DNA from: Spongiivirga citrea
Lineage (GTDB): Bacteria; Bacteroidota; Bacteroidia; Flavobacteriales; Flavobacteriaceae
Length of the DNA: 64,000 bases
Direction of reading: 5' to 3'
NCBI RefSeq assembly: GCF_010671565.1
Contig: NZ_JAABOQ010000001.1
Span: 372,001 to 436,000, forward strand
The position numbers and the translations under genes were made by a program. Within the stretch, counting starts at the first letter, position 1; every line of letters begins with the position of its first letter. Of this stretch, positions 1 through 64,000 are shown piece after piece. The notes under the pieces are model-generated. The model searched no databases. It saw only the letters and a list, made by a program, of their open reading frames with translations, and was not told the origin of the DNA.

Positions 1-567
1 ATAAAACCATTCGCTACGGTCGTAATATGTGTCTTCTACTAATTCTAATTTGTCTACACTTTTACCAATCTGTCTTGCTAGTGTTCTTACCTTTGAATCG
101 GCCTCTTCTAGTCCTTTTGTGACAATTTTTTTGTAGTGGTCCTTGGACGATTTGCAATACATCTCTGCCTTAAAAACAGTAACATTTTTAGGTTTCTTAG
201 TCATCAAAATAGTTTCTAGATCTTTCTTTTTTACGGTTTCATAGGTAAGAATAGTACCAGTATCGTAATAACTCGATAATGCATACTCCATTCTATTGTC
301 AACAAATTTTGAGGTATCGATTCCTTTTTCTTCAAGTGAAGTAAAAAAAGCAGCCTTTAGCTCATCAATTGTTGCTATTTTCCCGTATTGGTCGGCATAA
401 GTATCCTCGCGAACCATTAATTTAATTCGATACTTAGTTGCTTTTAGATCATACTTAACATAGGCAGTTACTTTTAATTTAGAACTTGTTTCTTTAGTTC
501 CTGTTTGCTGTGCTTTAGCCAAGCCAATAGCCAACAAAATTGTCAATAGTGCGAAATACTTTTTCAT
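1..567 (-). CDS. SIMPL (DUF541)-like secreted protein, 3' part missing
   Basis: The reading frame starts at ATG 567 and runs without a stop to the left edge, so at least 189 residues are present and the C-terminus lies outside. Residues 1-20 form a Sec signal peptide (MKKYFALLTILLAIGLAKAQ), so the product is exported. The body alternates strand-like stretches, and the visible end (EEADSKVRTLARQIGKSVDKL) resembles the helix of SIMPL/DUF541 proteins, in which residues like A..KA..LA...G precede a strand. That family assignment is inference from pattern only. The family has no settled enzymatic role; members are periplasmic or outer-membrane associated. The small membrane protein gene at 606-1031 lies just upstream on the same strand, 38 bases away, and may be co-transcribed. 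Confidence 0.75.
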   Translation of the reverse strand, partial: MKKYFALLTILLAIGLAKAQQTGTKETSSKLKVTAYVKYDLKATKYRIKLMVREDTYADQYGKIATIDELKAAFFTSLEEKGIDTSKFVDNRMEYALSSYYDTGTILTYETVKKKDLETILMTKKPKNVTVFKAEMYCKSSKDHYKKIVTKGLEEADSKVRTLARQIGKSVDKLELVEDTYYDRSEWFY

Positions 568-605
568 CTATTTAAAAATTTTTGTTTGATTTTAAAGTTG
601 TGTAA

Positions 606-1031
606 TTAGGCGATAGTAAAGATGAATGTAGCAACGATCATCCAAGCACCTACTGCTATTCCTAGTATGCCTAACTTACCTTGTTTGGGAGCAATTTTCT
701 TTCTTAGCTGCTCTCCTTTTTCTTTTGCCGCCTCGTTTTTAGACAAGAAAAACTTGCTAATAAGTCCGTAACCTAGCATAAAACCTAAAGTGGCTTCAAC
801 TACACATCCTGCTAACCAAGTAATCCACCAGATAGGTGCCGACGTTAAAAGACCCATGTTTAGAATACATGAGATAATTCCCCAAACACCCCAGAAACAG
901 AAAACAATACCAATCCAACCTTGGTACGGTTCAATTTTTTCTAAAAGCTCTTTAGCATTTGGTTTTTTTGAAAGTATTAGAGATGGTACTGCGATAATAC
1001 TCAATAGGATTAATGAAATTCCCCAGATCAT
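606..1031 (-). CDS. small polytopic membrane protein, unknown function
   Basis: A 141-residue protein with four hydrophobic segments, roughly residues 1-20, 38-60, 66-90 and 118-140. The loop between the third and fourth (about 91-115) is strongly charged ([21 protein letters not shown]), which suggests it faces the cytoplasm. Residues [15 protein letters not shown] and [15 protein letters not shown] look like a repeated G-x-x-G-[IL] helix, so the protein may be an internal duplication of a two-helix unit. I do not recognise a family. It precedes the SIMPL-like gene on the same strand. An opposite-strand open frame over this gene has no recognisable features, and the hydrophobic pattern supports the minus strand as coding. 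Confidence 0.7.
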
Positions 1032-1336
1032 AATATGTTATTTTAAAGATTATTGTTGCCGACAAAGTTGCAGCAAATGCCTGCTTGAGAATACACTAGG
1101 AAGCGTGAAAATGCCCTCCCTGAAAACAGGGATACAAGTAGATCTTGATCAGAAAACATTAATTTTTTTATGATCAAGGAAACCTTCTAATTTCTAATCT
1201 TTAGTTCTATTAATAACAAATTTTGATCTTGTTGTTAAGGAAATACTTTCTCTTCAATAATTGATATTTGTCATAATTTTCAAGAAACTACACTTATACT
1301 TTTGTATACATCTACTAACAATCTAAGCGCGTTAAG
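1032..1336. other. intergenic region between divergent genes
   Basis: About 305 bases between the membrane-protein gene (minus) and the universal stress protein gene (plus). It is AT-rich. A TAnnTTTG box at 1297-1304 could drive the plus-strand operon. An imperfect inverted pair, TTGATC near 1144 and GATCAA near 1173, flanks an AT-rich stretch and could be a regulatory hairpin or operator half-sites. I see no RNA gene and no convincing small ORF. Confidence 0.5.
1297..1304 (+). promoter_or_regulatory. candidate -7 box (TACTTTTG)
   Basis: TACTTTTG matches the Bacteroidota -7 consensus TAnnTTTG and lies 33 bases before the ATG of the stress-protein gene at 1337. A clean -33 TTG is not at the ideal distance: TTTG at 1267-1270 is too far and TTTTC at 1277 is only a partial match. 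It is therefore a candidate only. Confidence 0.45.
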
Positions 1337-2119
1337 ATGAATACAATTACTACAATACTCGTCCCTTTCAATAATTCTGTCACTTCTGAAGTTGCTTTAA
1401 ACTATGCCATCAATTTTTCTAAAAATGAAGAAGACATAACAATACTATTAGCAACTATTGAAAATGGTGATGTTGTGCCTAATTATGATCCTAGAGTGCA
1501 TTTTGACAGGGTGATTAGTACATACAAAAGGCCTCCAAAAGTAAAAGTTGATTTTCTGACAGGAAAAGGTGACTTAATTAATAATTTGGTTGAATTACAA
1601 ATAGCTAAAAGGGCAGATATTATCATAATGGGAACCAAAGGAACTAGTGATTCTGATACTGCTGAAAGCAACACCTCTAAACTAGTCCTTGCGGCAGATT
1701 GTCCAGTAATCGTTGTACCTAAACATATTAAGACTAACTCAATAAGTAAGATAGCTCTAGCTATAGGTGCTGAACCAATTGATGAACCTTCTTCATTAAA
1801 TGTTTTACTAGATGTATCAAGACGTTTTGGTGCTCAGGTACATGTACTTTCAATAGATAATGATTCCACTAATTTTTCGGCTATTGATGAAAAAACAGAA
1901 AATACATTGGAGTACTATTTAGAGTCTTTTTATACGAAACATGCATTCCCAGAAAGCAGTGATATTTTACAAGGCATCTTTGATTATGTAAATAAAAATC
2001 AAATTGATTTGTTGGCTATTTTACCAAGAAATCATATCAAAAAAGGAGAGGCTTCAAAAGGAAAACTTACCAAGCTTCTAACATTACATTCTCAGGTACC
2101 TGTACTAGCAATTGATTAA
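1337..2119 (+). CDS. universal stress protein, tandem UspA domains
   Basis: The 260-residue product contains two UspA-like alpha/beta domains (about 1-132 and 138-260), the usual tandem arrangement in Bacteroidota. Domain 1 begins with the typical strand TTILVPFNNS and carries GTKG at residues 99-102. In ATP-binding members this continues G-x2-G-x9-G-S/T; here the third glycine is Asn112, so nucleotide binding is uncertain. Domain 2 ends with VPVLAID and has no glycine motif. The product is cytosolic. The gene leads a three-gene run with an SLC13-type carrier (20 bases downstream) and PEP carboxykinase. A role in adjusting carrier or gluconeogenic activity under energy stress is plausible but inferred from context only. 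Confidence 0.88.
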   Translation: MNTITTILVPFNNSVTSEVALNYAINFSKNEEDITILLATIENGDVVPNYDPRVHFDRVISTYKRPPKVKVDFLTGKGDLINNLVELQIAKRADIIIMGTKGTSDSDTAESNTSKLVLAADCPVIVVPKHIKTNSISKIALAIGAEPIDEPSSLNVLLDVSRRFGAQVHVLSIDNDSTNFSAIDEKTENTLEYYLESFYTKHAFPESSDILQGIFDYVNKNQIDLLAILPRNHIKKGEASKGKLTKLLTLHSQVPVLAID

Positions 2120-2139
2120 AACTTAAGAGGTTTCATACT

Positions 2140-3978
2140 ATGACCATACTTCTTATCATTCTAACTATTACCATTGCATTATTTATTTGGGGGAAATTCC
2201 CGCCAGATGTGGTTGCGCTCATGTCAATGTTAGCCTTATATATATCAGGAATACTTGATTTAAAAGAAACATTAGTAGGGTTTAGCAATACTACAGTAAT
2301 AATGATTGCGGCACTTTTCATAATTGGTGAAGGCTTATCAAGAACTGGTTGGACTGCTTTAGCAGGGCAAAAGTTTGTGGGTTGGGCTAAAAAAAGCGCT
2401 CCTAGATTGTTAATGATCGTAACTCTTGGTTCAAGTGTATTATCGGGTTTTGTAAGCAATACAGGTACTGTAGCCGCTTTATTACCAGTTACGATTTCTG
2501 CCGCCTGGAATGCTGGCACTATGCCATCTAAACTTTTAATGCCAGTCGCATTTGGCTCCAATACAGGTGGGCTTTTGACCTTGACAGGAACTCCGCCAAA
2601 CATTATAGTTAGCAATGCATTAGTAGAAGAAGGATTAGAGGGGTTTTCATTTTTTGAGTTCGCTTTAATAGGTCTGCCGCTATTAATTATCGCAATTGTG
2701 TATTTCAGGTATTTAGGATACAAATTACTGCCAGACAACCGAACAAAAAATAAACCAGTAAATATTGATTCTGAAATGCATAAATGGATTGAAGATTACA
2801 GTATTGATGATAATGTATACAGATTACGCATACGGTCAATGTCTCCAATGATTAACACCAAACTTGGGGATTGGGAATTTGAAAAAAAATACAACGTCTC
2901 AGTCATGAGGTTAAGACGACGACATCCCAATACAATGAAGGGTATTCAGCCTTTTGTCGAATTCCCAAAACCAGAAACTGAGCTTCGTTACCATGATATT
3001 ATCACCTTAAAAGGAAAAACAGAAGCCATTGATAAACTAATAATTGGACTCAAACTTGGTATAATTCCTACCAAATACGATAACAAAGAATTAAAGGAAG
3101 AGCTTATTAATCATGAGGTAGGCATGGCACAAATGATTATTACTCCAAAGTCAGCCTTTGTAGGTAATACCATACCACTGGGATATTACCTTGATCAGGC
3201 TGGTATTCAGCTATTGGGTGCTTCAAGAAATAATATGCCTTTAAAAGACACTCGTATAAAAGTACGGGCTGGGGATGCCTTTATTATAAGAGGCTCATGG
3301 AAAGACATTGAAGCATTACAAACTGCATATGAGCACCTTTTAATAGCAGGAAGTCCTGAGGCAATGGCAAAAAATGTGGATAAACTTAATACCAAATCAT
3401 ACATAGCAATGGGCACTTTGCTGCTAATGATCATTTTATTAGTCTTTAATATACTGCCTGGTGCCATTACCGCTTTAGTATGTGCTGGAATTATGATGTT
3501 ATCTGGTTGTGTACCAATTTCAAAGGCATACAAAGGTATTAGCTGGACAAGTGTGGTCATGATAGCCGCAATGATCCCAATGGGTATTGCGTTGCAAAAA
3601 ACAGGAGTGGCACAGCTAACAGCTAAAGGTTTGGTAAACTATTTAGGTAATATTCACCCCATAATGTTATTAGCAGGCATTTTCTTGCTAACGACTAGTT
3701 TTAGTCAGACTATTAATAACTCGGCAACTGCCGTATTAATGGCGCCAATAGCGATTTTGGCAGCTACCTCATTAGGCGTATCGCCCAAACCATTTATGAT
3801 TGCAGTAGCAGTAAGCGCATCAACAGCATTTTTAACACCTGTAGGTACGACAACAAATGCCATGGTATTGGCAGCAGGCGGATATAAGTTTATGGATTAT
3901 GTAAAGGTCGGAGCTCCATTGCTTTTATTATTCTTTATTGTCACATTACTAATAGTACCTGTTTTCTGGCCATTTTAA
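2140..3978 (+). CDS. SLC13/DASS-family anion permease with TrkA-C domains
   Basis: A 612-residue inner-membrane carrier. The N-terminal half carries hydrophobic helices and the family signature SNTGTVAALLPV followed by TGTPPNIIVSNAL. The second half repeats it as INNSATAVLMAP and LTPVGTTTNAMV. These paired SNT-like hairpins coordinate sodium and substrate in the DASS fold. A hydrophilic insert at about residues 210-395 fits two TrkA-C (RCK_C) regulatory domains, which usually bind small ligands. Substrates of the family are di- or tricarboxylates or sulfate; which one cannot be read from sequence. The adjacent pckA favours a C4-dicarboxylate, giving a route from imported acid to PEP. It is 20 bases after the stress-protein gene and 22 before pckA, probably one transcript. 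Confidence 0.88.
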   Translation: MTILLIILTITIALFIWGKFPPDVVALMSMLALYISGILDLKETLVGFSNTTVIMIAALFIIGEGLSRTGWTALAGQKFVGWAKKSAPRLLMIVTLGSSVLSGFVSNTGTVAALLPVTISAAWNAGTMPSKLLMPVAFGSNTGGLLTLTGTPPNIIVSNALVEEGLEGFSFFEFALIGLPLLIIAIVYFRYLGYKLLPDNRTKNKPVNIDSEMHKWIEDYSIDDNVYRLRIRSMSPMINTKLGDWEFEKKYNVSVMRLRRRHPNTMKGIQPFVEFPKPETELRYHDIITLKGKTEAIDKLIIGLKLGIIPTKYDNKELKEELINHEVGMAQMIITPKSAFVGNTIPLGYYLDQAGIQLLGASRNNMPLKDTRIKVRAGDAFIIRGSWKDIEALQTAYEHLLIAGSPEAMAKNVDKLNTKSYIAMGTLLLMIILLVFNILPGAITALVCAGIMMLSGCVPISKAYKGISWTSVVMIAAMIPMGIALQKTGVAQLTAKGLVNYLGNIHPIMLLAGIFLLTTSFSQTINNSATAVLMAPIAILAATSLGVSPKPFMIAVAVSASTAFLTPVGTTTNAMVLAAGGYKFMDYVKVGAPLLLLFFIVTLLIVPVFWPF

Positions 3979-4000
3979 ATATTAACTTAAAAGAAACGAT

Positions 4001-5635
4001 ATGGAAATTTTATCTCGAACACCCAAGAAATCTGATTTATCCATTTATGGGATAACAGAAGCGAATGTAAATTGGAATCTTTCCGCTGAGGAACTACAAA
4101 GAAGAACTGTCGAGAGCGGAATGGGACAGGAAACGGAAAATGGCACTTTGGCTGTAAATACAGGAAAGTTTACTGGAAGGTCCCCTAAAGATCGTTTTTT
4201 AGTAAAAGACGATTATACAAAAGATAAAGTGTGGTGGGGAAGAATTAATAAACCCATTGACCCCGATAACTTTGACAAGTTGCATAGTGAGGTTATAAAA
4301 TATTTATCTGGCAAGGAAATTTACGCCCGTGATGGTTATGTATGTGCCCATCCTAGTTACAGAATGAATGTAAGGACGGTTACTGAATATCCTTGGTCCA
4401 ACTTCTTTGTCAACAGCATGTTTCTAAGGCTAAATGAAGATGAAATGGAAGATTTTGAAGAGGAATGGCTAGTGCTTTGCGCCCCTGGCTATGTTTGCCC
4501 CGATCCAAAAGCTTATGGAATTCGTCAGGGTAATTTTTCGATTCTAAACTTTTCTAAAAAAATTGCCTTAGTAGGTGGCTCAGCCTATACAGGCGAAATG
4601 AAGAAAGGTATTTTCTCCGCCTTAAACCTTATACTACCAGTTGAGAAAAATGTTTTACCAATGCACTGTTCTGCCAATGTAGGAGAAGATGGTGACACCG
4701 CTATTTTCTTTGGACTATCGGGAACAGGAAAAACTACACTATCTGCCGATCCTAAAAGAAAACTTATTGGTGACGATGAACACGGTTGGACCGCTGAAAA
4801 TGTAATTTTCAATTTTGAAGGCGGCTGTTATGCCAAGGTGATTGATCTTACTGAGGAAAAAGAACCGGATATTTATCGAGCCATAAAACCGGGCGCTTTA
4901 TTAGAAAATATAGTTTTCAAAGAAGGCACTAAACAACCCGATTATAAGGATAGTTCTATTACTCAAAATACAAGAGTTAGTTACCCTATCGAGCATATTG
5001 ACAATATTATGAAACCCTCATATGCCGATAATCCCACTAACATTTTCTTTTTAACCTGTGATGCTTTTGGAGTATTACCTCCTATATCGAAACTAAGTCC
5101 TGGGCAAGCTGCATACCATTTTATTTCTGGTTATACGGCTAAAGTTGCCGGTACCGAAGCAGGGATTACCGAACCAGTTCCGTCGTTTTCTGCGTGTTTT
5201 GGTGAACCTTTTATGCCATTACACCCAACTGTATATGCAGAAATGTTAAGCAAAAAAATGCAAGATGCAGGAGTAAATGTATGGTTGGTCAATACCGGTT
5301 GGAGTGGCGGTCCTTATGGCGTAGGATCTCGTATTAAGCTTAAATATACAAGAGCTATGATTACAGCGGCCATGAATGGTGACCTTGACAATATTGATTT
5401 TGAGCAGCATCCAATTTTTGGCTTATATATGCCTAAATACATACATGATGTTCCAACAGAAATGTTAGATCCCATAAATACATGGTTACAGAAAGGAGCA
5501 TATATCAGTAAATCTATTCAACTGGCACATTCTTTTCACTTAAACTTTGATAAGTTTATTAATCAGGCATCTGACGAAATAATAAATGGCGGTCCTTTGA
5601 TTGATGCACATCACACATTAGATCACCATATGTAG
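4001..5635 (+). CDS. pckA: phosphoenolpyruvate carboxykinase (ATP)
   Basis: Catalyses oxaloacetate + ATP to PEP + CO2 + ADP, the entry step of gluconeogenesis, in the cytosol. The protein has 544 residues, the usual size. The kinase P-loop GLSGTGKT is at 238-245, followed by the metal-binding DDEHGW segment. The substrate region GKFTGRSPKDRF lies near residue 58 and the C-terminal VNTGWSGGPYGVG motif is present, so all expected active-site elements are seen. It is the ATP-type rather than the GTP-type enzyme. The gene is last in the run with a stress protein and an SLC13 carrier and is followed directly by a strong hairpin terminator at 5646. Confidence 0.98.
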   Translation: MEILSRTPKKSDLSIYGITEANVNWNLSAEELQRRTVESGMGQETENGTLAVNTGKFTGRSPKDRFLVKDDYTKDKVWWGRINKPIDPDNFDKLHSEVIKYLSGKEIYARDGYVCAHPSYRMNVRTVTEYPWSNFFVNSMFLRLNEDEMEDFEEEWLVLCAPGYVCPDPKAYGIRQGNFSILNFSKKIALVGGSAYTGEMKKGIFSALNLILPVEKNVLPMHCSANVGEDGDTAIFFGLSGTGKTTLSADPKRKLIGDDEHGWTAENVIFNFEGGCYAKVIDLTEEKEPDIYRAIKPGALLENIVFKEGTKQPDYKDSSITQNTRVSYPIEHIDNIMKPSYADNPTNIFFLTCDAFGVLPPISKLSPGQAAYHFISGYTAKVAGTEAGITEPVPSFSACFGEPFMPLHPTVYAEMLSKKMQDAGVNVWLVNTGWSGGPYGVGSRIKLKYTRAMITAAMNGDLDNIDFEQHPIFGLYMPKYIHDVPTEMLDPINTWLQKGAYISKSIQLAHSFHLNFDKFINQASDEIINGGPLIDAHHTLDHHM

Positions 5636-5645
5636 TGAAACAATT

Positions 5646-5683
5646 AAACCCGGATTATTCCTATAGTCCGGGTTTCTTTTTAT
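5646..5683 (+). terminator. rho-independent terminator after pckA
   Basis: Perfect 9-bp stem AAACCCGGA / TCCGGGTTT with a 12-base loop, followed by CTTTTTATT. It starts 11 bases after the pckA stop codon. Confidence 0.9.
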
Positions 5684-5729
5684 TATTAGTTTCAAAGTTG
5701 AACTAAATATCTTACTATTTTATTAAGCT

Positions 5730-5873
5730 CCCCTCTTTAGTAAAGAGGGGAATGAATTGAGCTCTGCTGAATAGGGGGGAGATGTGTAAGGTTCTTTCTA
5801 ATCATTATTAGTCTGGGGTTGAATCCCTCCGACTCCGATAAAATCGGAGTCACCTCCCTTTACTAAAGGGAGG
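5730..5873. repeat. palindrome-bounded intergenic repeat element
   Basis: The element is bounded by two perfect palindromes: CCCCTCTTTA-G-TAAAGAGGGG at 5730-5750 and CCTCCCTTTA-C-TAAAGGGAGG at 5853-5873. Inside is a third hairpin, GACTCCGAT-AAA-ATCGGAGTC, at 5831-5851. The two end palindromes resemble each other, so the whole 144-base unit has the shape of a small non-coding mobile or REP/MITE-type repeat. Related GGAG/CTCC-rich hairpins occur at 9132-9248, 24721-24751 and 43646-43665. It lies between convergent genes (pckA and the response regulator). Confidence 0.65.
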
Positions 5874-5946
5874 AGTATTTTTGTTGTTAACGGATTAGAT
5901 TTTAAACTACGACTGCAAACTGAAGACTTCTACTGCCTACTGAATA

Positions 5947-6588
5947 CTATTCCACAAGTCCCATTTTAATTGCCTGCTTGGTCAAGCCCGCTAGATTGCG
6001 AACGTCTAGTTTTGCGATTAAATTTTTGCGATAGCTTTCAACGGTATGTTTACTTAGAAATAACTTATCAGCAATTTCTTGAGTAGTATGTTCTTGAGCG
6101 ATTAATGTTAGTACTTCTTTTTCTCGTTTGGTCAAAGGAGCAACAGTTATACTTTCATCATTAAAAATGCTATTAGAATAAACCTTTTTAATACTATCAG
6201 AAAAATACTTTTTCCCGCCTAAAATGGTATTTATCGCCAATAAAAGTTCTTCTTTTTCCGCATTTTTTGGCACATATCCGTCCACCTTATCATTAATTAA
6301 AGTACTTATCTTAACAGGATCATGATGCATACTAACCACTAAGACCTTTACACTAGGATACTTTTTCTTTATAAGCTGATTTAATTCTATGCCATCGACC
6401 TCAGGCATACTAATATCCGTTACGACTAGTTGAACCGTTTTAGGATCATTAATCTCAAGATACTTCACCACATTGGCTCCGGTATTCGCGGTAAATAGAA
6501 TATTGAAATTCTTTTCTTTTTGAAGGATTCCCAATAAACCTTCCAAAAACATCTTATGATCATCAACAATAATAATATTAGGACCCAT
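5947..6588 (-). CDS. NarL/FixJ-type response regulator
   Basis: A 213-residue regulator with a receiver domain (about 1-125) and a C-terminal LuxR-type helix-turn-helix (about 147-213). The acidic pair Asp9-Asp10 and the phosphoacceptor Asp58 in VVTDISMPE are present, as are the conserved Ser/Thr region and the Lys of the receiver. The HTH reads LTKREKEVLTLIAQ then TTQEIADKLFLSKHTVESY, typical of DNA-binding NarL-family proteins. It is encoded 11 bases downstream of the sensor kinase gene on the same strand and is surely its partner. Its targets are not visible here. It ends near the palindromic repeat that separates it from pckA. Confidence 0.95.
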   Translation of the reverse strand: MGPNIIIVDDHKMFLEGLLGILQKEKNFNILFTANTGANVVKYLEINDPKTVQLVVTDISMPEVDGIELNQLIKKKYPSVKVLVVSMHHDPVKISTLINDKVDGYVPKNAEKEELLLAINTILGGKKYFSDSIKKVYSNSIFNDESITVAPLTKREKEVLTLIAQEHTTQEIADKLFLSKHTVESYRKNLIAKLDVRNLAGLTKQAIKMGLVE

Positions 6589-6599
6589 ACATACTTTTT

Positions 6600-8456
6600 T
6601 TAAACCGGAATTTCAATATTAACAGCCGTTCCTCTATTCGAAATTGCATCTATAAACATAGTCCCATCAATGGCTTTAATTCTATTTTTCATTCCAGACA
6701 ATCCCATTCCCAAAGTTACTTTATCGAGATCAAAACCAACACCATCATCTTCAAATAAAACGGTAAGTTTTTGGTCATATACATTCAAATGAATTTCAAT
6801 ATTAGTCGCCTTTGCGTGTTTTAGGGTGTTCGTTAGTAATTCCTGAATTACTTTAAAAACCTCCACTTGAATATGCTGCTCAACAGTATTTACTTTTTCC
6901 TCCGGATGGGGATTAAAGCTAATTGTTGCCTCAGTACCCGAATTAATATTACCAATGTATTCGGCAACAAGTTGGGTGAAAGCGTTTTGTTCAAATTTTT
7001 TGGCGGTTAAATTATGGGACAGATTTCGTACCTGCTCATAGGTATCATCCAATTGTTTAGCAATATTTTTATAGGCAGGTGATTGGGTTTCATTAGTTGC
7101 TAATTGCAATTTGATACTGGCCAAATTTCCGCCTATACTATCATGTAGTTCCTGTGCAAGTCGTTTTCGTTCCTTCTCCTCTCCTTCAACAGATGCTTTT
7201 ATCAATTTTAATTCTTGATCCTTTATTATAGAAGTCACTTTTTGCTGATTTACTTCTTCCTGAGATTCGTTTAAGGCAATCTGAGTTTTTAATTTTTGGT
7301 AGTATGTAACCAACAAAGCAATTACAGGAATAAGAAGTACTAAAAAACCAATAAGTAAGCTGTTTTTAATCAAACGTTGCCTATCAGTTTCTTGCTCTAT
7401 TTTGTCAACTTCGTGTTTAATCTCAAGCTCCTTTACTGCATTATAGTTTTGGTTTTTAACGATCCTTTCATTTAATGCTGTGTATTGTGTCATCAATGCG
7501 TAGGCATTTTTGTAATCGCCCTGATCGCTATAAAATTTCGTCAATACTCGTTGTAACCGTTTTTCTAATTGCCAACGATTCCATTGTATGGCATTAGTAT
7601 ATGCCATACTTAAGGTCATATTAGCAGCATCCGTATTACCACTTGCCATATACATCTTACCAATCTCTATGACCACCTCCGTATATACATCATAGTAATC
7701 ACCTGCTAATGCCTCATTCTTTATATTCTCAAGCCGGTTAAACAATGATTCATCATATTCACCATTTTGAATCATTTGAATTTCACTCAACTCAATAATC
7801 ATTCTAAGTTTATCATTACCAGCCTTCTTTGCTTTACCAAGTGCAGCTAATAAAAATTGTTCTGACTCTGACTTTTCTCCCTTCGCCCTATATAAAAGAG
7901 AAGTGTATAAGGCGGCTTTTGAAGAGATAGATAAATCCTTGCTATCCTCGAATATTGATAGGAAAAGTGGCAGGGCTTTTTCGTACTCCCTTTTGGAATA
8001 ATATGCCTTGGCGATACCAAGTTGAATTTGATCTAGCAGCAAAGCATCCTGAATATTAAGTTCTAAGGCTCTTAAATGATATCCTAGTGCAGGATCAAAA
8101 AGTCCGTTTAATTGTTTGCCTACACCAGTGATGTAATACGCTTTTGCAAGCCAATATGGTTTGTTTACAAACTCACCTCTATTGAATTCCACTTCTCTTT
8201 GAAGCATCTGACCATAGCTTATAATTGAATCTGTAAAGCCGTATTTCAGGTGAATTTTTGAAATGGTATCTATTAATCGAAATCGAGAAAGAGGATTCGA
8301 TTCATTTTTAAGACTATCTAATAACGACTTCGGAACTTTAGCAGGATTCGTTGCGAAAGCGGTGTATCCCGCGCTACTTTGCTGACTATGAATAGCCAGT
8401 GTTATAGCAAAAAAAACAATAAATAAATGAAGCTTCTTTAAATCCAATCTCGTCAT
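6600..8456 (-). CDS. TPR-containing sensor histidine kinase (HisKA_3)
   Basis: A 618-residue kinase. Residues 1-25 look like a signal peptide, then a TPR-rich region (about 50-350; helices such as KAYYITGVGKQLNG and AKAYYSKREYEKALPLF) that would be periplasmic. A single membrane helix follows near 368-388, then a coiled-coil stretch, the dimerisation/phosphorylation helix with His438 in LAQELHDSIGG, and a HATPase_c domain (NTLKHAKA N-box, DDGVGFD G1, GMGLSGMKNRI G2). This layout is common in Bacteroidota. It phosphorylates the NarL-type regulator encoded just downstream. The stimulus is unknown; TPRs suggest that it senses through a protein partner. Confidence 0.95.
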   Translation of the reverse strand: MTRLDLKKLHLFIVFFAITLAIHSQQSSAGYTAFATNPAKVPKSLLDSLKNESNPLSRFRLIDTISKIHLKYGFTDSIISYGQMLQREVEFNRGEFVNKPYWLAKAYYITGVGKQLNGLFDPALGYHLRALELNIQDALLLDQIQLGIAKAYYSKREYEKALPLFLSIFEDSKDLSISSKAALYTSLLYRAKGEKSESEQFLLAALGKAKKAGNDKLRMIIELSEIQMIQNGEYDESLFNRLENIKNEALAGDYYDVYTEVVIEIGKMYMASGNTDAANMTLSMAYTNAIQWNRWQLEKRLQRVLTKFYSDQGDYKNAYALMTQYTALNERIVKNQNYNAVKELEIKHEVDKIEQETDRQRLIKNSLLIGFLVLLIPVIALLVTYYQKLKTQIALNESQEEVNQQKVTSIIKDQELKLIKASVEGEEKERKRLAQELHDSIGGNLASIKLQLATNETQSPAYKNIAKQLDDTYEQVRNLSHNLTAKKFEQNAFTQLVAEYIGNINSGTEATISFNPHPEEKVNTVEQHIQVEVFKVIQELLTNTLKHAKATNIEIHLNVYDQKLTVLFEDDGVGFDLDKVTLGMGLSGMKNRIKAIDGTMFIDAISNRGTAVNIEIPV

Positions 8457-8526
8457 TAATTCATGCTAAAATAGAAAATTATATAGCTACATTAGCGTCG
8501 ACCTTGTTTGCAAAACATTAGAATTT

Positions 8527-9087
8527 ATGGTGTTGGATACTACATTTAAGAAAGAAGATCATTCTGGGTCTTTCTATACACATAAAGAATTTGAAAACTG
8601 TCGGTTTGAAAATTGTGATTTTACTGATGCCGATCTTTCCAATTCTTGTTTTAATGAATGTGTTTTTGTCGATTGCAATTTGACCAAAGTACGTTTAAAA
8701 AACACAACCTTTAATGATGCTCGCTTCGTAGATTGTAAAATGATTGGAATCATTTTTAGTGAGATGAATTTCTTTTTGGTATCACTGCAGTTTGAAAACT
8801 GTAACCTAGAATTCTCAAGCTTTGCCAATGCTAATTTGAAAGCAACCCCATTTAATGACTGCAAATTAACCGATGTTGATTTTACCGATGCCGATTTTAG
8901 TCAAGGTCTCTTTGCAAATTGCGATTTAAAAAATGCCATTTTTGATCAGACTGATATTACCAAAGCAGATTTGACAACCGCATACAACTTCTCAATTGAT
9001 CCTGAAGAAAATCAATTAAAGGGAGCTAAATTTTCGAAAGATGGGTTAGCGGGTTTACTGAAGAAATATAAGTTAGATATTCGCTAA
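8527..9087 (+). CDS. pentapeptide-repeat protein
   Basis: The 186-residue protein is built almost wholly of A(D/N)Lxx-type pentapeptides, for example FENCRFENCDFTDADLSNS and later VDFTDADFSQGLF. These fold as a right-handed quadrilateral beta-helix. The C-terminal cap (about 150-186) contains AYNFSIDPEENQLKGAKF, as in many Bacteroidota homologues. There is no signal peptide, so it is cytosolic. Qnr-type relatives mimic DNA and protect gyrase, but this protein has no visible loop insertions that would support that role, and most pentapeptide proteins have unknown partners. It is transcribed divergently from the two-component pair with a 70-base gap. Confidence 0.88.
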   Translation: MVLDTTFKKEDHSGSFYTHKEFENCRFENCDFTDADLSNSCFNECVFVDCNLTKVRLKNTTFNDARFVDCKMIGIIFSEMNFFLVSLQFENCNLEFSSFANANLKATPFNDCKLTDVDFTDADFSQGLFANCDLKNAIFDQTDITKADLTTAYNFSIDPEENQLKGAKFSKDGLAGLLKKYKLDIR

Positions 9088-9131
9088 GAACTTATGGAGA
9101 GGTGATTTCCTATTTAACGTATTTTTGAAGT

Positions 9132-9248
9132 CTCCCCTGGAGGGGAGGTTTAGAGGGGTGTTTTTCTCAAATTAGACTAAATTTTCATTACAAAATTGTA
9201 CTATACTAAAATGGACACCCATCCCCGCCCCTTCCCTCAAGGGAAGGG
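9132..9248. repeat. palindrome-bounded intergenic repeat element
   Basis: This 117-base unit is bounded by CTCCCCT-GG-AGGGGAG (9132-9147) and CCCTTCCC-TCAA-GGGAAGGG (9229-9248). Next to each end are complementary tracts: GAGGGGTGT near 9153 and ACACCCATCCCC near 9216. The centre is AT-rich and non-coding. The architecture matches the element at 5730-5873. The element sits between convergent genes and may also act as a two-way terminator. Confidence 0.6.
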
Positions 9249-9250
9249 AG

Positions 9251-9670
9251 TTACCTACTGCTTTCCATTGAGCCAGATATCTCCGCATCCAACGCAAAAA
9301 ATGCTTCCTGAGCTAATTCTGTTTCATTAATCTCAGCGGTGCGCTTCTTTTTGTCATTTAAAATTAAATGCATTGTGAATCCACCAACAATTCCACCTCC
9401 GGTAGTTGCGAGTGCATCAACAGCATCAAATTTATTGCCATCTTCTCCACTGTCAATTAATTCTTTTGCGATACCGGCTGCGGTTGATGTAACAAAACTC
9501 CAGATTAATGCTTTTTTTCGATTTTTTGTGGTCGACTTTACTATGGTGTAGGTTACCGCACTAATACCAAATCCTGCTGCAGCGTGCAACACTTTGTCAT
9601 TGTCTTGCGCATTAATTGAAGTTGTAAAAAGAAATGTAAGGGGCAAGAATACTACTAATACTAGTCTCAT
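9251..9670 (-). CDS. YfiM/DUF2279-like exported protein
   Basis: 139 residues with an N-terminal signal peptide ending near SINAQ (residue 21). The segment NDKVLHAAAGFGISAVTY is like the start of YfiM/DUF2279 proteins, which begin D-K-x-x-H followed by a small-residue helix. A second block, AKELIDS...FDAVDALATTGGGIVGG, also fits that family. The two conserved blocks look like membrane-interacting helices with polar residues (His, Lys, Glu, Asp) inside. The function is unknown even for YfiM. The assignment is by motif pattern only. The gene ends directly against the palindromic repeat on its 3' side. Confidence 0.7.
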   Translation of the reverse strand: MRLVLVVFLPLTFLFTTSINAQDNDKVLHAAAGFGISAVTYTIVKSTTKNRKKALIWSFVTSTAAGIAKELIDSGEDGNKFDAVDALATTGGGIVGGFTMHLILNDKKKRTAEINETELAQEAFFALDAEISGSMESSR

Positions 9671-9986
9671 GTTAGTTGGTTTTAGAAATACTTGCTAGTA
9701 CAAAATAGTATAATCCTTACTTAGTACGTGAGAAAGTGGCTATCTAGCAATGTTTACCGATTAATGGTGTTTTGAATTGAAAATTGAGAAAATGTTTTAT
9801 TCTAATAGTATTAGTAAACAATTGTAATTGGTTAACTATTTTATAGTGCATTCAGCATTTCCGACACACATAGATAATTTACTTTCCTTTTACAACTATT
9901 AATAAACATTTTTTGTGCATAAAAAAGTGTTTCTATTTAATAACCAACAGAGAATCAATTTGTAATTTTAAAATATTAAACCAAGT
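9671..9986. other. intergenic region between divergent genes
   Basis: About 315 bases of AT-rich sequence between the YfiM-like gene (minus) and a two-gene unknown operon (plus). I see no ORF, no strong hairpin and no RNA gene. It should hold both divergent promoters, but I could not find a clear TAnnTTTG box. Confidence 0.4.
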
Positions 9987-10556
9987 GTGATTTTGGCAGA
10001 AAACTCAAATAGGGAAAATATATTCAATACAATCGAGAAAGTTGAAGACGATTTTGAGAAAAAAATAACTCAAATTTCTGCAGGAGCATTAGCGCTATCT
10101 ATAACCTTCATCGATAAAATAGTTGATTTATCTAAAGCCGAGCATTTCTGGATATTAATAGTTGGCTGGATATTATTAACATTAACACTATCCATTAATT
10201 TAATCTCTATCCTTGTTTCCCGAAAATTGAATCTCCAAACTATAGATGAATATGATGATTTCGAGAGAGAGAAAATAAAAGAAGAGGAATTAATTAAAAA
10301 TGTAAAAAAAAGAAATAAGTTTATTTCCAACTTAGACATTATTTCACTCGCGAAACTATTATCAGGAATTTTTATGATAGTAATTTTTTCTTCTATAAAT
10401 ATTAATAACAAAAGCAAAATAGATATGCCAGACAAGGACAGAATTGAAAAAGGGAGAACTATTCACGTTCCTCAGACAAATCCTCAAAGTAGTGATACAG
10501 GAAATGAAAAACCTAATCAAAATACAACCGAATCCAACGATAATCAAGATTCATAG
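9987..10556 (+). CDS. two-helix membrane protein with acidic/polar tail, unknown
   Basis: A 189-residue product read from GTG 9987; TTG 9993 two codons later is the alternative. Residues 1-30 are hydrophilic and acidic. Two membrane helices follow (about 50-80, HFWILIVGWILLTLTLSINL, and about 122-140), separated by a charged helix (YDDFEREKIKEEELIKNVKKR) that looks coiled. The last ~45 residues are a disordered, Asn/Gln/Thr-rich tail. I do not recognise a family. A very small basic ORF starts 3 bases after its stop. The AT content is a little higher than in neighbours, so this pair may be accessory DNA, but nothing else supports transfer. Confidence 0.6.
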   Translation: MILAENSNRENIFNTIEKVEDDFEKKITQISAGALALSITFIDKIVDLSKAEHFWILIVGWILLTLTLSINLISILVSRKLNLQTIDEYDDFEREKIKEEELIKNVKKRNKFISNLDIISLAKLLSGIFMIVIFSSININNKSKIDMPDKDRIEKGRTIHVPQTNPQSSDTGNEKPNQNTTESNDNQDS

Positions 10557-10559
10557 AAT

Positions 10560-10700
10560 ATGAAAAAGAAAGATGATGATATACTTAAAAAAGCTTTTAA
10601 TGGCCGCTTAATTAAAACTCCAAAGTTCATTACTCCAAAAACGAAAACTGAATTCAAAAAGGAAACTAAACCTAAAGAAAAGCGAAGTTCCAATAAATAG
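10560..10700 (+). CDS. small basic protein (46 aa), unknown
   Basis: ATG 10560 to TAG 10698-10700 gives 46 residues, with a reading MKKKDDDILKKAFNGRLIK then a Thr/Lys/Pro-rich tail ending KEKRSSNK. It is very basic. It begins 3 bases after the stop of the preceding membrane-protein gene, so translational coupling is likely. No domain is recognisable. It could bind the acidic tail of its neighbour or nucleic acid; that is speculation. Confidence 0.45.
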   Translation: MKKKDDDILKKAFNGRLIKTPKFITPKTKTEFKKETKPKEKRSSNK

Positions 10701-10789
10701 AACGCATGTACGATTTAAATGTAGAAATACCACAAGTTATTTAACCGATGACGGATTCTCTACATAGATATGATCCATAAACCACATAG

Positions 10790-13700
10790 CTAGCCCAACT
10801 CCTCCTCATAATAATGCGTAGCATCATAAACCAAATCATTTAGATATGATTTTTCGCTCTCGACGCGTTTTTCATCCCAATCAAGATAGTTTACGATATC
10901 TTCTAAAACCACATCCAGATATTTGGGAATCGAAGTGATATCAAAATAAAGTCGACCTGTCCGTCTTACAAAAAAGTCGGTAAGACTATTTGTCATTTCG
11001 TTGTGAATACAATACCAAAGCTCAGCGCGAATTAAGCGCTCATGCACATTATCGTTGGCAAAGTAGTTTATCTTATTTAAAATGGTATCGGCTTGTTTAC
11101 CGTACGTAGTAGCTAAATACCAAGCGAAATAGGCATTATCAATTCCTATTTCACCCAACCTAGTCTCTAATTCTTTTTGATATGCATTCACCTCTTTCAT
11201 TGATGTTAAAGCGGGTGATGTCAATGGGATTTTTTCTGTTTTTGATTTCTTGAATTTGTCACGACGCTTACTGCTCATTGTTTTTAAAACAGCATCAATG
11301 GTACGATGTGCCATTTTACGATATCCCGTTAGCTTTCCTCCAGCTATCGAAATAAGTCCCGTATCAGAAACAAAAATTTCATCCTTACGCGATAATTCAG
11401 AAGGGTCTTTTTCTTCTTCGTGAATTAGTGGACGTAATCCCGCCCAGTTTGATTCAATATCATCGATTGTTACATTTACTGTCGGGAATGTGGCATTTAC
11501 TGCATCTAATAAATAGATAGCATCATCTTTTGTTGCCACTACTCTATCTAGGTTTCCTTTATAATTCGTGTCGGTAGTCCCAACATAGGTAACTCGACCA
11601 CGTGGAATAGCGAATATCATTCTGCCATCCGGCACATCAAAATAAACTGATTGTTTTATAGGTAGTTTTTCGGCAGGAAATACTATATGCACCCCTTTGG
11701 TGTGATGCAAGTATTTGTTATTCATGCTATGATCTTTCTTCCGTAAAAGATCGACCCAAGGTCCAGCTGCAGAAACAAATTTTCTTGCGGTAATATTCAA
11801 TTTTGTTCCTGTGTTATGATCAACACAGTTCACACTTTTTACCTTTCCCTCATTGTCATATACAAACTCCTCCATCTCACAGTAATTAATTACTGTTGCG
11901 CCAAATTCAGTTGCTTTTTTTAACAGCTCAATTGTCAAACGCGCATCGTCTGTTCGGTATTCCGCATAATAACCTCCACCTAACAATGTACTTTCATCTA
12001 ATAGAGGCTCTTTACTTATCGTCTCTTCTTTATCCAGCATTTTACGGCGATCATTCCCCTCTACATTTGCAAGAAAATCATATACTTTTAAGCCAATAGA
12101 AGTCATTACTTTTCCATAAGTACCTCCTTCTACCAAAGGCAATAGCATTTTTTCAGGAACTACTAAATGCGGAGCCAATTTGTGTACTATCGCACGTTCT
12201 GATCCTGATTCTTTAACCAATCCGATCTCCAATTGCTTTAAGTATCGAAGTCCTCCGTGAATTAATTTGGTGGATTTATTACTAGTCCCACTAGCAAAAT
12301 CATTCTTCTCTACTAGACATACCTTCATTCCTCTTGCAGCGGCATCAAGTGCAATTCCAGACCCCGTAACTCCACCACCTATTACTATAAGATCGAAGGT
12401 GTCAGTAGCTAATTTTTTAAGCTGATTTTCCCGATTTAAAATGGAGAATTTATGAGCCTTAGCCTTTTTTTTCGTTTTGGTAGAACGTGTTCTGTCAACT
12501 GCTTTTAACCAGCCTTTATATTTTTGCTTGCGTTGTTTCGATTTCATTTCAGGCTTGAAAATACGCTCTGCTTCTCTCACCGATTCAATGTCTTCCAAAC
12601 TCCAGATACCTTGCTTAATTCCCGCTAAAAACGCAGCGCCTAAGGCAGTAACTTCTAACATTTTTGGTCGGTCTACCTCCACATTTAAAATATCAGATTG
12701 AAATTGCATTAAATAGTTATTAGCACAAGCACCACCATCTACTTTTAAGGTGGTCATTTGCTTGCCGCTATCTTCCATCATCGCATCAATCACGTCACGT
12801 GTTTGATATGCCAATGCTTCGACTGTTGCTTTTATCAACTCTTCTCTACCAGAATCTAATGTAAGTCCGTAAACCGCTCCCTTAGCGTTTGCATCCCAAT
12901 AAGGGGCACCCAAGCCTGCAAAAGCCGGAACTACATATAAATCTTGAAGCGGTGGAATGCTATTGCAAATTGCTTCAGTTTCCGACGCTTTTTTTATCAC
13001 TTTTAATTGATCTCGCAACCACTGTATAGATGCACCACCGACAAAAATGCTTCCTTCTAAAGCGTATTTTACCTCATCCTTATTCAAACTGGCTGTGAGT
13101 GTGGTCAACAATCCGTTTTTAGAAACGACATGCTTTTTTCCTGTATTCAACAACATAAAGCAACCCGTACCATAGGTGTTTTTTGCAATCCCAGATTTGA
13201 ATCCGCCTTGACCAAATAAAGAAGCTTGCTGATCACCTGCAACTCCATAAATGGGAATTTTATGTCCTTTGTATTCAACCGAACCAAAATCAGATGAAGA
13301 GGCTTGAACTTTAGGTAATAATGACTTTGGAATATTTAGTGCCTTAAGCATGGTCTCATCCCATGTCAGGTCTTTGATATTGTAGATCATTGTTCGCGAG
13401 ACATTCGTATGATCTGTTAAGTGATTTCCCGTGAATTTATAAATAAGCCAGCTATCGATTGTACCGAATAGTAGATCTCCAGCTTCAGCTTTTTCTTGAG
13501 CACCTTCAACATTATCTAGAATCCATTTTAGCTTGGTTCCTGAGAAATAAGAATCAACTACGAGGCCAGTATTTTCTCGAATATAATCTTCTAGCCCTTT
13601 AGCTTTAATATCATCGCAAATATCTGTAGTTCGTTTATCTAACCATACAATGGCATTGTGAATAGGCTCTCCAGTTTTCCTATCCCATACGACGGTAGTT

Positions 13701-13951
13701 TCACGTTGATTGGTAATACCAATAGCAGCTACTTCTTCTGGTGAAATACCAGAATCTTTCATCACATTTTTGAAAGCTGCAAGTTGATCAGCATAGATCT
13801 CATTGGCATCATGCTCTACCCAACCAGACTTAGGATAATGCTGCTTGAGTTCTTTTTGAGAGATGGCAACAATGTTCCCTTTTACATCAAAAATAATAGC
13901 CCGGGTACTAGTTGTACCCTGATCGAAGGCAATGACGTATTTCTTTTTCAT
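10790..13951 (-). CDS. glpK-glpD: glycerol kinase / glycerol-3-phosphate dehydrogenase fusion
   Basis: One 1053-residue frame encodes two consecutive enzymes of glycerol use. Residues 1-~488 are a complete FGGY glycerol kinase: the ATP loop DQGTTSTRA at 10-18, NQRETTVVWD, GVAGDQQASLFGQ and the C-terminal VDGGACANN are all present. Residues ~502-1053 are a complete FAD-dependent GlpD/GlpA: the dinucleotide fold IGGGVTGSG at 524-532, the KSTKLIHGGLRYL motif and the C-terminal Asp/Glu-rich domain. They are joined by a short basic linker (about 489-501, TKTKKKAKAHK). GlpK phosphorylates glycerol; GlpD oxidises the product to dihydroxyacetone phosphate and passes electrons to quinone at the membrane. 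The usual order is two separate genes. GlpD has no ATG, GTG or TTG of its own before its FAD motif. An A8 run sits at the junction. Confidence 0.93.
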   Translation of the reverse strand: MKKKYVIAFDQGTTSTRAIIFDVKGNIVAISQKELKQHYPKSGWVEHDANEIYADQLAAFKNVMKDSGISPEEVAAIGITNQRETTVVWDRKTGEPIHNAIVWLDKRTTDICDDIKAKGLEDYIRENTGLVVDSYFSGTKLKWILDNVEGAQEKAEAGDLLFGTIDSWLIYKFTGNHLTDHTNVSRTMIYNIKDLTWDETMLKALNIPKSLLPKVQASSSDFGSVEYKGHKIPIYGVAGDQQASLFGQGGFKSGIAKNTYGTGCFMLLNTGKKHVVSKNGLLTTLTASLNKDEVKYALEGSIFVGGASIQWLRDQLKVIKKASETEAICNSIPPLQDLYVVPAFAGLGAPYWDANAKGAVYGLTLDSGREELIKATVEALAYQTRDVIDAMMEDSGKQMTTLKVDGGACANNYLMQFQSDILNVEVDRPKMLEVTALGAAFLAGIKQGIWSLEDIESVREAERIFKPEMKSKQRKQKYKGWLKAVDRTRSTKTKKKAKAHKFSILNRENQLKKLATDTFDLIVIGGGVTGSGIALDAAARGMKVCLVEKNDFASGTSNKSTKLIHGGLRYLKQLEIGLVKESGSERAIVHKLAPHLVVPEKMLLPLVEGGTYGKVMTSIGLKVYDFLANVEGNDRRKMLDKEETISKEPLLDESTLLGGGYYAEYRTDDARLTIELLKKATEFGATVINYCEMEEFVYDNEGKVKSVNCVDHNTGTKLNITARKFVSAAGPWVDLLRKKDHSMNNKYLHHTKGVHIVFPAEKLPIKQSVYFDVPDGRMIFAIPRGRVTYVGTTDTNYKGNLDRVVATKDDAIYLLDAVNATFPTVNVTIDDIESNWAGLRPLIHEEEKDPSELSRKDEIFVSDTGLISIAGGKLTGYRKMAHRTIDAVLKTMSSKRRDKFKKSKTEKIPLTSPALTSMKEVNAYQKELETRLGEIGIDNAYFAWYLATTYGKQADTILNKINYFANDNVHERLIRAELWYCIHNEMTNSLTDFFVRRTGRLYFDITSIPKYLDVVLEDIVNYLDWDEKRVESEKSYLNDLVYDATHYYEEELG
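12465..12472 (-). other. A8 homopolymer at GlpK/GlpD junction (possible slippage site)
   Basis: On the coding strand the codons are ACG AAA AAA AAG GCT, i.e. eight adenines at codons 494-496 of the fusion. One extra A gives ...AAA GGC TAA and stops at once, making a 497-residue free GlpK of normal family length. One missing A shifts to a frame with a TAA nine codons after the run. Whether slippage happens is not shown by the sequence. Confidence 0.5.
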
Positions 13952-14031
13952 AATGTATGGATGATTCGTTTAAAGTTAGGCCTAATAAGGATTAGCATAC
14001 CCTGTTCCCCTCTATTTTTAAGTAAAATAAC

Positions 14032-14045
14032 AACGAAAACGTTTT
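14032..14045 (+). promoter_or_regulatory. shared motif AACGAAAACGTTTT upstream of glpKD
   Basis: AACGAAAACGTT occurs here, about 80 bases before the fusion gene's start, and again on the other strand at 15967-15978 upstream of the symporter gene. AAAACGTTTT is itself palindromic, like LacI-family operators. No LacI-type gene is in the window. A weak candidate. Confidence 0.3.
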
Positions 14046-14100
14046 AATTGGCATCAAACATTAAACAAAATCACACACATCCTAATGCTCACCTAAACGC

Positions 14101-15828
14101 CTAAAAAATCAAATAGGTGCTTAGTACTAATAGTGTTATAAAAATTCCGACCGGAACTGCCCATTTCCAAGGAGTTGTATCTATAACTCTCGTTACTTTT
14201 GGAACGTAGATATTTTGTTTTGGTTTTAGTGCGCCAAATATCAACATAATGATAATATTAACCACGAACAATATTCCCATAACATGTAAAAAGTGGGGAT
14301 ATGCTTCAGCTTCTATCAGACTGATTTTTTCCATGTGGGCGGGTATATCGGTCACCCCTATTTCTTTAAAGTAAGCTGCTAGTTGTTCGTCTTCCAATCC
14401 ACCTAAGAAATTAGACCCTTGAATTCCCGCTTTATCTAATGCACTTTGGATAAATATCGGACTCATTATAAATTGACTTATCAAATACATAATGACTCCA
14501 CCAACAAGCACCACTTTTGCGCCTATGGCTGGTACTTTTTTAGTCAAAATTCCAATTGCTACAACTGCTAAAATTGGCACACTTAAACTTCCTAAAGACT
14601 CTTGTATATAAGCAAACAATCCATCAGGTGCATTACGGATAAAAGGAGCTATCGTCATAGAAACGGCGGCCAATCCAAGACCAAATCGCTTACCAGCCTT
14701 TACAGTTTGTAATTCATTTGCTGCTTTATTGAAAAACTTTTTATACAGATCAAAACCAAACAGAGTAACACTACTATTTAAAAGGCTATTAAACGAGCTT
14801 AATACTGCACCGAATAATACTGCTGCAAAAAATCCGAGTAATCCTGCTGGTAGAACACGTCTTACCAATTCGGGATATGCAGCATCGGCATCATTTAATT
14901 CCGAACCGAATAATTGCCAAGCAATGATACCAGGAAGTACAACAATTACGGGAATTAAAAACTTCACGAAAGACGCTAGCATCATTCCTTTTTGACCATC
15001 AGCAAGGCTTTTCGCCCCAAAAACACGCTGCAAAATTGCCTGATTTGTTCCCCAGTAATACATTTGAGCAATCATCATACCTGTAAATATGGTGCCAAAT
15101 GGAATTGATGACGTAACACCACCCGTGACATCGAACTTATCTCGACTTTCCATCCATAAGGTTGATAACCCTTCGCCTACATTACCGTCACCAATCATTT
15201 TAAGACCAAAAATGGGAATTAAAATTCCTCCAACTAATAGTCCAATGGCATTGACCAAGTCAGATACAGCAACAGCTTTTAATCCACCATAAATTGCGTA
15301 TACAATTCCTATTAAACCAATACTCCAAACGCAGACCCAATACGTAGCTGTTTCAGAAAGACCCAACATTTCATTAAGCTTAAACATCGTAATGAATGCT
15401 TTGGAACCCGCATACAATATAGTTGGTAATAAAACAATGCCGAAAGCAATCAAAAATAGTATAGACAGGATTGCTTTTGTATTACTATCAAATCGTTTCT
15501 CTATAAATTCAGGAATGGTAGTAATACCTACTTGCATATACTTAGGCAATAACCAAAGTGCGGTAATCACCATTGCAATTGCCGCCAAGGTTTCCCAGGC
15601 CATCACCAAAATTCCTTCGGTAAACGCTTGCCCGTTTAGTCCAACAATTTGTTCTGCAGATAGATTGGTTAACAATAAAGATCCTGCAATTGTTATGGCT
15701 CCTAAACTTCGTCCACCTAAATAGTACCCATCAGCCGATTTTTCATTTGTTTTTCTTGTAGCATACCAGGCAATAACTGCAACTAAAAGCGTAAAGCCAA
15801 TAAATGAAATAATCGAAAATGCATCCAT
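14101..15828 (-). CDS. sodium:sugar symporter (SSS family), probably galactose
   Basis: A 575-residue inner-membrane carrier with about 14 hydrophobic helices. The N-terminal block SADGYYLGGRSLGAITIAGS and LTNLSAEQIVGLNGQA is characteristic of SSS members of the SglT type, as is WGTNQAILQRVFGAKS in the middle. Vibrio SglT, a sodium/galactose carrier, has closely similar blocks. It imports the sugar with sodium. Substrate choice is inferred from the family and from context: the next genes upstream are a Nudix-type sugar regulator and galK/galT. A candidate operator shared with galK lies 84-99 bases before its start. The glpK-glpD gene is downstream on the same strand, 149 bases away, and may be separate. 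Confidence 0.88.
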   Translation of the reverse strand: MDAFSIISFIGFTLLVAVIAWYATRKTNEKSADGYYLGGRSLGAITIAGSLLLTNLSAEQIVGLNGQAFTEGILVMAWETLAAIAMVITALWLLPKYMQVGITTIPEFIEKRFDSNTKAILSILFLIAFGIVLLPTILYAGSKAFITMFKLNEMLGLSETATYWVCVWSIGLIGIVYAIYGGLKAVAVSDLVNAIGLLVGGILIPIFGLKMIGDGNVGEGLSTLWMESRDKFDVTGGVTSSIPFGTIFTGMMIAQMYYWGTNQAILQRVFGAKSLADGQKGMMLASFVKFLIPVIVVLPGIIAWQLFGSELNDADAAYPELVRRVLPAGLLGFFAAVLFGAVLSSFNSLLNSSVTLFGFDLYKKFFNKAANELQTVKAGKRFGLGLAAVSMTIAPFIRNAPDGLFAYIQESLGSLSVPILAVVAIGILTKKVPAIGAKVVLVGGVIMYLISQFIMSPIFIQSALDKAGIQGSNFLGGLEDEQLAAYFKEIGVTDIPAHMEKISLIEAEAYPHFLHVMGILFVVNIIIMLIFGALKPKQNIYVPKVTRVIDTTPWKWAVPVGIFITLLVLSTYLIF

Positions 15829-15911
15829 AAGAATTTGTCGTGTTGGTTTGTTAGTAAAGATCTATTCAATAGTAAAATCAATTTTATTGAATAATTCAGT
15901 TAAAATAATGA

Positions 15912-15927
15912 AATTATCATCATTAAG
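15912..15927 (-). promoter_or_regulatory. candidate galactose operator upstream of symporter
   Basis: AATTATCATCATTAAG (plus strand) matches 13 of 16 positions of the reverse complement of the near-palindrome at 16842-16857 upstream of galK. The core TCATCATTAA is identical. It lies 84-99 bases before the symporter start codon. Binding by the adjacent Nudix-type regulator is inferred. Confidence 0.45.
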
Positions 15928-16060
15928 GATAATAACTATTGCTTTCTAAAAAATTGTAATCCCTCTAACGTTTTCGTTTTGGTCGATTTAAATTATAGCA
16001 AGTTTATTGAAAAGAGCAAAATAACCATTTAAAAAACTGATAGTCATCCAATAATCTAGA

Positions 16061-16774
16061 TTAAACCTCAAAATTAATTCCGCTGGCTACCAGTTGCTGA
16101 TACTTATCATAATCAAATTTATACAGGAAAGCCCCTTTTTTTGAACTGAGCTTATCCTTTTCATTCAACTTAATCAAGACACCAAATGACAATACTTTCT
16201 TTCTGAAATTTCTAGAATCCATTTGTTTTTGGTAGATGGCTTCGTATAAATTTTGCAATTGTGGGATTGTAAATTTTTCAGGAAGTAATTCAAAGCCTAT
16301 TGGCTGGTATCGTGCTTTTCTGCGCAATCTTGTCAACGCATCTTTTACCATTATATCATGGTCTAGTACCAATTCAGGCAACTCATTAAAGGGATACCAG
16401 ATCGCTCCGTGCTTTTCCACCAATTCGTTGTCATAATCGCTGATGCGAATCAAAGCATATTGTCCGATCGATATACAGCGATAACCAGGATCTCTCATCA
16501 CCTCATTATAAGTCCGAAGTTCTTCCATAAAAACATTCTTCAAACCTGTGATTTCTTCTAGAACTCTTTTGGCAGCATCAGTCACACTCTCATTTAACTT
16601 CACAAAACTACCTATTAAGGAGTAAGCCCCTTTTTGGGGTTCTACCCTTCGCTTAAAAACCAAAAGTTTTAATATCCCTTCATCAAAACCAAAAATGATA
16701 CAATCAGTTGCTATATATATAGGATCATGCTCCTTATACCAATCTTTCGACCAGGGTGAGGTTTTGTTACTCAT
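16061..16774 (-). CDS. Nudix-fold transcriptional regulator (NrtR/AraR-like), probable galactose regulator
   Basis: 237 residues: an N-terminal Nudix domain (about 15-145) and a C-terminal winged helix (about 150-225; FTIPQLQNLYEAIYQKQMDSRNFRKK). The Nudix box is degenerate. In the consensus G-x5-E-x7-R-E-U-x-E-E-x-G, the first Gly is Ser (LIGSFVKLNES) and the Glu after Arg is Val (KRVLEEITG). Loss of these residues fits a ligand-sensing, non-catalytic Nudix domain, as in NrtR and in the Bacteroidota arabinose regulator AraR. The gene lies between the symporter and galK and is divergent from galK. Its likely effector is galactose or a Leloir intermediate (inferred). Candidate operators lie on both sides. 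Confidence 0.85.
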   Translation of the reverse strand: MSNKTSPWSKDWYKEHDPIYIATDCIIFGFDEGILKLLVFKRRVEPQKGAYSLIGSFVKLNESVTDAAKRVLEEITGLKNVFMEELRTYNEVMRDPGYRCISIGQYALIRISDYDNELVEKHGAIWYPFNELPELVLDHDIMVKDALTRLRRKARYQPIGFELLPEKFTIPQLQNLYEAIYQKQMDSRNFRKKVLSFGVLIKLNEKDKLSSKKGAFLYKFDYDKYQQLVASGINFEV

Positions 16775-16841
16775 AATGATTCTTTGATTTCCTCAAAAAT
16801 AAGTCAACTCTTTTATTTTCTAGGTTTTTATTCCATTCAAC

Positions 16842-16857
16842 ATTAATGATGATTAAT
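16842..16857 (+). promoter_or_regulatory. candidate galactose operator upstream of galK
   Basis: ATTAATGATGATTAAT is a near-perfect palindrome, ATTAATnATnATTAAT, mismatched only at positions 7 and 10. It lies in the 190-base divergent region between the regulator gene and galK. Its centre is about 70 bases before the predicted galK transcription start, which would suit an activator. A related site is at 15912-15927. Confidence 0.5.
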
Positions 16858-16908
16858 AAATCCTTTTTAAAGTATAAAAAAATTAATTAACGTAAAAAAT
16901 ACATTTAT

Positions 16909-16916
16909 TATATTTG
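16909..16916 (+). promoter_or_regulatory. candidate -7 box for galKT (TATATTTG)
   Basis: TATATTTG matches TAnnTTTG, 48 bases before the TTG start of galK. No TTG lies at the expected -33 spacing, consistent with an activator-dependent promoter. Confidence 0.5.
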
Positions 16917-16964
16917 CTCTCATCATCTACAAGAATTATTAAGCCAATATTAAAAACCCACTAA

Positions 16965-18143
16965 TTGAAACCAGCAGATCTAAAGGGTAACGTAAAGAAG
17001 GATCAAACTGCTTTTATCGAAGCGTTTTCCCCAGAACTCGTGGTGCATTCACCAGGCAGAATAAACTTTATTGGTGGACATACTGATTATAATAATGGGC
17101 TGGTTTTACCAACAGCAATCAATCAAAAAATTCATCTGTACTTTAGAAAAAATAGTTCTAACAACCAATGTTCTGTCACCAGTATTGGCTTTGATGAAGT
17201 ATTGAAAATCGATCTTCATTCAGTCAAAAAAAGTAACAAACAATGGGAAAACTATATTCTTGGTGTTGTTCAAGGCTTACAAAAACGGAATAACGCAATT
17301 ACCGGTTTTGACTGTATTATTGATAGTCAATTACCTATTGGTTCTGGTATTAGCTCTTCAGCTGCTTTAGAATGCGGTATGGCATACGGACTAAATCAAC
17401 TTTTTGACCTTGGTATTTCTACTCTTGATATGATTAAATTATCAAGAGATGCCGAACATGAATTTGTTGGCACCAAGTGTGGCATTATGGATCAGTTTGC
17501 TGTAATGATCAGTAAAAAAGAACATGTTGTATTGCTCGATTGTGAATCGGTTTCTTACTCGTTAATACCAATGAATTTGAAACCTTATAAATTATTGCTT
17601 TTAAACACTAATGTTTCTCATAATCTTGCTACTAGCGAATACAATACTAGAAGGTCGGAATGCGAGGCGGCAGTTGAATTTATTCAAAAATACTACCCGG
17701 AAGTAAATTCATTGCGCAATGCAGAAAACCATATGATTTATGATTTAAAAAATAAAATGGACGAAACTTTATACAAGCGAAGCCACTTTATTGTAAATGA
17801 AAATGCTCGAGTTCAAAAAGCGGCCGATGCATTGAGAACTGAAGACCTGAATACATTTGGAGATATGCTATACCAGTCGCATCACGGACTGAGTACATTA
17901 TATGAAGTAAGTTGTCCAGAGTTAGATTTTTTGGTTGAATTTTCAAAGAATAACGAGCATATTCTAGGTTCAAGAATGATGGGCGGTGGTTTTGGTGGTT
18001 GCACTATTAACATCATTCATGAAGATGCAATCGAAGATTATATAAATAAGGTCAGTATGGCTTATGAACAGGAATTTTCTTTGAATCTAAGCCCTATTGT
18101 TGTAGAGCCTGATGGTGGAACAACTCATAAAACAAACCAATAA
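16965..18143 (+). CDS. galK: galactokinase
   Basis: Phosphorylates galactose to galactose-1-phosphate with ATP, the first Leloir step, in the cytosol. A 392-residue GHMP kinase read from TTG 16965. The three GHMP motifs are present: GRINFIGGHTDYN (31-43), PIGSGISSSAALE, and GGGFGGC near the C-terminus. The catalytic Asp is Asp176 in KCGIMDQF. In motif 1 the usual sequence is GEHTDYN; here Glu is Gly38 (GGA, one base from GAA), and in solved galactokinases that Glu contacts the sugar. The gene overlaps galT by one base (TAATG), so they are translationally coupled. A candidate operator and -7 box lie upstream. Confidence 0.95.
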   Translation: MKPADLKGNVKKDQTAFIEAFSPELVVHSPGRINFIGGHTDYNNGLVLPTAINQKIHLYFRKNSSNNQCSVTSIGFDEVLKIDLHSVKKSNKQWENYILGVVQGLQKRNNAITGFDCIIDSQLPIGSGISSSAALECGMAYGLNQLFDLGISTLDMIKLSRDAEHEFVGTKCGIMDQFAVMISKKEHVVLLDCESVSYSLIPMNLKPYKLLLLNTNVSHNLATSEYNTRRSECEAAVEFIQKYYPEVNSLRNAENHMIYDLKNKMDETLYKRSHFIVNENARVQKAADALRTEDLNTFGDMLYQSHHGLSTLYEVSCPELDFLVEFSKNNEHILGSRMMGGGFGGCTINIIHEDAIEDYINKVSMAYEQEFSLNLSPIVVEPDGGTTHKTNQ

Positions 18144-19183
18144 TGAGCGTACATTTTTACGAGCAACCGCATAGACGCTATAATATTTTAACAGGCGAAT
18201 GGATATTAGTTTCTCCACATCGCACTAAAAGACCCTGGCAGGGCAAAGTTGAAAAACTGAACCCTACTAAACAGCCAGCTTTTGATGAAAATTGCTATTT
18301 ATGTCCAGGGAATACACGAGCGAATGGAGAAGTCAATCCTATTTATAAAAACACCTTTGCATTTACAAATGATTTCGCCGCCTTAATTAGTGGCGATAAA
18401 AATGAAACTTTAGAAAATGGTTTGTTTATAGCTGAAACTGAATCAGGAATTTGTAAAGTAGTCTGCTTCTCTCCAAATCATTCGTTAACCTTACCACTTA
18501 TGACTATTGATGCGATATCTAATGTCATATCACTTTGGCAAGACGAATACAGCGCGCTAGGCGCCTTAGAAGAAATCAACCATATTCAGATATTTGAGAA
18601 TAAAGGTGCAACTATGGGTTGCAGCAATCCGCATCCTCATGGTCAAATATGGGCACAACAAACCATACCTCACGAAGTAGCTAAAAAGGATTCACATCAG
18701 CTAGCCTATTGGAACAAGAATAAAAGAAGTATTCTTTCTGATTATTTAGCACAAGAATTAGATGCTGATGAGCGTATTATATTAGAAAATGAATATTTTG
18801 TTGCTTTAATTCCCTATTGGGCTGTTTGGCCCTATGAAACAATAATTATTCCTAAGCGGCATCTACAACACATCGGACGGTTAACTGATTTAGAAAAGCA
18901 AGCATTTGCCGAAATCATTAAGGAATTGACGACGAAATACGATAATCTATTTGAGACTTCTTTTCCTTATTCTGCTGGAATACATCAAAGCCCAACCAAT
19001 GGAAATGACAATGAGCACTGGCACTTTCATATGTCATTTTACCCTCCCCTTTTACGATCGGCAACTGTGAAAAAATTTATGGTAGGATACGAGATGTTCG
19101 CAGGACCACAACGGGATATTACGGCAGAACAGGCAGCTAATTCTTTGCGCAGTTTACCGGATGTTCATTATACACTTAGATAA
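18143..19183 (+). CDS. galT: galactose-1-phosphate uridylyltransferase
   Basis: Transfers UMP between UDP-glucose and galactose-1-phosphate, the second Leloir step. 346 residues, the normal size for family I GalT. The active-site His-Pro-His is at 164-166 in NPHPHGQIW, where His166 becomes uridylylated. Zinc ligands Cys51 and Cys54 are in CYLC. The C-terminal HWHFHMSFYPP block is also present. It starts one base inside galK. No galE or galM is in the window, so UDP-galactose epimerase must be encoded elsewhere. Confidence 0.97.
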   Translation: MSVHFYEQPHRRYNILTGEWILVSPHRTKRPWQGKVEKLNPTKQPAFDENCYLCPGNTRANGEVNPIYKNTFAFTNDFAALISGDKNETLENGLFIAETESGICKVVCFSPNHSLTLPLMTIDAISNVISLWQDEYSALGALEEINHIQIFENKGATMGCSNPHPHGQIWAQQTIPHEVAKKDSHQLAYWNKNKRSILSDYLAQELDADERIILENEYFVALIPYWAVWPYETIIIPKRHLQHIGRLTDLEKQAFAEIIKELTTKYDNLFETSFPYSAGIHQSPTNGNDNEHWHFHMSFYPPLLRSATVKKFMVGYEMFAGPQRDITAEQAANSLRSLPDVHYTLR

Positions 19184-19206
19184 TTTGAAAATGAGTCTCG
19201 ACACTT

Positions 19207-19680
19207 CTAACTCACCTTCTTAAACACTACCTCTTTTTTGGTAGTTGGCATTTTTACAATACAAAATGGTTGACAAATAACAGTAGTGGCGACAAGACCA
19301 GGCTCAGATTCTTTTACATTAATGATTAATTCATTTTTGGTCTCTTCTACAGAATCTATGGAAATTGAATAACCGCCACTATTTTTTTCGCCCATATATA
19401 AACCTATAATCATTTCCTTGTCAAAATCAACTTCAGGTATCGGAAATCCTGGGCGTCTTGTCATATTGATCTTAGCATAAACCGCTTGCAATTCCGTCGG
19501 TTCTTTGATAACTTTTATTTGTGGTTTGTCATAACCGCCATGGGAATGTTGCACTAACACTTCAAAAGAAACTTGTTTCTGATTTTCGGATGATGCCTCT
19601 TCCATATTTCCGTTTTGTTGTTTAACTGGACCGCAAGCAGCCATAAGCGCTGTTAGTAAAATCAATACCATTTTATTCAT
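19207..19680 (-). CDS. PrcB-C-domain lipoprotein
   Basis: 157 residues with a lipobox (LMAAC, Cys16) after a short hydrophobic leader, so it is anchored to a membrane on the periplasmic side. The C-terminal half (about 70-157) fits the PrcB_C fold: IGLYMGEKNSGGYSISIDSVEE, then a strand with charged residues and PGLVATTVICQPFCIVKMP. PrcB was first named as a subunit of a Treponema protease complex; here no protease gene is next to it, so its role is unknown. Two Cys in the VICQPFC stretch may form a disulfide. The gene follows bshA by 9 bases on the same strand. Confidence 0.78.
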   Translation of the reverse strand: MNKMVLILLTALMAACGPVKQQNGNMEEASSENQKQVSFEVLVQHSHGGYDKPQIKVIKEPTELQAVYAKINMTRRPGFPIPEVDFDKEMIIGLYMGEKNSGGYSISIDSVEETKNELIINVKESEPGLVATTVICQPFCIVKMPTTKKEVVFKKVS

Positions 19681-19689
19681 CGTCGTAAA

Positions 19690-20817
19690 TTATGCTAGTT
19701 CGAATGCCTTTTGATAAATTTCCTCATAAATAGGAACAATATGTGTTATGTCAAACTTTTTCGCCTCATTTATCGCGTTTTGTTTAAAACGTGCCAATAC
19801 ATCATCTTTCTTTAAGATCTTAAGTGCATTAGCGGCCATTTCTTCTATATCACCTACATTGCTTAAAAAACCAGATACTCCTTGAATATTCACCTCAGGA
19901 ATACCTCCTGTATTACTGGAAATTACTGGTACTCCACAAATCATTGCTTCTAAAGCTGCAAGACCAAAACTCTCGGTCTCTGATGGTAATAAGAATAGAT
20001 CAGAAAAGCATAACAATTTTTCAATTTCCTCGCTATTTCCAAGAAATACAACATTATTAGCAATGCCCAATTCTTCAGCCAATTTCTCTGCACCTTCCTT
20101 TTCAGGGCCCTCACCGACCATTAGTAAACGTGCAGGAATCTCTTTTTGTATTTTGTGGAAGATTCTAATGATATCTGGAATTCTCTTTACTTCTCTAAAA
20201 TTACTAATATGAGTAATTATCCGTTCATCTTCATTTGCAATCATATCTCGCTGGCAATCGGTGAAATTATTATTATATTTCCCCGCATCGATAAAATTTG
20301 GTACCACAGAAATATCTTGTTTGATATCAAATAATCGTATAGTATCTCGCTTTAAACTTTGCGATACAGATGTCACCACATCGGATTTATTGATACTAAA
20401 ACTAACCGCTGTTTTGTAGTCAGGGTGATTTCCAACCAACGTTATATCGGTACCATGTAATGTTGTTACCATAGGAATTGTGATTCCTTGGTCTTCTAAC
20501 ATTTTTTTAGCCATATAACCCGCATATGCATGCGGAATTGCATAGTGAACATGCAACAAATCAATACCGTATAGTTTTACCATATCAACCAACTTACTAG
20601 ACAATGCAAGTTCGTAGGGCTGATATTTAAACAATGGATATTGTGGCACGTGTACCTCGTGAAAGTGAATTTTACTATTCAGCATTGCGAGGCGCACTGG
20701 TTGCTTATAAGTGATGAAATGCACCTCATGACCTCTATTTGCAAGTGCTATACCTAGCTCGGTAGCAACTACACCACTACCGCCAAAAGTAGGATAACAT
20801 ACTATCGCTATTTTCAA
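19690..20817 (-). CDS. bshA: N-acetyl-alpha-D-glucosaminyl L-malate synthase (bacillithiol)
   Basis: First enzyme of bacillithiol synthesis: joins GlcNAc from UDP-GlcNAc to L-malate in the cytosol. 375 residues, a GT4-family retaining glycosyltransferase. The N-terminal GGSGVVATELGIALANRGH and HVHYAIPHAYAGY blocks are characteristic of BshA and separate it from other GT4 enzymes. The C-terminal nucleotide-sugar motif PSETESFGLAALEAM contains the E-x7-E pattern. The start is TTG 20815-20817; no ATG lies near. The PrcB-like gene follows. bshB and bshC are not in the window. Bacillithiol is the main low-molecular-weight thiol in many Bacteroidota. Confidence 0.95.
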   Translation of the reverse strand: MKIAIVCYPTFGGSGVVATELGIALANRGHEVHFITYKQPVRLAMLNSKIHFHEVHVPQYPLFKYQPYELALSSKLVDMVKLYGIDLLHVHYAIPHAYAGYMAKKMLEDQGITIPMVTTLHGTDITLVGNHPDYKTAVSFSINKSDVVTSVSQSLKRDTIRLFDIKQDISVVPNFIDAGKYNNNFTDCQRDMIANEDERIITHISNFREVKRIPDIIRIFHKIQKEIPARLLMVGEGPEKEGAEKLAEELGIANNVVFLGNSEEIEKLLCFSDLFLLPSETESFGLAALEAMICGVPVISSNTGGIPEVNIQGVSGFLSNVGDIEEMAANALKILKKDDVLARFKQNAINEAKKFDITHIVPIYEEIYQKAFELA

Positions 20818-20880
20818 ATTTTTATGTTTAAGTTAAAAGCTTCTCTTTTTAGTGCGTTTTTTAATCAAAAACTTACACTA

Positions 20881-23796
20881 TTATTCAATTACTGATTCGT
20901 AAATAGCTCGTTGTATTTCTGTTCTAATGTTTGTTTTTATTAGCTTTCTATTCGCCATCGTTGGATATGTTCTATTCGATAGAAAAACATATACAATTTC
21001 TTTATCTGGGTCTGCCCATGTATAGGTCCCTGTAAAGCCCGAGTGACCAAAACTGTCCATTGACACACAACCGCATGTCGACCCTTTCTCACCCAATTGA
21101 GGTTTATCAAAACCAACACCTCTTCTATTGTTTTCAGGGCAATAATAACAGGTATTAAAACTATTAATAGTGGCTTTTTCTAAATACTGTTTCCCACCAT
21201 AATTACCTCCTTGTAAATACATTTGCATTAGCTTAGCAACATCATTAGCATTGCTAAAAATACCGGCATGTCCTCCTACACCATCAAGCATTGCGGCACC
21301 CATATCATGAACATAACCATGTACGGTTTGATTACGAAAGTACGTATCATTCTCACTTGGGATTATTAATTTTTTATTAAACTTTTGAAGCGGATTATAG
21401 GTAGTATTATTAGCTCCTAGTGATTTATAAAAATTATCCTGCACCAACTTATCCAAACCTTCGCCATAGGCTTTTTCGATATAATCTTTCATCAAATAAT
21501 AAGGCAGGTCACTATAGCGATACTCCAAACGATTACGGAGACCACTTTCAAGTACCATTTTAACAATACTATCTTTATAGTCAGTTCTTAAATAAAGATC
21601 ATCAGCAACTTTGACAGAAAAGTTTTTAGAACGTCGACGCTGATAATATTGTGCCAATAATTTACCTGAGCCGCTATCTAATGTTTTTAAATAGAACGGA
21701 ATCCAAGGTTTTAGTCTTCCATAATGCGATAAGACTTGCTTAATTGTTAAGGTGTCTTTGTTGGATTTTCTCAATTCTTTAGAGAGCTTTCGTAATCGGG
21801 TATCGATATTGATCGCTCCAGAATCTACTAACTTCATAACCATAGGCAATGTTGCCATTATTTTGGTCATACTGGCAACATCATAAATGTCAGTTGGTTT
21901 TACCTTTATTTTTTTATTATATGTATGATGACCAAAAGTCTTGTGATATACCACTTTTCCCTTTTTAGCTATTAGCAATTGAAGCCCCGGTGCCATTGCA
22001 TCTTTTACTACCAAATTAGCTAGGGAATCAACCTTTTGAAGTCCATAGCTACTTAACCCTACAGTTTCAGGCAAGCCATATTTCAATCTGTTAACTGACT
22101 TAGTTTTTAATGAAGTACCTACGGGAAAATCGGAGCCCGAAGTTACGGGAAGCACCCCTCTGAATGGCAAAGCACCAAAAATAAGTTGTGCTGATTTTTC
22201 TTGGCTCACTTTGTTATTTTGATAACTAGCAATCACCGCATCGATATTAACCGTAGTCAATAATTCGTTTAGGGCATAGGGTTTTGTAAACACATCGAGA
22301 ATTAGTTTTTTCTCCCGAGCAATTTCATATAACCAAACTTTTTCTTTATCGGTAAATTTGAAGTCCTTCCAAGGAGTATCAGTAGCCTTATGTAAACCTG
22401 CTATCACATGTGTATATGGTTTTAACTTCGCTGATAATTGATCCAGTTTCTGTGCTTTTATAACATCGACCTTTCCATAATTCTTAAGCATCTGAACAAA
22501 GGCTTCTTCATTAGCATCGCCAAACTTTACATATGCAATTTTACTTCTTTCAAGATCTCGTATAGGCAGCACACTATCCTTATTCTTTAGCAGTGTAATG
22601 GCATTTTCATAAACTTTTTCTTCTAATAAATCATTCTTCAAAGTATGCAAATCCGATCGAAGGTTCTCTATGTTGATGTCGCAATAGTTGTTCAATCCAA
22701 CGAGGTATTTCGCTTTCAATATCTTTTTTACTGAACGCTCTAGTCGAGCTTCCGTAATAATTCGACGATTGTAAGCTTGCATAATTTTTTCTGAGGCTAA
22801 TTTCACATCTTCGGAAATCAATAACATATCATTCCCGGCTAAAAACGCTCTTAAATCGACATCTCCAGGGTTTCCTGCATCTGCAACGCCTCTCATTTCT
22901 AAAGCATCAGTAACGACCAAACCATTAAAACCTAATTCTTCTTGTAATAAATTAGTAACTATCTTTTCCGATATAGAAGACGGTGTATTCGCTGAATTCT
23001 CTAAAGACGGAACATTCAAATGTGCGATCATCATACTCGCAACATTGCCTTCAATTAAACGTTTGAAAGGATGCAACTCAATACTATCAATGCGGGCTCG
23101 AGTAAATGGGATTGTCGGCAATGCTTTATGTGAATCAGTATCCGTATCACCATGACCAGGAAAGTGTTTTCCGCACGCCAAAACACCTGCACTTTGCATT
23201 CCTCTTGTAAAAGCCAATCCTAGATCGGTCACTCGCTGCTTATCTTCACCGAACGAACGACTACCAATTACTGGATTTTTCGGGTTAATATTAATATCAA
23301 CATCTGGCGCGAAATTAATATGAACACCAATACGTTTGCAGTGCTCACCCATTTGGCGACCGACCTCTTCTATTAATTTTTCATCTTTAACGGCACCCAA
23401 AGTGACATTGTAAGGGAATGGGAACGTATCATCCAAGCGCATACTTAAACCCCACTCGGCATCCATACCGTTTATTAATGGAATTTTAGAAAGTGATTGA
23501 AACTCATTATTCAATTTTGCTTGTGATACTGAATTTCCTAAAGAATAAATGATTCCGCCGATTGCGTGATCATTAATTAGCTTTTTGATCTTGTGGCTAT
23601 TCTGATTTTTAGTGCCCGAAAAAGCACGTACCATAAACAATTGGCCGACCTTCTCTTTTAAAGTAAGTTGACTATAAATACTATCAACCCATTGTTGTTG
23701 TCCTACAATATCCTTTGCTAATAAAGGATCAGGTTGTTGTGAAAAGACACTAAAAGTAATGCTCAAAAAAAGCAGAAAAGTAATTCTAGCTCGCAT
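20881..23796 (-). CDS. GH3 beta-N-acetylhexosaminidase fused to class C beta-lactamase-like serine hydrolase
   Basis: 971 residues with a signal peptide (about 1-19, ending SVFSQ). Residues ~40-380 are a NagZ-like GH3 domain: KHFPGHGDTDTDSHKALP carries the catalytic His/Asp pair and VVTDALEMRGV the nucleophile Asp. Residues ~390-570 are a GH3 C-terminal alpha/beta domain. Residues ~600-971 are a penicillin-binding/beta-lactamase domain with Ser642-x-x-Lys645 (SMTK), a YSD in place of Y-x-N, and HSGFTGT near the end as the KTG equivalent. The fusion is known in Bacteroidota and is thought to act on muropeptides in the periplasm, with the hydrolase domain working on peptide or ester bonds (not shown). 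All catalytic residues appear intact. Confidence 0.93.
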   Translation of the reverse strand: MRARITFLLFLSITFSVFSQQPDPLLAKDIVGQQQWVDSIYSQLTLKEKVGQLFMVRAFSGTKNQNSHKIKKLINDHAIGGIIYSLGNSVSQAKLNNEFQSLSKIPLINGMDAEWGLSMRLDDTFPFPYNVTLGAVKDEKLIEEVGRQMGEHCKRIGVHINFAPDVDININPKNPVIGSRSFGEDKQRVTDLGLAFTRGMQSAGVLACGKHFPGHGDTDTDSHKALPTIPFTRARIDSIELHPFKRLIEGNVASMMIAHLNVPSLENSANTPSSISEKIVTNLLQEELGFNGLVVTDALEMRGVADAGNPGDVDLRAFLAGNDMLLISEDVKLASEKIMQAYNRRIITEARLERSVKKILKAKYLVGLNNYCDINIENLRSDLHTLKNDLLEEKVYENAITLLKNKDSVLPIRDLERSKIAYVKFGDANEEAFVQMLKNYGKVDVIKAQKLDQLSAKLKPYTHVIAGLHKATDTPWKDFKFTDKEKVWLYEIAREKKLILDVFTKPYALNELLTTVNIDAVIASYQNNKVSQEKSAQLIFGALPFRGVLPVTSGSDFPVGTSLKTKSVNRLKYGLPETVGLSSYGLQKVDSLANLVVKDAMAPGLQLLIAKKGKVVYHKTFGHHTYNKKIKVKPTDIYDVASMTKIMATLPMVMKLVDSGAINIDTRLRKLSKELRKSNKDTLTIKQVLSHYGRLKPWIPFYLKTLDSGSGKLLAQYYQRRRSKNFSVKVADDLYLRTDYKDSIVKMVLESGLRNRLEYRYSDLPYYLMKDYIEKAYGEGLDKLVQDNFYKSLGANNTTYNPLQKFNKKLIIPSENDTYFRNQTVHGYVHDMGAAMLDGVGGHAGIFSNANDVAKLMQMYLQGGNYGGKQYLEKATINSFNTCYYCPENNRRGVGFDKPQLGEKGSTCGCVSMDSFGHSGFTGTYTWADPDKEIVYVFLSNRTYPTMANRKLIKTNIRTEIQRAIYESVIE

Positions 23797-24028
23797 AAAA
23801 TCTGTACATAATTCTACCCCTAAAATAACGGTTTAAGTGGGATAAAATTTTGTTTTAACAAATTGCTATCAACAAAGTTATTTGAAGGTTGCAAAGACCC
23901 TTTCTGAAAGAACGTTTTCCTAATACCAACGACGCGTGATTGAATAATCATAAATTAATTAGCAAGTAAAACCAGAGATAATATTTATATTTATTGGAAC
24001 TCTGACTAATCATAGTGTATATACAATA
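23797..24028. other. divergent intergenic region
   Basis: 232 bases between the GH3 fusion (minus) and a lipoprotein gene (plus). It holds a hairpin-like CTTTCTGAAAGAACG near 23899 and AT-rich sequence. I see no clear -7 box and no small gene. Confidence 0.35.
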
Positions 24029-24652
24029 ATGAACAGAAGAATAACATTCCCACTTTTAGCACTTACGATAATTTTATCTTCCTGTCGCCAAATTGACCCC
24101 AATAAACAAGTTGATGAGGGTACTGTCGAAAAAAATTCTTATTCAAGCAAAGAAATTGGATGGAGTATTACGATACCTAATAATTGGAACGTTATTTCAA
24201 AAGAACAGACTGATAAATACCAAGAAAAAGGTTTAGATGCAATGGGAGAGCTGGTTGAAGGAGAAATTGATGTTTCAGGACTAAGAAACCTAATCGGATT
24301 TGAAAAAGATAGGTTTAACATATTTCAATCAACTTCAGAACCATTTCAGCTCGAATATGATGGAGAATGGCAAGAAAACAATGCTGGAATAAAGGAGCTG
24401 ATTTATAATGCATATAGGCAACAAGGTATAAAAGCCGATTCGACCGCAACTACAGTTGAAAAAATTGACGGACTGGATTTTCTGTCGTATACATTTACGA
24501 TATACGCCCCAAACGGTGATGTGATTTTAAACCAAATAGTATACAGTCGCCTAATTAATGGTTTTGACTTCGGAGTAAATATCAATTACAATAATGATTC
24601 GGACAAAAAGGAGATGATGGATGCATGGCTCGGGTCCAAATTTAAAAGATAA
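24029..24652 (+). CDS. predicted lipoprotein, unknown function
   Basis: 207 residues. Lipobox LSSC places the acylated Cys at 19, so the mature protein is membrane-anchored on the periplasmic or outer side. The body begins SSKEIGWSITIPNNW, a pattern found in PsbP/DUF1795-like and other small alpha/beta folds where a conserved Trp-Ser-Ile-Thr-Ile-P-x-x-W strand opens the domain. The later TTVEKIDGLDFLSYTFTIY and SRLINGFDFGVNINYNN are alternating strands. This suggests a single-domain fold, with no catalytic residues I can point to. It stands alone: the neighbours on both sides are on the opposite strand. A short partial CTCC/GGAG repeat follows at 24721. Confidence 0.7.
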   Translation: MNRRITFPLLALTIILSSCRQIDPNKQVDEGTVEKNSYSSKEIGWSITIPNNWNVISKEQTDKYQEKGLDAMGELVEGEIDVSGLRNLIGFEKDRFNIFQSTSEPFQLEYDGEWQENNAGIKELIYNAYRQQGIKADSTATTVEKIDGLDFLSYTFTIYAPNGDVILNQIVYSRLINGFDFGVNINYNNDSDKKEMMDAWLGSKFKR

Positions 24653-24720
24653 GGGTAATTCTTAACTATTAGGAAAATAGTTGAATTCTTAAAGCACTAA
24701 AACCTTACTCAAACGCTAAC

Positions 24721-24751
24721 ACCTCCCTTAATCCCTACTCAAGGAGGGAAA
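24721..24751. repeat. degenerate CTCC/GGAG intergenic hairpin
   Basis: CCTCCCTTAATCCCTACTC then AAGGAGGGAA can form short stems such as TCCCT/AGGGA. It resembles the ends of the elements at 5730-5873 and 9132-9248 and lies between convergent genes. It may be a remnant copy or a terminator. Confidence 0.4.
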
Positions 24752-24792
24752 CTCATATGAATTTGGTATTTGAAAATTGGAATTTCCCTATT

Positions 24793-25275
24793 TTACATAA
24801 ATCGATTATGCCAACTCTCCTCGACTGGAACCTCCCAGTTCTCCTCATACTCGGCTTTATTGGTAACCAAATTATTGAAGACGATCGTTTTTTTAGAAAC
24901 GGAACGGTTTTTAGCCATTTTTCTAAAATCCGATAGTGTTTTGTAAGCTACGAATTCGCCTTGTTTGTAAGACACATTCATTTTATCTAGCAAATCGACA
25001 TTATATTCCTTTTCCAATTCTTGAATAAAACGCACTGATGCATCTATTGAACAGCCACTAGCAGCATTCATATTTTGATCGAGACCGATCGTAATAAAGC
25101 GCTTGTATTTTATATCGTATCCCGCTTTTAAATCTGAACCATGAGCAGTCCATTCAGCAATAAACCCATCTAATTTATCTTGAATTGCGGCTAACTCATC
25201 TTCAGTAAAGCTACGATTTGCTTGGTAAATCCAAACTCGAGCTGTATCGGGTAATGTATTAAAATCGACAAGCAT
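24793..25275 (-). CDS. conserved Flavobacteriaceae protein of unknown function (often labelled ABC ATPase)
   Basis: 160 residues, no signal peptide, so cytosolic. The sequence opens VDFNTLPDTARVWIYQANRS and contains SGCSIDASVRFIQELEKEY, which I recognise as a conserved Bacteroidota protein often labelled an ABC transporter ATPase. There is no Walker A (GxxGxGKS/T), no Q-loop and no ABC signature, so that label is not supported. The pattern (a strand, a helix, GCSID) is more like a small alpha/beta enzyme or binding fold. It is the last gene of the minus-strand operon that begins near 30784 and may be co-transcribed with the secreted protein upstream (34-base gap). Confidence 0.75.
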   Translation of the reverse strand: MLVDFNTLPDTARVWIYQANRSFTEDELAAIQDKLDGFIAEWTAHGSDLKAGYDIKYKRFITIGLDQNMNAASGCSIDASVRFIQELEKEYNVDLLDKMNVSYKQGEFVAYKTLSDFRKMAKNRSVSKKTIVFNNLVTNKAEYEENWEVPVEESWHNRFM

Positions 25276-25309
25276 TTTTTTAGTTCTGAGTTATGAGATT
25301 TAGTTAAAA

Positions 25310-25930
25310 CTATTTTTCAGTAATTGATCTCATTACTTTATAGTTACGATACTCTTTCAAATTAGGATCATAAAATTCCTTTTCTGCAAAGAAAATAGTA
25401 AATGTATTTCCTTTTGCTTTTGTATGATCTTCTAACAATTCACTTCCAGCGAAGTAATCTAACCAAACAAGTTTATGTTTTCTTCCTCCCGTCTCCTGAA
25501 ACTCGATCATGGTGAAAGTTCCTTTTTTAAAACCGATTAACTTGCCGGTCATTTGCTTTTGTGCACTATCGCTTTCAAGATCACTTTCGTAATCTCCATC
25601 CGCAAACATCATCAAAATCTCAGGACATTCCGATGCCATTTTCAAACCAATATCAACACCTACTGCCTCCATTTCAGCATCATTATCCATATTCAACTCT
25701 TTTCCAAAAGCTTTTACATAGGCTTCCCTATGTTCTGAATACGCAGTTAGAATACATATTCCCAACATCATTTCTACTTGCTTGGGACTGTCTTGTGCTG
25801 TTATCTCACTATTTTTACCTTCTATACAAGGGCAAACACTTTTTGCAATATCATTTAAAACCTTGTCTTTGCCTTGAGCAAAAGAAAGTGATGTAATTAG
25901 AATGAGGGAAACTAAAATTTTATACTTCAT
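25310..25930 (-). CDS. secreted protein of unknown function
   Basis: 206 residues from ATG 25930 (a TTG one codon earlier is possible). A signal peptide ends near SLSFAQ (residue 18). The N-terminal part has NDIAKSVCPCIEGK and later ASECPEIL: a spaced Cys pattern (CPC...C...C) that suggests disulfides or metal binding in the periplasm. The C-terminal half reads QMTGKLIGFKKGTFTMIEFQE and KVMRSITEK, beta-rich. I have no family name. It lies 8 bases after the CCG Fe-S gene stop in a long same-strand run and may belong to its transcript. Confidence 0.72.
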   Translation of the reverse strand: MKYKILVSLILITSLSFAQGKDKVLNDIAKSVCPCIEGKNSEITAQDSPKQVEMMLGICILTAYSEHREAYVKAFGKELNMDNDAEMEAVGVDIGLKMASECPEILMMFADGDYESDLESDSAQKQMTGKLIGFKKGTFTMIEFQETGGRKHKLVWLDYFAGSELLEDHTKAKGNTFTIFFAEKEFYDPNLKEYRNYKVMRSITEK

Positions 25931-25938
25931 CAAATAAT

Positions 25939-26730
25939 CTATAAATCTTGCGCATTCGCTATTAATTCAGCAACATCCATCACTTCGACACTGTCTTCTT
26001 TCTCTTTTCCTTTTACACCATCTGTCATCATGGTATTGCAAAAAGGACAACCAGCTGCTATAATGTCTGGTTTTGTTTCAAGCGCTTGCTCAGTACGTTC
26101 GATATTTACGTCTTTGTTACCTGGCTCTGGCTCTTTAAACATTTGAGCTCCGCCAGCTCCACAACATAGTCCATTTTTCTTGCACTTACGCATTTCGACC
26201 AACTCCACATCGAGCTTTCTGATCAAGTCACGAGGAGCTTCATACACATTATTAGCACGACCTAAATAACAAGGGTCATGAAATGTAATACGTTTACCTT
26301 TAAATTTCCCCCCTTCAATAGTTAATCGACCTTTATCTAAAAGTGATTTTAAAAATTGAGTATGATGCAATACTTCATAATTACCACCTAAAGCTGGATA
26401 CTCGTTTTTAAGCGTATTAAAACAATGAGGACAGGCAGTAACTACCTTTTTTATTTCATAGCCGTTCATCACTTCGATATTAGTGACTGCTTGCATTTGA
26501 AACAAAAACTCGTTACCTGCTCGTTTAGCTGGATCGCCGGTACAACTCTCTTCTGTACCTAATACCGCAAAATCAACATTAGCACGATGCATTAATTTTA
26601 CAAAGGCTTTCGTAATTTTTTTTGCTCGGTCATCAAAACTTCCTGAACAGCCAACCCAAAACAACACCTCTGGTCGTTTTCCTTCAGCCATATATTCGGC
26701 CATGGTAGGCACCTTTAATGTCTCACTCAT
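25939..26730 (-). CDS. CCG-domain Fe-S protein (HdrB/LldE-like)
   Basis: 263 residues with two cysteine-rich CCG modules, found in heterodisulfide reductase B, GlpC, LldE and glycolate oxidase Fe-S subunits. Module 1: WVGCSGSF near residue 27, SCTGDPAKRAGNE and TACPHCFN. Module 2: HDPCYLGR, GLCCGAGGAQMF and GCPFCNTMM. These modules bind Fe-S clusters and pass electrons. The membrane Fe-S dicluster protein encoded two genes upstream (27232) is the obvious partner: together they resemble HdrB + HdrC/E and could pass electrons between a soluble dehydrogenase or ETF and quinone. The actual donor is unknown. Confidence 0.9.
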   Translation of the reverse strand: MSETLKVPTMAEYMAEGKRPEVLFWVGCSGSFDDRAKKITKAFVKLMHRANVDFAVLGTEESCTGDPAKRAGNEFLFQMQAVTNIEVMNGYEIKKVVTACPHCFNTLKNEYPALGGNYEVLHHTQFLKSLLDKGRLTIEGGKFKGKRITFHDPCYLGRANNVYEAPRDLIRKLDVELVEMRKCKKNGLCCGAGGAQMFKEPEPGNKDVNIERTEQALETKPDIIAAGCPFCNTMMTDGVKGKEKEDSVEVMDVAELIANAQDL

Positions 26731-26770
26731 ATGCTTTACTATTTAAACGAAGAAAATCGCGATCAATAAA

Positions 26771-27217
26771 TCAATCGTGATGTCCGTCGTCAAATACTTC
26801 AATAGTTACTTCTTTTTCTACAAGATCGGTAAATTTCCCTTTGTAACGCGTCGCTCGCACTAGGTGATTATCGATCCAGTGGTAATTTCCACCTCTTGGT
26901 TTACCCATTAGCAGGCTATGAAATTTGAATCCATGACGATTTAACCACTCCGTTGTAACCGCACGATGATCCTCGGTTCTTGAGGTGAAAAAGCAAATAA
27001 TATGCCCTTCATCATACCATCTATTTAATGTTGCCAACGCATCAGGAAATGGTTCGCAAGTTCCCATTCGTTCCGGTTCTTCGTTTGGTACATCTTCCGT
27101 AATGGTTCCGTCAATGTCAATAAGATAATTCTTAACGCCTTCTGGCAGCACCGGGCTTACATGTTCTCCATCTTCTAGTTTGTCATGTAATAACTTCTCT
27201 ACTTCTTCTTTGTTCAC
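26771..27217 (-). CDS. HAD-superfamily phosphatase-like protein
   Basis: 148 residues from GTG 27215-27217. HAD motif I is D34-x-D36-G-T (LIDIDGTIT). Motif II is the Thr in FFTSRTEDHR, and a basic Lys in motif III is likely in LMGKPRGGNYHW. Motif IV is WIDNH. This is a C0-type cap-less HAD fold, usually a small-molecule phosphatase or nucleotidase. In Bacteroidota, similar genes carry the label phosphoheptose isomerase, which the motifs do not support. Substrate unknown. It lies between the two Fe-S genes (40 bases from the CCG gene, 14 from the dicluster gene), so the operon link is strong and its job may relate to that complex. Confidence 0.82.
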   Translation of the reverse strand: MNKEEVEKLLHDKLEDGEHVSPVLPEGVKNYLIDIDGTITEDVPNEEPERMGTCEPFPDALATLNRWYDEGHIICFFTSRTEDHRAVTTEWLNRHGFKFHSLLMGKPRGGNYHWIDNHLVRATRYKGKFTDLVEKEVTIEVFDDGHHD

Positions 27218-27231
27218 AGTAATTAATTAAT

Positions 27232-28548
27232 TTAAACTTCTTCTTTCCAATTCAGGCGGTCCATTTGGTTAAATGGCCATGGTGCGCCGTTATTTTCAAT
27301 ATTAGACATCATGTTATTCAAATCGGTTGGTGCAGCCGATTGTTCCATTACAAGGTAACGACGCATATCAATAATAATTGATAGTGGGTCTATACCAATT
27401 GGGCAAGCTTCTACACATGCATTACATGAGGTGCAGGCCCATAATTCTTCTTTGGTGATATAATTATCTAAGAGTGATTTGCCATCATCAACAAACTCAC
27501 CTTTATTAGCATCTATATTTTTCCCTACTTCTTCCAATCGATCACGAGTATCCATCATGATCTTTCTAGGCGAAAGTTTTTTCCCTGTTTGATTCGCTGG
27601 ACATTCACTAGTACAACGACCACATTCAGTACAGGTATAGGCATTGAGTAGCTGTACCCAGTTGAGATCGGTTACATCACTAGCACCAAACTTTTCTGGT
27701 TCGCCTTCAGTCTCATCTTCGGCTGGTGCCGCAAAAGGATCTGCAGTAGGATCCATCATCAACATAACTTCTTTAGTTACTGAGTCGACATTAGTAAGCT
27801 GCCCTTTTGGTTTTAGATTGGCATAAAAAGTATTTGGGAATGCCAATAAGATGTGTAGGTGTTTCGAGAAGTACAAATAATTCAAGAAAATTAAAATGCC
27901 TACGATATGAGCCCACCATGCTCCGCGCTCAATCAAGTGAAGTGTTTCTGGATTCTCTCCATAAATCGAAGCAAAACTTCCACTTATCCAATTCCCTATT
28001 CCAGCTTCTTGAAACGAGGTATCGGTAGCATTCATTGTTAAGAATAACGTCATTAAAACGACTTCAAAATACAGGATAATATTTCCGTCGTTTTTTGGCC
28101 ATCCCTTCATTTCAGGTTTTATAAAACGAGCCAATTTAATGGCATTTCTACGCAACCAGAATATAATTACTGAAACTAAAACGAGTACGGCTAAAATTTC
28201 AAACGTACCAATTAAAAAGCCATAAACAGTATTACCTAGAATAGGCTGAAAAATGCGATGCGTACCAAAAATACCGTCAATAATTATTTCTAGCACTTCG
28301 ATATTGATAATGATAAAACCAACATAAACTATAATGTGAAGAAGGCCAGCAATTGGGCGAGTCACCATTTTTGACTGCCCCAATGCAACCATTGCCATAT
28401 TTTTCCAGCGTGCCGATTTATTATCACTACGATCAACATCTTTACCTAACTTAATATTACGCATTAGCTTGCGCACATTCATCGTAAAATATCCGACCCC
28501 TGCTACAAATATTATTAAGAAAAGTATGTTAGCAATACCAAAATGCAT
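27232..28548 (-). CDS. membrane-bound 4Fe-4S dicluster oxidoreductase subunit
   Basis: 438 residues. The N-terminal half has about five to six hydrophobic helices (about 1-250) in the style of NarI/HdrE-type cytochrome b or DUF membrane anchors. The C-terminal part holds a ferredoxin-like domain with two clusters: CTECGRCTSECPAN and CTSCNACVEACPIG (about 300-385), each with the spacing for [4Fe-4S]. So it can move electrons between a soluble partner and membrane quinone. It pairs with the CCG protein at 25939. It lies 23 bases after the MCE gene stop on the same strand. It is related to HdrC/GlpC-type electron-transfer subunits; the donor is not identifiable from sequence. Confidence 0.9.
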   Translation of the reverse strand: MHFGIANILFLIIFVAGVGYFTMNVRKLMRNIKLGKDVDRSDNKSARWKNMAMVALGQSKMVTRPIAGLLHIIVYVGFIIINIEVLEIIIDGIFGTHRIFQPILGNTVYGFLIGTFEILAVLVLVSVIIFWLRRNAIKLARFIKPEMKGWPKNDGNIILYFEVVLMTLFLTMNATDTSFQEAGIGNWISGSFASIYGENPETLHLIERGAWWAHIVGILIFLNYLYFSKHLHILLAFPNTFYANLKPKGQLTNVDSVTKEVMLMMDPTADPFAAPAEDETEGEPEKFGASDVTDLNWVQLLNAYTCTECGRCTSECPANQTGKKLSPRKIMMDTRDRLEEVGKNIDANKGEFVDDGKSLLDNYITKEELWACTSCNACVEACPIGIDPLSIIIDMRRYLVMEQSAAPTDLNNMMSNIENNGAPWPFNQMDRLNWKEEV

Positions 28549-28571
28549 CGATTAAAATTTTATTAGTTTGA

Positions 28572-29531
28572 TTAGTTTGTCTTGTCCTCTGATTCCTCTG
28601 GCCCTTCATACTTTACCTGCTTCTTACCAAACAGTGAAAAATGTACATAACGCTTAGGATTCAGTTTCATATCTTCTAAAAGTGCTTCTAATTGTTTCGA
28701 AGCCCCGCTTAAATTGGCGTACAGCGCTTCATCTTTCAATAGTTTACCAATAGAGCCCTCTCCTTTATCTATTTTAGCTAGCACCGAATTGAAGTTAGTA
28801 ACTGTCTCCTTAAGATCTTTCATTGTTTTTTCAAGATCGGCCTTCGCAAGTGCATCTGTTGTCACTGAAAGATCCTTAGTTACTTTATCTATATTACTAA
28901 TCGTACTTTCTAATTTGTCTTTATTCCCAGAAACAAGTTCGTTTAAAGTTTTAGAGGTATTGTTAAAGCTTGAAATTGTTCTATTAAGTCCAGTTAAGCT
29001 ATTTTTAAAATCGCTTTTGGTCTTGTCATCTAACATCGAGTTGATATTCAACATTAGTGAATCGGCACTCCCCAACATTGATTCAATTTTCTTTCTAAGC
29101 GGTGAAATCGTTTCATTTACCAATGCCGTAAGACCTGGTTTTACTGCAGATGCTAAAGTATCTCCACTTTTAGCTGGGGTAGAACCATCGAATGCGGGGA
29201 CAATTGACAGGGCCTTACCACTTATAAGTCCTGGTTCGTATAGTTCTACAGTACTATTTATTGAAAAATCAAAATCATTTTCAACAGTAAAAGTAACTAA
29301 CAGCTTACCTGTTTTATCTTTAAAATTTATTGATTTTACTTTACCAACCGGAAGACCATTGATGGTTACATTGGTAGAAGGAGCAAGGCCTTCAACATTA
29401 TCGTAAACCGCATAAAATTCTTTATTACCATTAAAAATGGAATTAGATTTTAGATAACTAAACCCCATGATAAAAAGTAGAATTCCACCTAGCACGATCA
29501 TGCCAGTTTTAAGCTCTTTTGACAGTTTCAA
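28572..29531 (-). CDS. MCE/MlaD-family lipid-transport protein
   Basis: One N-terminal membrane helix (TGMIVLGGILLFIMGFSYL) then a single MCE domain (about 35-115, with VEGLAPSTNVTINGLPVGKV), followed by a long helical region with regular Ser/Thr/Leu/Asn heptads (about 150-280) like the coiled needle of MlaD/PqiB-type proteins. It is anchored in the inner membrane and would carry lipids or link to an outer-membrane partner. I chose TTG 29531 over TTG 29555: the first gives KLSKELKTG as in relatives, and the second falls inside the predicted -7 box at 29553-29560. No MlaE or MlaF gene is next to it. The amidase gene lies upstream. Confidence 0.85.
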   Translation of the reverse strand: MKLSKELKTGMIVLGGILLFIMGFSYLKSNSIFNGNKEFYAVYDNVEGLAPSTNVTINGLPVGKVKSINFKDKTGKLLVTFTVENDFDFSINSTVELYEPGLISGKALSIVPAFDGSTPAKSGDTLASAVKPGLTALVNETISPLRKKIESMLGSADSLMLNINSMLDDKTKSDFKNSLTGLNRTISSFNNTSKTLNELVSGNKDKLESTISNIDKVTKDLSVTTDALAKADLEKTMKDLKETVTNFNSVLAKIDKGEGSIGKLLKDEALYANLSGASKQLEALLEDMKLNPKRYVHFSLFGKKQVKYEGPEESEDKTN

Positions 29532-29552
29532 ATAATCCGTTTTTCTTGTAAA

Positions 29553-29560
29553 CAAAATTA
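29553..29560 (-). promoter_or_regulatory. candidate -7 box for MCE gene (TAATTTTG)
   Basis: Minus-strand TAATTTTG matches TAnnTTTG; the predicted start site would be about 15 bases before TTG 29531. The same octamer precedes pfkA and rimO. Confidence 0.5.
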
Positions 29561-29635
29561 GAAATAATTTCCGAAGAACACTTATAAATAGGACTAATAC
29601 ATTTCACAACTTACTAAAACTGCAACAGGGGCGCT

Positions 29636-30784
29636 TTATCGGCCATTATTAGAAGTAGCTGTACTTTCTTTTTGCTGTGCTTTAATCGCCTGATTAATAG
29701 GGATTTTAACACCATCCTTATAAGCCACTATATAACTAGATTCATAGCCAGTTTCTGACGCCTTTTTCTGCAGCTGTTTTGCCTTTTTATAATCGGAAGT
29801 ACTACCGTACAAATAACGATAGAAGTCTTTGTATTTTTCCTTTGAAATAGGGCTTAAACCTTTGAAATTATATGCTTTAGTGTCTAAACTTTTTTTACTG
29901 GCAGCAAGTTGAATTTTATATAATACTGATGAATCCGCTGTAGTTTCTTCCTCAACCAGCTCAACTTCTTCTTCAACTGCATCAAAAATTTGATCCCCTA
30001 CAAATTCATCGATTTCTGATTTGTATGACATTATTGCTGATGCTATTGACTTTGCCAATGCTTGTTGACCCTTAGTAGAATTTAAGTACTTACCTTCAGA
30101 TGTATTAGTCAAAAAACCAGTTTCTACCAACACGCTAGGCATATATGTTTGATGCAACACTATAAAAGCCGCTTGTTTTACACTGCGGTCCTTTCGTTTT
30201 AGTTTCGTCTTAAAATTCTTTTGAATCATACTCGCCAAGTTGATACTTTGATCGAGGTACTCTTCTTGCATCAGCGTCAGCCCGATCATCGATTCTGGGG
30301 AGTTGATATCGAAGCCTTCGTAATTTAACTGGTAGTCATCCTCCATATAAATTACTTCGTTCTCTTTTTTGGCAACTTCAAAATTCTGTTTATTACCATG
30401 CAGCCCTAACACAAAAGTCTCTGTTCCGTAAGCCTGACTGGTATGTGCATTACAATGTACGGATACAAATAAGTCGGCATTTGCGCGATTAGCAATTTCT
30501 CCGCGTTTATATAAATCAACAAAAACATCAGTCTTTCTAGTGTAAACAACTTTAATCTCGGGTTGTTTTTCTAGTATCTTTCCAATTTCCAACACAATAT
30601 TCAGTGCGACATTCTTCTCTCTATATTTATTGCCAGCACCTAAATTACCACCATCTTTACCTCCATGACCCGCATCTAAAACCACAGTAAACACATCAGT
30701 CTTGACAGGTTTTTTGATGCTAAATGAAGTAAGAAGAAGCAAACTGCTTAAAACAATACCGATATAGATAACGTTATTTTTCAC
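29636..30784 (-). CDS. N-acetylmuramoyl-L-alanine amidase (Amidase_3)
   Basis: 382 residues; signal peptide or anchor at about 1-22. Residues ~33-245 are an AmiC/CwlM-type zinc amidase: VVLDAGHGGKDGG (His40), the Glu in YREKNVALN, FVSVHCNAH and the catalytic Glu in VLVETGFLTN. The C-terminal part (about 290-365), rich in Lys/Tyr with YKIQLAASKKSLD then GLSPISKEKYKDFYRYLYG, looks like a SPOR-type peptidoglycan-binding domain. It cleaves the amide between muramic acid and the stem peptide in cell separation. It is divergent from lptD, with a 205-base promoter region between. Confidence 0.92.
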   Translation of the reverse strand: MKNNVIYIGIVLSSLLLLTSFSIKKPVKTDVFTVVLDAGHGGKDGGNLGAGNKYREKNVALNIVLEIGKILEKQPEIKVVYTRKTDVFVDLYKRGEIANRANADLFVSVHCNAHTSQAYGTETFVLGLHGNKQNFEVAKKENEVIYMEDDYQLNYEGFDINSPESMIGLTLMQEEYLDQSINLASMIQKNFKTKLKRKDRSVKQAAFIVLHQTYMPSVLVETGFLTNTSEGKYLNSTKGQQALAKSIASAIMSYKSEIDEFVGDQIFDAVEEEVELVEEETTADSSVLYKIQLAASKKSLDTKAYNFKGLSPISKEKYKDFYRYLYGSTSDYKKAKQLQKKASETGYESSYIVAYKDGVKIPINQAIKAQQKESTATSNNGR

Positions 30785-30989
30785 TTATTATATAATGTTT
30801 AGAAAGGCTTAAGCATATAAGCTATATTAATACAATTTTAATTTCACTTGGTCAAACTGCTCGATTTTTATTAACTCGTTATGAACACTTTTTATCAAAC
30901 TATTAATACTAATGATGATATTTGACAAAAAAATATATGTATGTTTGACACTCCAACAATCGCGCCATACTTTTAATGTTGTATAATTC
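30785..30989. other. divergent promoter region, amidase / LptD
   Basis: About 205 AT-rich bases. It holds a TATGTTTG -7 box at 30940-30947 with TTTG at 30921-30924 upstream, serving the plus-strand lptD gene. The amidase promoter was not located. No RNA gene seen. Confidence 0.45.
30940..30947 (+). promoter_or_regulatory. candidate -7 box for lptD (TATGTTTG)
   Basis: TATGTTTG fits TAnnTTTG, with TTTG at 30921-30924 as a -33 element; the 15-base gap is shorter than usual. It lies 43 bases before GTG 30990. Confidence 0.5.
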
Positions 30990-33704
30990 GTGTTGCAGAT
31001 AACTAAACGCTACATATACAGTACCTTAGGGCTACTACTTTTTTGCTTTACAGCTCTAGCCCAAGAACCGCCTAAAGAAAAGAAATTAGAGCAGCCTAAA
31101 GCTAAAGACAGTATTGTTGTTGGTAAAGACAGTCTAGGTCTTATTCCGAGTGCCCGAATAGACACTACAAAAACGGATACTACTAAGCAAAAACAACCTA
31201 TTTTACTTGACAAAATCAAGTATAAAGCTAAGCAATACACCAGAATCAACAGAAAAGAGAATAAGATTTATCTCTACGATGAAGCAGAGTTATATTATCA
31301 GAACACTGAGTTGAAGGCGGGTATTATTATACTAGATTATTCAAAAAATGAAGTGTATGCGGGTCGAATTAAAGACAGTACAGGTATACTAACCCAATAC
31401 CCCTACTTTAAACAAGGTGATCAGGTTGTAGAACCGGATTCTATACGATTTAATTTTGATAGTGAGAAAGCATTAATCTGGAATAGCCGTACTGCCCAAA
31501 ACGACTTTAATGTTTTTGGTGAGATGACAAAAAAGGAAAACGACTCAGTAGTCTTTATCAAAAATGCAAAATTCACCACTGCCGAGGATATTGACAATCC
31601 CGAGTATTATTTCTTTTCTAGAAGAATTAAAATGGTACCACGGAAAAAGATTATTACCGGCTTTACAAACATGTATATTGCAGATGTACCTACTCCTATC
31701 GGGTTACCATTTGCATATTTCCCGTTAAGCAGTGAGGAGTCGATTTCCGGAATCCTGTTCCCTACTTTTGGTGAACGTGGTGACCAAGGCTATTTTTTAC
31801 AGGGTCTAGGATATTACCAAGTAATAAGCGAATATGCGGATATCGCCTTACTAGGTGATTATTTTACGAACGGCAGTTATGGTTTACGAGTAGATAGTAA
31901 ATACGCAAAACGCTATAAATTTCGAGGAAGCCTTAATGCACAGTATCAAAATCAAGTACGAAGTCAGCGTGGATTTCCTGATTTTTCGCGTAGCACACTA
32001 TATCGTATTGGTTGGAACCATAGTAAGGATGCAAAAGCGAGTCCGAATTCAACATTTAGCGCCAATGTGAATATATCAAGTAGCAACTTCTTTACAGAAT
32101 CGCAAAGCATCAATACGGTAGCTGATAGAGCCACCAACCAAACACAATCATCGGTAAGTTATTCCAAGACATTTCCTGCTTACCCTTCAGTAAATATGTC
32201 ATTAACGGCGACCCACAGTCAAAACAACAGGACGCAAACTATCGATATGACACTGCCAACTTTTCAGGCGAATATGGAGCGTATCTATCCTTTTGTAAGC
32301 AGAACAGGATCGAAAAAAGGCCTTATTAAAAATTTCAACTTCCAGTACTCTGTTAACGGATCAAACACCATACGAACATCGGATTCGTTATTCTTTAAAA
32401 AGGAGATGTTTGACGATGCGAAATTGGGCGTACAACATCGCATTCCGGTCAGCACTAACTTTAAACTCTTAAAGCATTTAAGTGTTACTATGGGGGGTAA
32501 CTATGAAGAATCTTGGGTGTTCGAAACGCTAAACGTTTCTGACTATGATGATAATGGTACTCCAGATGATATAACCGATGATATTGAGCCCATTCGTGAT
32601 ACACTTTCAGGATTTGATTCGCATCGTCGTTATAATTTCTCGGCTGGTATAGGAACAACCATTTACGGTACTTTTAACTTTGGAGATGACAAAAAAATCC
32701 AAGCAATACGTCACACTATTGCGCCTCGTATAAGCTACTCGTTAAACCCAAGTTTTGAACAGTTTTATGATGAATTCGTCTCTGATATAGATGGAAATGT
32801 AACCCAATACAGCCCTTTTGATATTAGCTTATTTAGAGCTCCTGGAAGAAATAAATCCAGCTCGATAAATTTGGCCGTAAGTAACAATTTTGAAGCAAAA
32901 GTCAGAGATAAAGACAGCACCGCTACTGAGCCTAAAAAAATTAAGTTATTAAGTAATCTAAACTTCTCTACTAACTACAATATCGCATCCGATTCCTTAC
33001 AATGGAGTCCTGTGAATTTTTCGGGGACAATACCGCTTTTTAACCAAAAACTCAACCTTACCTTTGGTGGTATTTTAGATCCTTATGCGATTGATAATAA
33101 TGGTCAGCGCATTGATAAATTTAATATTGACAATGGGGGTAGTTTATTTAGGCTAACTGCGGCAAGAGCTAGTTATAGCTATTCGTTTAGTAGCACTGAT
33201 TTTGAAAAGGATGATAAGAAACCAGGAGGAGGGCGGCGAGAAGAAACCACTTATGATTTAGATGCGGAAGAAAGCGATGCATTTTTTGGAAAGGATACCG
33301 ACTTCAGGGATCGACTCTCTAGCGATCCAAACAGAAAAAAGGAAGACGGCGAAGAAGAGTATTATAGAGTAAAGATCCCTTGGCGATTGAGTATTAGGCA
33401 TAGTTTTAATTATAGTAACCGAAATCGGGAACAAAATATCAGCGCTCACTCCTTACAATTTAGTGGCAGTGTAGACTTAACACCACAATGGAGTATTGGT
33501 TTTAATAGCGGATATGATTTTGTAAGAAATGGTATAACTTCAACCCAATTGCGTTTTGCAAGAGATCTTAAGAGTTGGCAAATGGATTTTACTTGGAGTC
33601 CGTTTGATACACGTGTTAACTGGAGTTTCTATATTGGAATCAGATCTAGCTTCTTAAGCGATATCAAATACGATAAACAAGCACAACCGGATAGACAACT
33701 TTAA
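30990..33704 (+). CDS. lptD: LptD-like LPS/outer-membrane assembly protein
   Basis: 904 residues from GTG 30990 (TTG 30993 is equally possible). A signal peptide ends at about ALAQ (residue 25). The N-terminal OstA/LptA-like region (about 80-190) carries TRINRKENKIYLYDEAELYYQN; the rest is a beta-barrel with alternating aromatic strands, and IPWRLSIRHSFNYSNRN near the end is a typical LptD C-terminal block. It inserts LPS at the outer membrane. The mature protein has no cysteine, so the disulfide switch of Escherichia LptD is absent. An insert at about 517-535 (YDDNGTPDDITDD) resembles a calcium-binding Asp loop. lptE and other lpt genes are not in the window. RidA follows. Confidence 0.88.
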   Translation: MLQITKRYIYSTLGLLLFCFTALAQEPPKEKKLEQPKAKDSIVVGKDSLGLIPSARIDTTKTDTTKQKQPILLDKIKYKAKQYTRINRKENKIYLYDEAELYYQNTELKAGIIILDYSKNEVYAGRIKDSTGILTQYPYFKQGDQVVEPDSIRFNFDSEKALIWNSRTAQNDFNVFGEMTKKENDSVVFIKNAKFTTAEDIDNPEYYFFSRRIKMVPRKKIITGFTNMYIADVPTPIGLPFAYFPLSSEESISGILFPTFGERGDQGYFLQGLGYYQVISEYADIALLGDYFTNGSYGLRVDSKYAKRYKFRGSLNAQYQNQVRSQRGFPDFSRSTLYRIGWNHSKDAKASPNSTFSANVNISSSNFFTESQSINTVADRATNQTQSSVSYSKTFPAYPSVNMSLTATHSQNNRTQTIDMTLPTFQANMERIYPFVSRTGSKKGLIKNFNFQYSVNGSNTIRTSDSLFFKKEMFDDAKLGVQHRIPVSTNFKLLKHLSVTMGGNYEESWVFETLNVSDYDDNGTPDDITDDIEPIRDTLSGFDSHRRYNFSAGIGTTIYGTFNFGDDKKIQAIRHTIAPRISYSLNPSFEQFYDEFVSDIDGNVTQYSPFDISLFRAPGRNKSSSINLAVSNNFEAKVRDKDSTATEPKKIKLLSNLNFSTNYNIASDSLQWSPVNFSGTIPLFNQKLNLTFGGILDPYAIDNNGQRIDKFNIDNGGSLFRLTAARASYSYSFSSTDFEKDDKKPGGGRREETTYDLDAEESDAFFGKDTDFRDRLSSDPNRKKEDGEEEYYRVKIPWRLSIRHSFNYSNRNREQNISAHSLQFSGSVDLTPQWSIGFNSGYDFVRNGITSTQLRFARDLKSWQMDFTWSPFDTRVNWSFYIGIRSSFLSDIKYDKQAQPDRQL

Positions 33705-33706
33705 TA

Positions 33707-33744
33707 GAATTAAGAATTAAGAATTAAGAATTAAGAATTAAGAA
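33707..33744. repeat. heptanucleotide tandem repeat, (GAATTAA)5
   Basis: Five perfect copies of GAATTAA plus a partial GAA, in the 73-base gap between lptD and the RidA gene. Seven-base tandem repeats are prone to copy-number change, so this is a candidate variable-number locus. Confidence 0.85.
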
Positions 33745-33777
33745 AGTTAGAATATTTGCTTTAAATACATACCAAAA

Positions 33778-34158
33778 ATGAAAAAAGTAATCACAACTGA
33801 TCAAGCTCCCGCTCCAATAGGCCCATACAATCAAGCTATTTTATCTGGCAACACTTTATATATGTCAGGACAAATAGCCTTTGATCCCGTAAGTATGGAA
33901 TTGGTTACTGATAGCATCGCAGAGGAGACAAAACAAGTAATGAAGAATCTAGAAGCGGTTCTTTATGCTGCGGAAATGACATTTGAAAATGTTGTAAAAA
34001 CATCAATATTTTTGTCAGACATGAACAACTTTAGCGAAGTTAACTCGGTGTATGCGATCTATTTTGACGAAAGTACAGCACCAGCTCGCGAGACTGTTGA
34101 AGTAGCCAACTTACCAAAATTCGTCAATGTAGAAATCTCAATGATTGCAATAAAATAG
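33778..34158 (+). CDS. ridA: RidA family enamine/imine deaminase
   Basis: 126 residues, cytosolic, the standard RidA size. The family start is APAPIGPYNQAI, the substrate-binding Arg is in the APARETVEVANLP block, and VKTSIFLSDMNNF is also present. RidA removes reactive enamine intermediates formed by PLP enzymes such as threonine dehydratase. It follows lptD by 73 bases containing the heptamer repeat and may share its transcript or have its own promoter. Confidence 0.94.
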   Translation: MKKVITTDQAPAPIGPYNQAILSGNTLYMSGQIAFDPVSMELVTDSIAEETKQVMKNLEAVLYAAEMTFENVVKTSIFLSDMNNFSEVNSVYAIYFDESTAPARETVEVANLPKFVNVEISMIAIK

Positions 34159-34196
34159 TGGTAGCCCAGTTTCTTGTCTTTTTCAAGATTATAAAA

Positions 34197-35057
34197 TTAG
34201 GCATGCATTTTATTCTTCAAATGATAATCGACCAATCCTTCAATTGGCGCTTTGATTATTTTTCCTGGAGTAATGCCGTATTCTTTTAACACCGCACGAA
34301 GTTCTTTTTCTAAGTAGAAACCAATAGACCCTACAAAATGAACGGGAATTTCTCGGCAATTTTCAAACTGCATAATTTGATTCTCCACAAATAACTGAAG
34401 TCCTTTTTTGATGAGTTGTTGCGAATACTCCTCATCTTTATTCTCTATTAAAAAACGAGCGAAAGTTGCTAAATACGTATTCGGATTTGGCTCTCGATAT
34501 AAATGCGTTTTAACCGATTCTGCCGAAAGCTCATAATCTGTTCCAAACTTCTCTTTTAAATGATCAGGCATTTTACTAAAGTGGTAGTCCCGTATCATTT
34601 GTCCGCCAAAATAATTTCCACTAGCATCGTCCATCAAAATATATCCTAAGGAGATCACTTTTTGATGCACAATATCGCCATCATAATAACTGCAATTAGA
34701 TCCTGTACCTAAAATACAAACAATACATGGGGTGCCTTCTTCAAAAACAGCATATAAAGCAGCATAGGTATCTTCCTTAATATGAAGTTCTGCTTTGGTA
34801 AAGAAGTCTCCAAAAACATCATTAATGCGTTCTTTAGGTCGCTCTACCCCAAGCCCCGCACCATAGAAATACACATCAGTTACCTCATCTTTATGTTGAT
34901 ACAACTCAAAATTATTGATGATGCGCTCCTTAATTATTTCACGGGTAAGAACCTGTGGATTTAAGCCTAGTGTTTGGGTTTGAAAAAGCTCCTCTCCATT
35001 TGCGCTTAGGGCAATCCAGTCGGTTTTAGTCGATCCGCTGTCAGCTATTAAAATCAT
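34197..35057 (-). CDS. BadF/BadG-type N-acetylglucosamine kinase
   Basis: 286 residues of the ASKHA fold. The N-terminal phosphate loop is ADSGSTKTDWIAL (residues 4-16), and the second ATP segment ILGTGSNCSYYDG (about 115) and DDASGNYFGG are typical of the BadF/GlcNAc-kinase group. It would phosphorylate GlcNAc in the cytosol; a related hexosamine is possible. That fits recycling of amino sugars released by the GH3 enzyme encoded at 20881, which is an inference. It has a terminator from gapA just upstream, so it is likely transcribed on its own. Confidence 0.85.
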   Translation of the reverse strand: MILIADSGSTKTDWIALSANGEELFQTQTLGLNPQVLTREIIKERIINNFELYQHKDEVTDVYFYGAGLGVERPKERINDVFGDFFTKAELHIKEDTYAALYAVFEEGTPCIVCILGTGSNCSYYDGDIVHQKVISLGYILMDDASGNYFGGQMIRDYHFSKMPDHLKEKFGTDYELSAESVKTHLYREPNPNTYLATFARFLIENKDEEYSQQLIKKGLQLFVENQIMQFENCREIPVHFVGSIGFYLEKELRAVLKEYGITPGKIIKAPIEGLVDYHLKNKMHA

Positions 35058-35064
35058 AGGCTGT

Positions 35065-35110
35065 AAAAGAAAAATTCCCGCTTACCGCGGTTAGCCAATA
35101 AACGGGAATT
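35065..35110 (-). terminator. terminator after gapA (minus strand)
   Basis: On the minus strand AATTCCCG pairs with CGGGAATT across 22 bases that contain an inner ACCGCGGT palindrome, followed by TTTCTTTT. It lies 18 bases past the gapA stop. Confidence 0.8.
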
Positions 35111-35127
35111 AGATTTTTAATTTCTTC

Positions 35128-36135
<1,008 letters not shown>

Positions 36136-36153
36136 TTATTCTGATTATTAAAT

Positions 36154-37140
36154 TTAGGTTGACATGATATCTGCTACCCTTAGTAATTCTTTATTTATTT
36201 GATGTGTGCCTTTCACCGCTTTATCGAGAGGTGTTAGGTCCAGTTTATTGTTATTAATCCCGACCATGAAATTCGATTTCCCTTCTAATAAAGTTTCTAC
36301 GGCCTTGACCCCCATTCGACTTGCGAGAACACGATCATAACATGATGGTGCTCCACCTCGTTGCATATGTCCTAATACTGATACGCGTACATCATATAAT
36401 GGCAAATTCTCCTCGACGTAATCCTTTAATTCGAATACATTTTTACCGATTTTATCACCTTCAGCTACAACTACAATACTAGACGATTTACCCGAGGATT
36501 TACTCTTTTTAAGTGAATCTAAAAGCACATCTAAGCCGATATCTTCTTCTGGGATTAGGATCTCCTCCGCACCACCAGCGATACCCGAATTCAATGCGAT
36601 ATCTCCTGCATCGCGTCCCATTACCTCGATAAAGAAAAGACGGTCATGTGAACTTGCTGTATCTCGTATTTTATCAATAGCCTCTACAACCGTGTTTAAG
36701 GCTGTATCGTAACCAAGTGTATATGCTGTACCATAAATATCGTTGTCAATGGTACCAGGAATACCAATTACAGGAAACTTATATTCTTCATTAAAAACCA
36801 TACCTCCAGTAAAAGTACCGTCACCGCCAATAAGCACTAATGCCTCAATACCTTTAGCCATAAGATGTCTATATGCCTTTTTACGACCATCTGGTGTCAT
36901 AAATTGCTTTGATCTAGCTGATTTTAGGATAGTTCCACCTTTATTGATTATACCACGTACACTACGAGCATCCATATCGGTAAAATCACCTTCGATCATA
37001 CCTTGATATCCTCTATAGATACCTACACATTCAACTTCATGATAGGCACATGCCCTAACAACTGATCGTATTGCAGCGTTCATTCCAGGAGCATCTCCGC
37101 CTGAGGTCATAACCCCAATTCTACTGACTTTTTTAGACAT
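36154..37140 (-). CDS. pfkA: 6-phosphofructokinase
   Basis: Phosphorylates fructose-6-phosphate with ATP. 328 residues from ATG 37138-37140. A longer frame from 37176 would place 12 more residues across the predicted promoter, so I reject it. Motifs: GVMTSGGDAPGMNA, IGGDGTFTG, GIPGTIDNDI, EVMGRDAGDIA, and HMQRGGAPSCYDR. The Gly after GGDG is of the ATP-dependent type. It heads the pfkA-gapA operon. A TAATTTTG -7 box lies at 37159-37166. Confidence 0.96.
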   Translation of the reverse strand: MSKKVSRIGVMTSGGDAPGMNAAIRSVVRACAYHEVECVGIYRGYQGMIEGDFTDMDARSVRGIINKGGTILKSARSKQFMTPDGRKKAYRHLMAKGIEALVLIGGDGTFTGGMVFNEEYKFPVIGIPGTIDNDIYGTAYTLGYDTALNTVVEAIDKIRDTASSHDRLFFIEVMGRDAGDIALNSGIAGGAEEILIPEEDIGLDVLLDSLKKSKSSGKSSSIVVVAEGDKIGKNVFELKDYVEENLPLYDVRVSVLGHMQRGGAPSCYDRVLASRMGVKAVETLLEGKSNFMVGINNNKLDLTPLDKAVKGTHQINKELLRVADIMST

Positions 37141-37158
37141 TAATTGCGAATTGAATAG

Positions 37159-37166
37159 CAAAATTA
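37159..37166 (-). promoter_or_regulatory. candidate -7 box for pfkA-gapA (TAATTTTG)
   Basis: Minus-strand TAATTTTG lies 19 bases before ATG 37140, so the leader would be about 12 bases. It supports the shorter pfkA start. Confidence 0.5.
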
Positions 37167-37336
37167 CGAACTTCATGCAATAAACCTGTTACTACAGGGT
37201 ATTATTTACATGATTATAAACACGTAAACGATTTCGTTAACAATTATTTATTTTGATGTTTCAAATTTTACATCAATTAATTGCTAAATCCTCATTTTTT
37301 ATGTCCAAAAAATGGGACGACTGAAGGGAAAGAAAA

Positions 37337-40300
37337 TTATTTATTGGAAGTAGACTTCTTAGGTCGGAAATTTACCAGGGCTGGTTCAGCCACAGAGTCT
37401 TTTTTACGCTTGGGCTTTTTCTCCTTTTTAGCATCTTTGTCGGCCTTCTTAAAGATTTTATGAAGTAGTTCCTTAAACGTATCAAAATCGTATTCATAAG
37501 ACAAGCCTACACCTTGGGTATAACCAATATTTTCAGCTACTTGGGCAAACTGCAACTCATTTTCGCGGTTGAATACTTTAGCGCGTAATGATCCATCTTG
37601 ATTTAGTAAAATATCAACCTCAACATTACCAACAACTACTGTTTGACTAACACCACCTACAGGTACACCAAACTTACCGTTAAGAAGAATACGATCACTT
37701 ATTCTTGTACTTAGTGTCAAACCTAGCCTATCTTCTGTCCTTAGATTGTTTAAACCAGACCGATCTCCTTGATCATAGTTAACACCCAATTGCAACACAT
37801 CATCGTCCCCAGAAATCAGGTCATTGAATACATTACTGGCTGTTTGAAATAAATTACCAGTTAGTGCTTGTTGAGATATACTGACCTGGTCAATAAAAAC
37901 CCCTTGCGTAATCAACGATAAGGCCTGTAACTGTTTTTGGTCTTCATCTTGCATCGCAAATTGCAATTCTGACTTTACAACGCCACTCGCATTAGGGAAG
38001 TCAATATTAAAAGACGGTGTTAACTCGTCAAAATTTCCATCCAAAATTATAGAAACTTCAGTAGGGATTTTTCGATTAAAATCTTGACCATTTGCAAGTA
38101 ATATAGCCGGATTCGCCTCTAGGCTATAAATAGCTGTCATATTTGTCAATTGGGCGCCATAAGGGTCTCCTTGCCAATCAATATTTCCACCGGGCTGTAC
38201 TACAAAGTCTCTACTGTAAAGTCCGCCCAAAGTCTTGTAGTTATAAATACCCTCATAAGCCGCGAAACTACCAAACATATTAAATTTACCATTAGTATTA
38301 ATCTGCATTAGTAGTAGTCCTACCCCACTGCCAGATAACTTACTTCCTGTTTTTTTATCAATAACTACCGAAACCTGAGCTTCCGTTGTGATATCAAGAT
38401 CAAACTCCATTTCAATACCCTTAAACTCCTCTGCTACTCGACGTTCAGCATTGCTCTTTTTTAACTCATTTTTATCAATAAAGGTGATGAATGATTCATC
38501 ACCCACACTGGCAGTGTCATCTATTGGAATTACTATAGAAGTCCCTTTTTCTGACCGTGCATCCGCTTTTATGGTTAGCGCATCAATCGGACCAAATATA
38601 TCTCCTTCACCACTTATAAAAGCAGTACCATAGTATAGTGCTTCATCCCCTTCAGGAATATCGAATACCATAAGACGTCTAGGTGCTAAGACCTTTAGGT
38701 CAAGGCGCCAATCATCAAAGTAAGTATGCGATATACTTCCATCAATATTTCCTCTTGTACGATATGCAGTATCAGTAATATTTATATTATCAAAAATAAA
38801 GCTCTCTTCTCGTAATTGAATAGTCGAATTGTTATCCATTGCCAGATCAACGTTCAAATCGGGTAGGTAAATACCCCCGTTATCCAATTCTAAATAACCA
38901 TTAATCATAGGTCGATCAACAACTCCAGAAATTTTTGCTTTTCCAGTGGCATCTCCTCGAATACGTTGGATTACATCTTCGCCAAGTGGACTAAAAGGAT
39001 CTAACTTAAATTTGTCCAGTGAAACATCGAGATCATAGACATAACCACGAGCCTTCTTATTAATGCCTCCTTTTATAAATAGCGGCCTAATATCACCATT
39101 AACTATCGACGCATTTACATCAAAATCGCGTAAACGTTCGTCTCCTTGAACATCTACTAATAAATTACCATACTCGTATTTATTGACTTTAAAATCGGAA
39201 ATTACCATTCTTGAATTAGGCAAATACACACCTTGACGCTGAATGATATTTACTTTCCCATCAATAACACCGTCCAGTCTAAGACTATCTACCTCGGGTG
39301 TAATTTTGTTAAGATCGACTACTTTAAAACCTATACCAATGTCCTTATAAGTGCTGTCCAGCATCACTCCGCGAATATTGATAAATTCATCTTCATGATT
39401 CATAGAGATATCCTCAATGCTTATCGTATCTAGTGTTTTATTAAGTACTACCCTATTTTTTCTATCTCTTTCCTTATTGATATACCAACGATTACCTTTA
39501 AAATCTACTTCCGATTTTTGAATACCAACAACCGATCTATTTTTATTATCTATCGTATGATAAAAACTAAGATTGTAATCATCATTATCTTGCTTACCTC
39601 CTTTAAAATTTGTTTTGAAGAATAGCGTGTCCCGAAGTGTCTTATTGATGAGATCAAAATTACTAGCTTGATAAAAGCCTGCGTCGATCTTACCTATTTC
39701 TATGGCTGTATTAAAAAGAGGGTTTTTATTATCAATTTGAACGCTCACCTTATCCATCATATAATCAAAAACATCGATTCTGGGTGATCGGAAATTGAGT
39801 TTAAACTCACCGTTATCGGCTGCAATTCTACCTCGAATTATAGTGTTAGGGCCGAATTTCAGCTCTGGATAAAACACTTCAACAATCTTATTGTAAACAA
39901 TAAAATTAAAGTCAATAAACTGGCCCATGTTCACCTCATAAGGACTGTAGTTGGCATAAATACTCCCTATAGAGTTTTGAACAAGTTTATCTAGCTCATT
40001 TATTGAAAAACGTCCTGATAATTTTCCATTTACAATATCAGGGGAATTAAACGTCAAGGTTCTAATACTATCTTTAAAGGACGAGCTTACATTAAAATCA
40101 TTAAAGTAATACTGATCATTTTGATTTTGATATCCAGTTTTCTTAAAACTTAAGGTACCAGTCATATTATCGATATTAGTACCTACAGTATTGATATCAA
40201 TATCACCTCTAAAAATGGAAATACTATCTCGCTTTATAAAATTGAGAATATTCAGATTCGCATAACCGACATTTGCTTTGAAATCAAACTGGTTTTCTGC

Positions 40301-41782
40301 TTTCGAAAAATCTGCTAAACCGTCAAAACGCAATTTCAAATTGGGGTCATTAGACTGTAAAAACCCATCAAAAAGCTGATCTTTTAAAACACCTGATACT
40401 TCTAAATTTTTGTACTTGTAGTTATTAAACTGGAGTGTATCAACGGTACCAATAATCTCAGTGTTCAATGTTTCTTGTACGAAACCTTTACCATCTACAT
40501 TCAGCTTTAATGATGCTTTACCAAGTATTGGATCGTTTAAAAAATCGCCTAGATCAAAACCTTTTAATTCGACCACACCTTCATATGACGCATTATCGAT
40601 ATTCTCGATATTGGTTAATGTTAAATTAGAAACCGATCTACCAATTCGGGTATCAACAGTTAACTGCGCATCGATCATGCTTTCGGAAATAATGGTATTT
40701 CCTTTAATCTTAAACTGTCCAAGTTTCGAAAAACTAGAGGGTAAGGTTTTACCTAAAAGATCTGGAAGGAGTCTTCTTAGTTGCTGATAATTTGATGTAA
40801 GTTCTTTTAAATCGGCCTCCATATAAAATGGTTGCTTGCTGTCAAAAATATCCTTGAAATACATATCGCCCTTGATACGCGTGTTGGAGGATACGAGATT
40901 TAATTTTTTAAGTTCCAGCTCATTTAATGTCCCTGTAAAATCAGAACTGAAATAGGCGTTACCTAATCCAAATTCATCATAAAACAAATTGATCTCGTTA
41001 AAACTAATCTTAGAACTTACGAAGCTGCCATTTACTTTAACCTTATCGGTAAACTCCTTCATATCCTCTCGTTTGTAATCAAAAACAAGAGAACCGTTTA
41101 CTTCGGAGTCTTTTGTATTTATTTCTAGCTCATCAAATCTCATTTGAGACAGACTGTATGAGAACTTTGTTTTTAGTTGTTCCATCTCTAGCCCACGCTG
41201 GTCTATAAATGACATCTGATTAATATCGGTGGTCACATTTGGTCCAGAAATTTTAAAATCGCTGAGCTGACCAAACAAATTTTTGAAATTAAGAACCTCA
41301 GCTGTTTCTAAATTTTCATCAATTAATCTAAAAACACCATTTTCCAAACCAATGTCCGCTGCTTTTAATAAAAATGAAGATGGCTCTGTTGATTCTGAAG
41401 GCGTATCCAACTTATCTACAAATACGTCAAGATTGGTAAAATCTTCGCCTTTATACGTTTTTAAATTAAACTGTAAACCATCCATATCGACAGCGCTAAA
41501 CTCTAACTTACCATTAATGGCATTTTTTATCCCAAGAATAGAAGCCTCTAATGATTTGATATAAATGAGCGTGTCTTTCTTATAGTCTTCAATATAAATA
41601 TCCTTAATATCTGCATTGCCGGTTAAGCTAAGGCCTACTCTACCAATATTAATGTTTGTTCCGAATTCTTTATTAATACTATTGGTTGCTTTACGAGCAA
41701 AATACGTTTGGACTGCGGGGATATTGAAAATGATAAAAAGCAACAAAAAAAGCAGCATGATTCCGAGAAGAAATCGAACCAA
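37337..41782 (-). CDS. tamB: TamB-like translocation and assembly protein (AsmA/DUF490 superfamily)
   Basis: 1481 residues. An N-terminal membrane helix (VRFLLGIMLLFLLLFIIFN, 2-20) anchors it in the inner membrane; then a very long beta-rich region repeats strand patterns, and the C-terminal ~450 residues carry the TamB domain (VDIDLDITTEAQVSVVI-like, GEGDIFGPIDALTIKADAR, EVDILLNQDGSLRAKVF near the end). TamB-type proteins form a hydrophobic groove that bridges the periplasm for lipid transport and outer-membrane assembly. The start is TTG 41780-41782; about 20 basic in-frame codons lie upstream with no usual start. It is divergent from tsaD. Confidence 0.92.
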   Translation of the reverse strand: MVRFLLGIMLLFLLLFIIFNIPAVQTYFARKATNSINKEFGTNINIGRVGLSLTGNADIKDIYIEDYKKDTLIYIKSLEASILGIKNAINGKLEFSAVDMDGLQFNLKTYKGEDFTNLDVFVDKLDTPSESTEPSSFLLKAADIGLENGVFRLIDENLETAEVLNFKNLFGQLSDFKISGPNVTTDINQMSFIDQRGLEMEQLKTKFSYSLSQMRFDELEINTKDSEVNGSLVFDYKREDMKEFTDKVKVNGSFVSSKISFNEINLFYDEFGLGNAYFSSDFTGTLNELELKKLNLVSSNTRIKGDMYFKDIFDSKQPFYMEADLKELTSNYQQLRRLLPDLLGKTLPSSFSKLGQFKIKGNTIISESMIDAQLTVDTRIGRSVSNLTLTNIENIDNASYEGVVELKGFDLGDFLNDPILGKASLKLNVDGKGFVQETLNTEIIGTVDTLQFNNYKYKNLEVSGVLKDQLFDGFLQSNDPNLKLRFDGLADFSKAENQFDFKANVGYANLNILNFIKRDSISIFRGDIDINTVGTNIDNMTGTLSFKKTGYQNQNDQYYFNDFNVSSSFKDSIRTLTFNSPDIVNGKLSGRFSINELDKLVQNSIGSIYANYSPYEVNMGQFIDFNFIVYNKIVEVFYPELKFGPNTIIRGRIAADNGEFKLNFRSPRIDVFDYMMDKVSVQIDNKNPLFNTAIEIGKIDAGFYQASNFDLINKTLRDTLFFKTNFKGGKQDNDDYNLSFYHTIDNKNRSVVGIQKSEVDFKGNRWYINKERDRKNRVVLNKTLDTISIEDISMNHEDEFINIRGVMLDSTYKDIGIGFKVVDLNKITPEVDSLRLDGVIDGKVNIIQRQGVYLPNSRMVISDFKVNKYEYGNLLVDVQGDERLRDFDVNASIVNGDIRPLFIKGGINKKARGYVYDLDVSLDKFKLDPFSPLGEDVIQRIRGDATGKAKISGVVDRPMINGYLELDNGGIYLPDLNVDLAMDNNSTIQLREESFIFDNINITDTAYRTRGNIDGSISHTYFDDWRLDLKVLAPRRLMVFDIPEGDEALYYGTAFISGEGDIFGPIDALTIKADARSEKGTSIVIPIDDTASVGDESFITFIDKNELKKSNAERRVAEEFKGIEMEFDLDITTEAQVSVVIDKKTGSKLSGSGVGLLLMQINTNGKFNMFGSFAAYEGIYNYKTLGGLYSRDFVVQPGGNIDWQGDPYGAQLTNMTAIYSLEANPAILLANGQDFNRKIPTEVSIILDGNFDELTPSFNIDFPNASGVVKSELQFAMQDEDQKQLQALSLITQGVFIDQVSISQQALTGNLFQTASNVFNDLISGDDDVLQLGVNYDQGDRSGLNNLRTEDRLGLTLSTRISDRILLNGKFGVPVGGVSQTVVVGNVEVDILLNQDGSLRAKVFNRENELQFAQVAENIGYTQGVGLSYEYDFDTFKELLHKIFKKADKDAKKEKKPKRKKDSVAEPALVNFRPKKSTSNK

Positions 41783-41892
41783 TATTTTTCTGAATTTTTT
41801 GATAGCCTTTAAAGTTTTAATTTTGCTAAATAAGGGTGCAACGACCGTGCCTTTTTTTATACTTTAATGAAACCTTAACGTTTTTCTTCATT

Positions 41893-42915
41893 TTGAAAGA
41901 AACCGACACTTACATTCTAGGCATTGAATCATCCTGCGATGACACAGCGGCTGCTATACTACACAACGGCAAAATACTATCCAATGTTGTTGCAAATCAG
42001 GCTATTCACTACCGATACGGAGGGGTTGTTCCCGAATTAGCTTCGAGAGCACATCAACAAAATATTGTACCAGTAGTACATCAGGCCTTAGCCCAAGCAA
42101 ATATCGATAAAAAACAACTAAGTGCCATAGCTTTTACTAGTGGTCCTGGACTTATGGGATCTTTACTGGTAGGAACCTCATTTTCAAAGTCTTTGGCAAT
42201 AGGATTAGATATCCCTTTGATTGATGTTGACCATATGCAAGCGCATATTTTAGCTCATTTTATAGATGAAGAAGGTTTTGATAAGCCAGACTTCCCATTT
42301 TTGGCAATGACTATTTCTGGTGGCCATACTCAAATTGTTCGGGTAGATGATTATTTTAAAATGGAAGTTATCGGTCAAACCATCGATGATGCGGTTGGTG
42401 AAGCATTTGACAAAAGTGGAAAAATACTAGGCCTTCATTATCCTGCAGGACCAGTGATAGATAAACTGGCAAAGCAAGGAAATCCAAAAGCATTCTCATT
42501 TACAAAACCTCGTGTTGATGGTCTCGATTTTAGTTTTAGCGGATTGAAAACGGGAATACTATATTTCATACAAAAACAAGTGAAAGATAATCCCAATTTC
42601 ATTGAGGAGAACCTAACAGATATTTGTGCCTCTATTCAACATACTATTATCAATATTTTAATGGATAAGTTGGTAAAAGCATCTAAACAAACAGGTATTA
42701 AACAAATTGCTATTGGCGGCGGTGTTTCTGCGAATTCGGGAATACGACAAGCATTGAAGGATGCGGAATCGCAATACGGATGGAAACCCTTTGTTCCTAA
42801 ATTTGAGTATACTACCGATAACGCCGGGATGATTGCCATAGTCGGCTATCTAAAATACTTGGAAGGTAACTTTGCTGATGATCGCGTAGTAGCGAAAGCC
42901 AGAACTAGTTTTTAA
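41893..42915 (+). CDS. tsaD: tRNA N6-adenosine threonylcarbamoyltransferase
   Basis: Transfers the threonylcarbamoyl group to A37 of ANN-decoding tRNAs with TsaB and TsaE. 340 residues from TTG 41893, where the normal family start KETDTYILGIESSCDDT begins; a longer frame from GTG 41836 would add 19 unlike residues. Metal-binding His residues are in VDHMQAHILAH, and the ATP site is ISGGHTQIV plus GGVSANSGIR. The C-terminal DNAGMIA block is present. It is divergent from tamB and is followed 10 bases later by rsmE, so the pair is an operon. Confidence 0.96.
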   Translation: MKETDTYILGIESSCDDTAAAILHNGKILSNVVANQAIHYRYGGVVPELASRAHQQNIVPVVHQALAQANIDKKQLSAIAFTSGPGLMGSLLVGTSFSKSLAIGLDIPLIDVDHMQAHILAHFIDEEGFDKPDFPFLAMTISGGHTQIVRVDDYFKMEVIGQTIDDAVGEAFDKSGKILGLHYPAGPVIDKLAKQGNPKAFSFTKPRVDGLDFSFSGLKTGILYFIQKQVKDNPNFIEENLTDICASIQHTIINILMDKLVKASKQTGIKQIAIGGGVSANSGIRQALKDAESQYGWKPFVPKFEYTTDNAGMIAIVGYLKYLEGNFADDRVVAKARTSF

Positions 42916-42925
42916 CCATCGATCT

Positions 42926-43645
42926 ATGCAACTATTCTATCAAGCTGATATTACTGCAACATCAAAAAACTTTTTTATTGATAAAGAAGAAAGTAGGCAT
43001 TTGGTAAAAGTACTTCGCAGAAAAGAAGGCGATACATTAAATTTTACAAATGGAAAAGGATTACTATTTGAAGTAACCGTTGTAATAGCCGACATACGAA
43101 AATGCCAACTAGAAGTGATTTCTTTTAAAAAACAGTCAAAGAAAAACTACAGACTACATATAGCGGTCGCTCCTACGAAGATGAATGATCGTTACGAATG
43201 GTTTTTGGAGAAGGCTACCGAAATAGGAATTGATGAAATTACACCAATAATTTGCGACCACTCCGAGCGTAAAGTAGTAAAGCACGAACGCCTTCAAAAA
43301 ATATTGATTTCAGCAATGAAACAATCGCTGCAATGTCATTTACCAAAATTGAATGAGGTTATTAATTTTTCTGATTTTGTTAAACAATCAAATACAGATG
43401 AACTATTCATAGCGCACTGTGAAGAAACTGATAAAATAAGTTTGAAAAATGAGATTGTTGCCGGTAAGGATATCACCATTTTAATAGGACCCGAAGGGGA
43501 TTTTTCTACTAGCGAAATTGAATCAGCCCTGGCGGCTAACTATACTGCTGTTAGTCTTGGTGAAACACGGTTACGGACCGAAACTGCAGCAATTGTAGCC
43601 TGTCATACGGTAGCGTTGATGAATGAGACAAACTCCTCATCCTAA
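42926..43645 (+). CDS. rsmE: 16S rRNA (uracil1498-N3)-methyltransferase
   Basis: Methylates U1498 of 16S rRNA using SAM. 239 residues: an N-terminal PUA-like domain with HLVKVLRRKEGD and a SPOUT domain with the trefoil-knot motifs IGPEGDFSTSEIESA and SLGETRLRTETA. Size and motifs are standard. It follows tsaD by 10 bases. It converges with the DUF1223 gene, with a short hairpin between. Confidence 0.95.
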   Translation: MQLFYQADITATSKNFFIDKEESRHLVKVLRRKEGDTLNFTNGKGLLFEVTVVIADIRKCQLEVISFKKQSKKNYRLHIAVAPTKMNDRYEWFLEKATEIGIDEITPIICDHSERKVVKHERLQKILISAMKQSLQCHLPKLNEVINFSDFVKQSNTDELFIAHCEETDKISLKNEIVAGKDITILIGPEGDFSTSEIESALAANYTAVSLGETRLRTETAAIVACHTVALMNETNSSS

Positions 43646-43665
43646 CCTTCTCCTCAAAGAGAAGG
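43646..43665. terminator. short hairpin between convergent genes
   Basis: CCTTCTC-CTCAAA-GAGAAGG directly after the rsmE stop. It resembles the CTCC/GGAG repeat family. It could end transcription from both sides, but lacks a T tract on the plus strand. Confidence 0.45.
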
Positions 43666-43681
43666 AATTATTATCTACCTC

Positions 43682-44455
43682 CTATTTGGAAATCTTGGAA
43701 GCAACAGCCGTCAATGTAGTCAAATTCTCATCTTCTGCGATTAAGATTAACGACAGCTCATCACTGTTTTCAATCCACGATGGTATTTGAAGACTTACTG
43801 TGGCTTCAGTAATTAATTTTGCCCCTACTTCAGCAGCGACAATATTTTTATTGGTAAGCGTTAAATTTCTATTTTCTCCGCGCTTAATATGCGTAGTCTT
43901 TTCTTTTACAACTAATACAGCTCGCAAATTTTTGCTGTCTGAATCTCCATTAAATGTATAGCTCGCTTCAACAGTATTGCCATTTCTTTTCAATGATTTA
44001 ATTACAATATTTTGGTCCGACTGGTAATTCTCAGAATATCGTTTTATAGCCGACTTTAATTTAGTCTCGCTACTACCCACAAAATGCTCACTGCCATTTA
44101 CGACTAACTGTGGTGTATAGATGGATCGGCTTCTGAACTTCTGGGCATATAAACGTTGTTTGTCGCTATATTTCTTGCTACTAAATGGATCTTTCCAACC
44201 AATATAATTCCAATAATCTACATGATAACTTAAGGTAAAAACCTTTTTATTATTATACGTTTCGCTTATTTCAGATAATAACTCATCAGCAGGCGGACAG
44301 CTAGAACAACCTTGAGAAGTAAACAATTCTAAAAGTATCACGGGCTCTCCTTTAATTGTCATTTTATCTTTATTTGAGGCTTGTGCATTCGATACAAATA
44401 CTACCCCTATCACCAAAACGGCTGCTAAAACAATCCTAAAAAGTATTTTCTGCAT
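43682..44455 (-). CDS. DUF1223 thioredoxin-fold protein, exported
   Basis: 257 residues with a signal peptide (about 1-25). The domain starts VILLELFTSQGCSSCPPADELLSEI, the diagnostic DUF1223 block: a C-S-S-C redox-like pair in a thioredoxin fold. YHVDYWNYIGWKDPFSS and YTPQLVVNGSEHFVG follow. It is likely periplasmic and may bind metal or act in thiol chemistry; the function of DUF1223 is not settled. It is divergent from the DUF4159 gene. Confidence 0.9.
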   Translation of the reverse strand: MQKILFRIVLAAVLVIGVVFVSNAQASNKDKMTIKGEPVILLELFTSQGCSSCPPADELLSEISETYNNKKVFTLSYHVDYWNYIGWKDPFSSKKYSDKQRLYAQKFRSRSIYTPQLVVNGSEHFVGSSETKLKSAIKRYSENYQSDQNIVIKSLKRNGNTVEASYTFNGDSDSKNLRAVLVVKEKTTHIKRGENRNLTLTNKNIVAAEVGAKLITEATVSLQIPSWIENSDELSLILIAEDENLTTLTAVASKISK

Positions 44456-44515
44456 AGCAATTATTCTTATTTTTGATTTGGTAGGTTTAGTCCGCGTAAT
44501 TTCAAATACTTTACA

Positions 44516-45166
44516 ATGCGTTATTTTATTTTAGGGTTTTTCATGAGTTTATGCACTTTTTCAGGTGTCGTAAAGGCTCAGGAAATTGCTATTTTAAAAT
44601 ACAATGGTGGCGGCGATTGGTATTCAAACCCTACTGCACTGCCCAACCTAATTTCATTTTGCAACCAACAGATTAATACTAAAATTGATGCTAAACATCA
44701 AACTGTAGAAGTTGGTAGCGTTGATATTTTTCAATATCCTTTTATTCATATGACTGGGCACGGCAATGTCTTTTTCAACGAAGATGAAGCTAAAAACCTA
44801 CGCACCTATTTATTGAGCGGCGGCTTCCTTCATATAGATGATAATTATGGGATGTTTAAATACGCTGAAAAAGAAATTAAAAAGGTATTTCCTGCTAAGG
44901 ACTTGACAGAAATTCCAGCCGACCACCCCATTTTTAATCAAAAATTTAAGTTCCCAAACGGACTACCAAAAATTCACGAACACGACGGGAAACGACCACA
45001 AGCACTTGGCATTTTTCATGAAGGAAGATTGGTGTTATTGTTTACCATAGAATCGGACTTGGGTGATGGCTGGGAAGATACAGCTGTGCACAATGACCCG
45101 GAAGAAGTCAGGCTAAAAGCATTACGCATGGGTTCGAATATTGTACAATATGTTTTTGAAAACTAG
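44516..45166 (+). CDS. DUF4159 family protein, exported
   Basis: 216 residues with a signal peptide (about 1-21, ending VVKAQE). The block NGGGDWYSNPTALPNLI and the core MTGHGNVFFNEDEAKNLRTYLLSGGFLHIDDNYGM match DUF4159, a GATase1-like fold of unknown role often found with MoxR/von Willebrand genes. Here the neighbours are a small membrane protein (3 bases after) and a methyltransferase. The exported form suggests a periplasmic role. The end of the domain, HNDPEEVRLKALRMGSN, is also standard. Confidence 0.9.
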   Translation: MRYFILGFFMSLCTFSGVVKAQEIAILKYNGGGDWYSNPTALPNLISFCNQQINTKIDAKHQTVEVGSVDIFQYPFIHMTGHGNVFFNEDEAKNLRTYLLSGGFLHIDDNYGMFKYAEKEIKKVFPAKDLTEIPADHPIFNQKFKFPNGLPKIHEHDGKRPQALGIFHEGRLVLLFTIESDLGDGWEDTAVHNDPEEVRLKALRMGSNIVQYVFEN

Positions 45167-45169
45167 TTT

Positions 45170-45511
45170 ATGAAATTAAGTTACTCTTGCGATAGTTGTA
45201 AAAAAGAAAATAGTTATAAAACGAACGCATCAGATCGCGTTGACTTACAAATGCGACTGGGCAAGGACGAAATTAAAGAACACTGTAATAATTGTGGACA
45301 TTTTAATGCCAAACACCTAAACCGTCTGATAGCAGTCCCTAACAAAATGTTTATGTTTATAGGAGGGCTCATTGGGTTAATTATTGCTTTATACATTCTT
45401 TTCAGGTTTGGTATTTTGGGCGCTTTGGCCTTTTCATTGCCTATTATGGTTATCGCGCAGCACAAAAAATCAGTAAGCAGTTTTAACAAAACAATGATTC
45501 GCAGAAAATAA
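45170..45511 (+). CDS. small zinc-ribbon membrane protein, unknown
   Basis: 113 residues. The N-terminal ~45 carry two Cys-x-x-Cys pairs (SCDSCKK and HCNNCGH), the pattern of a zinc ribbon. A membrane segment of about 40 residues follows (FMFIGGLIGLIIALYILF and GILGALAFSLPIMVIAQ), so probably two helices. I know of no family name. It starts 3 bases after the DUF4159 stop and ends 4 bases before the SPOUT gene, so it is in the same transcript. Confidence 0.75.
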   Translation: MKLSYSCDSCKKENSYKTNASDRVDLQMRLGKDEIKEHCNNCGHFNAKHLNRLIAVPNKMFMFIGGLIGLIIALYILFRFGILGALAFSLPIMVIAQHKKSVSSFNKTMIRRK

Positions 45512-45515
45512 GATT

Positions 45516-46034
45516 GTGCAACAGTGTACCCATTACAATACCAATTTTGAGAAACTAACACTTCCCATTGTATTAATTGCCGATGGGGTTTCGATGCCCG
45601 CTAATATCGGATCGCTATTTCGTATAGCAGATGCTTTTGGTGTATCTAAGCTTCTGTTCGGAAATGCCACTATCGACTTTAATTCAAAACGAATTCTTAG
45701 AACCGCGAGAGCAACCATCAATCATATTGAACATGCCTGTTTGGATAACATTGAAGATGAAATCTCAAATTTAGTAACGGAAGATTACCAACTAATTGCC
45801 ATAGAAATCACAGAAAACAGCATTCCCCTTAGTTCATTTAACATAGACCTATCTAAAAAGATAGCATTAATCGTCGGTGCAGAGAATTTTGGGGTTTCCG
45901 AAGCAGTTTTAAGGTTAGTTCACACTACCGTACATATTGATATGTATGGCCATAATAGTAGTATGAATGTTACGCAGGCAACTGGTATTGCACTTTATGA
46001 ATTATCTAAGCAACTTGTAAGTGCAACTTCATGA
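45516..46034 (+). CDS. SPOUT/TrmH-family RNA methyltransferase
   Basis: 172 residues from GTG 45516. The three SPOUT motifs are present: MPANIGSLFRIADAFGV, LIVGAENFGVSEAVL and MNVTQATGIALYEL. It is the short TrmH/TrmL type without an added RNA-binding domain. Its RNA target cannot be told from sequence; the family includes tRNA ribose 2'-O-methylases. It sits in the plus-strand run after the zinc-ribbon gene. Confidence 0.9.
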   Translation: MQQCTHYNTNFEKLTLPIVLIADGVSMPANIGSLFRIADAFGVSKLLFGNATIDFNSKRILRTARATINHIEHACLDNIEDEISNLVTEDYQLIAIEITENSIPLSSFNIDLSKKIALIVGAENFGVSEAVLRLVHTTVHIDMYGHNSSMNVTQATGIALYELSKQLVSATS

Positions 46035-46068
46035 ATTAATAGTTATATTTCATTACTAAATCAATTAA

Positions 46069-47157
46069 ATGAAACCAAAAACCATAGCAAATGGCATTTT
46101 AAGAGCCGTTGGTATTCTTGTTGGGATTTTTATCCTACTATATTTTCTTTATCAAATTCGTTCGGTTTTGGGCTATATAGCTATTGCGGCCGTTATCTCA
46201 TTAATTGGAAGGCCCATTGTATTATTCTTAAAGAGTAAACTGAAGTTTAAAAATACATTAGCGGTTATAGCCACTATGGTTTTAATGGTAGGGCTTTTGC
46301 TGGGTGTGTTTTTCATGTTTATCCCACTTGTTCTAGAGCAAGGAAAAAATCTTTCCTTATTAGATATCGATGCTTTAAGAGGAAATCTTGAGGACCTATA
46401 TGCCCAGGTATTATCTTATTTTGATAGCTCGAATATCGATATTGAGGAACAAGTGAAAGAGGCGGATGTTTTCTCAAAATTTAATTTTCAAATGATTCCC
46501 GACTTTCTGAACTCCGTTGTCGGAGCTTTCGGCAGTTTTAGTATTGGTTTATTCTCGGTATTATTTATTGCCTTCTTTTTATTAAAGGATAGTCAATTAT
46601 TAGTTGATGGTATTATGGTGCTCACACCAAAAGGAAAAGAAAAACGAGCCAATAAATCGTTTGAAAAAATAAAAGGCTTGCTGTCGCGATACTTCATTGG
46701 TTTATTACTTCAAATTCTCATACTATTTATTCTTTATAGTATAGTCTTATTAATTTTTGGAATTGATAATGCCATTGTGATTGCATTTTTATGCGCTTTA
46801 ATGAATCTTATTCCCTACGTTGGGCCTATTATAAGTGCTGTTTTGTTAATGATCCTATCAATGACCTCAAATTTGGGAGAAGATTTTAGCAGTGTTATTT
46901 TACCAACTACTATATATGTCATGATTGGATTTGTTGTGGCCCAATTGGTCGACAACTTTTTTAGCCAGCCTTTTATTTTCTCGAGTAGCGTGAAATCGCA
47001 TCCCTTAGAAATTTTCTTAATTATTATTATTGCCGGTTTACTTTTTGGTGTAATAGGAATGATCGTTGCCGTACCCGCTTATACTGTCATTAAAGTAATT
47101 TTAAAGGAGTTTTTGGCAGAAAACAAACTGGTAAAAAGCCTTACCAAGGACATTTAA
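46069..47157 (+). CDS. AI-2E family transporter
   Basis: 362 residues with eight or so membrane helices, and the long hydrophilic segment between the third and fourth (about 95-145) that marks the AI-2E (YdgG/TqsA) family. The block NLIPYVGPIISAVLLMILS is typical. Some family members export autoinducer-2, others act as Na+/H+ antiporters, so the substrate is uncertain. It lies 34 bases after the methyltransferase gene and 9 before the next methyltransferase gene. Confidence 0.9.
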   Translation: MKPKTIANGILRAVGILVGIFILLYFLYQIRSVLGYIAIAAVISLIGRPIVLFLKSKLKFKNTLAVIATMVLMVGLLLGVFFMFIPLVLEQGKNLSLLDIDALRGNLEDLYAQVLSYFDSSNIDIEEQVKEADVFSKFNFQMIPDFLNSVVGAFGSFSIGLFSVLFIAFFLLKDSQLLVDGIMVLTPKGKEKRANKSFEKIKGLLSRYFIGLLLQILILFILYSIVLLIFGIDNAIVIAFLCALMNLIPYVGPIISAVLLMILSMTSNLGEDFSSVILPTTIYVMIGFVVAQLVDNFFSQPFIFSSSVKSHPLEIFLIIIIAGLLFGVIGMIVAVPAYTVIKVILKEFLAENKLVKSLTKDI

Positions 47158-47166
47158 CTAGCCCAT

Positions 47167-48348
47167 TTGAATAGGCATATTTTACATATAGAGGTTCAAG
47201 AGTTTTTAAAAAACTACGGATCGAAAGATCCTCTTGATCTAGCATTTAAAAAGCAGTTTTTTGAACATATTGAAAACAAGGAGCTGATCGATCAGCTAAT
47301 CGCAAAGAAGAAATCTAAGAATAAACTTCCTAGCTGGCATAGACATTCAAATATATATTATCCAACTCCATTATCTATTGAACAAACCTCATCTGAAATT
47401 ACAGCCGCTTACAAAGCGAGTTTAATTAATGGAGCATCTGTCATTGATATCACAGGCGGTTTTGGTGTGGACGCATTCTATATGGCAAAAAAAGTTGATA
47501 CTCTTATTCATTGCGAACAACAAAAACAACTTTCGGAAATAGCGGTACATAACTTTGAACAGTTACAAGCCAATAATGTAAGCTGCGTAGCCACTGATGG
47601 GATTCAGTATCTAAAGGATACAAAATCCCATTTTAGTTGGATATATGTCGATCCCGCAAGACGTGATGACAACCAACAAAAAGTATTTTTTCTAGCGGAT
47701 TGTATTCCAAATATTCCAGAACTCATCTCATTACTTTTTGAGAAGGCAGATAATATACTGATAAAAACATCACCGCTACTCGATATTAGTATCGGATTGA
47801 AAGAACTACAGTACGTTCAGGAAATTCATATTGTTGCTGTCAAAAATGAAGTAAAGGAATTGCTCTGGATTTTAAATAAAGAACAGGTAAGCGCAGTCGA
47901 TCTTATAGCTGTTAATTTAGATAGTGATCAACCCATCTATAAAACAACATTACCACTTCCCGAAGTTGTTATAGATTTTGCCGAGCCCATGCAGTATTTA
48001 TTTGAACCTAACGCTGCTATCCTAAAATCTGGAGCATTCAAAAATATTGCGGAGGCGTTCACATTAAAGAAACTGCATCAACACACACATTTATATACAT
48101 CAAATTCAAAAATCAATTTTCCTGGGCGCATGTTTAAGGTAGTGGCAGTACAATCTTTTAATAAGAAGAAGATTAAGTCACTTTATAAAGGAGCTAAGGC
48201 AAATGTAAGCTGTCGTAATTTTCCAGAAAATCCAGATACGATCAAAAAATCATTCGGAATTAAAGATGGTGGTGATACCTATTTATTTTTTACCACTGTA
48301 CATGATAACAACAAAGTAGTTATTGAATGTATTAAGGCCGCTTATTAA
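47167..48348 (+). CDS. THUMP-like class I SAM methyltransferase
   Basis: 393 residues from TTG 47167. The SAM-binding core is VIDITGGFGVDAFYMAKK (about 95-112), the catalytic-side motif is WIYVDPARRD (about 161-170), and a C-terminal THUMP-like part with LYTSNSKINFPGRMFKV is expected in this Bacteroidota family. The fused fold suggests RNA methylation, possibly rRNA; the target is not known. It ends a plus-strand run, and an AT-rich stem follows. Confidence 0.82.
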   Translation: MNRHILHIEVQEFLKNYGSKDPLDLAFKKQFFEHIENKELIDQLIAKKKSKNKLPSWHRHSNIYYPTPLSIEQTSSEITAAYKASLINGASVIDITGGFGVDAFYMAKKVDTLIHCEQQKQLSEIAVHNFEQLQANNVSCVATDGIQYLKDTKSHFSWIYVDPARRDDNQQKVFFLADCIPNIPELISLLFEKADNILIKTSPLLDISIGLKELQYVQEIHIVAVKNEVKELLWILNKEQVSAVDLIAVNLDSDQPIYKTTLPLPEVVIDFAEPMQYLFEPNAAILKSGAFKNIAEAFTLKKLHQHTHLYTSNSKINFPGRMFKVVAVQSFNKKKIKSLYKGAKANVSCRNFPENPDTIKKSFGIKDGGDTYLFFTTVHDNNKVVIECIKAAY

Positions 48349-48358
48349 TTATCCACCC

Positions 48359-48402
48359 AAAATCATACTTTCTTAAAGCTGGGTTAAAAATGGTATGATT
48401 TT
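48359..48402 (+). terminator. candidate terminator after methyltransferase gene
   Basis: AAAATCATAC and GTATGATTTT form a perfect 10-bp stem around a 24-base loop, followed by ATATATA rather than a T tract. Confidence 0.5.
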
Positions 48403-48485
48403 ATATATAAATGTTAACAAATGTTAATATTTAAGTATTTCATCGATATTTATTTGCTTATAATCGATGTAAATATATATTCGCT

Positions 48486-48893
48486 ATGTCGAACATTGAC
48501 AACACCTATAACCCTAAAGCAACACCTATGAACCCAATTAACCTATTCTATGCTAAAATTCTGCAGTATTTCACCTTTGCCGGAATCAAAGCAATTAATG
48601 TACATGCGCAAGCTTCGTTTATTTTTTCGGCGACCTTGTATTTTTATTTTCTTGAGGTAGTTCAACTTTTTACTGGAGAAGCTTCTGTATTTATCCAATT
48701 AATGATTTTGGCTATTGGCCCCATGATGCATCTCATTTCATATTCTTACTTTAATAGTGCTGCAATGGCAAGTAAATTATCAGACATTATAGAAAATGAA
48801 TCTGCACAAACCAATGCGATAAGTAGTTTACTTACCGTCGCTTTTATCCTACCTATGATCATTTTCTTTACAATAACTGTTTTTGCAGTTTAA
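48486..48893 (+). CDS. small membrane protein, paralog A of a tandem pair
   Basis: 135 residues from ATG 48486; a second ATG at 48528 would give 121 residues and fits the start of paralog B (MNNPAILFY versus MNPINLFYA). Four hydrophobic stretches are visible. The best-conserved part shared with B is QYF(T/N)(F/Y)AGIK(A/T)(I/F)N(V/L)HAQ(A/T)SFIFS, and both end (N)AIS(S/T)LLT(V/A)A..LPM. I know no function. The pair looks like a gene duplication with divergence. A strong terminator follows A, so B is separately expressed. Confidence 0.8.
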   Translation: MSNIDNTYNPKATPMNPINLFYAKILQYFTFAGIKAINVHAQASFIFSATLYFYFLEVVQLFTGEASVFIQLMILAIGPMMHLISYSYFNSAAMASKLSDIIENESAQTNAISSLLTVAFILPMIIFFTITVFAV

Positions 48894-48965
48894 TTAAAAC
48901 TAAACTAAGCCCCCAAATCCTTATTGTTTTAGTATAAGTCTAAACCTATCCTTAAACATTTGGTC

Positions 48966-48996
48966 AAAAAACCGTCTCATCTAAGACGGTTTTTTT
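48966..48996 (+). terminator. rho-independent terminator after paralog A
   Basis: AAAAAACCGTCT / AGACGGTTTTTT, a perfect 12-bp stem with a 6-base loop and a T tract. Confidence 0.92.
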
Positions 48997-49162
48997 GTTT
49001 TTCGTAAGGAAATAGAGTTTTTCCTGACAACAAACAGAATATTGATTATCAAGCTTTTACAAACAATTTGAAAAAAAAATAATGAAAAGGGTAGGGTTTT
49101 TTAGGGGGTAGGTGTTTAATAATTGCAACAACATCTTACAATAATCACCTAAACAAAAAGAC

Positions 49163-49531
49163 ATGAATAACCCCGCTATCTTATTTTACTCGAAAGTTTA
49201 TCAGTACTTCAACTACGCTGGAATTAAAACCTTCAACTTACACGCTCAAACTTCTTTTATCTTTTCAGTAACCGTTTTCTTTTACGTATATAAAATGGTA
49301 GAAGTTGTAGGACTTGAGTTAAGTTTGCCTTACAGAATAGCTTTATTATTATTACAACCTACTTTACATGTAGCTACTTATATGATCTTTAACCAAGATA
49401 AAATGACTTCTCATGTAATGAACTTCCAAAAGAATGAAGACAGCAACGGAAATGCTATCAGTACCCTACTTACTGCGGCACTTGTTTTACCAATGTTAGT
49501 TTTCTTTACAAAAGTGGCTTTCGGAATGTAA
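49163..49531 (+). CDS. small membrane protein, paralog B of a tandem pair
   Basis: 122 residues. Same order of features as paralog A at 48486: N-terminal NPAILFYSKVYQYF, conserved GIKTFNLHAQTSFIFS, four hydrophobic segments, and the final NAISTLLTAALVLPM. The hydrophilic loop before the last helix differs (MNFQKNEDSNG). It has its own leader of 270 bases and its own terminator, so regulation differs from A. Function unknown. Confidence 0.8.
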   Translation: MNNPAILFYSKVYQYFNYAGIKTFNLHAQTSFIFSVTVFFYVYKMVEVVGLELSLPYRIALLLLQPTLHVATYMIFNQDKMTSHVMNFQKNEDSNGNAISTLLTAALVLPMLVFFTKVAFGM

Positions 49532-49572
49532 AAGACAAAACAAAGACTACTACTATAAATTATTTATTTAGC

Positions 49573-49608
49573 AAAAAGATCCCGGATGACAACATTCGGG
49601 ATCTTTTT
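49573..49608. terminator. bidirectional terminator
   Basis: AAAAAGATCCCGGATG / CATTCGGGATCTTTTT with one mismatch and a short loop, flanked by A and T tracts on both sides. It serves paralog B (plus) and the aminotransferase gene (minus). Confidence 0.88.
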
Positions 49609-49609
49609 G

Positions 49610-50485
49610 TTACCTTACTTTTTTAATATATGCCCGCTTGAGCTTTGCATAGGCGTATTGAACCCGCATTGTAATGCTATTTTTAAAATTGATATCGAAC
49701 TCATGATCATCAATTTTATGAATTCGAGCAATTTGCGTTGAAGTTCCGGTTAAAAATGCTTCATCCATAGTTTTTAACTCACTATACGCAACAGCTTGTT
49801 CTGTAAAAGGAATACCTAGTTCATTACATAGCTCAACAACCTTTAAGCGGGTAATGCCATTTAGAATATGGTGATCCGCTGGATGGGTGAATACCCTACC
49901 ATTTTTCACAAAAAAGGCATTACAATGAGAGCCTTCGGTAATGAGACCATTTCGCACCATAATACTTTCATAACAGTTGGTATTTATGGCTTTTGTTTTT
50001 GCCATGACATTCCCCAATAAAGATGTCATTTTAATATCACACCGATGCCAGCGATTATCAGGGGTAGAAATTGTGTCTAAAAATGTCTCATTAATATCGG
50101 TAACTTCCCTATTAATTGCATACATAAATACCGTTGGAGAAATACTTTTATTGTATTGATGACCGCGCATAGCCACTCCTCTACTTATTTGCACATACAG
50201 AAAAGCTGAGTTCTTTGCTACTTCTTCATGTTGAAGATATGTACGTATTCTCAATTTTAATTGCGCAATATCAGAACTCATGTCTAAGGCTTTCAAACTT
50301 CGTTGTAACCGATTCCAATGGGCATCTTCAAACAAGATAACGCCATTAACTATAAGCAGTCCTTCATATACACCATCACCAAAATTAAACCCACGATCAA
50401 AAACTGATATCTTAGCCTCGCTTGTTGGAATAACTTCGCCATTTAGGGACACATAGGCAGGAAAATCGGAATTAAATTCTAACAT
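49610..50485 (-). CDS. class IV aminotransferase, D-amino-acid type
   Basis: 291 residues from ATG 50485; an in-frame GTG at 50515 adds ten unlike residues. PLP fold type IV. The N-terminal ISVFDRGFNFGDGVYEGL and the catalytic Lys in CDIKMTSLLGNV are clear, as are TEGSHCNAFFVKNG and LNGITRLKV. The DRGFNFGDG and TEGSHCN blocks fit D-amino-acid transaminase rather than branched-chain (BCAT) or 4-amino-4-deoxychorismate lyase, but the three are close. A D-alanine/D-glutamate role for peptidoglycan would suit. It is convergent with paralog B and ends by the bidirectional terminator. Confidence 0.85.
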   Translation of the reverse strand: MLEFNSDFPAYVSLNGEVIPTSEAKISVFDRGFNFGDGVYEGLLIVNGVILFEDAHWNRLQRSLKALDMSSDIAQLKLRIRTYLQHEEVAKNSAFLYVQISRGVAMRGHQYNKSISPTVFMYAINREVTDINETFLDTISTPDNRWHRCDIKMTSLLGNVMAKTKAINTNCYESIMVRNGLITEGSHCNAFFVKNGRVFTHPADHHILNGITRLKVVELCNELGIPFTEQAVAYSELKTMDEAFLTGTSTQIARIHKIDDHEFDINFKNSITMRVQYAYAKLKRAYIKKVR

Positions 50486-50596
50486 TCTTGTTTGTTGATT
50501 AACAGCTTTTAACACGACAAAGTTGTAATCATCTTTTTAAATGAGTAACTTACATAGTTGATAAAACTGCTGAAAATAGATGTAAAAATACGAATT

Positions 50597-51901
50597 ATGA
50601 CCACCAAAAAATCAATTATCAAACAGCTGTACGGCTTAAGTATGGTGTTATGCCTAGCTCTAGGTATTAATCATACCGCCTTTGCACAAGATCCAGTTCA
50701 AATAGCTCCTACAGTTGCCTTTAATCAATATAAAGGCACTGTGGTAAATAGTTCTAATAACGCCCCCTTAGTCTTTGCCTCATTAACGGTAAATGGCACT
50801 AATATTAGCACCATAACAAATAGTGAAGGTGAGTTTGCACTTAAAATCCCCAAGACCTTAACTGCCGGTAAAATAACCGTTTCCTTCTTAGGCTTTAAAA
50901 CAAAAGTATTAGACATTCAAGATCTCAAAGAAGAAAAGACGAAAATTAAACTTGAAACATCTGTTACCGAACTTAGTGAGGTTAATATTTCTGTACCAAA
51001 AAATGCAAGAGAACTTGTTAGGAAAACCCTAAAAAATCGCGGAACCAATTATGTTAATGATCCTACAGTAATGACTGCTTTTTATCGGGAAACTATTAAG
51101 AAGCGTCGAACGAACGTATCATTATCAGAAGCGGTAGTAAATATTTACAAACAACCCTACACGTATTCTCGCAAAGACGCGGTAAAACTTTACAAAGCAA
51201 GAAAAAGTACTAATTATAAAAAATTAGATACCGTGGCGCTCAAATTACAAGGTGGTCCTTTTAGTACCTTGTACCTCGATATAATGAAGTATCCTGAATA
51301 TGTATTTACAGAGGATATGTTGGAATACTATACCTTTTCGTTTGGAAGAACTACATCGATCAACAATCAACCAGTATATGTTGTAAATTTTAAACAACTA
51401 GAAACATTAAACGAGCCACTATACTATGGCACCTTATATATTAACCCTGAAAATTATGTCTTAACGAGTGCCATCTATCATTTAAATCTTGAAAATGAGA
51501 AATTAGCATCGGCAGCCTTTGTAAAAAAGAAACCTCGAGACGTAACTGTTATTCCTACGGAAGCTTCCTATCGTGTTGATTATAGAAATAAAAACGGAAA
51601 ATGGCACTACGGTTATGGCAATGTTCAACTAGAGTTTAAGGTAAACTGGCGTAAAAAGTTGTTTAATTCTAGGTACAAACTTTCATGCGAAATGGCTATA
51701 ACAGACTGGGAAACCAATACTGAAAATAATTACTTAAAACCGCGAGAGCGTTTACGTCCTACTGTCATTATTGGTGACGAAGCTTCTGGTTTTTCTGATC
51801 CTGAATTTTGGGGGGAGTACAACGTAATAGAGCCTGAAAAATCGATTGAAGCAGCAATTAAAAAAATACAACGCAAGCTCAAAAAAATAAAAGACAGTTA
51901 G
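50597..51901 (+). CDS. CarboxypepD_reg protein, surface or outer-membrane associated
   Basis: 434 residues from ATG 50597; a longer frame from TTG 50558 adds 13 residues in front of the signal peptide and is unlikely. Signal peptide to about residue 29 (TAFAQ). A carboxypeptidase-regulatory beta-sandwich (about 45-120) opens YKGTVVNSSNNAPLVFASLTV. The rest has the pattern FYRETIKKR..VSLSEAVVNIYK shared with the gene at 53822. No TonB plug is present, so it is not a transporter. It may be a cell-surface or periplasmic protein of unknown function. A good terminator follows. Confidence 0.8.
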   Translation: MTTKKSIIKQLYGLSMVLCLALGINHTAFAQDPVQIAPTVAFNQYKGTVVNSSNNAPLVFASLTVNGTNISTITNSEGEFALKIPKTLTAGKITVSFLGFKTKVLDIQDLKEEKTKIKLETSVTELSEVNISVPKNARELVRKTLKNRGTNYVNDPTVMTAFYRETIKKRRTNVSLSEAVVNIYKQPYTYSRKDAVKLYKARKSTNYKKLDTVALKLQGGPFSTLYLDIMKYPEYVFTEDMLEYYTFSFGRTTSINNQPVYVVNFKQLETLNEPLYYGTLYINPENYVLTSAIYHLNLENEKLASAAFVKKKPRDVTVIPTEASYRVDYRNKNGKWHYGYGNVQLEFKVNWRKKLFNSRYKLSCEMAITDWETNTENNYLKPRERLRPTVIIGDEASGFSDPEFWGEYNVIEPEKSIEAAIKKIQRKLKKIKDS

Positions 51902-51929
51902 TCAACAATCGTTTTCTATAAAATAATTT

Positions 51930-51959
51930 AAGGCCTCATTTTAAAATGAGGCCTTTTTT
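51930..51959 (+). terminator. rho-independent terminator
   Basis: AAGGCCTCATTTT / AAAATGAGGCCTT, a perfect 13-bp stem with almost no loop, then a T tract. It ends the 50597 gene and precedes the response-regulator relic. Confidence 0.92.
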
Positions 51960-52290
51960 ATGCTTTGATTTACGCGCTTTTGCGATTAAAGAAAATGCAA
52001 GCGACGCTCTGACTTATATTAACTATTTAGCCGATAATTCTCCCAAACCCAATTTGATATTTCTAGACATTAATATGCCGGGCGTGAGTGGATAGGATTT
52101 TCTGGAGGAATACTAAGCCTTACCTGAAAATAAAAAGGTAAAGATTATAGTTGCAATACTTACGACCAGTTTAAATGTTGATGATGAGAAAAAGGCTCAT
52201 AAATATGAAGATGTGAAAATTTTCATGAAAAAACCATTAACTCATGAGGAATTGGAAGAAATAATCAATAACTATTTTAACTATTTCTAG
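51958..52290 (+). pseudogene. decayed CheY-like response regulator
   Basis: One frame ending TAG 52288-52290 reads as a receiver domain: NASDALTYINYLADN, PNLIFLDINMPGVSG, then TAG where Trp is normal (SG-W-x-FL), FLEEY, TAA, KVKIIVAILTTSLNVDD, and VKIFMKKPLTHEELEEIINNYF. Phosphoacceptor Asp (FLDINMP) and the conserved Lys (KKPLT) remain. The domain's first third, with the acidic pair, is missing, and no start codon or leader is present because a terminator abuts it. Two in-frame stops make it non-functional. It would have been a stand-alone receiver of about 135 residues. Its 3' end overlaps the rimO stop on the other strand. Confidence 0.85.
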
Positions 52291-53591
52291 TTACTAGGCT
52301 TTCCTATTAGATCAAAATCAGTAGCTTCCGTAATAGTAATCATTGCATAATCGCTGATTTTCAAATAGTGCTCAGTAGCATCTATCAAGACTTCATTATC
52401 TACATCAGGGGAATCATATTCGGTCCTACCTACAAAATGATTCCCTTCTTTTCGATCGATAATACACTTAAAGGTCTTACCTATTTTTTCTTGATTAAGT
52501 TCCCACGAAATCTGGCTCTGTATTTCCATAATCTGATTAGCCCGATCTTGTTTTACATCCTCGGGCACATCATCTTCTAAATTATAAGCATGTGTGTTTT
52601 CTTCATGGCTGTAAGTAAAACAACCTAAGCGGTCAAAACGCATTTCGCTAACCCAGTCCTTAAGGGTTTCAAAATCCTCTTCTGTTTCACCCGGATAGCC
52701 AACAATTAATGTAGTACGAATTGCCATTTCAGGCACCATTTCTTTAAACTGTTTCAACAGCTTAGTTGTCTTCGCTTTTGTGGTGCCACGACGCATACTT
52801 TTTAATATAGGGTCGGCAATGTGCTGTAACGGAATATCGATATAATTACAAACCTTAGGCTCATTTTTAATCACTTCTAGCACGTCGACAGGAAATCCAG
52901 TTGGGAACGCGTAGTGTAGGCGAATCCATTCGATTCCTTCAACTTTGACCAAAGCCAATAAAAGTTCGGCTAGGTTTCGTTTTTTATATAAATCAAGACC
53001 ATAATAGGTTAGATCTTGGGCAATCAAAATAAGTTCTTTAACACCATCCGCGGCCAGTTTTTCTGCCTCGGTAACTAACTCTTCAATTGGCGTTGAGCGG
53101 TGTTTACCCCTCATGATAGGAATAGCGCAAAAACTACATGGCCGGTCGCAACCCTCCGCTATTTTTAAATAAGCGTAATTTTTTGGTGTAGTTGTTAGGC
53201 GTTCGCCAATTAATTCGTGTTTGTAATCGGCACCTAAAGCTTTCAATAATAGCGGTAGATCTGTAGTACCAAAATATTGGTCAACATCAGGAATTTCTTT
53301 TTCAAGATCTGGCTTATAGCGTTCGCTTAAACAGCCTGTAACAAAAACCTTATCGACAGCTCCTTCTTCTTTTTTAGAAACATATTCTAAAATAGTATTA
53401 ACACTTTCTTCTTTGGCATTGTTAATAAAACCACAGGTGTTTATAACTACAATATTTCCTTCTTCTTCATGCACAACCTCTTTATTATTTGCCCGTAACT
53501 GGCCCATTAGCACTTCGCTATCATATACATTTTTGCTGCAACCTAAGGTTACGACATTTATTTTGTTGTTTTTAAGAGATTTAGTGCGCAT
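52287..53591 (-). CDS. rimO: ribosomal protein S12 methylthiotransferase
   Basis: Radical-SAM enzyme that adds a methylthio group to Asp89 of S12. 434 residues from ATG 53591; a frame from 53717 would add 42 residues across the predicted promoter. N-terminal UPF0004 Cys residues are in LGCSKN and INTCGFI, with the third in VTGCLSE. The radical-SAM triad is CDRPCSFC. The TRAM domain lies at the C-terminus (about 370-434; FKCIIDRKEGNHFVGRTEYDSPD). Two near-identical TAATTTTG boxes lie upstream. Confidence 0.95.
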   Translation of the reverse strand: MRTKSLKNNKINVVTLGCSKNVYDSEVLMGQLRANNKEVVHEEEGNIVVINTCGFINNAKEESVNTILEYVSKKEEGAVDKVFVTGCLSERYKPDLEKEIPDVDQYFGTTDLPLLLKALGADYKHELIGERLTTTPKNYAYLKIAEGCDRPCSFCAIPIMRGKHRSTPIEELVTEAEKLAADGVKELILIAQDLTYYGLDLYKKRNLAELLLALVKVEGIEWIRLHYAFPTGFPVDVLEVIKNEPKVCNYIDIPLQHIADPILKSMRRGTTKAKTTKLLKQFKEMVPEMAIRTTLIVGYPGETEEDFETLKDWVSEMRFDRLGCFTYSHEENTHAYNLEDDVPEDVKQDRANQIMEIQSQISWELNQEKIGKTFKCIIDRKEGNHFVGRTEYDSPDVDNEVLIDATEHYLKISDYAMITITEATDFDLIGKPSN

Positions 53592-53614
53592 TACAAGTCT
53601 TTTTAAAAGGTGTG

Positions 53615-53622
53615 CAAAATTA
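53615..53622 (-). promoter_or_regulatory. candidate -7 box for rimO (TAATTTTG)
   Basis: Minus-strand TAATTTTG 24 bases before ATG 53591. The same 8-base box recurs at 53657-53664, and also before pfkA and the MCE gene. Confidence 0.45.
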
Positions 53623-53821
53623 GGGTTTTGAAAAGTGTTTTTTTCATAAAAGATGGCAAAATTAGTATGTTTGATTAATTGAGTCCAAAAATGTATTGCT
53701 ATTATCAAGACAGACAAAAATTTAACAGAAGCTTACTAAAATCTTAATGCTATTTTATTGAAAACCATCACAATGTTTATTAATTTGATATTCATTTAAA
53801 TCAAAAAATTTATTGTATTAA

Positions 53822-55426
53822 ATGACTTCGTCGATCAGAGCTTTACGTGCATACTCCATTATAGTTTTTTTAGTACAGTTTAACTTTTCAATTGGACAGC
53901 AAATTGAATTTATCAACGGAAAATTAGTTGACTCTAAAGATGCTACTTCTATTCCATTTGCTACTATCAAAATTAAAAACAAATCAAAAGGGCTGATTAG
54001 CAATCTCGACGGTGGATTTAGAATTCCTTACGAACTTGTTAGCTTGAAAGATACTTTGGTAATATCTTCTATGGGCTATAAGACAAAGGAAATCCCTTTA
54101 ACCGACCTTTCTAAAAATCAAATTAATTATATACGTCTTAGTGAAAAAGTAGAAATGCTGGCAGAAGTGGTTCTTATAGACTCCAAAATTCGCAAAAGAC
54201 TCAAAGCTAAAGAGATTGTTCGAAAAGCTATAAAAAGAATTCCTGAAAATTTTCCATTTGAGCCATTTTCATACATTGGTTATTATCGAGATTATCAATT
54301 AAAAGACAGTAAGTATCTTAATTTAAAAGAAGCGATATTAGAAGTATTTGATCCTGGGTTTGGTTTTGAGGATCTGAAGAACACACAAACTAAAATATAC
54401 AACTATAAAACAAACATTGATTTTCCAATTGATACGCTAGCAGCTAAACCGTATGACTATATAAATAGAAGTAAAATCATCAACAATGCCACCTTAGACG
54501 GACAGGGAGGAAACGAATATACCATACTTCGTCTGCATGACGCATTGCGAAATCACAACATAAACACCTATGATTTTATAAATCGTTTGGACATAGATTT
54601 AATTAAAAATCATAGACTTAAATTAAGCTATGAAACTTCGTTAAATGATATTCCTTTATATGTTGTTAACCTCATTAAAAATCAAACTCCTTATAAAGTT
54701 CAAGGTAAAATCTTCATAAGTAAAGGCGATTTTCACATATACAAACTGGAATATAATGTTTATGATACTAAAAATAATAAAGGTCAAAAACAAAGCAATA
54801 GCTTCAAGGAGGCTAATGAAAAAATTCCAGGAAAGCTTCTATATCAGATTATTGTGGAATATCAACTCCATAAAGACAGAATGTATCCTAATTATATATC
54901 CTTCAATAACTCATTTGAAGTTTTACAACCGCCAAAGTTCATTCCCGATACTGTAAAAGTTAATCATGACAAGAAATTTTTTGAAGTTGTATTTAATAAT
55001 CCCCCTGTACCGAGTAGTGCAAGGAAAAAGAATAGGTATCGGTTATGGTATCAAGGTATTTATCTAGCCATAGATAGTATTGTGACAAAAAATAAGAGTG
55101 TTCGATTATATCCCAAACAAAAAAGCTGGGTTTTTGACAGTAAAAGAATTCAATCACAGCGAAAAACAACAAATAAGGGTATTACCCTCGAAGTGAAAAA
55201 CGTAGTAGACATTTACGGAAATGAGGTACATAAATCTGAATCTACTTCCTATAGCCAATTTAGAGAGTTTTTTGTGCAACAGTTAAATTCAAATAACTTA
55301 AAATCTACAGATGGTCATTTTATGCTAAAAACTCGTCCTTTACACAAAAATCAGGCTATAGTTGCACCAAAAAATTTAACTGGGTATTGGATGAATACTC
55401 CACTTAAAAGCAATAAGAACAACTAA
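53822..55426 (+). CDS. CarboxypepD_reg protein, paralog of the 50597 gene
   Basis: 534 residues. Signal peptide to about residue 25 (FSIGQ). The CarboxypepD_reg domain (about 28-110) opens INGKLVDSKDATSIPFATIKI. The following part shares the pattern EPFSYIGYYRDYQL..YLNLKEAIL with FYRETIKKR..VSLSEAVV of the gene at 50597, so the two are distant paralogs that flank rimO and the relic. It is longer by ~100 residues, with a basic C-terminal region. Function unknown; possibly surface-exposed. Its stop codon interlocks with that of the DUF2911 gene on the other strand. Confidence 0.8.
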   Translation: MTSSIRALRAYSIIVFLVQFNFSIGQQIEFINGKLVDSKDATSIPFATIKIKNKSKGLISNLDGGFRIPYELVSLKDTLVISSMGYKTKEIPLTDLSKNQINYIRLSEKVEMLAEVVLIDSKIRKRLKAKEIVRKAIKRIPENFPFEPFSYIGYYRDYQLKDSKYLNLKEAILEVFDPGFGFEDLKNTQTKIYNYKTNIDFPIDTLAAKPYDYINRSKIINNATLDGQGGNEYTILRLHDALRNHNINTYDFINRLDIDLIKNHRLKLSYETSLNDIPLYVVNLIKNQTPYKVQGKIFISKGDFHIYKLEYNVYDTKNNKGQKQSNSFKEANEKIPGKLLYQIIVEYQLHKDRMYPNYISFNNSFEVLQPPKFIPDTVKVNHDKKFFEVVFNNPPVPSSARKKNRYRLWYQGIYLAIDSIVTKNKSVRLYPKQKSWVFDSKRIQSQRKTTNKGITLEVKNVVDIYGNEVHKSESTSYSQFREFFVQQLNSNNLKSTDGHFMLKTRPLHKNQAIVAPKNLTGYWMNTPLKSNKNN

Positions 55427-56280
55427 AGTAGTTTTTGCAATTTTTCAATATTCTTTTGATTCATCCTAACAAACTCATCTTTGCCAAGTGAATCAGCAAT
55501 TTTAAGTGAGGCTTTAGCTTCTTTAATTGCGTTTTTATAGTCCTTTTTTTTCTCTAGAACCAAAGATCGAATACGATGAATATAATAAGTTCGTCCACCA
55601 AGTGTCTCAGCTTTATCTAACCATTTTAAAGCCTTAATTAAATCGTGGTCCTGCTCTTGATAATATCTAGCCGCCTGGTAATAACTCATTGCTGTCGGAT
55701 TGTCTTTCAATAATGTTTTAATCCGACCAAGCATCATTTCATGTGTATCAACCTTAATAGGAATACTAACCTTGGTATGTTCCCAGATCCATTCCATTAT
55801 TCCGCTATTGTGATCTAAATGATTTAGGGTGATTAAAAAGGTCTCTTGAAAATCAGCAGTTTTTTCGGGTTTTATTTGAATTCTGAACGCGTCCTCTTGC
55901 GGCTTGTAGTCGGTACGCCCGTCACCCCAATGAGTCAGATTAGTATGAAAAATAACTTCCCAATATTCCTTATGAGGTATAGCATACAGAACATAAGTTC
56001 CTTTTTTTAATAGATGTTCTCCTATTGTAATATCATGAGAAGTAGTGAACTTGGTCGATTCATTAGCACCTACTCTCCAAATGCGATCATAAGGCATCAA
56101 GTCTCCAACAATGTTCCTTCCCCTTGCGCTTGGTCTTGAATAATCTATAGTAATAGTGACTAAGCCTATTTCTTGTTTTACCGAAGAAAACGGACTCATT
56201 TTAGGATGTGTAATTTGGGATATGGAGACTTGCCATATCAACATAAAAACCAAAAAACATATATATCTTAACTTACCCAT
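55423..56280 (-). CDS. DUF2911 protein with C-terminal TPRs
   Basis: 285 residues. Signal peptide to about residue 21. DUF2911 core (about 35-175): VTIDYSRPSARGRNIVGDLMP, WRVGANESTKFTT, KGTYVLYAIPHKEYWEVIFH. The C-terminal part (about 195-285) has TPR-like helices (AMSYYQAARYYQEQDHDL, ALKWLDKAETLG, YKNAIKEAKASL). The role of DUF2911 is unknown. The start is inside the end of the small membrane-protein gene (13 bases overlap), so translational coupling is likely. It is last in a four-gene operon. Confidence 0.88.
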   Translation of the reverse strand: MGKLRYICFLVFMLIWQVSISQITHPKMSPFSSVKQEIGLVTITIDYSRPSARGRNIVGDLMPYDRIWRVGANESTKFTTSHDITIGEHLLKKGTYVLYAIPHKEYWEVIFHTNLTHWGDGRTDYKPQEDAFRIQIKPEKTADFQETFLITLNHLDHNSGIMEWIWEHTKVSIPIKVDTHEMMLGRIKTLLKDNPTAMSYYQAARYYQEQDHDLIKALKWLDKAETLGGRTYYIHRIRSLVLEKKKDYKNAIKEAKASLKIADSLGKDEFVRMNQKNIEKLQKLL

Positions 56281-56549
56281 TCTTGAATTAAATGTACCAA
56301 ACGTATTTCATAAAAACGCAAGGCCGAGATTAGTACAATCGATAGTATTACAAAAATGCCGCTGAACTTCTTTTGCTTTATTTGATAAAAAGCTAGTCCT
56401 CCCAATATCAATAAAAGAGCTGCCAAAATCAGATTTGGGACGAGCCAAGCGCCACGAAAAATAGCGCTTATTTTAAGTAAGCCCATAAACAAGCAATAAT
56501 AAGCCACGATTCTCGTAATCATGACAATAGCTCCTTTCATTTTATTCAT
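56268..56549 (-). CDS. small membrane protein, unknown
   Basis: 93 residues with three hydrophobic segments (about 8-28, 34-55 and 60-80), no signal of a family. It starts directly after the amidase stop with no gap, and its end overlaps the DUF2911 gene by 13 bases. That tight packing is the main evidence that it is a real gene. Confidence 0.68.
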   Translation of the reverse strand: MNKMKGAIVMITRIVAYYCLFMGLLKISAIFRGAWLVPNLILAALLLILGGLAFYQIKQKKFSGIFVILSIVLISALRFYEIRLVHLIQEWVS

Positions 56550-58208
56550 CTACTGATATTTTTTAGGGGTCTTACGTTCCTTGCTTACTTTTTCATACGC
56601 GCTACCAAGTTGTAATAACTTTTCTTCTTCAAACTGTTTTCCTATAAACGTTAAGCTCATCGGCTCACCACTTTCCTGATATCCCATAGGAACTGTTAAG
56701 GCTGGGTACTTCGCGACGGCAGCATAACCCGCATGATAATTATTTATAGAAAGTACTGCATCTACCTTTAAATCATCTAATGCAGTATTAAAGAAATTAC
56801 GACCTAAAGCTTCTAAATTTGATTTTATCACATTTAGTTCTTCAACCGTTGTAGTATCGCTTACAATACCTTCAAACAATTGCTGCCCGTAAGGTGCTCT
56901 TATTAGGGAATCTTGTTTATTGAAATTCACGACATCTTTGACCGATTTATATGATAAATCCTTATTTCCGTAATCAGCAAAATAATAAGGTAAGTCTATT
57001 TTCATATCAATATTCAACAAGGTAATAAAACCAGATAATCCTGGACTACCTGGATCAAATTCAACCAGCTCGGCTCCCGCTTTTGCTATTTTATCTAATG
57101 CAGCTACGTACAAAGAGTCTTCCTTCAAAGCTTTTATAACGCCAAAACGTTTTCCTTTTAGATCGGCATCTTCAATTTCTTTTAAATTCACTTGAATAGA
57201 CTCTACTGTACTAGAATCTGCCTTGTCCTTGCCTAACATAGCATTAAGCAAAATGGCATTATCAACTACACTTTTTGTCATTGGGCCTGGAGTGTCTAAA
57301 GTACTAGAAATAGGCACTATTCCTCCACGACTTAACTTACCAATTGTTGGTTTTAAACCGACAATACTGTTTTTACTTGATGGTGATAAAATCGATCCGC
57401 TTGTCTCGGTACCGACCGTAGCTACTGCATAATTGGCTGCTCCTGCTACTCCACTACCTGAGCTCGAGCCCCCACTCTCAAACTGCATACGCCCGTAGGG
57501 ATTCATTGTTTGTCCACCTAGCGCGCTATAGCCTAAAGGACAACCGCTACAAAAGAAATAAGCCCATTCACTTAAATTCGCCTTCCCTAAAATAATCGCA
57601 CCACTTTCCTTTAATTGCTTAGTGATGAACGCATCATCAACCATATTATCTTTTAGCGCAACCGCTCCTGCTGTTGTCGGAATTCCTGCTAATCCGATAT
57701 TATCCTTGATCAAAATCGGCATTCCTTTGATCGAGTAAAGGTCCATTGCTTCTGCATCCAAATTTTCATCTAGATCTATTGCAATACGAACCGCTTCCGG
57801 ATTTAAAGCAATAACCGCATTTAATGACAAAGTGTTATCACTTTCAAATTGACGAATTCGGTAAATGTAAAATAAGGTCAACTGCTCATAGGTCAATTTC
57901 CCTTCTTTTATACTTTTATTAATTTCAGGAATTGATTTTTCAAGTATGTACGGCTTTAATCCTTCATATTCCGCAGCTGAAAAGTATGACAACTCGGTAA
58001 TAAAAGGTTCCCAAATACTATTCTTATCTGTGACAACTGAGTTTACCAACTTATAACGCATTCGTTCGCTTTCGTGCTCTTGCTGAGCAGCAAGATCAAC
58101 AGACTCGTCATAAGCTTCCCAAATGACAGCTGGTTCTTTTTGTTTTACCTCCTTTTTGCATGCGATCAAGAGGGCAAAAACGGTAAATACTACTAGTAGT
58201 TTTTTCAT
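56550..58208 (-). CDS. amidase-signature family hydrolase, lipoprotein
   Basis: 552 residues. Lipobox LLIAC places the acylated Cys near 17, so it is exported. The amidase-signature core is present: catalytic Lys in ILIKDNIGLAG, first Ser in FESGGSSSGSGV, and second Ser in GTETSGSILSPSSKNSIVG. So it should hydrolyse amides in the periplasm or at the surface. The family covers glutamyl, fatty-acid and peptide amides, and substrate cannot be read. It lies one base after the alpha/beta hydrolase gene. Confidence 0.92.
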   Translation of the reverse strand: MKKLLVVFTVFALLIACKKEVKQKEPAVIWEAYDESVDLAAQQEHESERMRYKLVNSVVTDKNSIWEPFITELSYFSAAEYEGLKPYILEKSIPEINKSIKEGKLTYEQLTLFYIYRIRQFESDNTLSLNAVIALNPEAVRIAIDLDENLDAEAMDLYSIKGMPILIKDNIGLAGIPTTAGAVALKDNMVDDAFITKQLKESGAIILGKANLSEWAYFFCSGCPLGYSALGGQTMNPYGRMQFESGGSSSGSGVAGAANYAVATVGTETSGSILSPSSKNSIVGLKPTIGKLSRGGIVPISSTLDTPGPMTKSVVDNAILLNAMLGKDKADSSTVESIQVNLKEIEDADLKGKRFGVIKALKEDSLYVAALDKIAKAGAELVEFDPGSPGLSGFITLLNIDMKIDLPYYFADYGNKDLSYKSVKDVVNFNKQDSLIRAPYGQQLFEGIVSDTTTVEELNVIKSNLEALGRNFFNTALDDLKVDAVLSINNYHAGYAAVAKYPALTVPMGYQESGEPMSLTFIGKQFEEEKLLQLGSAYEKVSKERKTPKKYQ

Positions 58209-58209
58209 T

Positions 58210-59232
58210 TTATAGTTGAATTTCTTTTTTAATTGGTTTCAGACTTAGGGTGGCCTCGAGATACTCGATCGTCCTATTTTTTACACTCTCAAAATCTTTA
58301 CTTGTAATATGCGAAGTCATTACATGGTCATTGACATTGGCAAATGCCTGTTTACTTTTTAGTGTGTTTTTAGTTCCTAGCTTTCCATACATGTCCAACA
58401 TCGCAGAAACCGAAACTACTTTATCCTGATTTTCTTCATCTCGATAGTAATATCCCATAAAAACAGGCTGTTTTATAGCACCAAAGACATCCTCGTTCAT
58501 CGTATCATCAATCAACGCCTGCAAATGAGTCAAAGCTTCTACTCTGTATTTTGTTGTCCAATATTGCCGTTTGATAGAATCGGCTTTGAATGAAAAGTAG
58601 TCCCCTCCTTGCACCAATCGAACCAATTGTAACCCCCAAGGTCCTGATAACAATTTAGACGAACTATCATAGATTTCAACATTTGGAGAATACAATAATA
58701 AAGCCTCGATATCAGGATGCTCACTAGCTAACCACAAACCGATAGTACCTCCTGTTGAAGTGCCCATAACAATTACCTTTTCTCCTATTGTTTTTGCAAC
58801 AGCTAAGGCTCTTTTTGCACTATTCAAATAATCGGTAGCAGTTAGATTGAGCATTGGCTCCCCTTCATTTAAACCATGGCCGGCAAGTCGAGGTAAATAT
58901 AAATTGGCTCCATATCGTTTTGCCATTTGTCGATGTAAGGGCGCGCCTTCTTCATGGCTTGCAGACCAACCATGGAAATACACAAAACTATATTTAGTTT
59001 TTTTAGGAATTGAATCAAACCACACGATGGTAGATTGATTGTCAATTTTTACTTTTTCATTTGATTCTTCCTGGCTATTTATCTCATTTTCTAATTGTAG
59101 AAGATCTGTTGTTAGCTCAGGTAAATCCGGATTTAATTCTGGTTTTTCTACCCGTGGACCGAGAAAATAAACAAGAGCCAAAAGCGCTATGAGAATAAGC
59201 AAAAAACGAAAAGTCTTCTTTAAAAACCGCAC
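58210..59232 (-). CDS. alpha/beta hydrolase, exported
   Basis: 340 residues from GTG 59230-59232. An N-terminal hydrophobic segment (about 7-27) is a signal or anchor. The nucleophile elbow is GTSTGG in KVIVMGTSTGGTIGLWLA. The oxyanion strand carries FVYFHGWSAS, and a late His is in VNDHVMTSH. It is a lipase/esterase-type fold with unknown substrate. It heads the operon with the amidase and DUF2911 genes. Confidence 0.87.
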   Translation of the reverse strand: MRFLKKTFRFLLILIALLALVYFLGPRVEKPELNPDLPELTTDLLQLENEINSQEESNEKVKIDNQSTIVWFDSIPKKTKYSFVYFHGWSASHEEGAPLHRQMAKRYGANLYLPRLAGHGLNEGEPMLNLTATDYLNSAKRALAVAKTIGEKVIVMGTSTGGTIGLWLASEHPDIEALLLYSPNVEIYDSSSKLLSGPWGLQLVRLVQGGDYFSFKADSIKRQYWTTKYRVEALTHLQALIDDTMNEDVFGAIKQPVFMGYYYRDEENQDKVVSVSAMLDMYGKLGTKNTLKSKQAFANVNDHVMTSHITSKDFESVKNRTIEYLEATLSLKPIKKEIQL

Positions 59233-59389
59233 TTGGAAGTAGTATTATTTTAGGTGTTTAAAGATACTGCTTAGAATTTGAAATAGGAATGCGTTAACAA
59301 CATTAATTAGGCGGCTTGACAAGCGGAGTCTATATGATCTCAACCTAACAGTAAGCTTTTGGATACAGCAATAAAGACTTTATGAAACA

Positions 59390-59432
59390 AAAAAGCCAAG
59401 AAACCAGACTGAAAATAGTCCTGTTTCTTGGC
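59390..59432 (-). terminator. terminator after the peptidyl-prolyl isomerase (minus strand)
   Basis: On the minus strand GCCAAGAAACAGGACT pairs with AGTCTGGTTTCTTGGC (one bulge), followed by TTTTTTG. It starts about 24 bases after the gene's stop. Confidence 0.85.
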
Positions 59433-59455
59433 GCTAACTTTTTGCTTCTTGGTCC

Positions 59456-60391
59456 TTATTTAACAGCAACCAATTCTACGTCAAAAACGAGGTTTGCATT
59501 TGGTGGAATTACACCGCCTGCACCACGCTCACCATATCCTAGATGACTTGGGATTACTAAACGAGCTTTATCACCAACTTCTAGTAGTGCGATACCTTCG
59601 TCCCAACCAGCAATTACCTGACCTACGCCTAAAGCAAAATCAATTGGTTGGTTTCTTTTAAAAGAAGAATCGAATACAGTCCCGTCATCTAACTGTCCTT
59701 TATAGTGAACCGATACTGTTTTTCCTTTTCCAGCTTTTACACCAGAATTTCCTTTTTGAATGATTTGGTAACGAAGTCCGCTATCAGTTCTTTCAAATCC
59801 GGCAGATAATTTATCTAAAGCAGCATTTTGAGCTTGAACCGCTGCGGCTAAACGAGCTTCACGAGCACCTTCAAAAGTTCTAAATGCCTCAATAGCATTA
59901 AACGCTTCTGCAGAAGCACCAACACGAACGATTTCAATACTATCAATAGTATCTCCTTGTGCAACTGTATCTACAATATTTTGTCCTTCAATCACATTAC
60001 CAAAAACAGTATGCTTACCATCTAACCAATCAGTAGCGATATGAGTGATAAAAAACTGACTTCCGTTTGTTCCTGGACCCGCGTTTGCCATCGAAAGCAT
60101 ACCAGGGCCGCTATGTTTTAAATCAGGATGAATTTCGTCATCAAATTGATATCCAGGACCACCTACTCCACTTCCTTGTGGGCATCCACCTTGGATCATA
60201 AAATCAGGAATCACCCTGTGGAATTTAAGTCCATTGTAATATGGTGTGCCTTGAGGTTTTACATCATTTTCTAAGTTTCCTTCAGCCAACCCAACAAAAT
60301 TACCAACTGTACCTGGTGTTTTTTCAAATTCTAGATTTACCAAGATCTCCCCTTTAGAGGTATTGAATTTGGCATATAAACCGTCTTGCAT
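59456..60391 (-). CDS. cyclophilin-FKBP fusion peptidyl-prolyl isomerase
   Basis: 311 residues. Residues ~1-155 are a cyclophilin: [34 protein letters not shown] and [10 protein letters not shown]. Residues ~200-311 are an [34 protein letters not shown] and [24 protein letters not shown]. Linker about 156-195 is Ala-rich. Key binding residues of both domains appear intact. No signal peptide, so cytosolic. Both domains catalyse proline isomerisation, so the fusion may serve one client with two sites. Confidence 0.93.
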
Positions 60392-60413
60392 TTTTCTATT
60401 TTTAAATTGGGTG

Positions 60414-60421
60414 CAAAGGTA
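60414..60421 (-). promoter_or_regulatory. candidate -7 box for the isomerase gene (TACCTTTG)
   Basis: Minus-strand TACCTTTG, matching TAnnTTTG, 23 bases before ATG 60391. No clear -33 element. Confidence 0.5.
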
Positions 60422-60534
60422 ATTAATTCTGAAGTTTTCATTGTTGTTTTGAAAGTAGATTGTAGTAAATGAGAATACTAAAGTAAATTAGCATTTATAA
60501 ATTCGTAAAAAATAGGATTACTAATGCGTATTTG

Positions 60535-61158
60535 ATGAAACAGATTGCGAATAAAATAGCGTTTTTAGGTAAGGCTTTAGCTGACGAAATATTGCATGCG
60601 GCCATTGTTAAGCAAATACCTAAGGCCACAGAAATTTTAAGAAAAGATCAATATATTAATGTAATTCCATTTGTGGTCGAAGGACTTGTTAAGGTGATCT
60701 CTAGATTTGAAGAACGAGAACTGCTTTTGTATTACATTCAACCAAAAGAAAGTTGTATAATGTCTTTTTCAGCAGGATTGTACAATCAACCAAGCAAAAT
60801 ATATGCGGTTACTGAAGAGGATTCTACGCTACTTTTATTACCTGTAGAAAAGGTGAGAGAATGGATAAAAACATATCCCAAACTCAATGAGTTATTTTAC
60901 CAGCAATACAACGAACGTTATGTCGATCTCTTAACTAGCATAGAGCAAATTTTGATTAGCAAAATGGATAAACGACTATATGACTATTTAAAAGAGAAAG
61001 CGAAAGTAACGGCAAATAACGAGTTGAAAATTACGCACAATCAAATAGCAAACGAATTAGGCACTGTACGCGAAGTAATTAGCCGAGTATTGAAAAAATT
61101 AGAGGTAGAAAACAAAATTAAACAGTCATCACAAACCATAAAAGTACTTTCGGCGTGA
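60535..61158 (+). CDS. Crp/Fnr-family transcriptional regulator
   Basis: 207 residues from ATG 60535 (an in-frame TTG one codon earlier is less likely). The N-terminal cyclic-nucleotide-like sensor domain lacks the FNR cysteine cluster and has no conserved cAMP pocket motif that I can see, so the signal is unknown. The winged HTH (about 160-207) reads ITHNQIANELGTVREVISRVLKKLE. In the recognition helix the residues at the CRP positions are Arg, Glu and Arg (R-E-V-I-S-R), which in CRP contact GTGA. A GTGA-N6-TCAC palindrome overlaps the 3' end of this gene. The adjacent target genes are a DUF2892 pair. Confidence 0.9.
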   Translation: MKQIANKIAFLGKALADEILHAAIVKQIPKATEILRKDQYINVIPFVVEGLVKVISRFEERELLLYYIQPKESCIMSFSAGLYNQPSKIYAVTEEDSTLLLLPVEKVREWIKTYPKLNELFYQQYNERYVDLLTSIEQILISKMDKRLYDYLKEKAKVTANNELKITHNQIANELGTVREVISRVLKKLEVENKIKQSSQTIKVLSA

Positions 61159-61168
61159 CTTTAGTCAC
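61155..61168 (+). promoter_or_regulatory. CRP-type operator GTGA-CTTTAG-TCAC
   Basis: A perfect palindrome, GTGACT-TT-AGTCAC, equal to GTGA-N6-TCAC, overlapping the stop codon of the regulator. It is centred about 40 bases before the start site predicted from the -7 box at 61191, the class II activator position. Confidence 0.7.
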
Positions 61169-61190
61169 TTCTTTTTAGCAAAATCGAGAC

Positions 61191-61198
61191 TACTTTTG
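61191..61198 (+). promoter_or_regulatory. candidate -7 box TACTTTTG
   Basis: TACTTTTG fits TAnnTTTG and lies 10 bases before ATG 61208. A T-rich patch at 61172-61176 sits near the -33 position but is no clean TTG, as expected of an activated promoter. Confidence 0.6.
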
Positions 61199-61207
61199 TT
61201 TAGTAAA

Positions 61208-61306
61208 ATGGATAAAAACAAGATAATAAAGCTAGGTTTAGTGTGCATAATTTGCTTGGGCATTATTTATGGAGCCGTTTTACTTTTAACCAATGTGTTT
61301 AACTAA
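61208..61306 (+). CDS. small single-helix membrane protein (32 aa)
   Basis: MDKNKIIKLGLVCIICLGII followed by YGAVLLLTNVFN and stop: one membrane helix of about 22 residues, short basic N-terminus. It sits between the predicted promoter and the DUF2892 gene (11-base gap). Such peptides are common with DUF2892 proteins, but its family is not known to me. It is the first gene of the regulator's probable target operon. Confidence 0.55.
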   Translation: MDKNKIIKLGLVCIICLGIIYGAVLLLTNVFN

Positions 61307-61317
61307 AATTAATTATT

Positions 61318-61524
61318 ATGAAAAAAAACATGGGAACTACGGATAAGATTGTTAGATTGCTAGTCGCAATCGTTGCGGCCGTTTTGTATTTTACAGGAAC
61401 GGTAACTGGAACATTGGGAATAGTACTATTAGTGGCTGCAGGAATATTTTTACTAACTAGTTTGGTTAGTTTTTGTCCGCTTTACGCTCCTTTTGGTATT
61501 AGCACCTGTTCAGTAAAGAAGTAG
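61318..61524 (+). CDS. DUF2892 (YgaP-type transmembrane) protein
   Basis: 68 residues: two membrane helices (about 10-28 and 30-48) and the C-terminal FCPLYAPFGISTCSVKK with the family's two cysteines. The opening KKNMGTTDKIVRLL is typical of DUF2892. In YgaP the same domain is fused to rhodanese; here it stands alone. A link to thiol or sulfur stress is thus suggested, not shown. It is in the predicted regulon of the upstream Crp-family regulator. A terminator follows at 61586. Confidence 0.9.
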   Translation: MKKNMGTTDKIVRLLVAIVAAVLYFTGTVTGTLGIVLLVAAGIFLLTSLVSFCPLYAPFGISTCSVKK

Positions 61525-61585
61525 AGTCGAATCCCCTGACTATAAATATGAATCGATTCGGGCTTTAAAATCGATTTGTACTAAG

Positions 61586-61612
61586 AAAAACCCAGGTATA
61601 TCCTGGGTTTTT
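61586..61612 (+). terminator. rho-independent terminator after DUF2892
   Basis: AAAAACCCAGG / CCTGGGTTTTT with a 5-base loop, then TTCG. 61 bases after the stop codon. Confidence 0.88.
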
Positions 61613-61653
61613 CGATTAGTACTATTCTGAAATTTGAAATTTCAATGGAAAAT

Positions 61654-61690
61654 AAAAAAGTTCCAACGGCATATACCATTGGAGCTTTTT
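61654..61690 (-). terminator. terminator after fasciclin gene (minus strand)
   Basis: AAAAAGTTCCAACGG / CCATTGGAGCTTTTT, pairing with two G-U type mismatches, T tract on the minus strand. 10 bases beyond the stop. Confidence 0.75.
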
Positions 61691-61700
61691 ATGCTAATTA

Positions 61701-64000
61701 TTAATGTGAAGCCGGCGGAATAAGTACACCAGTTATTACGTGTACAACTCCATTTGTTGCTTCAATATCTGCAATAGCCACTTGAATTACATGACCATTT
61801 AGATAAATCTTTCCGTTATTATAAAAGATTGTTACATCCTGACCTTGTAAGGTTGTAACGGTATGCAATTGCTTCAAATCATCGGCCAACAACTTTTGCC
61901 CTACTACATGATACTTCAACACTTCTACTAAAGCATCACCTTCTGGTAATGCTGCTAATTGAGCAAAAGCATCGTTTGTAGGTGCAAATACTGTAAAACT
62001 TCCTTCACCATCTAAAACACCATCCAAACCTGCAGCTTCAACAGCGCTAACCAAAGTTGAAAGTTCCGGAGTCTCTTTCGCTAGGTCTAAGATTGTTTTC
62101 CCAGTAAAACTTGGTGGAATCAATACTCCATCAATTACATGAATAACGCCATTAGAAGCCATGATATCTTTTACAATAACGCTTATCGTTTCATTTAAAG
62201 TAATCATATCGCCATTACGCACAACAGATACCTGCTCTCCTTGCTTTGTAGTTACTAATGTTTCTCCTTGAGGGATGTCTGCTGAAGCTATTTTACCATC
62301 AATTACATGGTATAATAACACTTGAACTAGTGCATCACCCTCAGGAATTGCATCTAATTGATCAAATGCAGTATTTGTGGGTGCGAATACTGTAAACGGG
62401 CCATCGTCTTGTAATGCTTCTACTAAGCCAGCTTGCCCTAATGCACTTACCAAAGTGCTAAAGTCAGGATTGCCAACAGCAATATCAACTATTGAAGGTA
62501 AGGGTTGTAGACTTGGCGGAATTAATACACCGTCGATTACATGAATTACCCCGTTCGACGCCATGACATCTTTTAAAATCACCGTAATAGATTCATTTAA
62601 GGTAATCATATCTCCATTTCGAACTACAGAAACTTCTTCTCCTTGCTTCGTTGTCACTAATGTTTCTCCTTCGGGAATATCTCCTGAAGTAATTTTTCCA
62701 TCAATTACATGGTATAATAAAACTTGTGCTAATGCATCCCCTTCTGGAATTGCATCCAATTGATCAAATGCAGCATTTGTTGGAGCGAATACTGTAAATG
62801 GTCCTTCTCCTTGCAAGGCATCTACCAAATTTGCTTGACCTAAAGCAGCGACTAGAGTGCTAAAGTCAGGATTACCAACAGCAATGTCAACTATTGAAGG
62901 TAGTGGCGGTAACAAAACTGTATCGATGACATGAACGATACCGTTCGAAGCCATAATATCAGCAATCACCACTTTTACCATTCCATTTAAAATCACATCA
63001 TCGCCAATTTTTTCTACGGTAATTTCGGCTCCCTGAATAGTTGTTACTTTTCCATCTGCTAATAATGTAGCGGCATCAAATTTCCCAGCTGCAACATGAT
63101 ATAATAACACATCTTTTAAAGCATCGCCTTCTGGTAGCGCATCTAGTTTTTCAAAAGCATCATTTGTAGGCGCAAATACTGTAAATGGTCCTTCACCTTG
63201 TAATGTTTCAACCAAATCAGCAGCGCTTAGTGCACTTACCAGTGTTGAGAAGTTTTCATCTCCTGTAGCAATATCCACAATAGATGGCAGCGGCGGGATT
63301 AAGACATCATTAATAACATGTACAATACCGTTTGAAGCCATAATATTTGCAATGGCAACCTCAATATTCCCATTTAAAATGACCTTATCATCAGTCATTT
63401 CCACAGCAATTTCCGCTCCATTATTAAGAGTAACTACTGTACCAGCTTCTACAATATCTGCTGCAGTGAGCTTTCCAGATGCAACATGGTATAGTAATAC
63501 CTCAGTTAAAGCATCGCCTTCAGGAATGGCTGCCAACTTCTCAAAAGCGGCATTAGTAGGAGCAAATACCGTAAAAGGACCGTCTCCTTGGAGTGTTTCT
63601 ACTAAGTTAGCAGTTGTTAGTGCATTTACTAAAGTGGAGAAATTCTCATCACCAGTTGCTATCTCTACAATAGAAGGTAAATCCTGAAATGATGGTGGAA
63701 TCAGTACCGCGTCGATGACATGTAAAATGCCATTTTTGGCTCTAATATTTGCTTGCACTAGTTTTACAACATCATTAATAATGATCTCATTATTCTCATT
63801 TAAAGAAACCTTGATATCTTCTCCCTGTAAGGTTGCAAGCATTTCTTTTTGCAGCAACTTCTGCGTACGGAACTTACCATCTAAAACATGATATAATAGC
63901 ACTTGTTTTAGCGTATCTCCTCCTGGAACTGTCTCTAATGCAGCAAATGCATCATCCGTAGGAGCAAATAAGGTAAGTGGACCATCTCCTTTAAGTGCAT
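61701..64000 (-). CDS. multi-domain fasciclin (FAS1) repeat protein, 5' part missing
   Basis: The frame is open to the right edge, so the N-terminus lies outside; a GTG at 63902 is an internal Val and not a start. 766 residues are visible: one partial and five complete FAS1 domains. Each has the signature FAPTN(D/A)AF, a LLYHV block and (M)ASNG(I/V)(V/I)HVI(D/N).VL(I/L)PP. Approximate spans, 3' to 5': F 61704-62099, E 62110-62499, D 62500-62899, C 62901-63287, B 63289-63684 and partial A 63685-64000. FAS1 proteins are surface adhesins. Domains D and E differ at about 15 of ~130 residues, so this pair is a recent duplication. A minus-strand terminator follows. Confidence 0.95.
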   Translation of the reverse strand, partial: ALKGDGPLTLFAPTDDAFAALETVPGGDTLKQVLLYHVLDGKFRTQKLLQKEMLATLQGEDIKVSLNENNEIIINDVVKLVQANIRAKNGILHVIDAVLIPPSFQDLPSIVEIATGDENFSTLVNALTTANLVETLQGDGPFTVFAPTNAAFEKLAAIPEGDALTEVLLYHVASGKLTAADIVEAGTVVTLNNGAEIAVEMTDDKVILNGNIEVAIANIMASNGIVHVINDVLIPPLPSIVDIATGDENFSTLVSALSAADLVETLQGEGPFTVFAPTNDAFEKLDALPEGDALKDVLLYHVAAGKFDAATLLADGKVTTIQGAEITVEKIGDDVILNGMVKVVIADIMASNGIVHVIDTVLLPPLPSIVDIAVGNPDFSTLVAALGQANLVDALQGEGPFTVFAPTNAAFDQLDAIPEGDALAQVLLYHVIDGKITSGDIPEGETLVTTKQGEEVSVVRNGDMITLNESITVILKDVMASNGVIHVIDGVLIPPSLQPLPSIVDIAVGNPDFSTLVSALGQAGLVEALQDDGPFTVFAPTNTAFDQLDAIPEGDALVQVLLYHVIDGKIASADIPQGETLVTTKQGEQVSVVRNGDMITLNETISVIVKDIMASNGVIHVIDGVLIPPSFTGKTILDLAKETPELSTLVSAVEAAGLDGVLDGEGSFTVFAPTNDAFAQLAALPEGDALVEVLKYHVVGQKLLADDLKQLHTVTTLQGQDVTIFYNNGKIYLNGHVIQVAIADIEATNGVVHVITGVLIPPASH
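62110..62899 (-). repeat. two near-identical tandem FAS1 repeats (D and E)
   Basis: Two consecutive coding units of about 390 bases with the same order of motifs and nearly the same wording (both have VGNPDFSTLV, LDAIPEGDAL, LVTTKQGE and VVRNGDMITLNE). They are the likeliest place for recombination in this gene. Confidence 0.85.

Follow-up and report, generated by a model that had tools for sequence, protein, structure and literature searches.

To our knowledge, few Bacteroidota transcription factors have known operators. A locus of Spongiivirga citrea, in which a Crp-family regulator gene ends in a palindrome and is followed by a small hydrophobic peptide and a DUF2892 protein, raises the question of whether regulator, site and target belong together and, if so, what the regulator does there. 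The window, by which we mean the whole stretch of 64,000 nucleotides that was analysed, had been interpreted from its letters in an earlier note, which proposed that protein and site predict each other. In relatives from the Bacteroidota and nearby phyla, our comparison found regulator, site, target gene and the fixed promoter spacing kept as a set, and the regulator-operator pairing is, judging from sequence, very probably real.

The regulator and its palindrome

The regulator (60535 to 61158 on the forward strand, stop codon included) comprises 207 amino acids and was assigned to the Crp family through Pfam, orthologues, an AF2 model and Foldseek. In the Pfam scan, PF13545 (HTH_Crp_2, 36.5 bits) and PF00325 (Crp, 23.5 bits) both exceed their cut-offs, and PF00027 (cNMP_binding) reaches 27.2 bits, 0.3 bit below its cut-off of 27.5. 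Orthologues in eight related genomes (L002 to L009) are 49–60% identical. The AF2 model (mean pLDDT 89.3, pTM 0.65) has CRP-family structures as its top Foldseek matches, with TM scores of only about 0.5–0.6, which we ascribe to domain orientation. Both defining parts of the Crp/Fnr superfamily, an N-terminal cNMP-type beta-roll and a C-terminal Crp helix-turn-helix, are present. The best PDB sequence match is 3dv8, a Crp/Fnr protein of the Firmicute Eubacterium rectale (E 1.3e-24); it has a cysteine aligned to Cys74 of the regulator.

Membership in the superfamily does not make the protein a cAMP-CRP orthologue. It scores 45.2 bits with the NCBIfam CRP model PRK11753, against a cut-off of 266, and the cAMP-contact segment is unconserved in an alignment judged by eye, in which the GELGLFEE segment of E. 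coli CRP has no conserved counterpart; E72 and R82 are cAMP contacts of CRP. We also rejected an oxygen sensor of the FNR kind, in which four cysteines hold an iron-sulfur cluster. Cys74 (codon at 60754 to 60756, forward strand), just before a model helix that starts at residue 75, is the sole cysteine of the regulator, leaving no FNR-type cluster. The remark that the sensor lacks FNR cysteines is borne out to this extent, with the qualification that the signal domain retains one cysteine that is invariant among close relatives.

What the regulator shares with E. coli CRP, besides superfamily and fold, are the Arg-Glu-x-x-x-Arg contacts and an operator centre at −41.5, which is predicted here. 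The recognition helix T-V-R-E-V-I-S-R (residues 177 to 184; 61063 to 61086, forward strand) lines up with R-E-T-V-G-R of CRP, which puts R179, E180 and R184 at the CRP contact positions, as had been claimed. All three residues occur in 80 of 80 rows of alignment A2, which consists of the window and 79 named loci (L122 left out) from the best 80 of 151 relatives described below.

Over the end of the gene lies the candidate operator GTGACTTTAGTCAC (GTGAC-TTTA-GTCAC, 61155 to 61168), which overlaps the regulator's TGA at 61156 to 61158. It had been described as a perfect CRP-type palindrome over the stop codon. The location and the overlap are correct; six of the seven base pairs of the dyad match, with TT at the centre, and the motif is GTGAC-N4-GTCAC, not the E. 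coli CRP consensus with its ends TGTGA and TCACA. The flanks of the window palindrome are C and T, the outer T and A of that consensus being absent.

The pattern GTGA-N6-TCAC is expected 0.51 times in the window and occurred at least once in 40 of 100 shuffles, so by itself the site would be unremarkable. A scan of the whole genome, proposed earlier as a check, found it unenriched (24 sites against 39 with a reversed control), and we therefore dropped it as a regulon detector and used a composite motif instead, namely GTGAC-N4-GTCAC combined with a TAnnTTTG whose distance from the centre is fixed at 29 nt. The exact composite motif has a single match in the 4.15 Mb genome, at the window locus, and this, together with the palindrome in all 76 DUF2892 loci among the best 80 of 151, sets the site above chance. 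Across nine genomes, up to two mismatches gave 56 matches against 11 with a reversed control; the exact matches number seven, every one at the regulator locus, and the regulator loci of G025 and G065 carry the motif with one mismatch. Since exact matches are confined to the regulator locus, the regulator looks local, not global. It differs in this respect from E. coli CRP, which governs a global regulon, whereas apparently one local target and the motif GTGAC-N4-GTCAC are found here. No tRNA was found in 58000 to 64000.

Sites of related form occur elsewhere in the genome (G000). The palindrome ATGAC-N4-GTCAT with TAnnTTTG at +29 is present at L255 (G000 C14:94831-94874, minus strand), 70 bp ahead of a gene in which a CxxCH motif is recognisable by eye. 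A Sec-type NosZ, which scores 930 bits against a cut-off of 625, follows two genes on along the same strand. The geometry at L255 is that of the window locus, and the site probably belongs to a separate anaerobic regulon. The same form stands at L254 (G000 C12:37602-37645) before a 230-aa gene. A NapA-type gene (a fragment, best match NapA) lies 2.6 kb beyond that site with an opposite-strand gene between, which makes any link to nap a weak one. The genome also encodes, at L251 (G000 C9:591234-591804, minus strand), a third and distant Crp-type regulator that lacks the Cys motif. Behind it stands TTGACAATTGTCAA with its box at +29, and next comes a gene with weak, below-cut-off DoxX/DoxD matches.

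Conservation of the locus and geometry of its predicted promoter

Alignment A1, made from six regulator proteins, was searched against a collection of genomes from 84,980 species, one per species, and located 151 places that encode a relative. The best 80 were kept by protein similarity alone, DNA motifs playing no role, and weaker relatives lie outside the set. There is a small overlap with the starting material, in that L145 and L118 look identical to G047:C11 and G042:C16; as the G047 regulator (L006) is one of the six query rows, L145 was apparently in A1. Identity to the regulator is 52–66% across these best 80 of 151 loci, nearly all of which are from Bacteroidota, including Flavobacteriaceae, Saprospiraceae, Cytophagaceae, Cyclobacteriaceae, Chitinophagaceae, Bacteroidales and others; Chlorobiota (L098), Balneolaceae (L144) and Rhodohalobacter (L100) are also represented.

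Of the best 80 of 151 loci, 76 have a DUF2892-like ORF, recognised by sequence pattern, as the gene after the regulator. Every one of these 76 has the palindrome near the regulator stop, 71 of them as perfect GTGAC-N4-GTCAC (75 were counted by script, and L122 was read by hand and then confirmed by script), so the conservation in homologous loci on which the earlier proposal depended is present. Three loci without DUF2892 (L072, L075 and L092) have no palindrome by the regulator gene (0 of 3), and the fourth, L111, stops at a contig edge. The best 80 of 151 loci, 858,270 bases in all, contain no other perfect GTGAC-N4-GTCAC. Of 78 loci from this same best-80 set, a single one has GTGA-N6-TCAC upstream of the regulator; we rejected autoregulation through such a site on this count, and nothing suggests that the regulator represses its own gene.

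Beyond the regulator and DUF2892, no strongly conserved neighbour was found among the best 80 of 151. The next-commonest neighbour family, a lipoprotein, appears in 14 of these loci (same strand: 10 copies upstream, 8 downstream; opposite strand: 2 copies upstream); at L095, L121, L125 and L130 a lipoprotein with an SGTWRIT motif lies downstream of DUF2892, and the family member scanned (70 residues) has no Pfam match. In the window, a tandem fasciclin-domain protein (61701 to 63902, minus strand; six stretches, 582 bits) adjoins the locus.

The −7 box TACTTTTG (TAnnTTTG; 61191 to 61198, forward strand) begins 29 nt past the palindrome centre. According to a start-site map of Flavobacterium psychrophilum, TAnnTTTG lies at −12 to −5 (PMC9723704), and by this convention the transcription start is predicted at 61203 on the forward strand and the palindrome centre is computed at −41.5. 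An operator so centred overlaps the upstream promoter element in the manner of a class II promoter, the start site being a predicted one. Among the 76 DUF2892 loci in the best 80 of 151, TAnnTTTG stands at exactly +29 with all six fixed bases in 49, with five bases in 23, with four in 3 and with three in 1; the box is thus inexact in 27, in four of these by at least two bases. An exact TAnnTTTG at another position between 0 and +79 was found only twice in 75 loci (best 80 of 151). Across 75 loci (best 80 of 151) the first base of the palindrome lies between −8 and +15 of the stop codon's end, apart from one of these loci in which it is at +80, and this variation means that the coding sequence does not hold the palindrome in place. 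A centre at −41.5 with near-constant spacing is the class II, classic activating position of Crp-type activators, and the class II placement before a predicted start, as originally suggested for the window, agrees with the relatives. The position +9 past the palindrome is G in 73 of 76 relatives and TGCA occupies +8 to +11 in 46 of 75 (best 80 of 151), which would fit the −33 TTTG-like element with its 19-base spacing. The window has T at +9, with TTCTTTTT in place of the usual G, so its promoter may be weaker and its hairpin may terminate.

The last point bears on what the palindrome is for. As an intrinsic terminator of the regulator gene, it would form a 5-bp hairpin followed by TTCTTTTT, and the window hairpin does score as terminator-like, with a local fold of −6.2 kcal/mol. 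The z-score of that fold against shuffles is, however, −0.92, and among relatives in the best 80 of 151 a run of at least five T in the eight bases after the palindrome appears in only 9 of 76, and G at +9 is found in 73 of 76. A terminator would also not be expected to keep a fixed 29-nt spacing to a promoter box. With the T run in 9 of 76 we rejected termination as the conserved role; it may still operate in the window, and as the explanation of the palindrome it is very improbable. Binding by the regulator need not imply activation, since Crp-family members can repress, and an operator that overlaps the −33 region could be occupied until a signal releases it. The classic activating position with its near-constant spacing, and the lack of a second perfect site in the best 80 of 151 loci, make repression unlikely. 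A further reading assigns the site to another Crp-type protein, for instance the paralogue on contig C12, which owns the similar site GTGACTTTTATCAC, and lets the adjacent regulator act elsewhere. That every perfect site in the best 80 of 151 loci lies beside the regulator, and that the association of helix and site favours Glu with GTGAC, leave this reading with hardly more than a slight chance, and activation by the adjacent regulator is the interpretation we prefer.

Recognition helix and sensor in the wider clade

The association of helix and site was examined in a wider clade of 92 regulators from related genomes, made up of 91 matches with E ≤7.1e-29 and the weak own-genome member L047; other matches weaker than E 7.1e-29 were excluded. 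Sites were scored for 90 of the 92, the helix pattern having missed L047 and L176, of which L176 has R-E-A-V-S-R by eye and the mixed site GTAACCTTCATCAC. At base 3 of the half-site, Glu members have 31 G and 5 A, and Val members 62 A, 7 G and 5 others; Glu members outside the orthologue group have 14 G and 4 A. The 18 Glu members with a site are GTGA-type in both halves in 13 cases and in one half in 5, with none lacking it in both, and the 37 Val members with a site are GTAA-type in both halves in 27 cases, mixed in 7 and odd in 3, with GTGA in both halves in none. No site was found in the stretch examined for 32 of the 90 (28 Val, 4 Glu), and two Thr members and one Ile member are also among those scored. 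A Fisher test on half-sites, Glu or Val against base, gives 7e-15 for members that share ancestry. Four changes suffice to place the Glu/Val label on the tree and one independent pair could be formed, so that the co-variation is largely shared ancestry and no significance is possible. In these predicted sites a helix Glu is associated with GTGAC and a helix Val with GTAAC, with few independent switches; the proposal that protein and site predict each other gains from the co-variation and loses from the small number of switches.

The same base is known to respond to the same residue elsewhere, as a Glu181-to-Val change in E. coli CRP alters specificity there, and NtcA and other Crp members combine Val at the second contact with half-sites of the GTA type. 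The Val subclade resembles NtcA in having mostly GTAAC-N4-GTTAC, and the sequence matches in the PDB include structures of NtcA; the window regulator departs from the NtcA type in combining Glu with GTGAC. Among Glu members, family f5 (L010 to L013) carries GTGACTTTTATCAC roughly 50 bp beyond the stop codon and has its box at +30, and the gene that follows encodes a DUF5777 beta-barrel; relatives of that gene, 33–43% identical, lie some kb downstream in 4 of 80 loci (L097, L114, L117 and L139; best 80 of 151). Two other clade members, L014 and L017, precede a gene for a hexameric tyrosine-coordinated haem protein and have mixed GTAAC/GTCAC sites.

The sensor domain is marked by Cys74 and Met76, both present in 80 of 80 rows of A2 (best 80 of 151), and 91 of the 92 wider-clade members have Cys at the Cys74 position. 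The genes that follow these regulators offer a clue to the signal. A downstream gene, taken as a same-strand ATG ORF of at least 50 aa that starts no more than 500 nt after the regulator, was available for 86 of the 92. These fall into clusters of TauE/SafE (18), YeeE/YedE-type sulfur transport (17), DUF2892 (10), the sulfate-permease family (7), MBL-fold (6), DUF5777 (4), cytochrome c (3), the haem protein HTHP (2) and another family (2), with 17 single genes; names rest on a Pfam scan of one representative for seven clusters, the window DUF2892 being scanned separately. Four sulfur-related clusters together account for 48 of the 86. In this genome, the paralogous regulator L048 (G000 C12:528134-532028), which has Thr in its helix (R-T-V-I-S-R), stands before GTGACTTTTATCAC with the box at +29, followed by two sulfur-transport genes as well as genes for TauE and MBL-rhodanese.

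Because the wider clade so often lies beside sulfur-transport or persulfide-type genes and shares Cys74, we favour a reactive sulfur species (sulfide or persulfide) acting via Cys74 as the likeliest signal, a proposal of which we are much less sure than of the rest. No sulfur gene conserved beside the DUF2892 subclade was found among the best 80 of 151, so the proposal draws on the relatives. A haem or small-molecule domain that responds to CO, NO or sulfide at haem is the competing possibility, with Cys74 and Met76 serving as CooA-like ligands. The conservation of both residues in 80 of 80 rows (best 80 of 151) would suit it, as would the presence of CooA and DNR structures among the sequence matches of the regulator, and the Cys/His haem ligands of CooA presumably fall in the Cys74 region of the sensor. 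The sulfur-related neighbours of the clade suit thiol chemistry equally or better, which leaves a haem sensor a rather doubtful, though serious, candidate and thiol sensing of sulfur species the favoured reading.

The predicted target genes and the reach of the unit

Between the regulator and DUF2892 lies an ORF for a hydrophobic microprotein of 32 aa with V-C-x-x-C (61208 to 61306, forward strand), preceded by a predicted 5′ leader of 5 nt; an alternative start at an upstream TTG would make it 36 aa. It is a predicted membrane peptide on account of its hydrophobic sequence and has no match in Pfam or NCBIfam. Similar ORFs of 30–39 aa occupy the same place in 18 of 80 loci, 17 of them with C-x-x-C and L110 without (best 80 of 151); this conservation comes partly from selection, as the set was picked for Cys and then for C-x-x-C, with L110, which lacks both, added by hand. 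Over all pairs of 19 rows, changes at the three codon positions number 2179, 1191 and 3233, highest at the third. The start is uncertain at L073, and eight other loci with long gaps yielded no convincing peptide on reading, L134 having a diverged one.

The second predicted target is a 68-aa DUF2892 / YgaP-like transmembrane protein (61318 to 61524, forward strand), which belongs to PF11127 at 80.2 bits (cut-off 25.3). The family is named after E. coli YgaP, with which the protein shares its membrane domain; YgaP also carries a rhodanese domain, which the Pfam scan does not find in the window protein. A second, weaker DUF2892 copy (L256, G000 C10:622458-622619; 44 bits) is present in the genome, and the only GTGA-N6-TCAC site of its contig is 500 kb off.

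The link between such a regulator and these targets had been put forward as one not known to be described, and searches of the open-access literature listed no recognisable description of a regulator-operator-DUF2892 unit. A distant precedent does exist. In Bradyrhizobium diazoefficiens, as PMC6710368 reports, NnrR influences an operon with the DUF2892 gene bsr5776 beside trxC, so that a DUF2892 gene under a Crp/Fnr-type regulator is common to both systems. The two also differ: NnrR is a denitrification regulator with TTG-type boxes, bsr5776 does not lie next to nnrR, and the nnrR mutant shows a mild effect (−2.7 fold).

As far as comparison of sequences can take it, there is good support for pairing the protein with the site, and the pairing appears to be generalisable. 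We consider it likely that the regulator is a local class II activator. From the arrangement of the locus we infer a one-component Crp-family protein that would bind GTGAC-N4-GTCAC where its own gene ends, with the centre of the site at −41.5, and would activate rather than repress by recruiting RNA polymerase, from this class II position, to the TAnnTTTG promoter. A single transcript would then encode two membrane products, the small CxxC peptide and the DUF2892 protein, and a reactive sulfur species, the likeliest signal, would act through Cys74. A broader model can be offered tentatively: a Bacteroidota-wide Crp-type clade might sense reactive sulfur by its near-invariant cysteine, many members standing before their own class II operator at fixed spacing, with Glu and Val as a natural switch between GTGAC and GTAAC, and DUF2892, joined in some lineages by the CxxC microprotein, might handle sulfane sulfur at the membrane.

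The operator, the promoter geometry and the target can all be read from sequence and are directly testable, and the identical geometry is seen again ahead of sulfur-transport genes and of a gene cluster for nitrous-oxide reductase. The locus adds a conserved small protein without Pfam or NCBIfam match, and it may open a way to study how a major phylum regulates sulfur and anaerobic functions and give a hint at the function of DUF2892.
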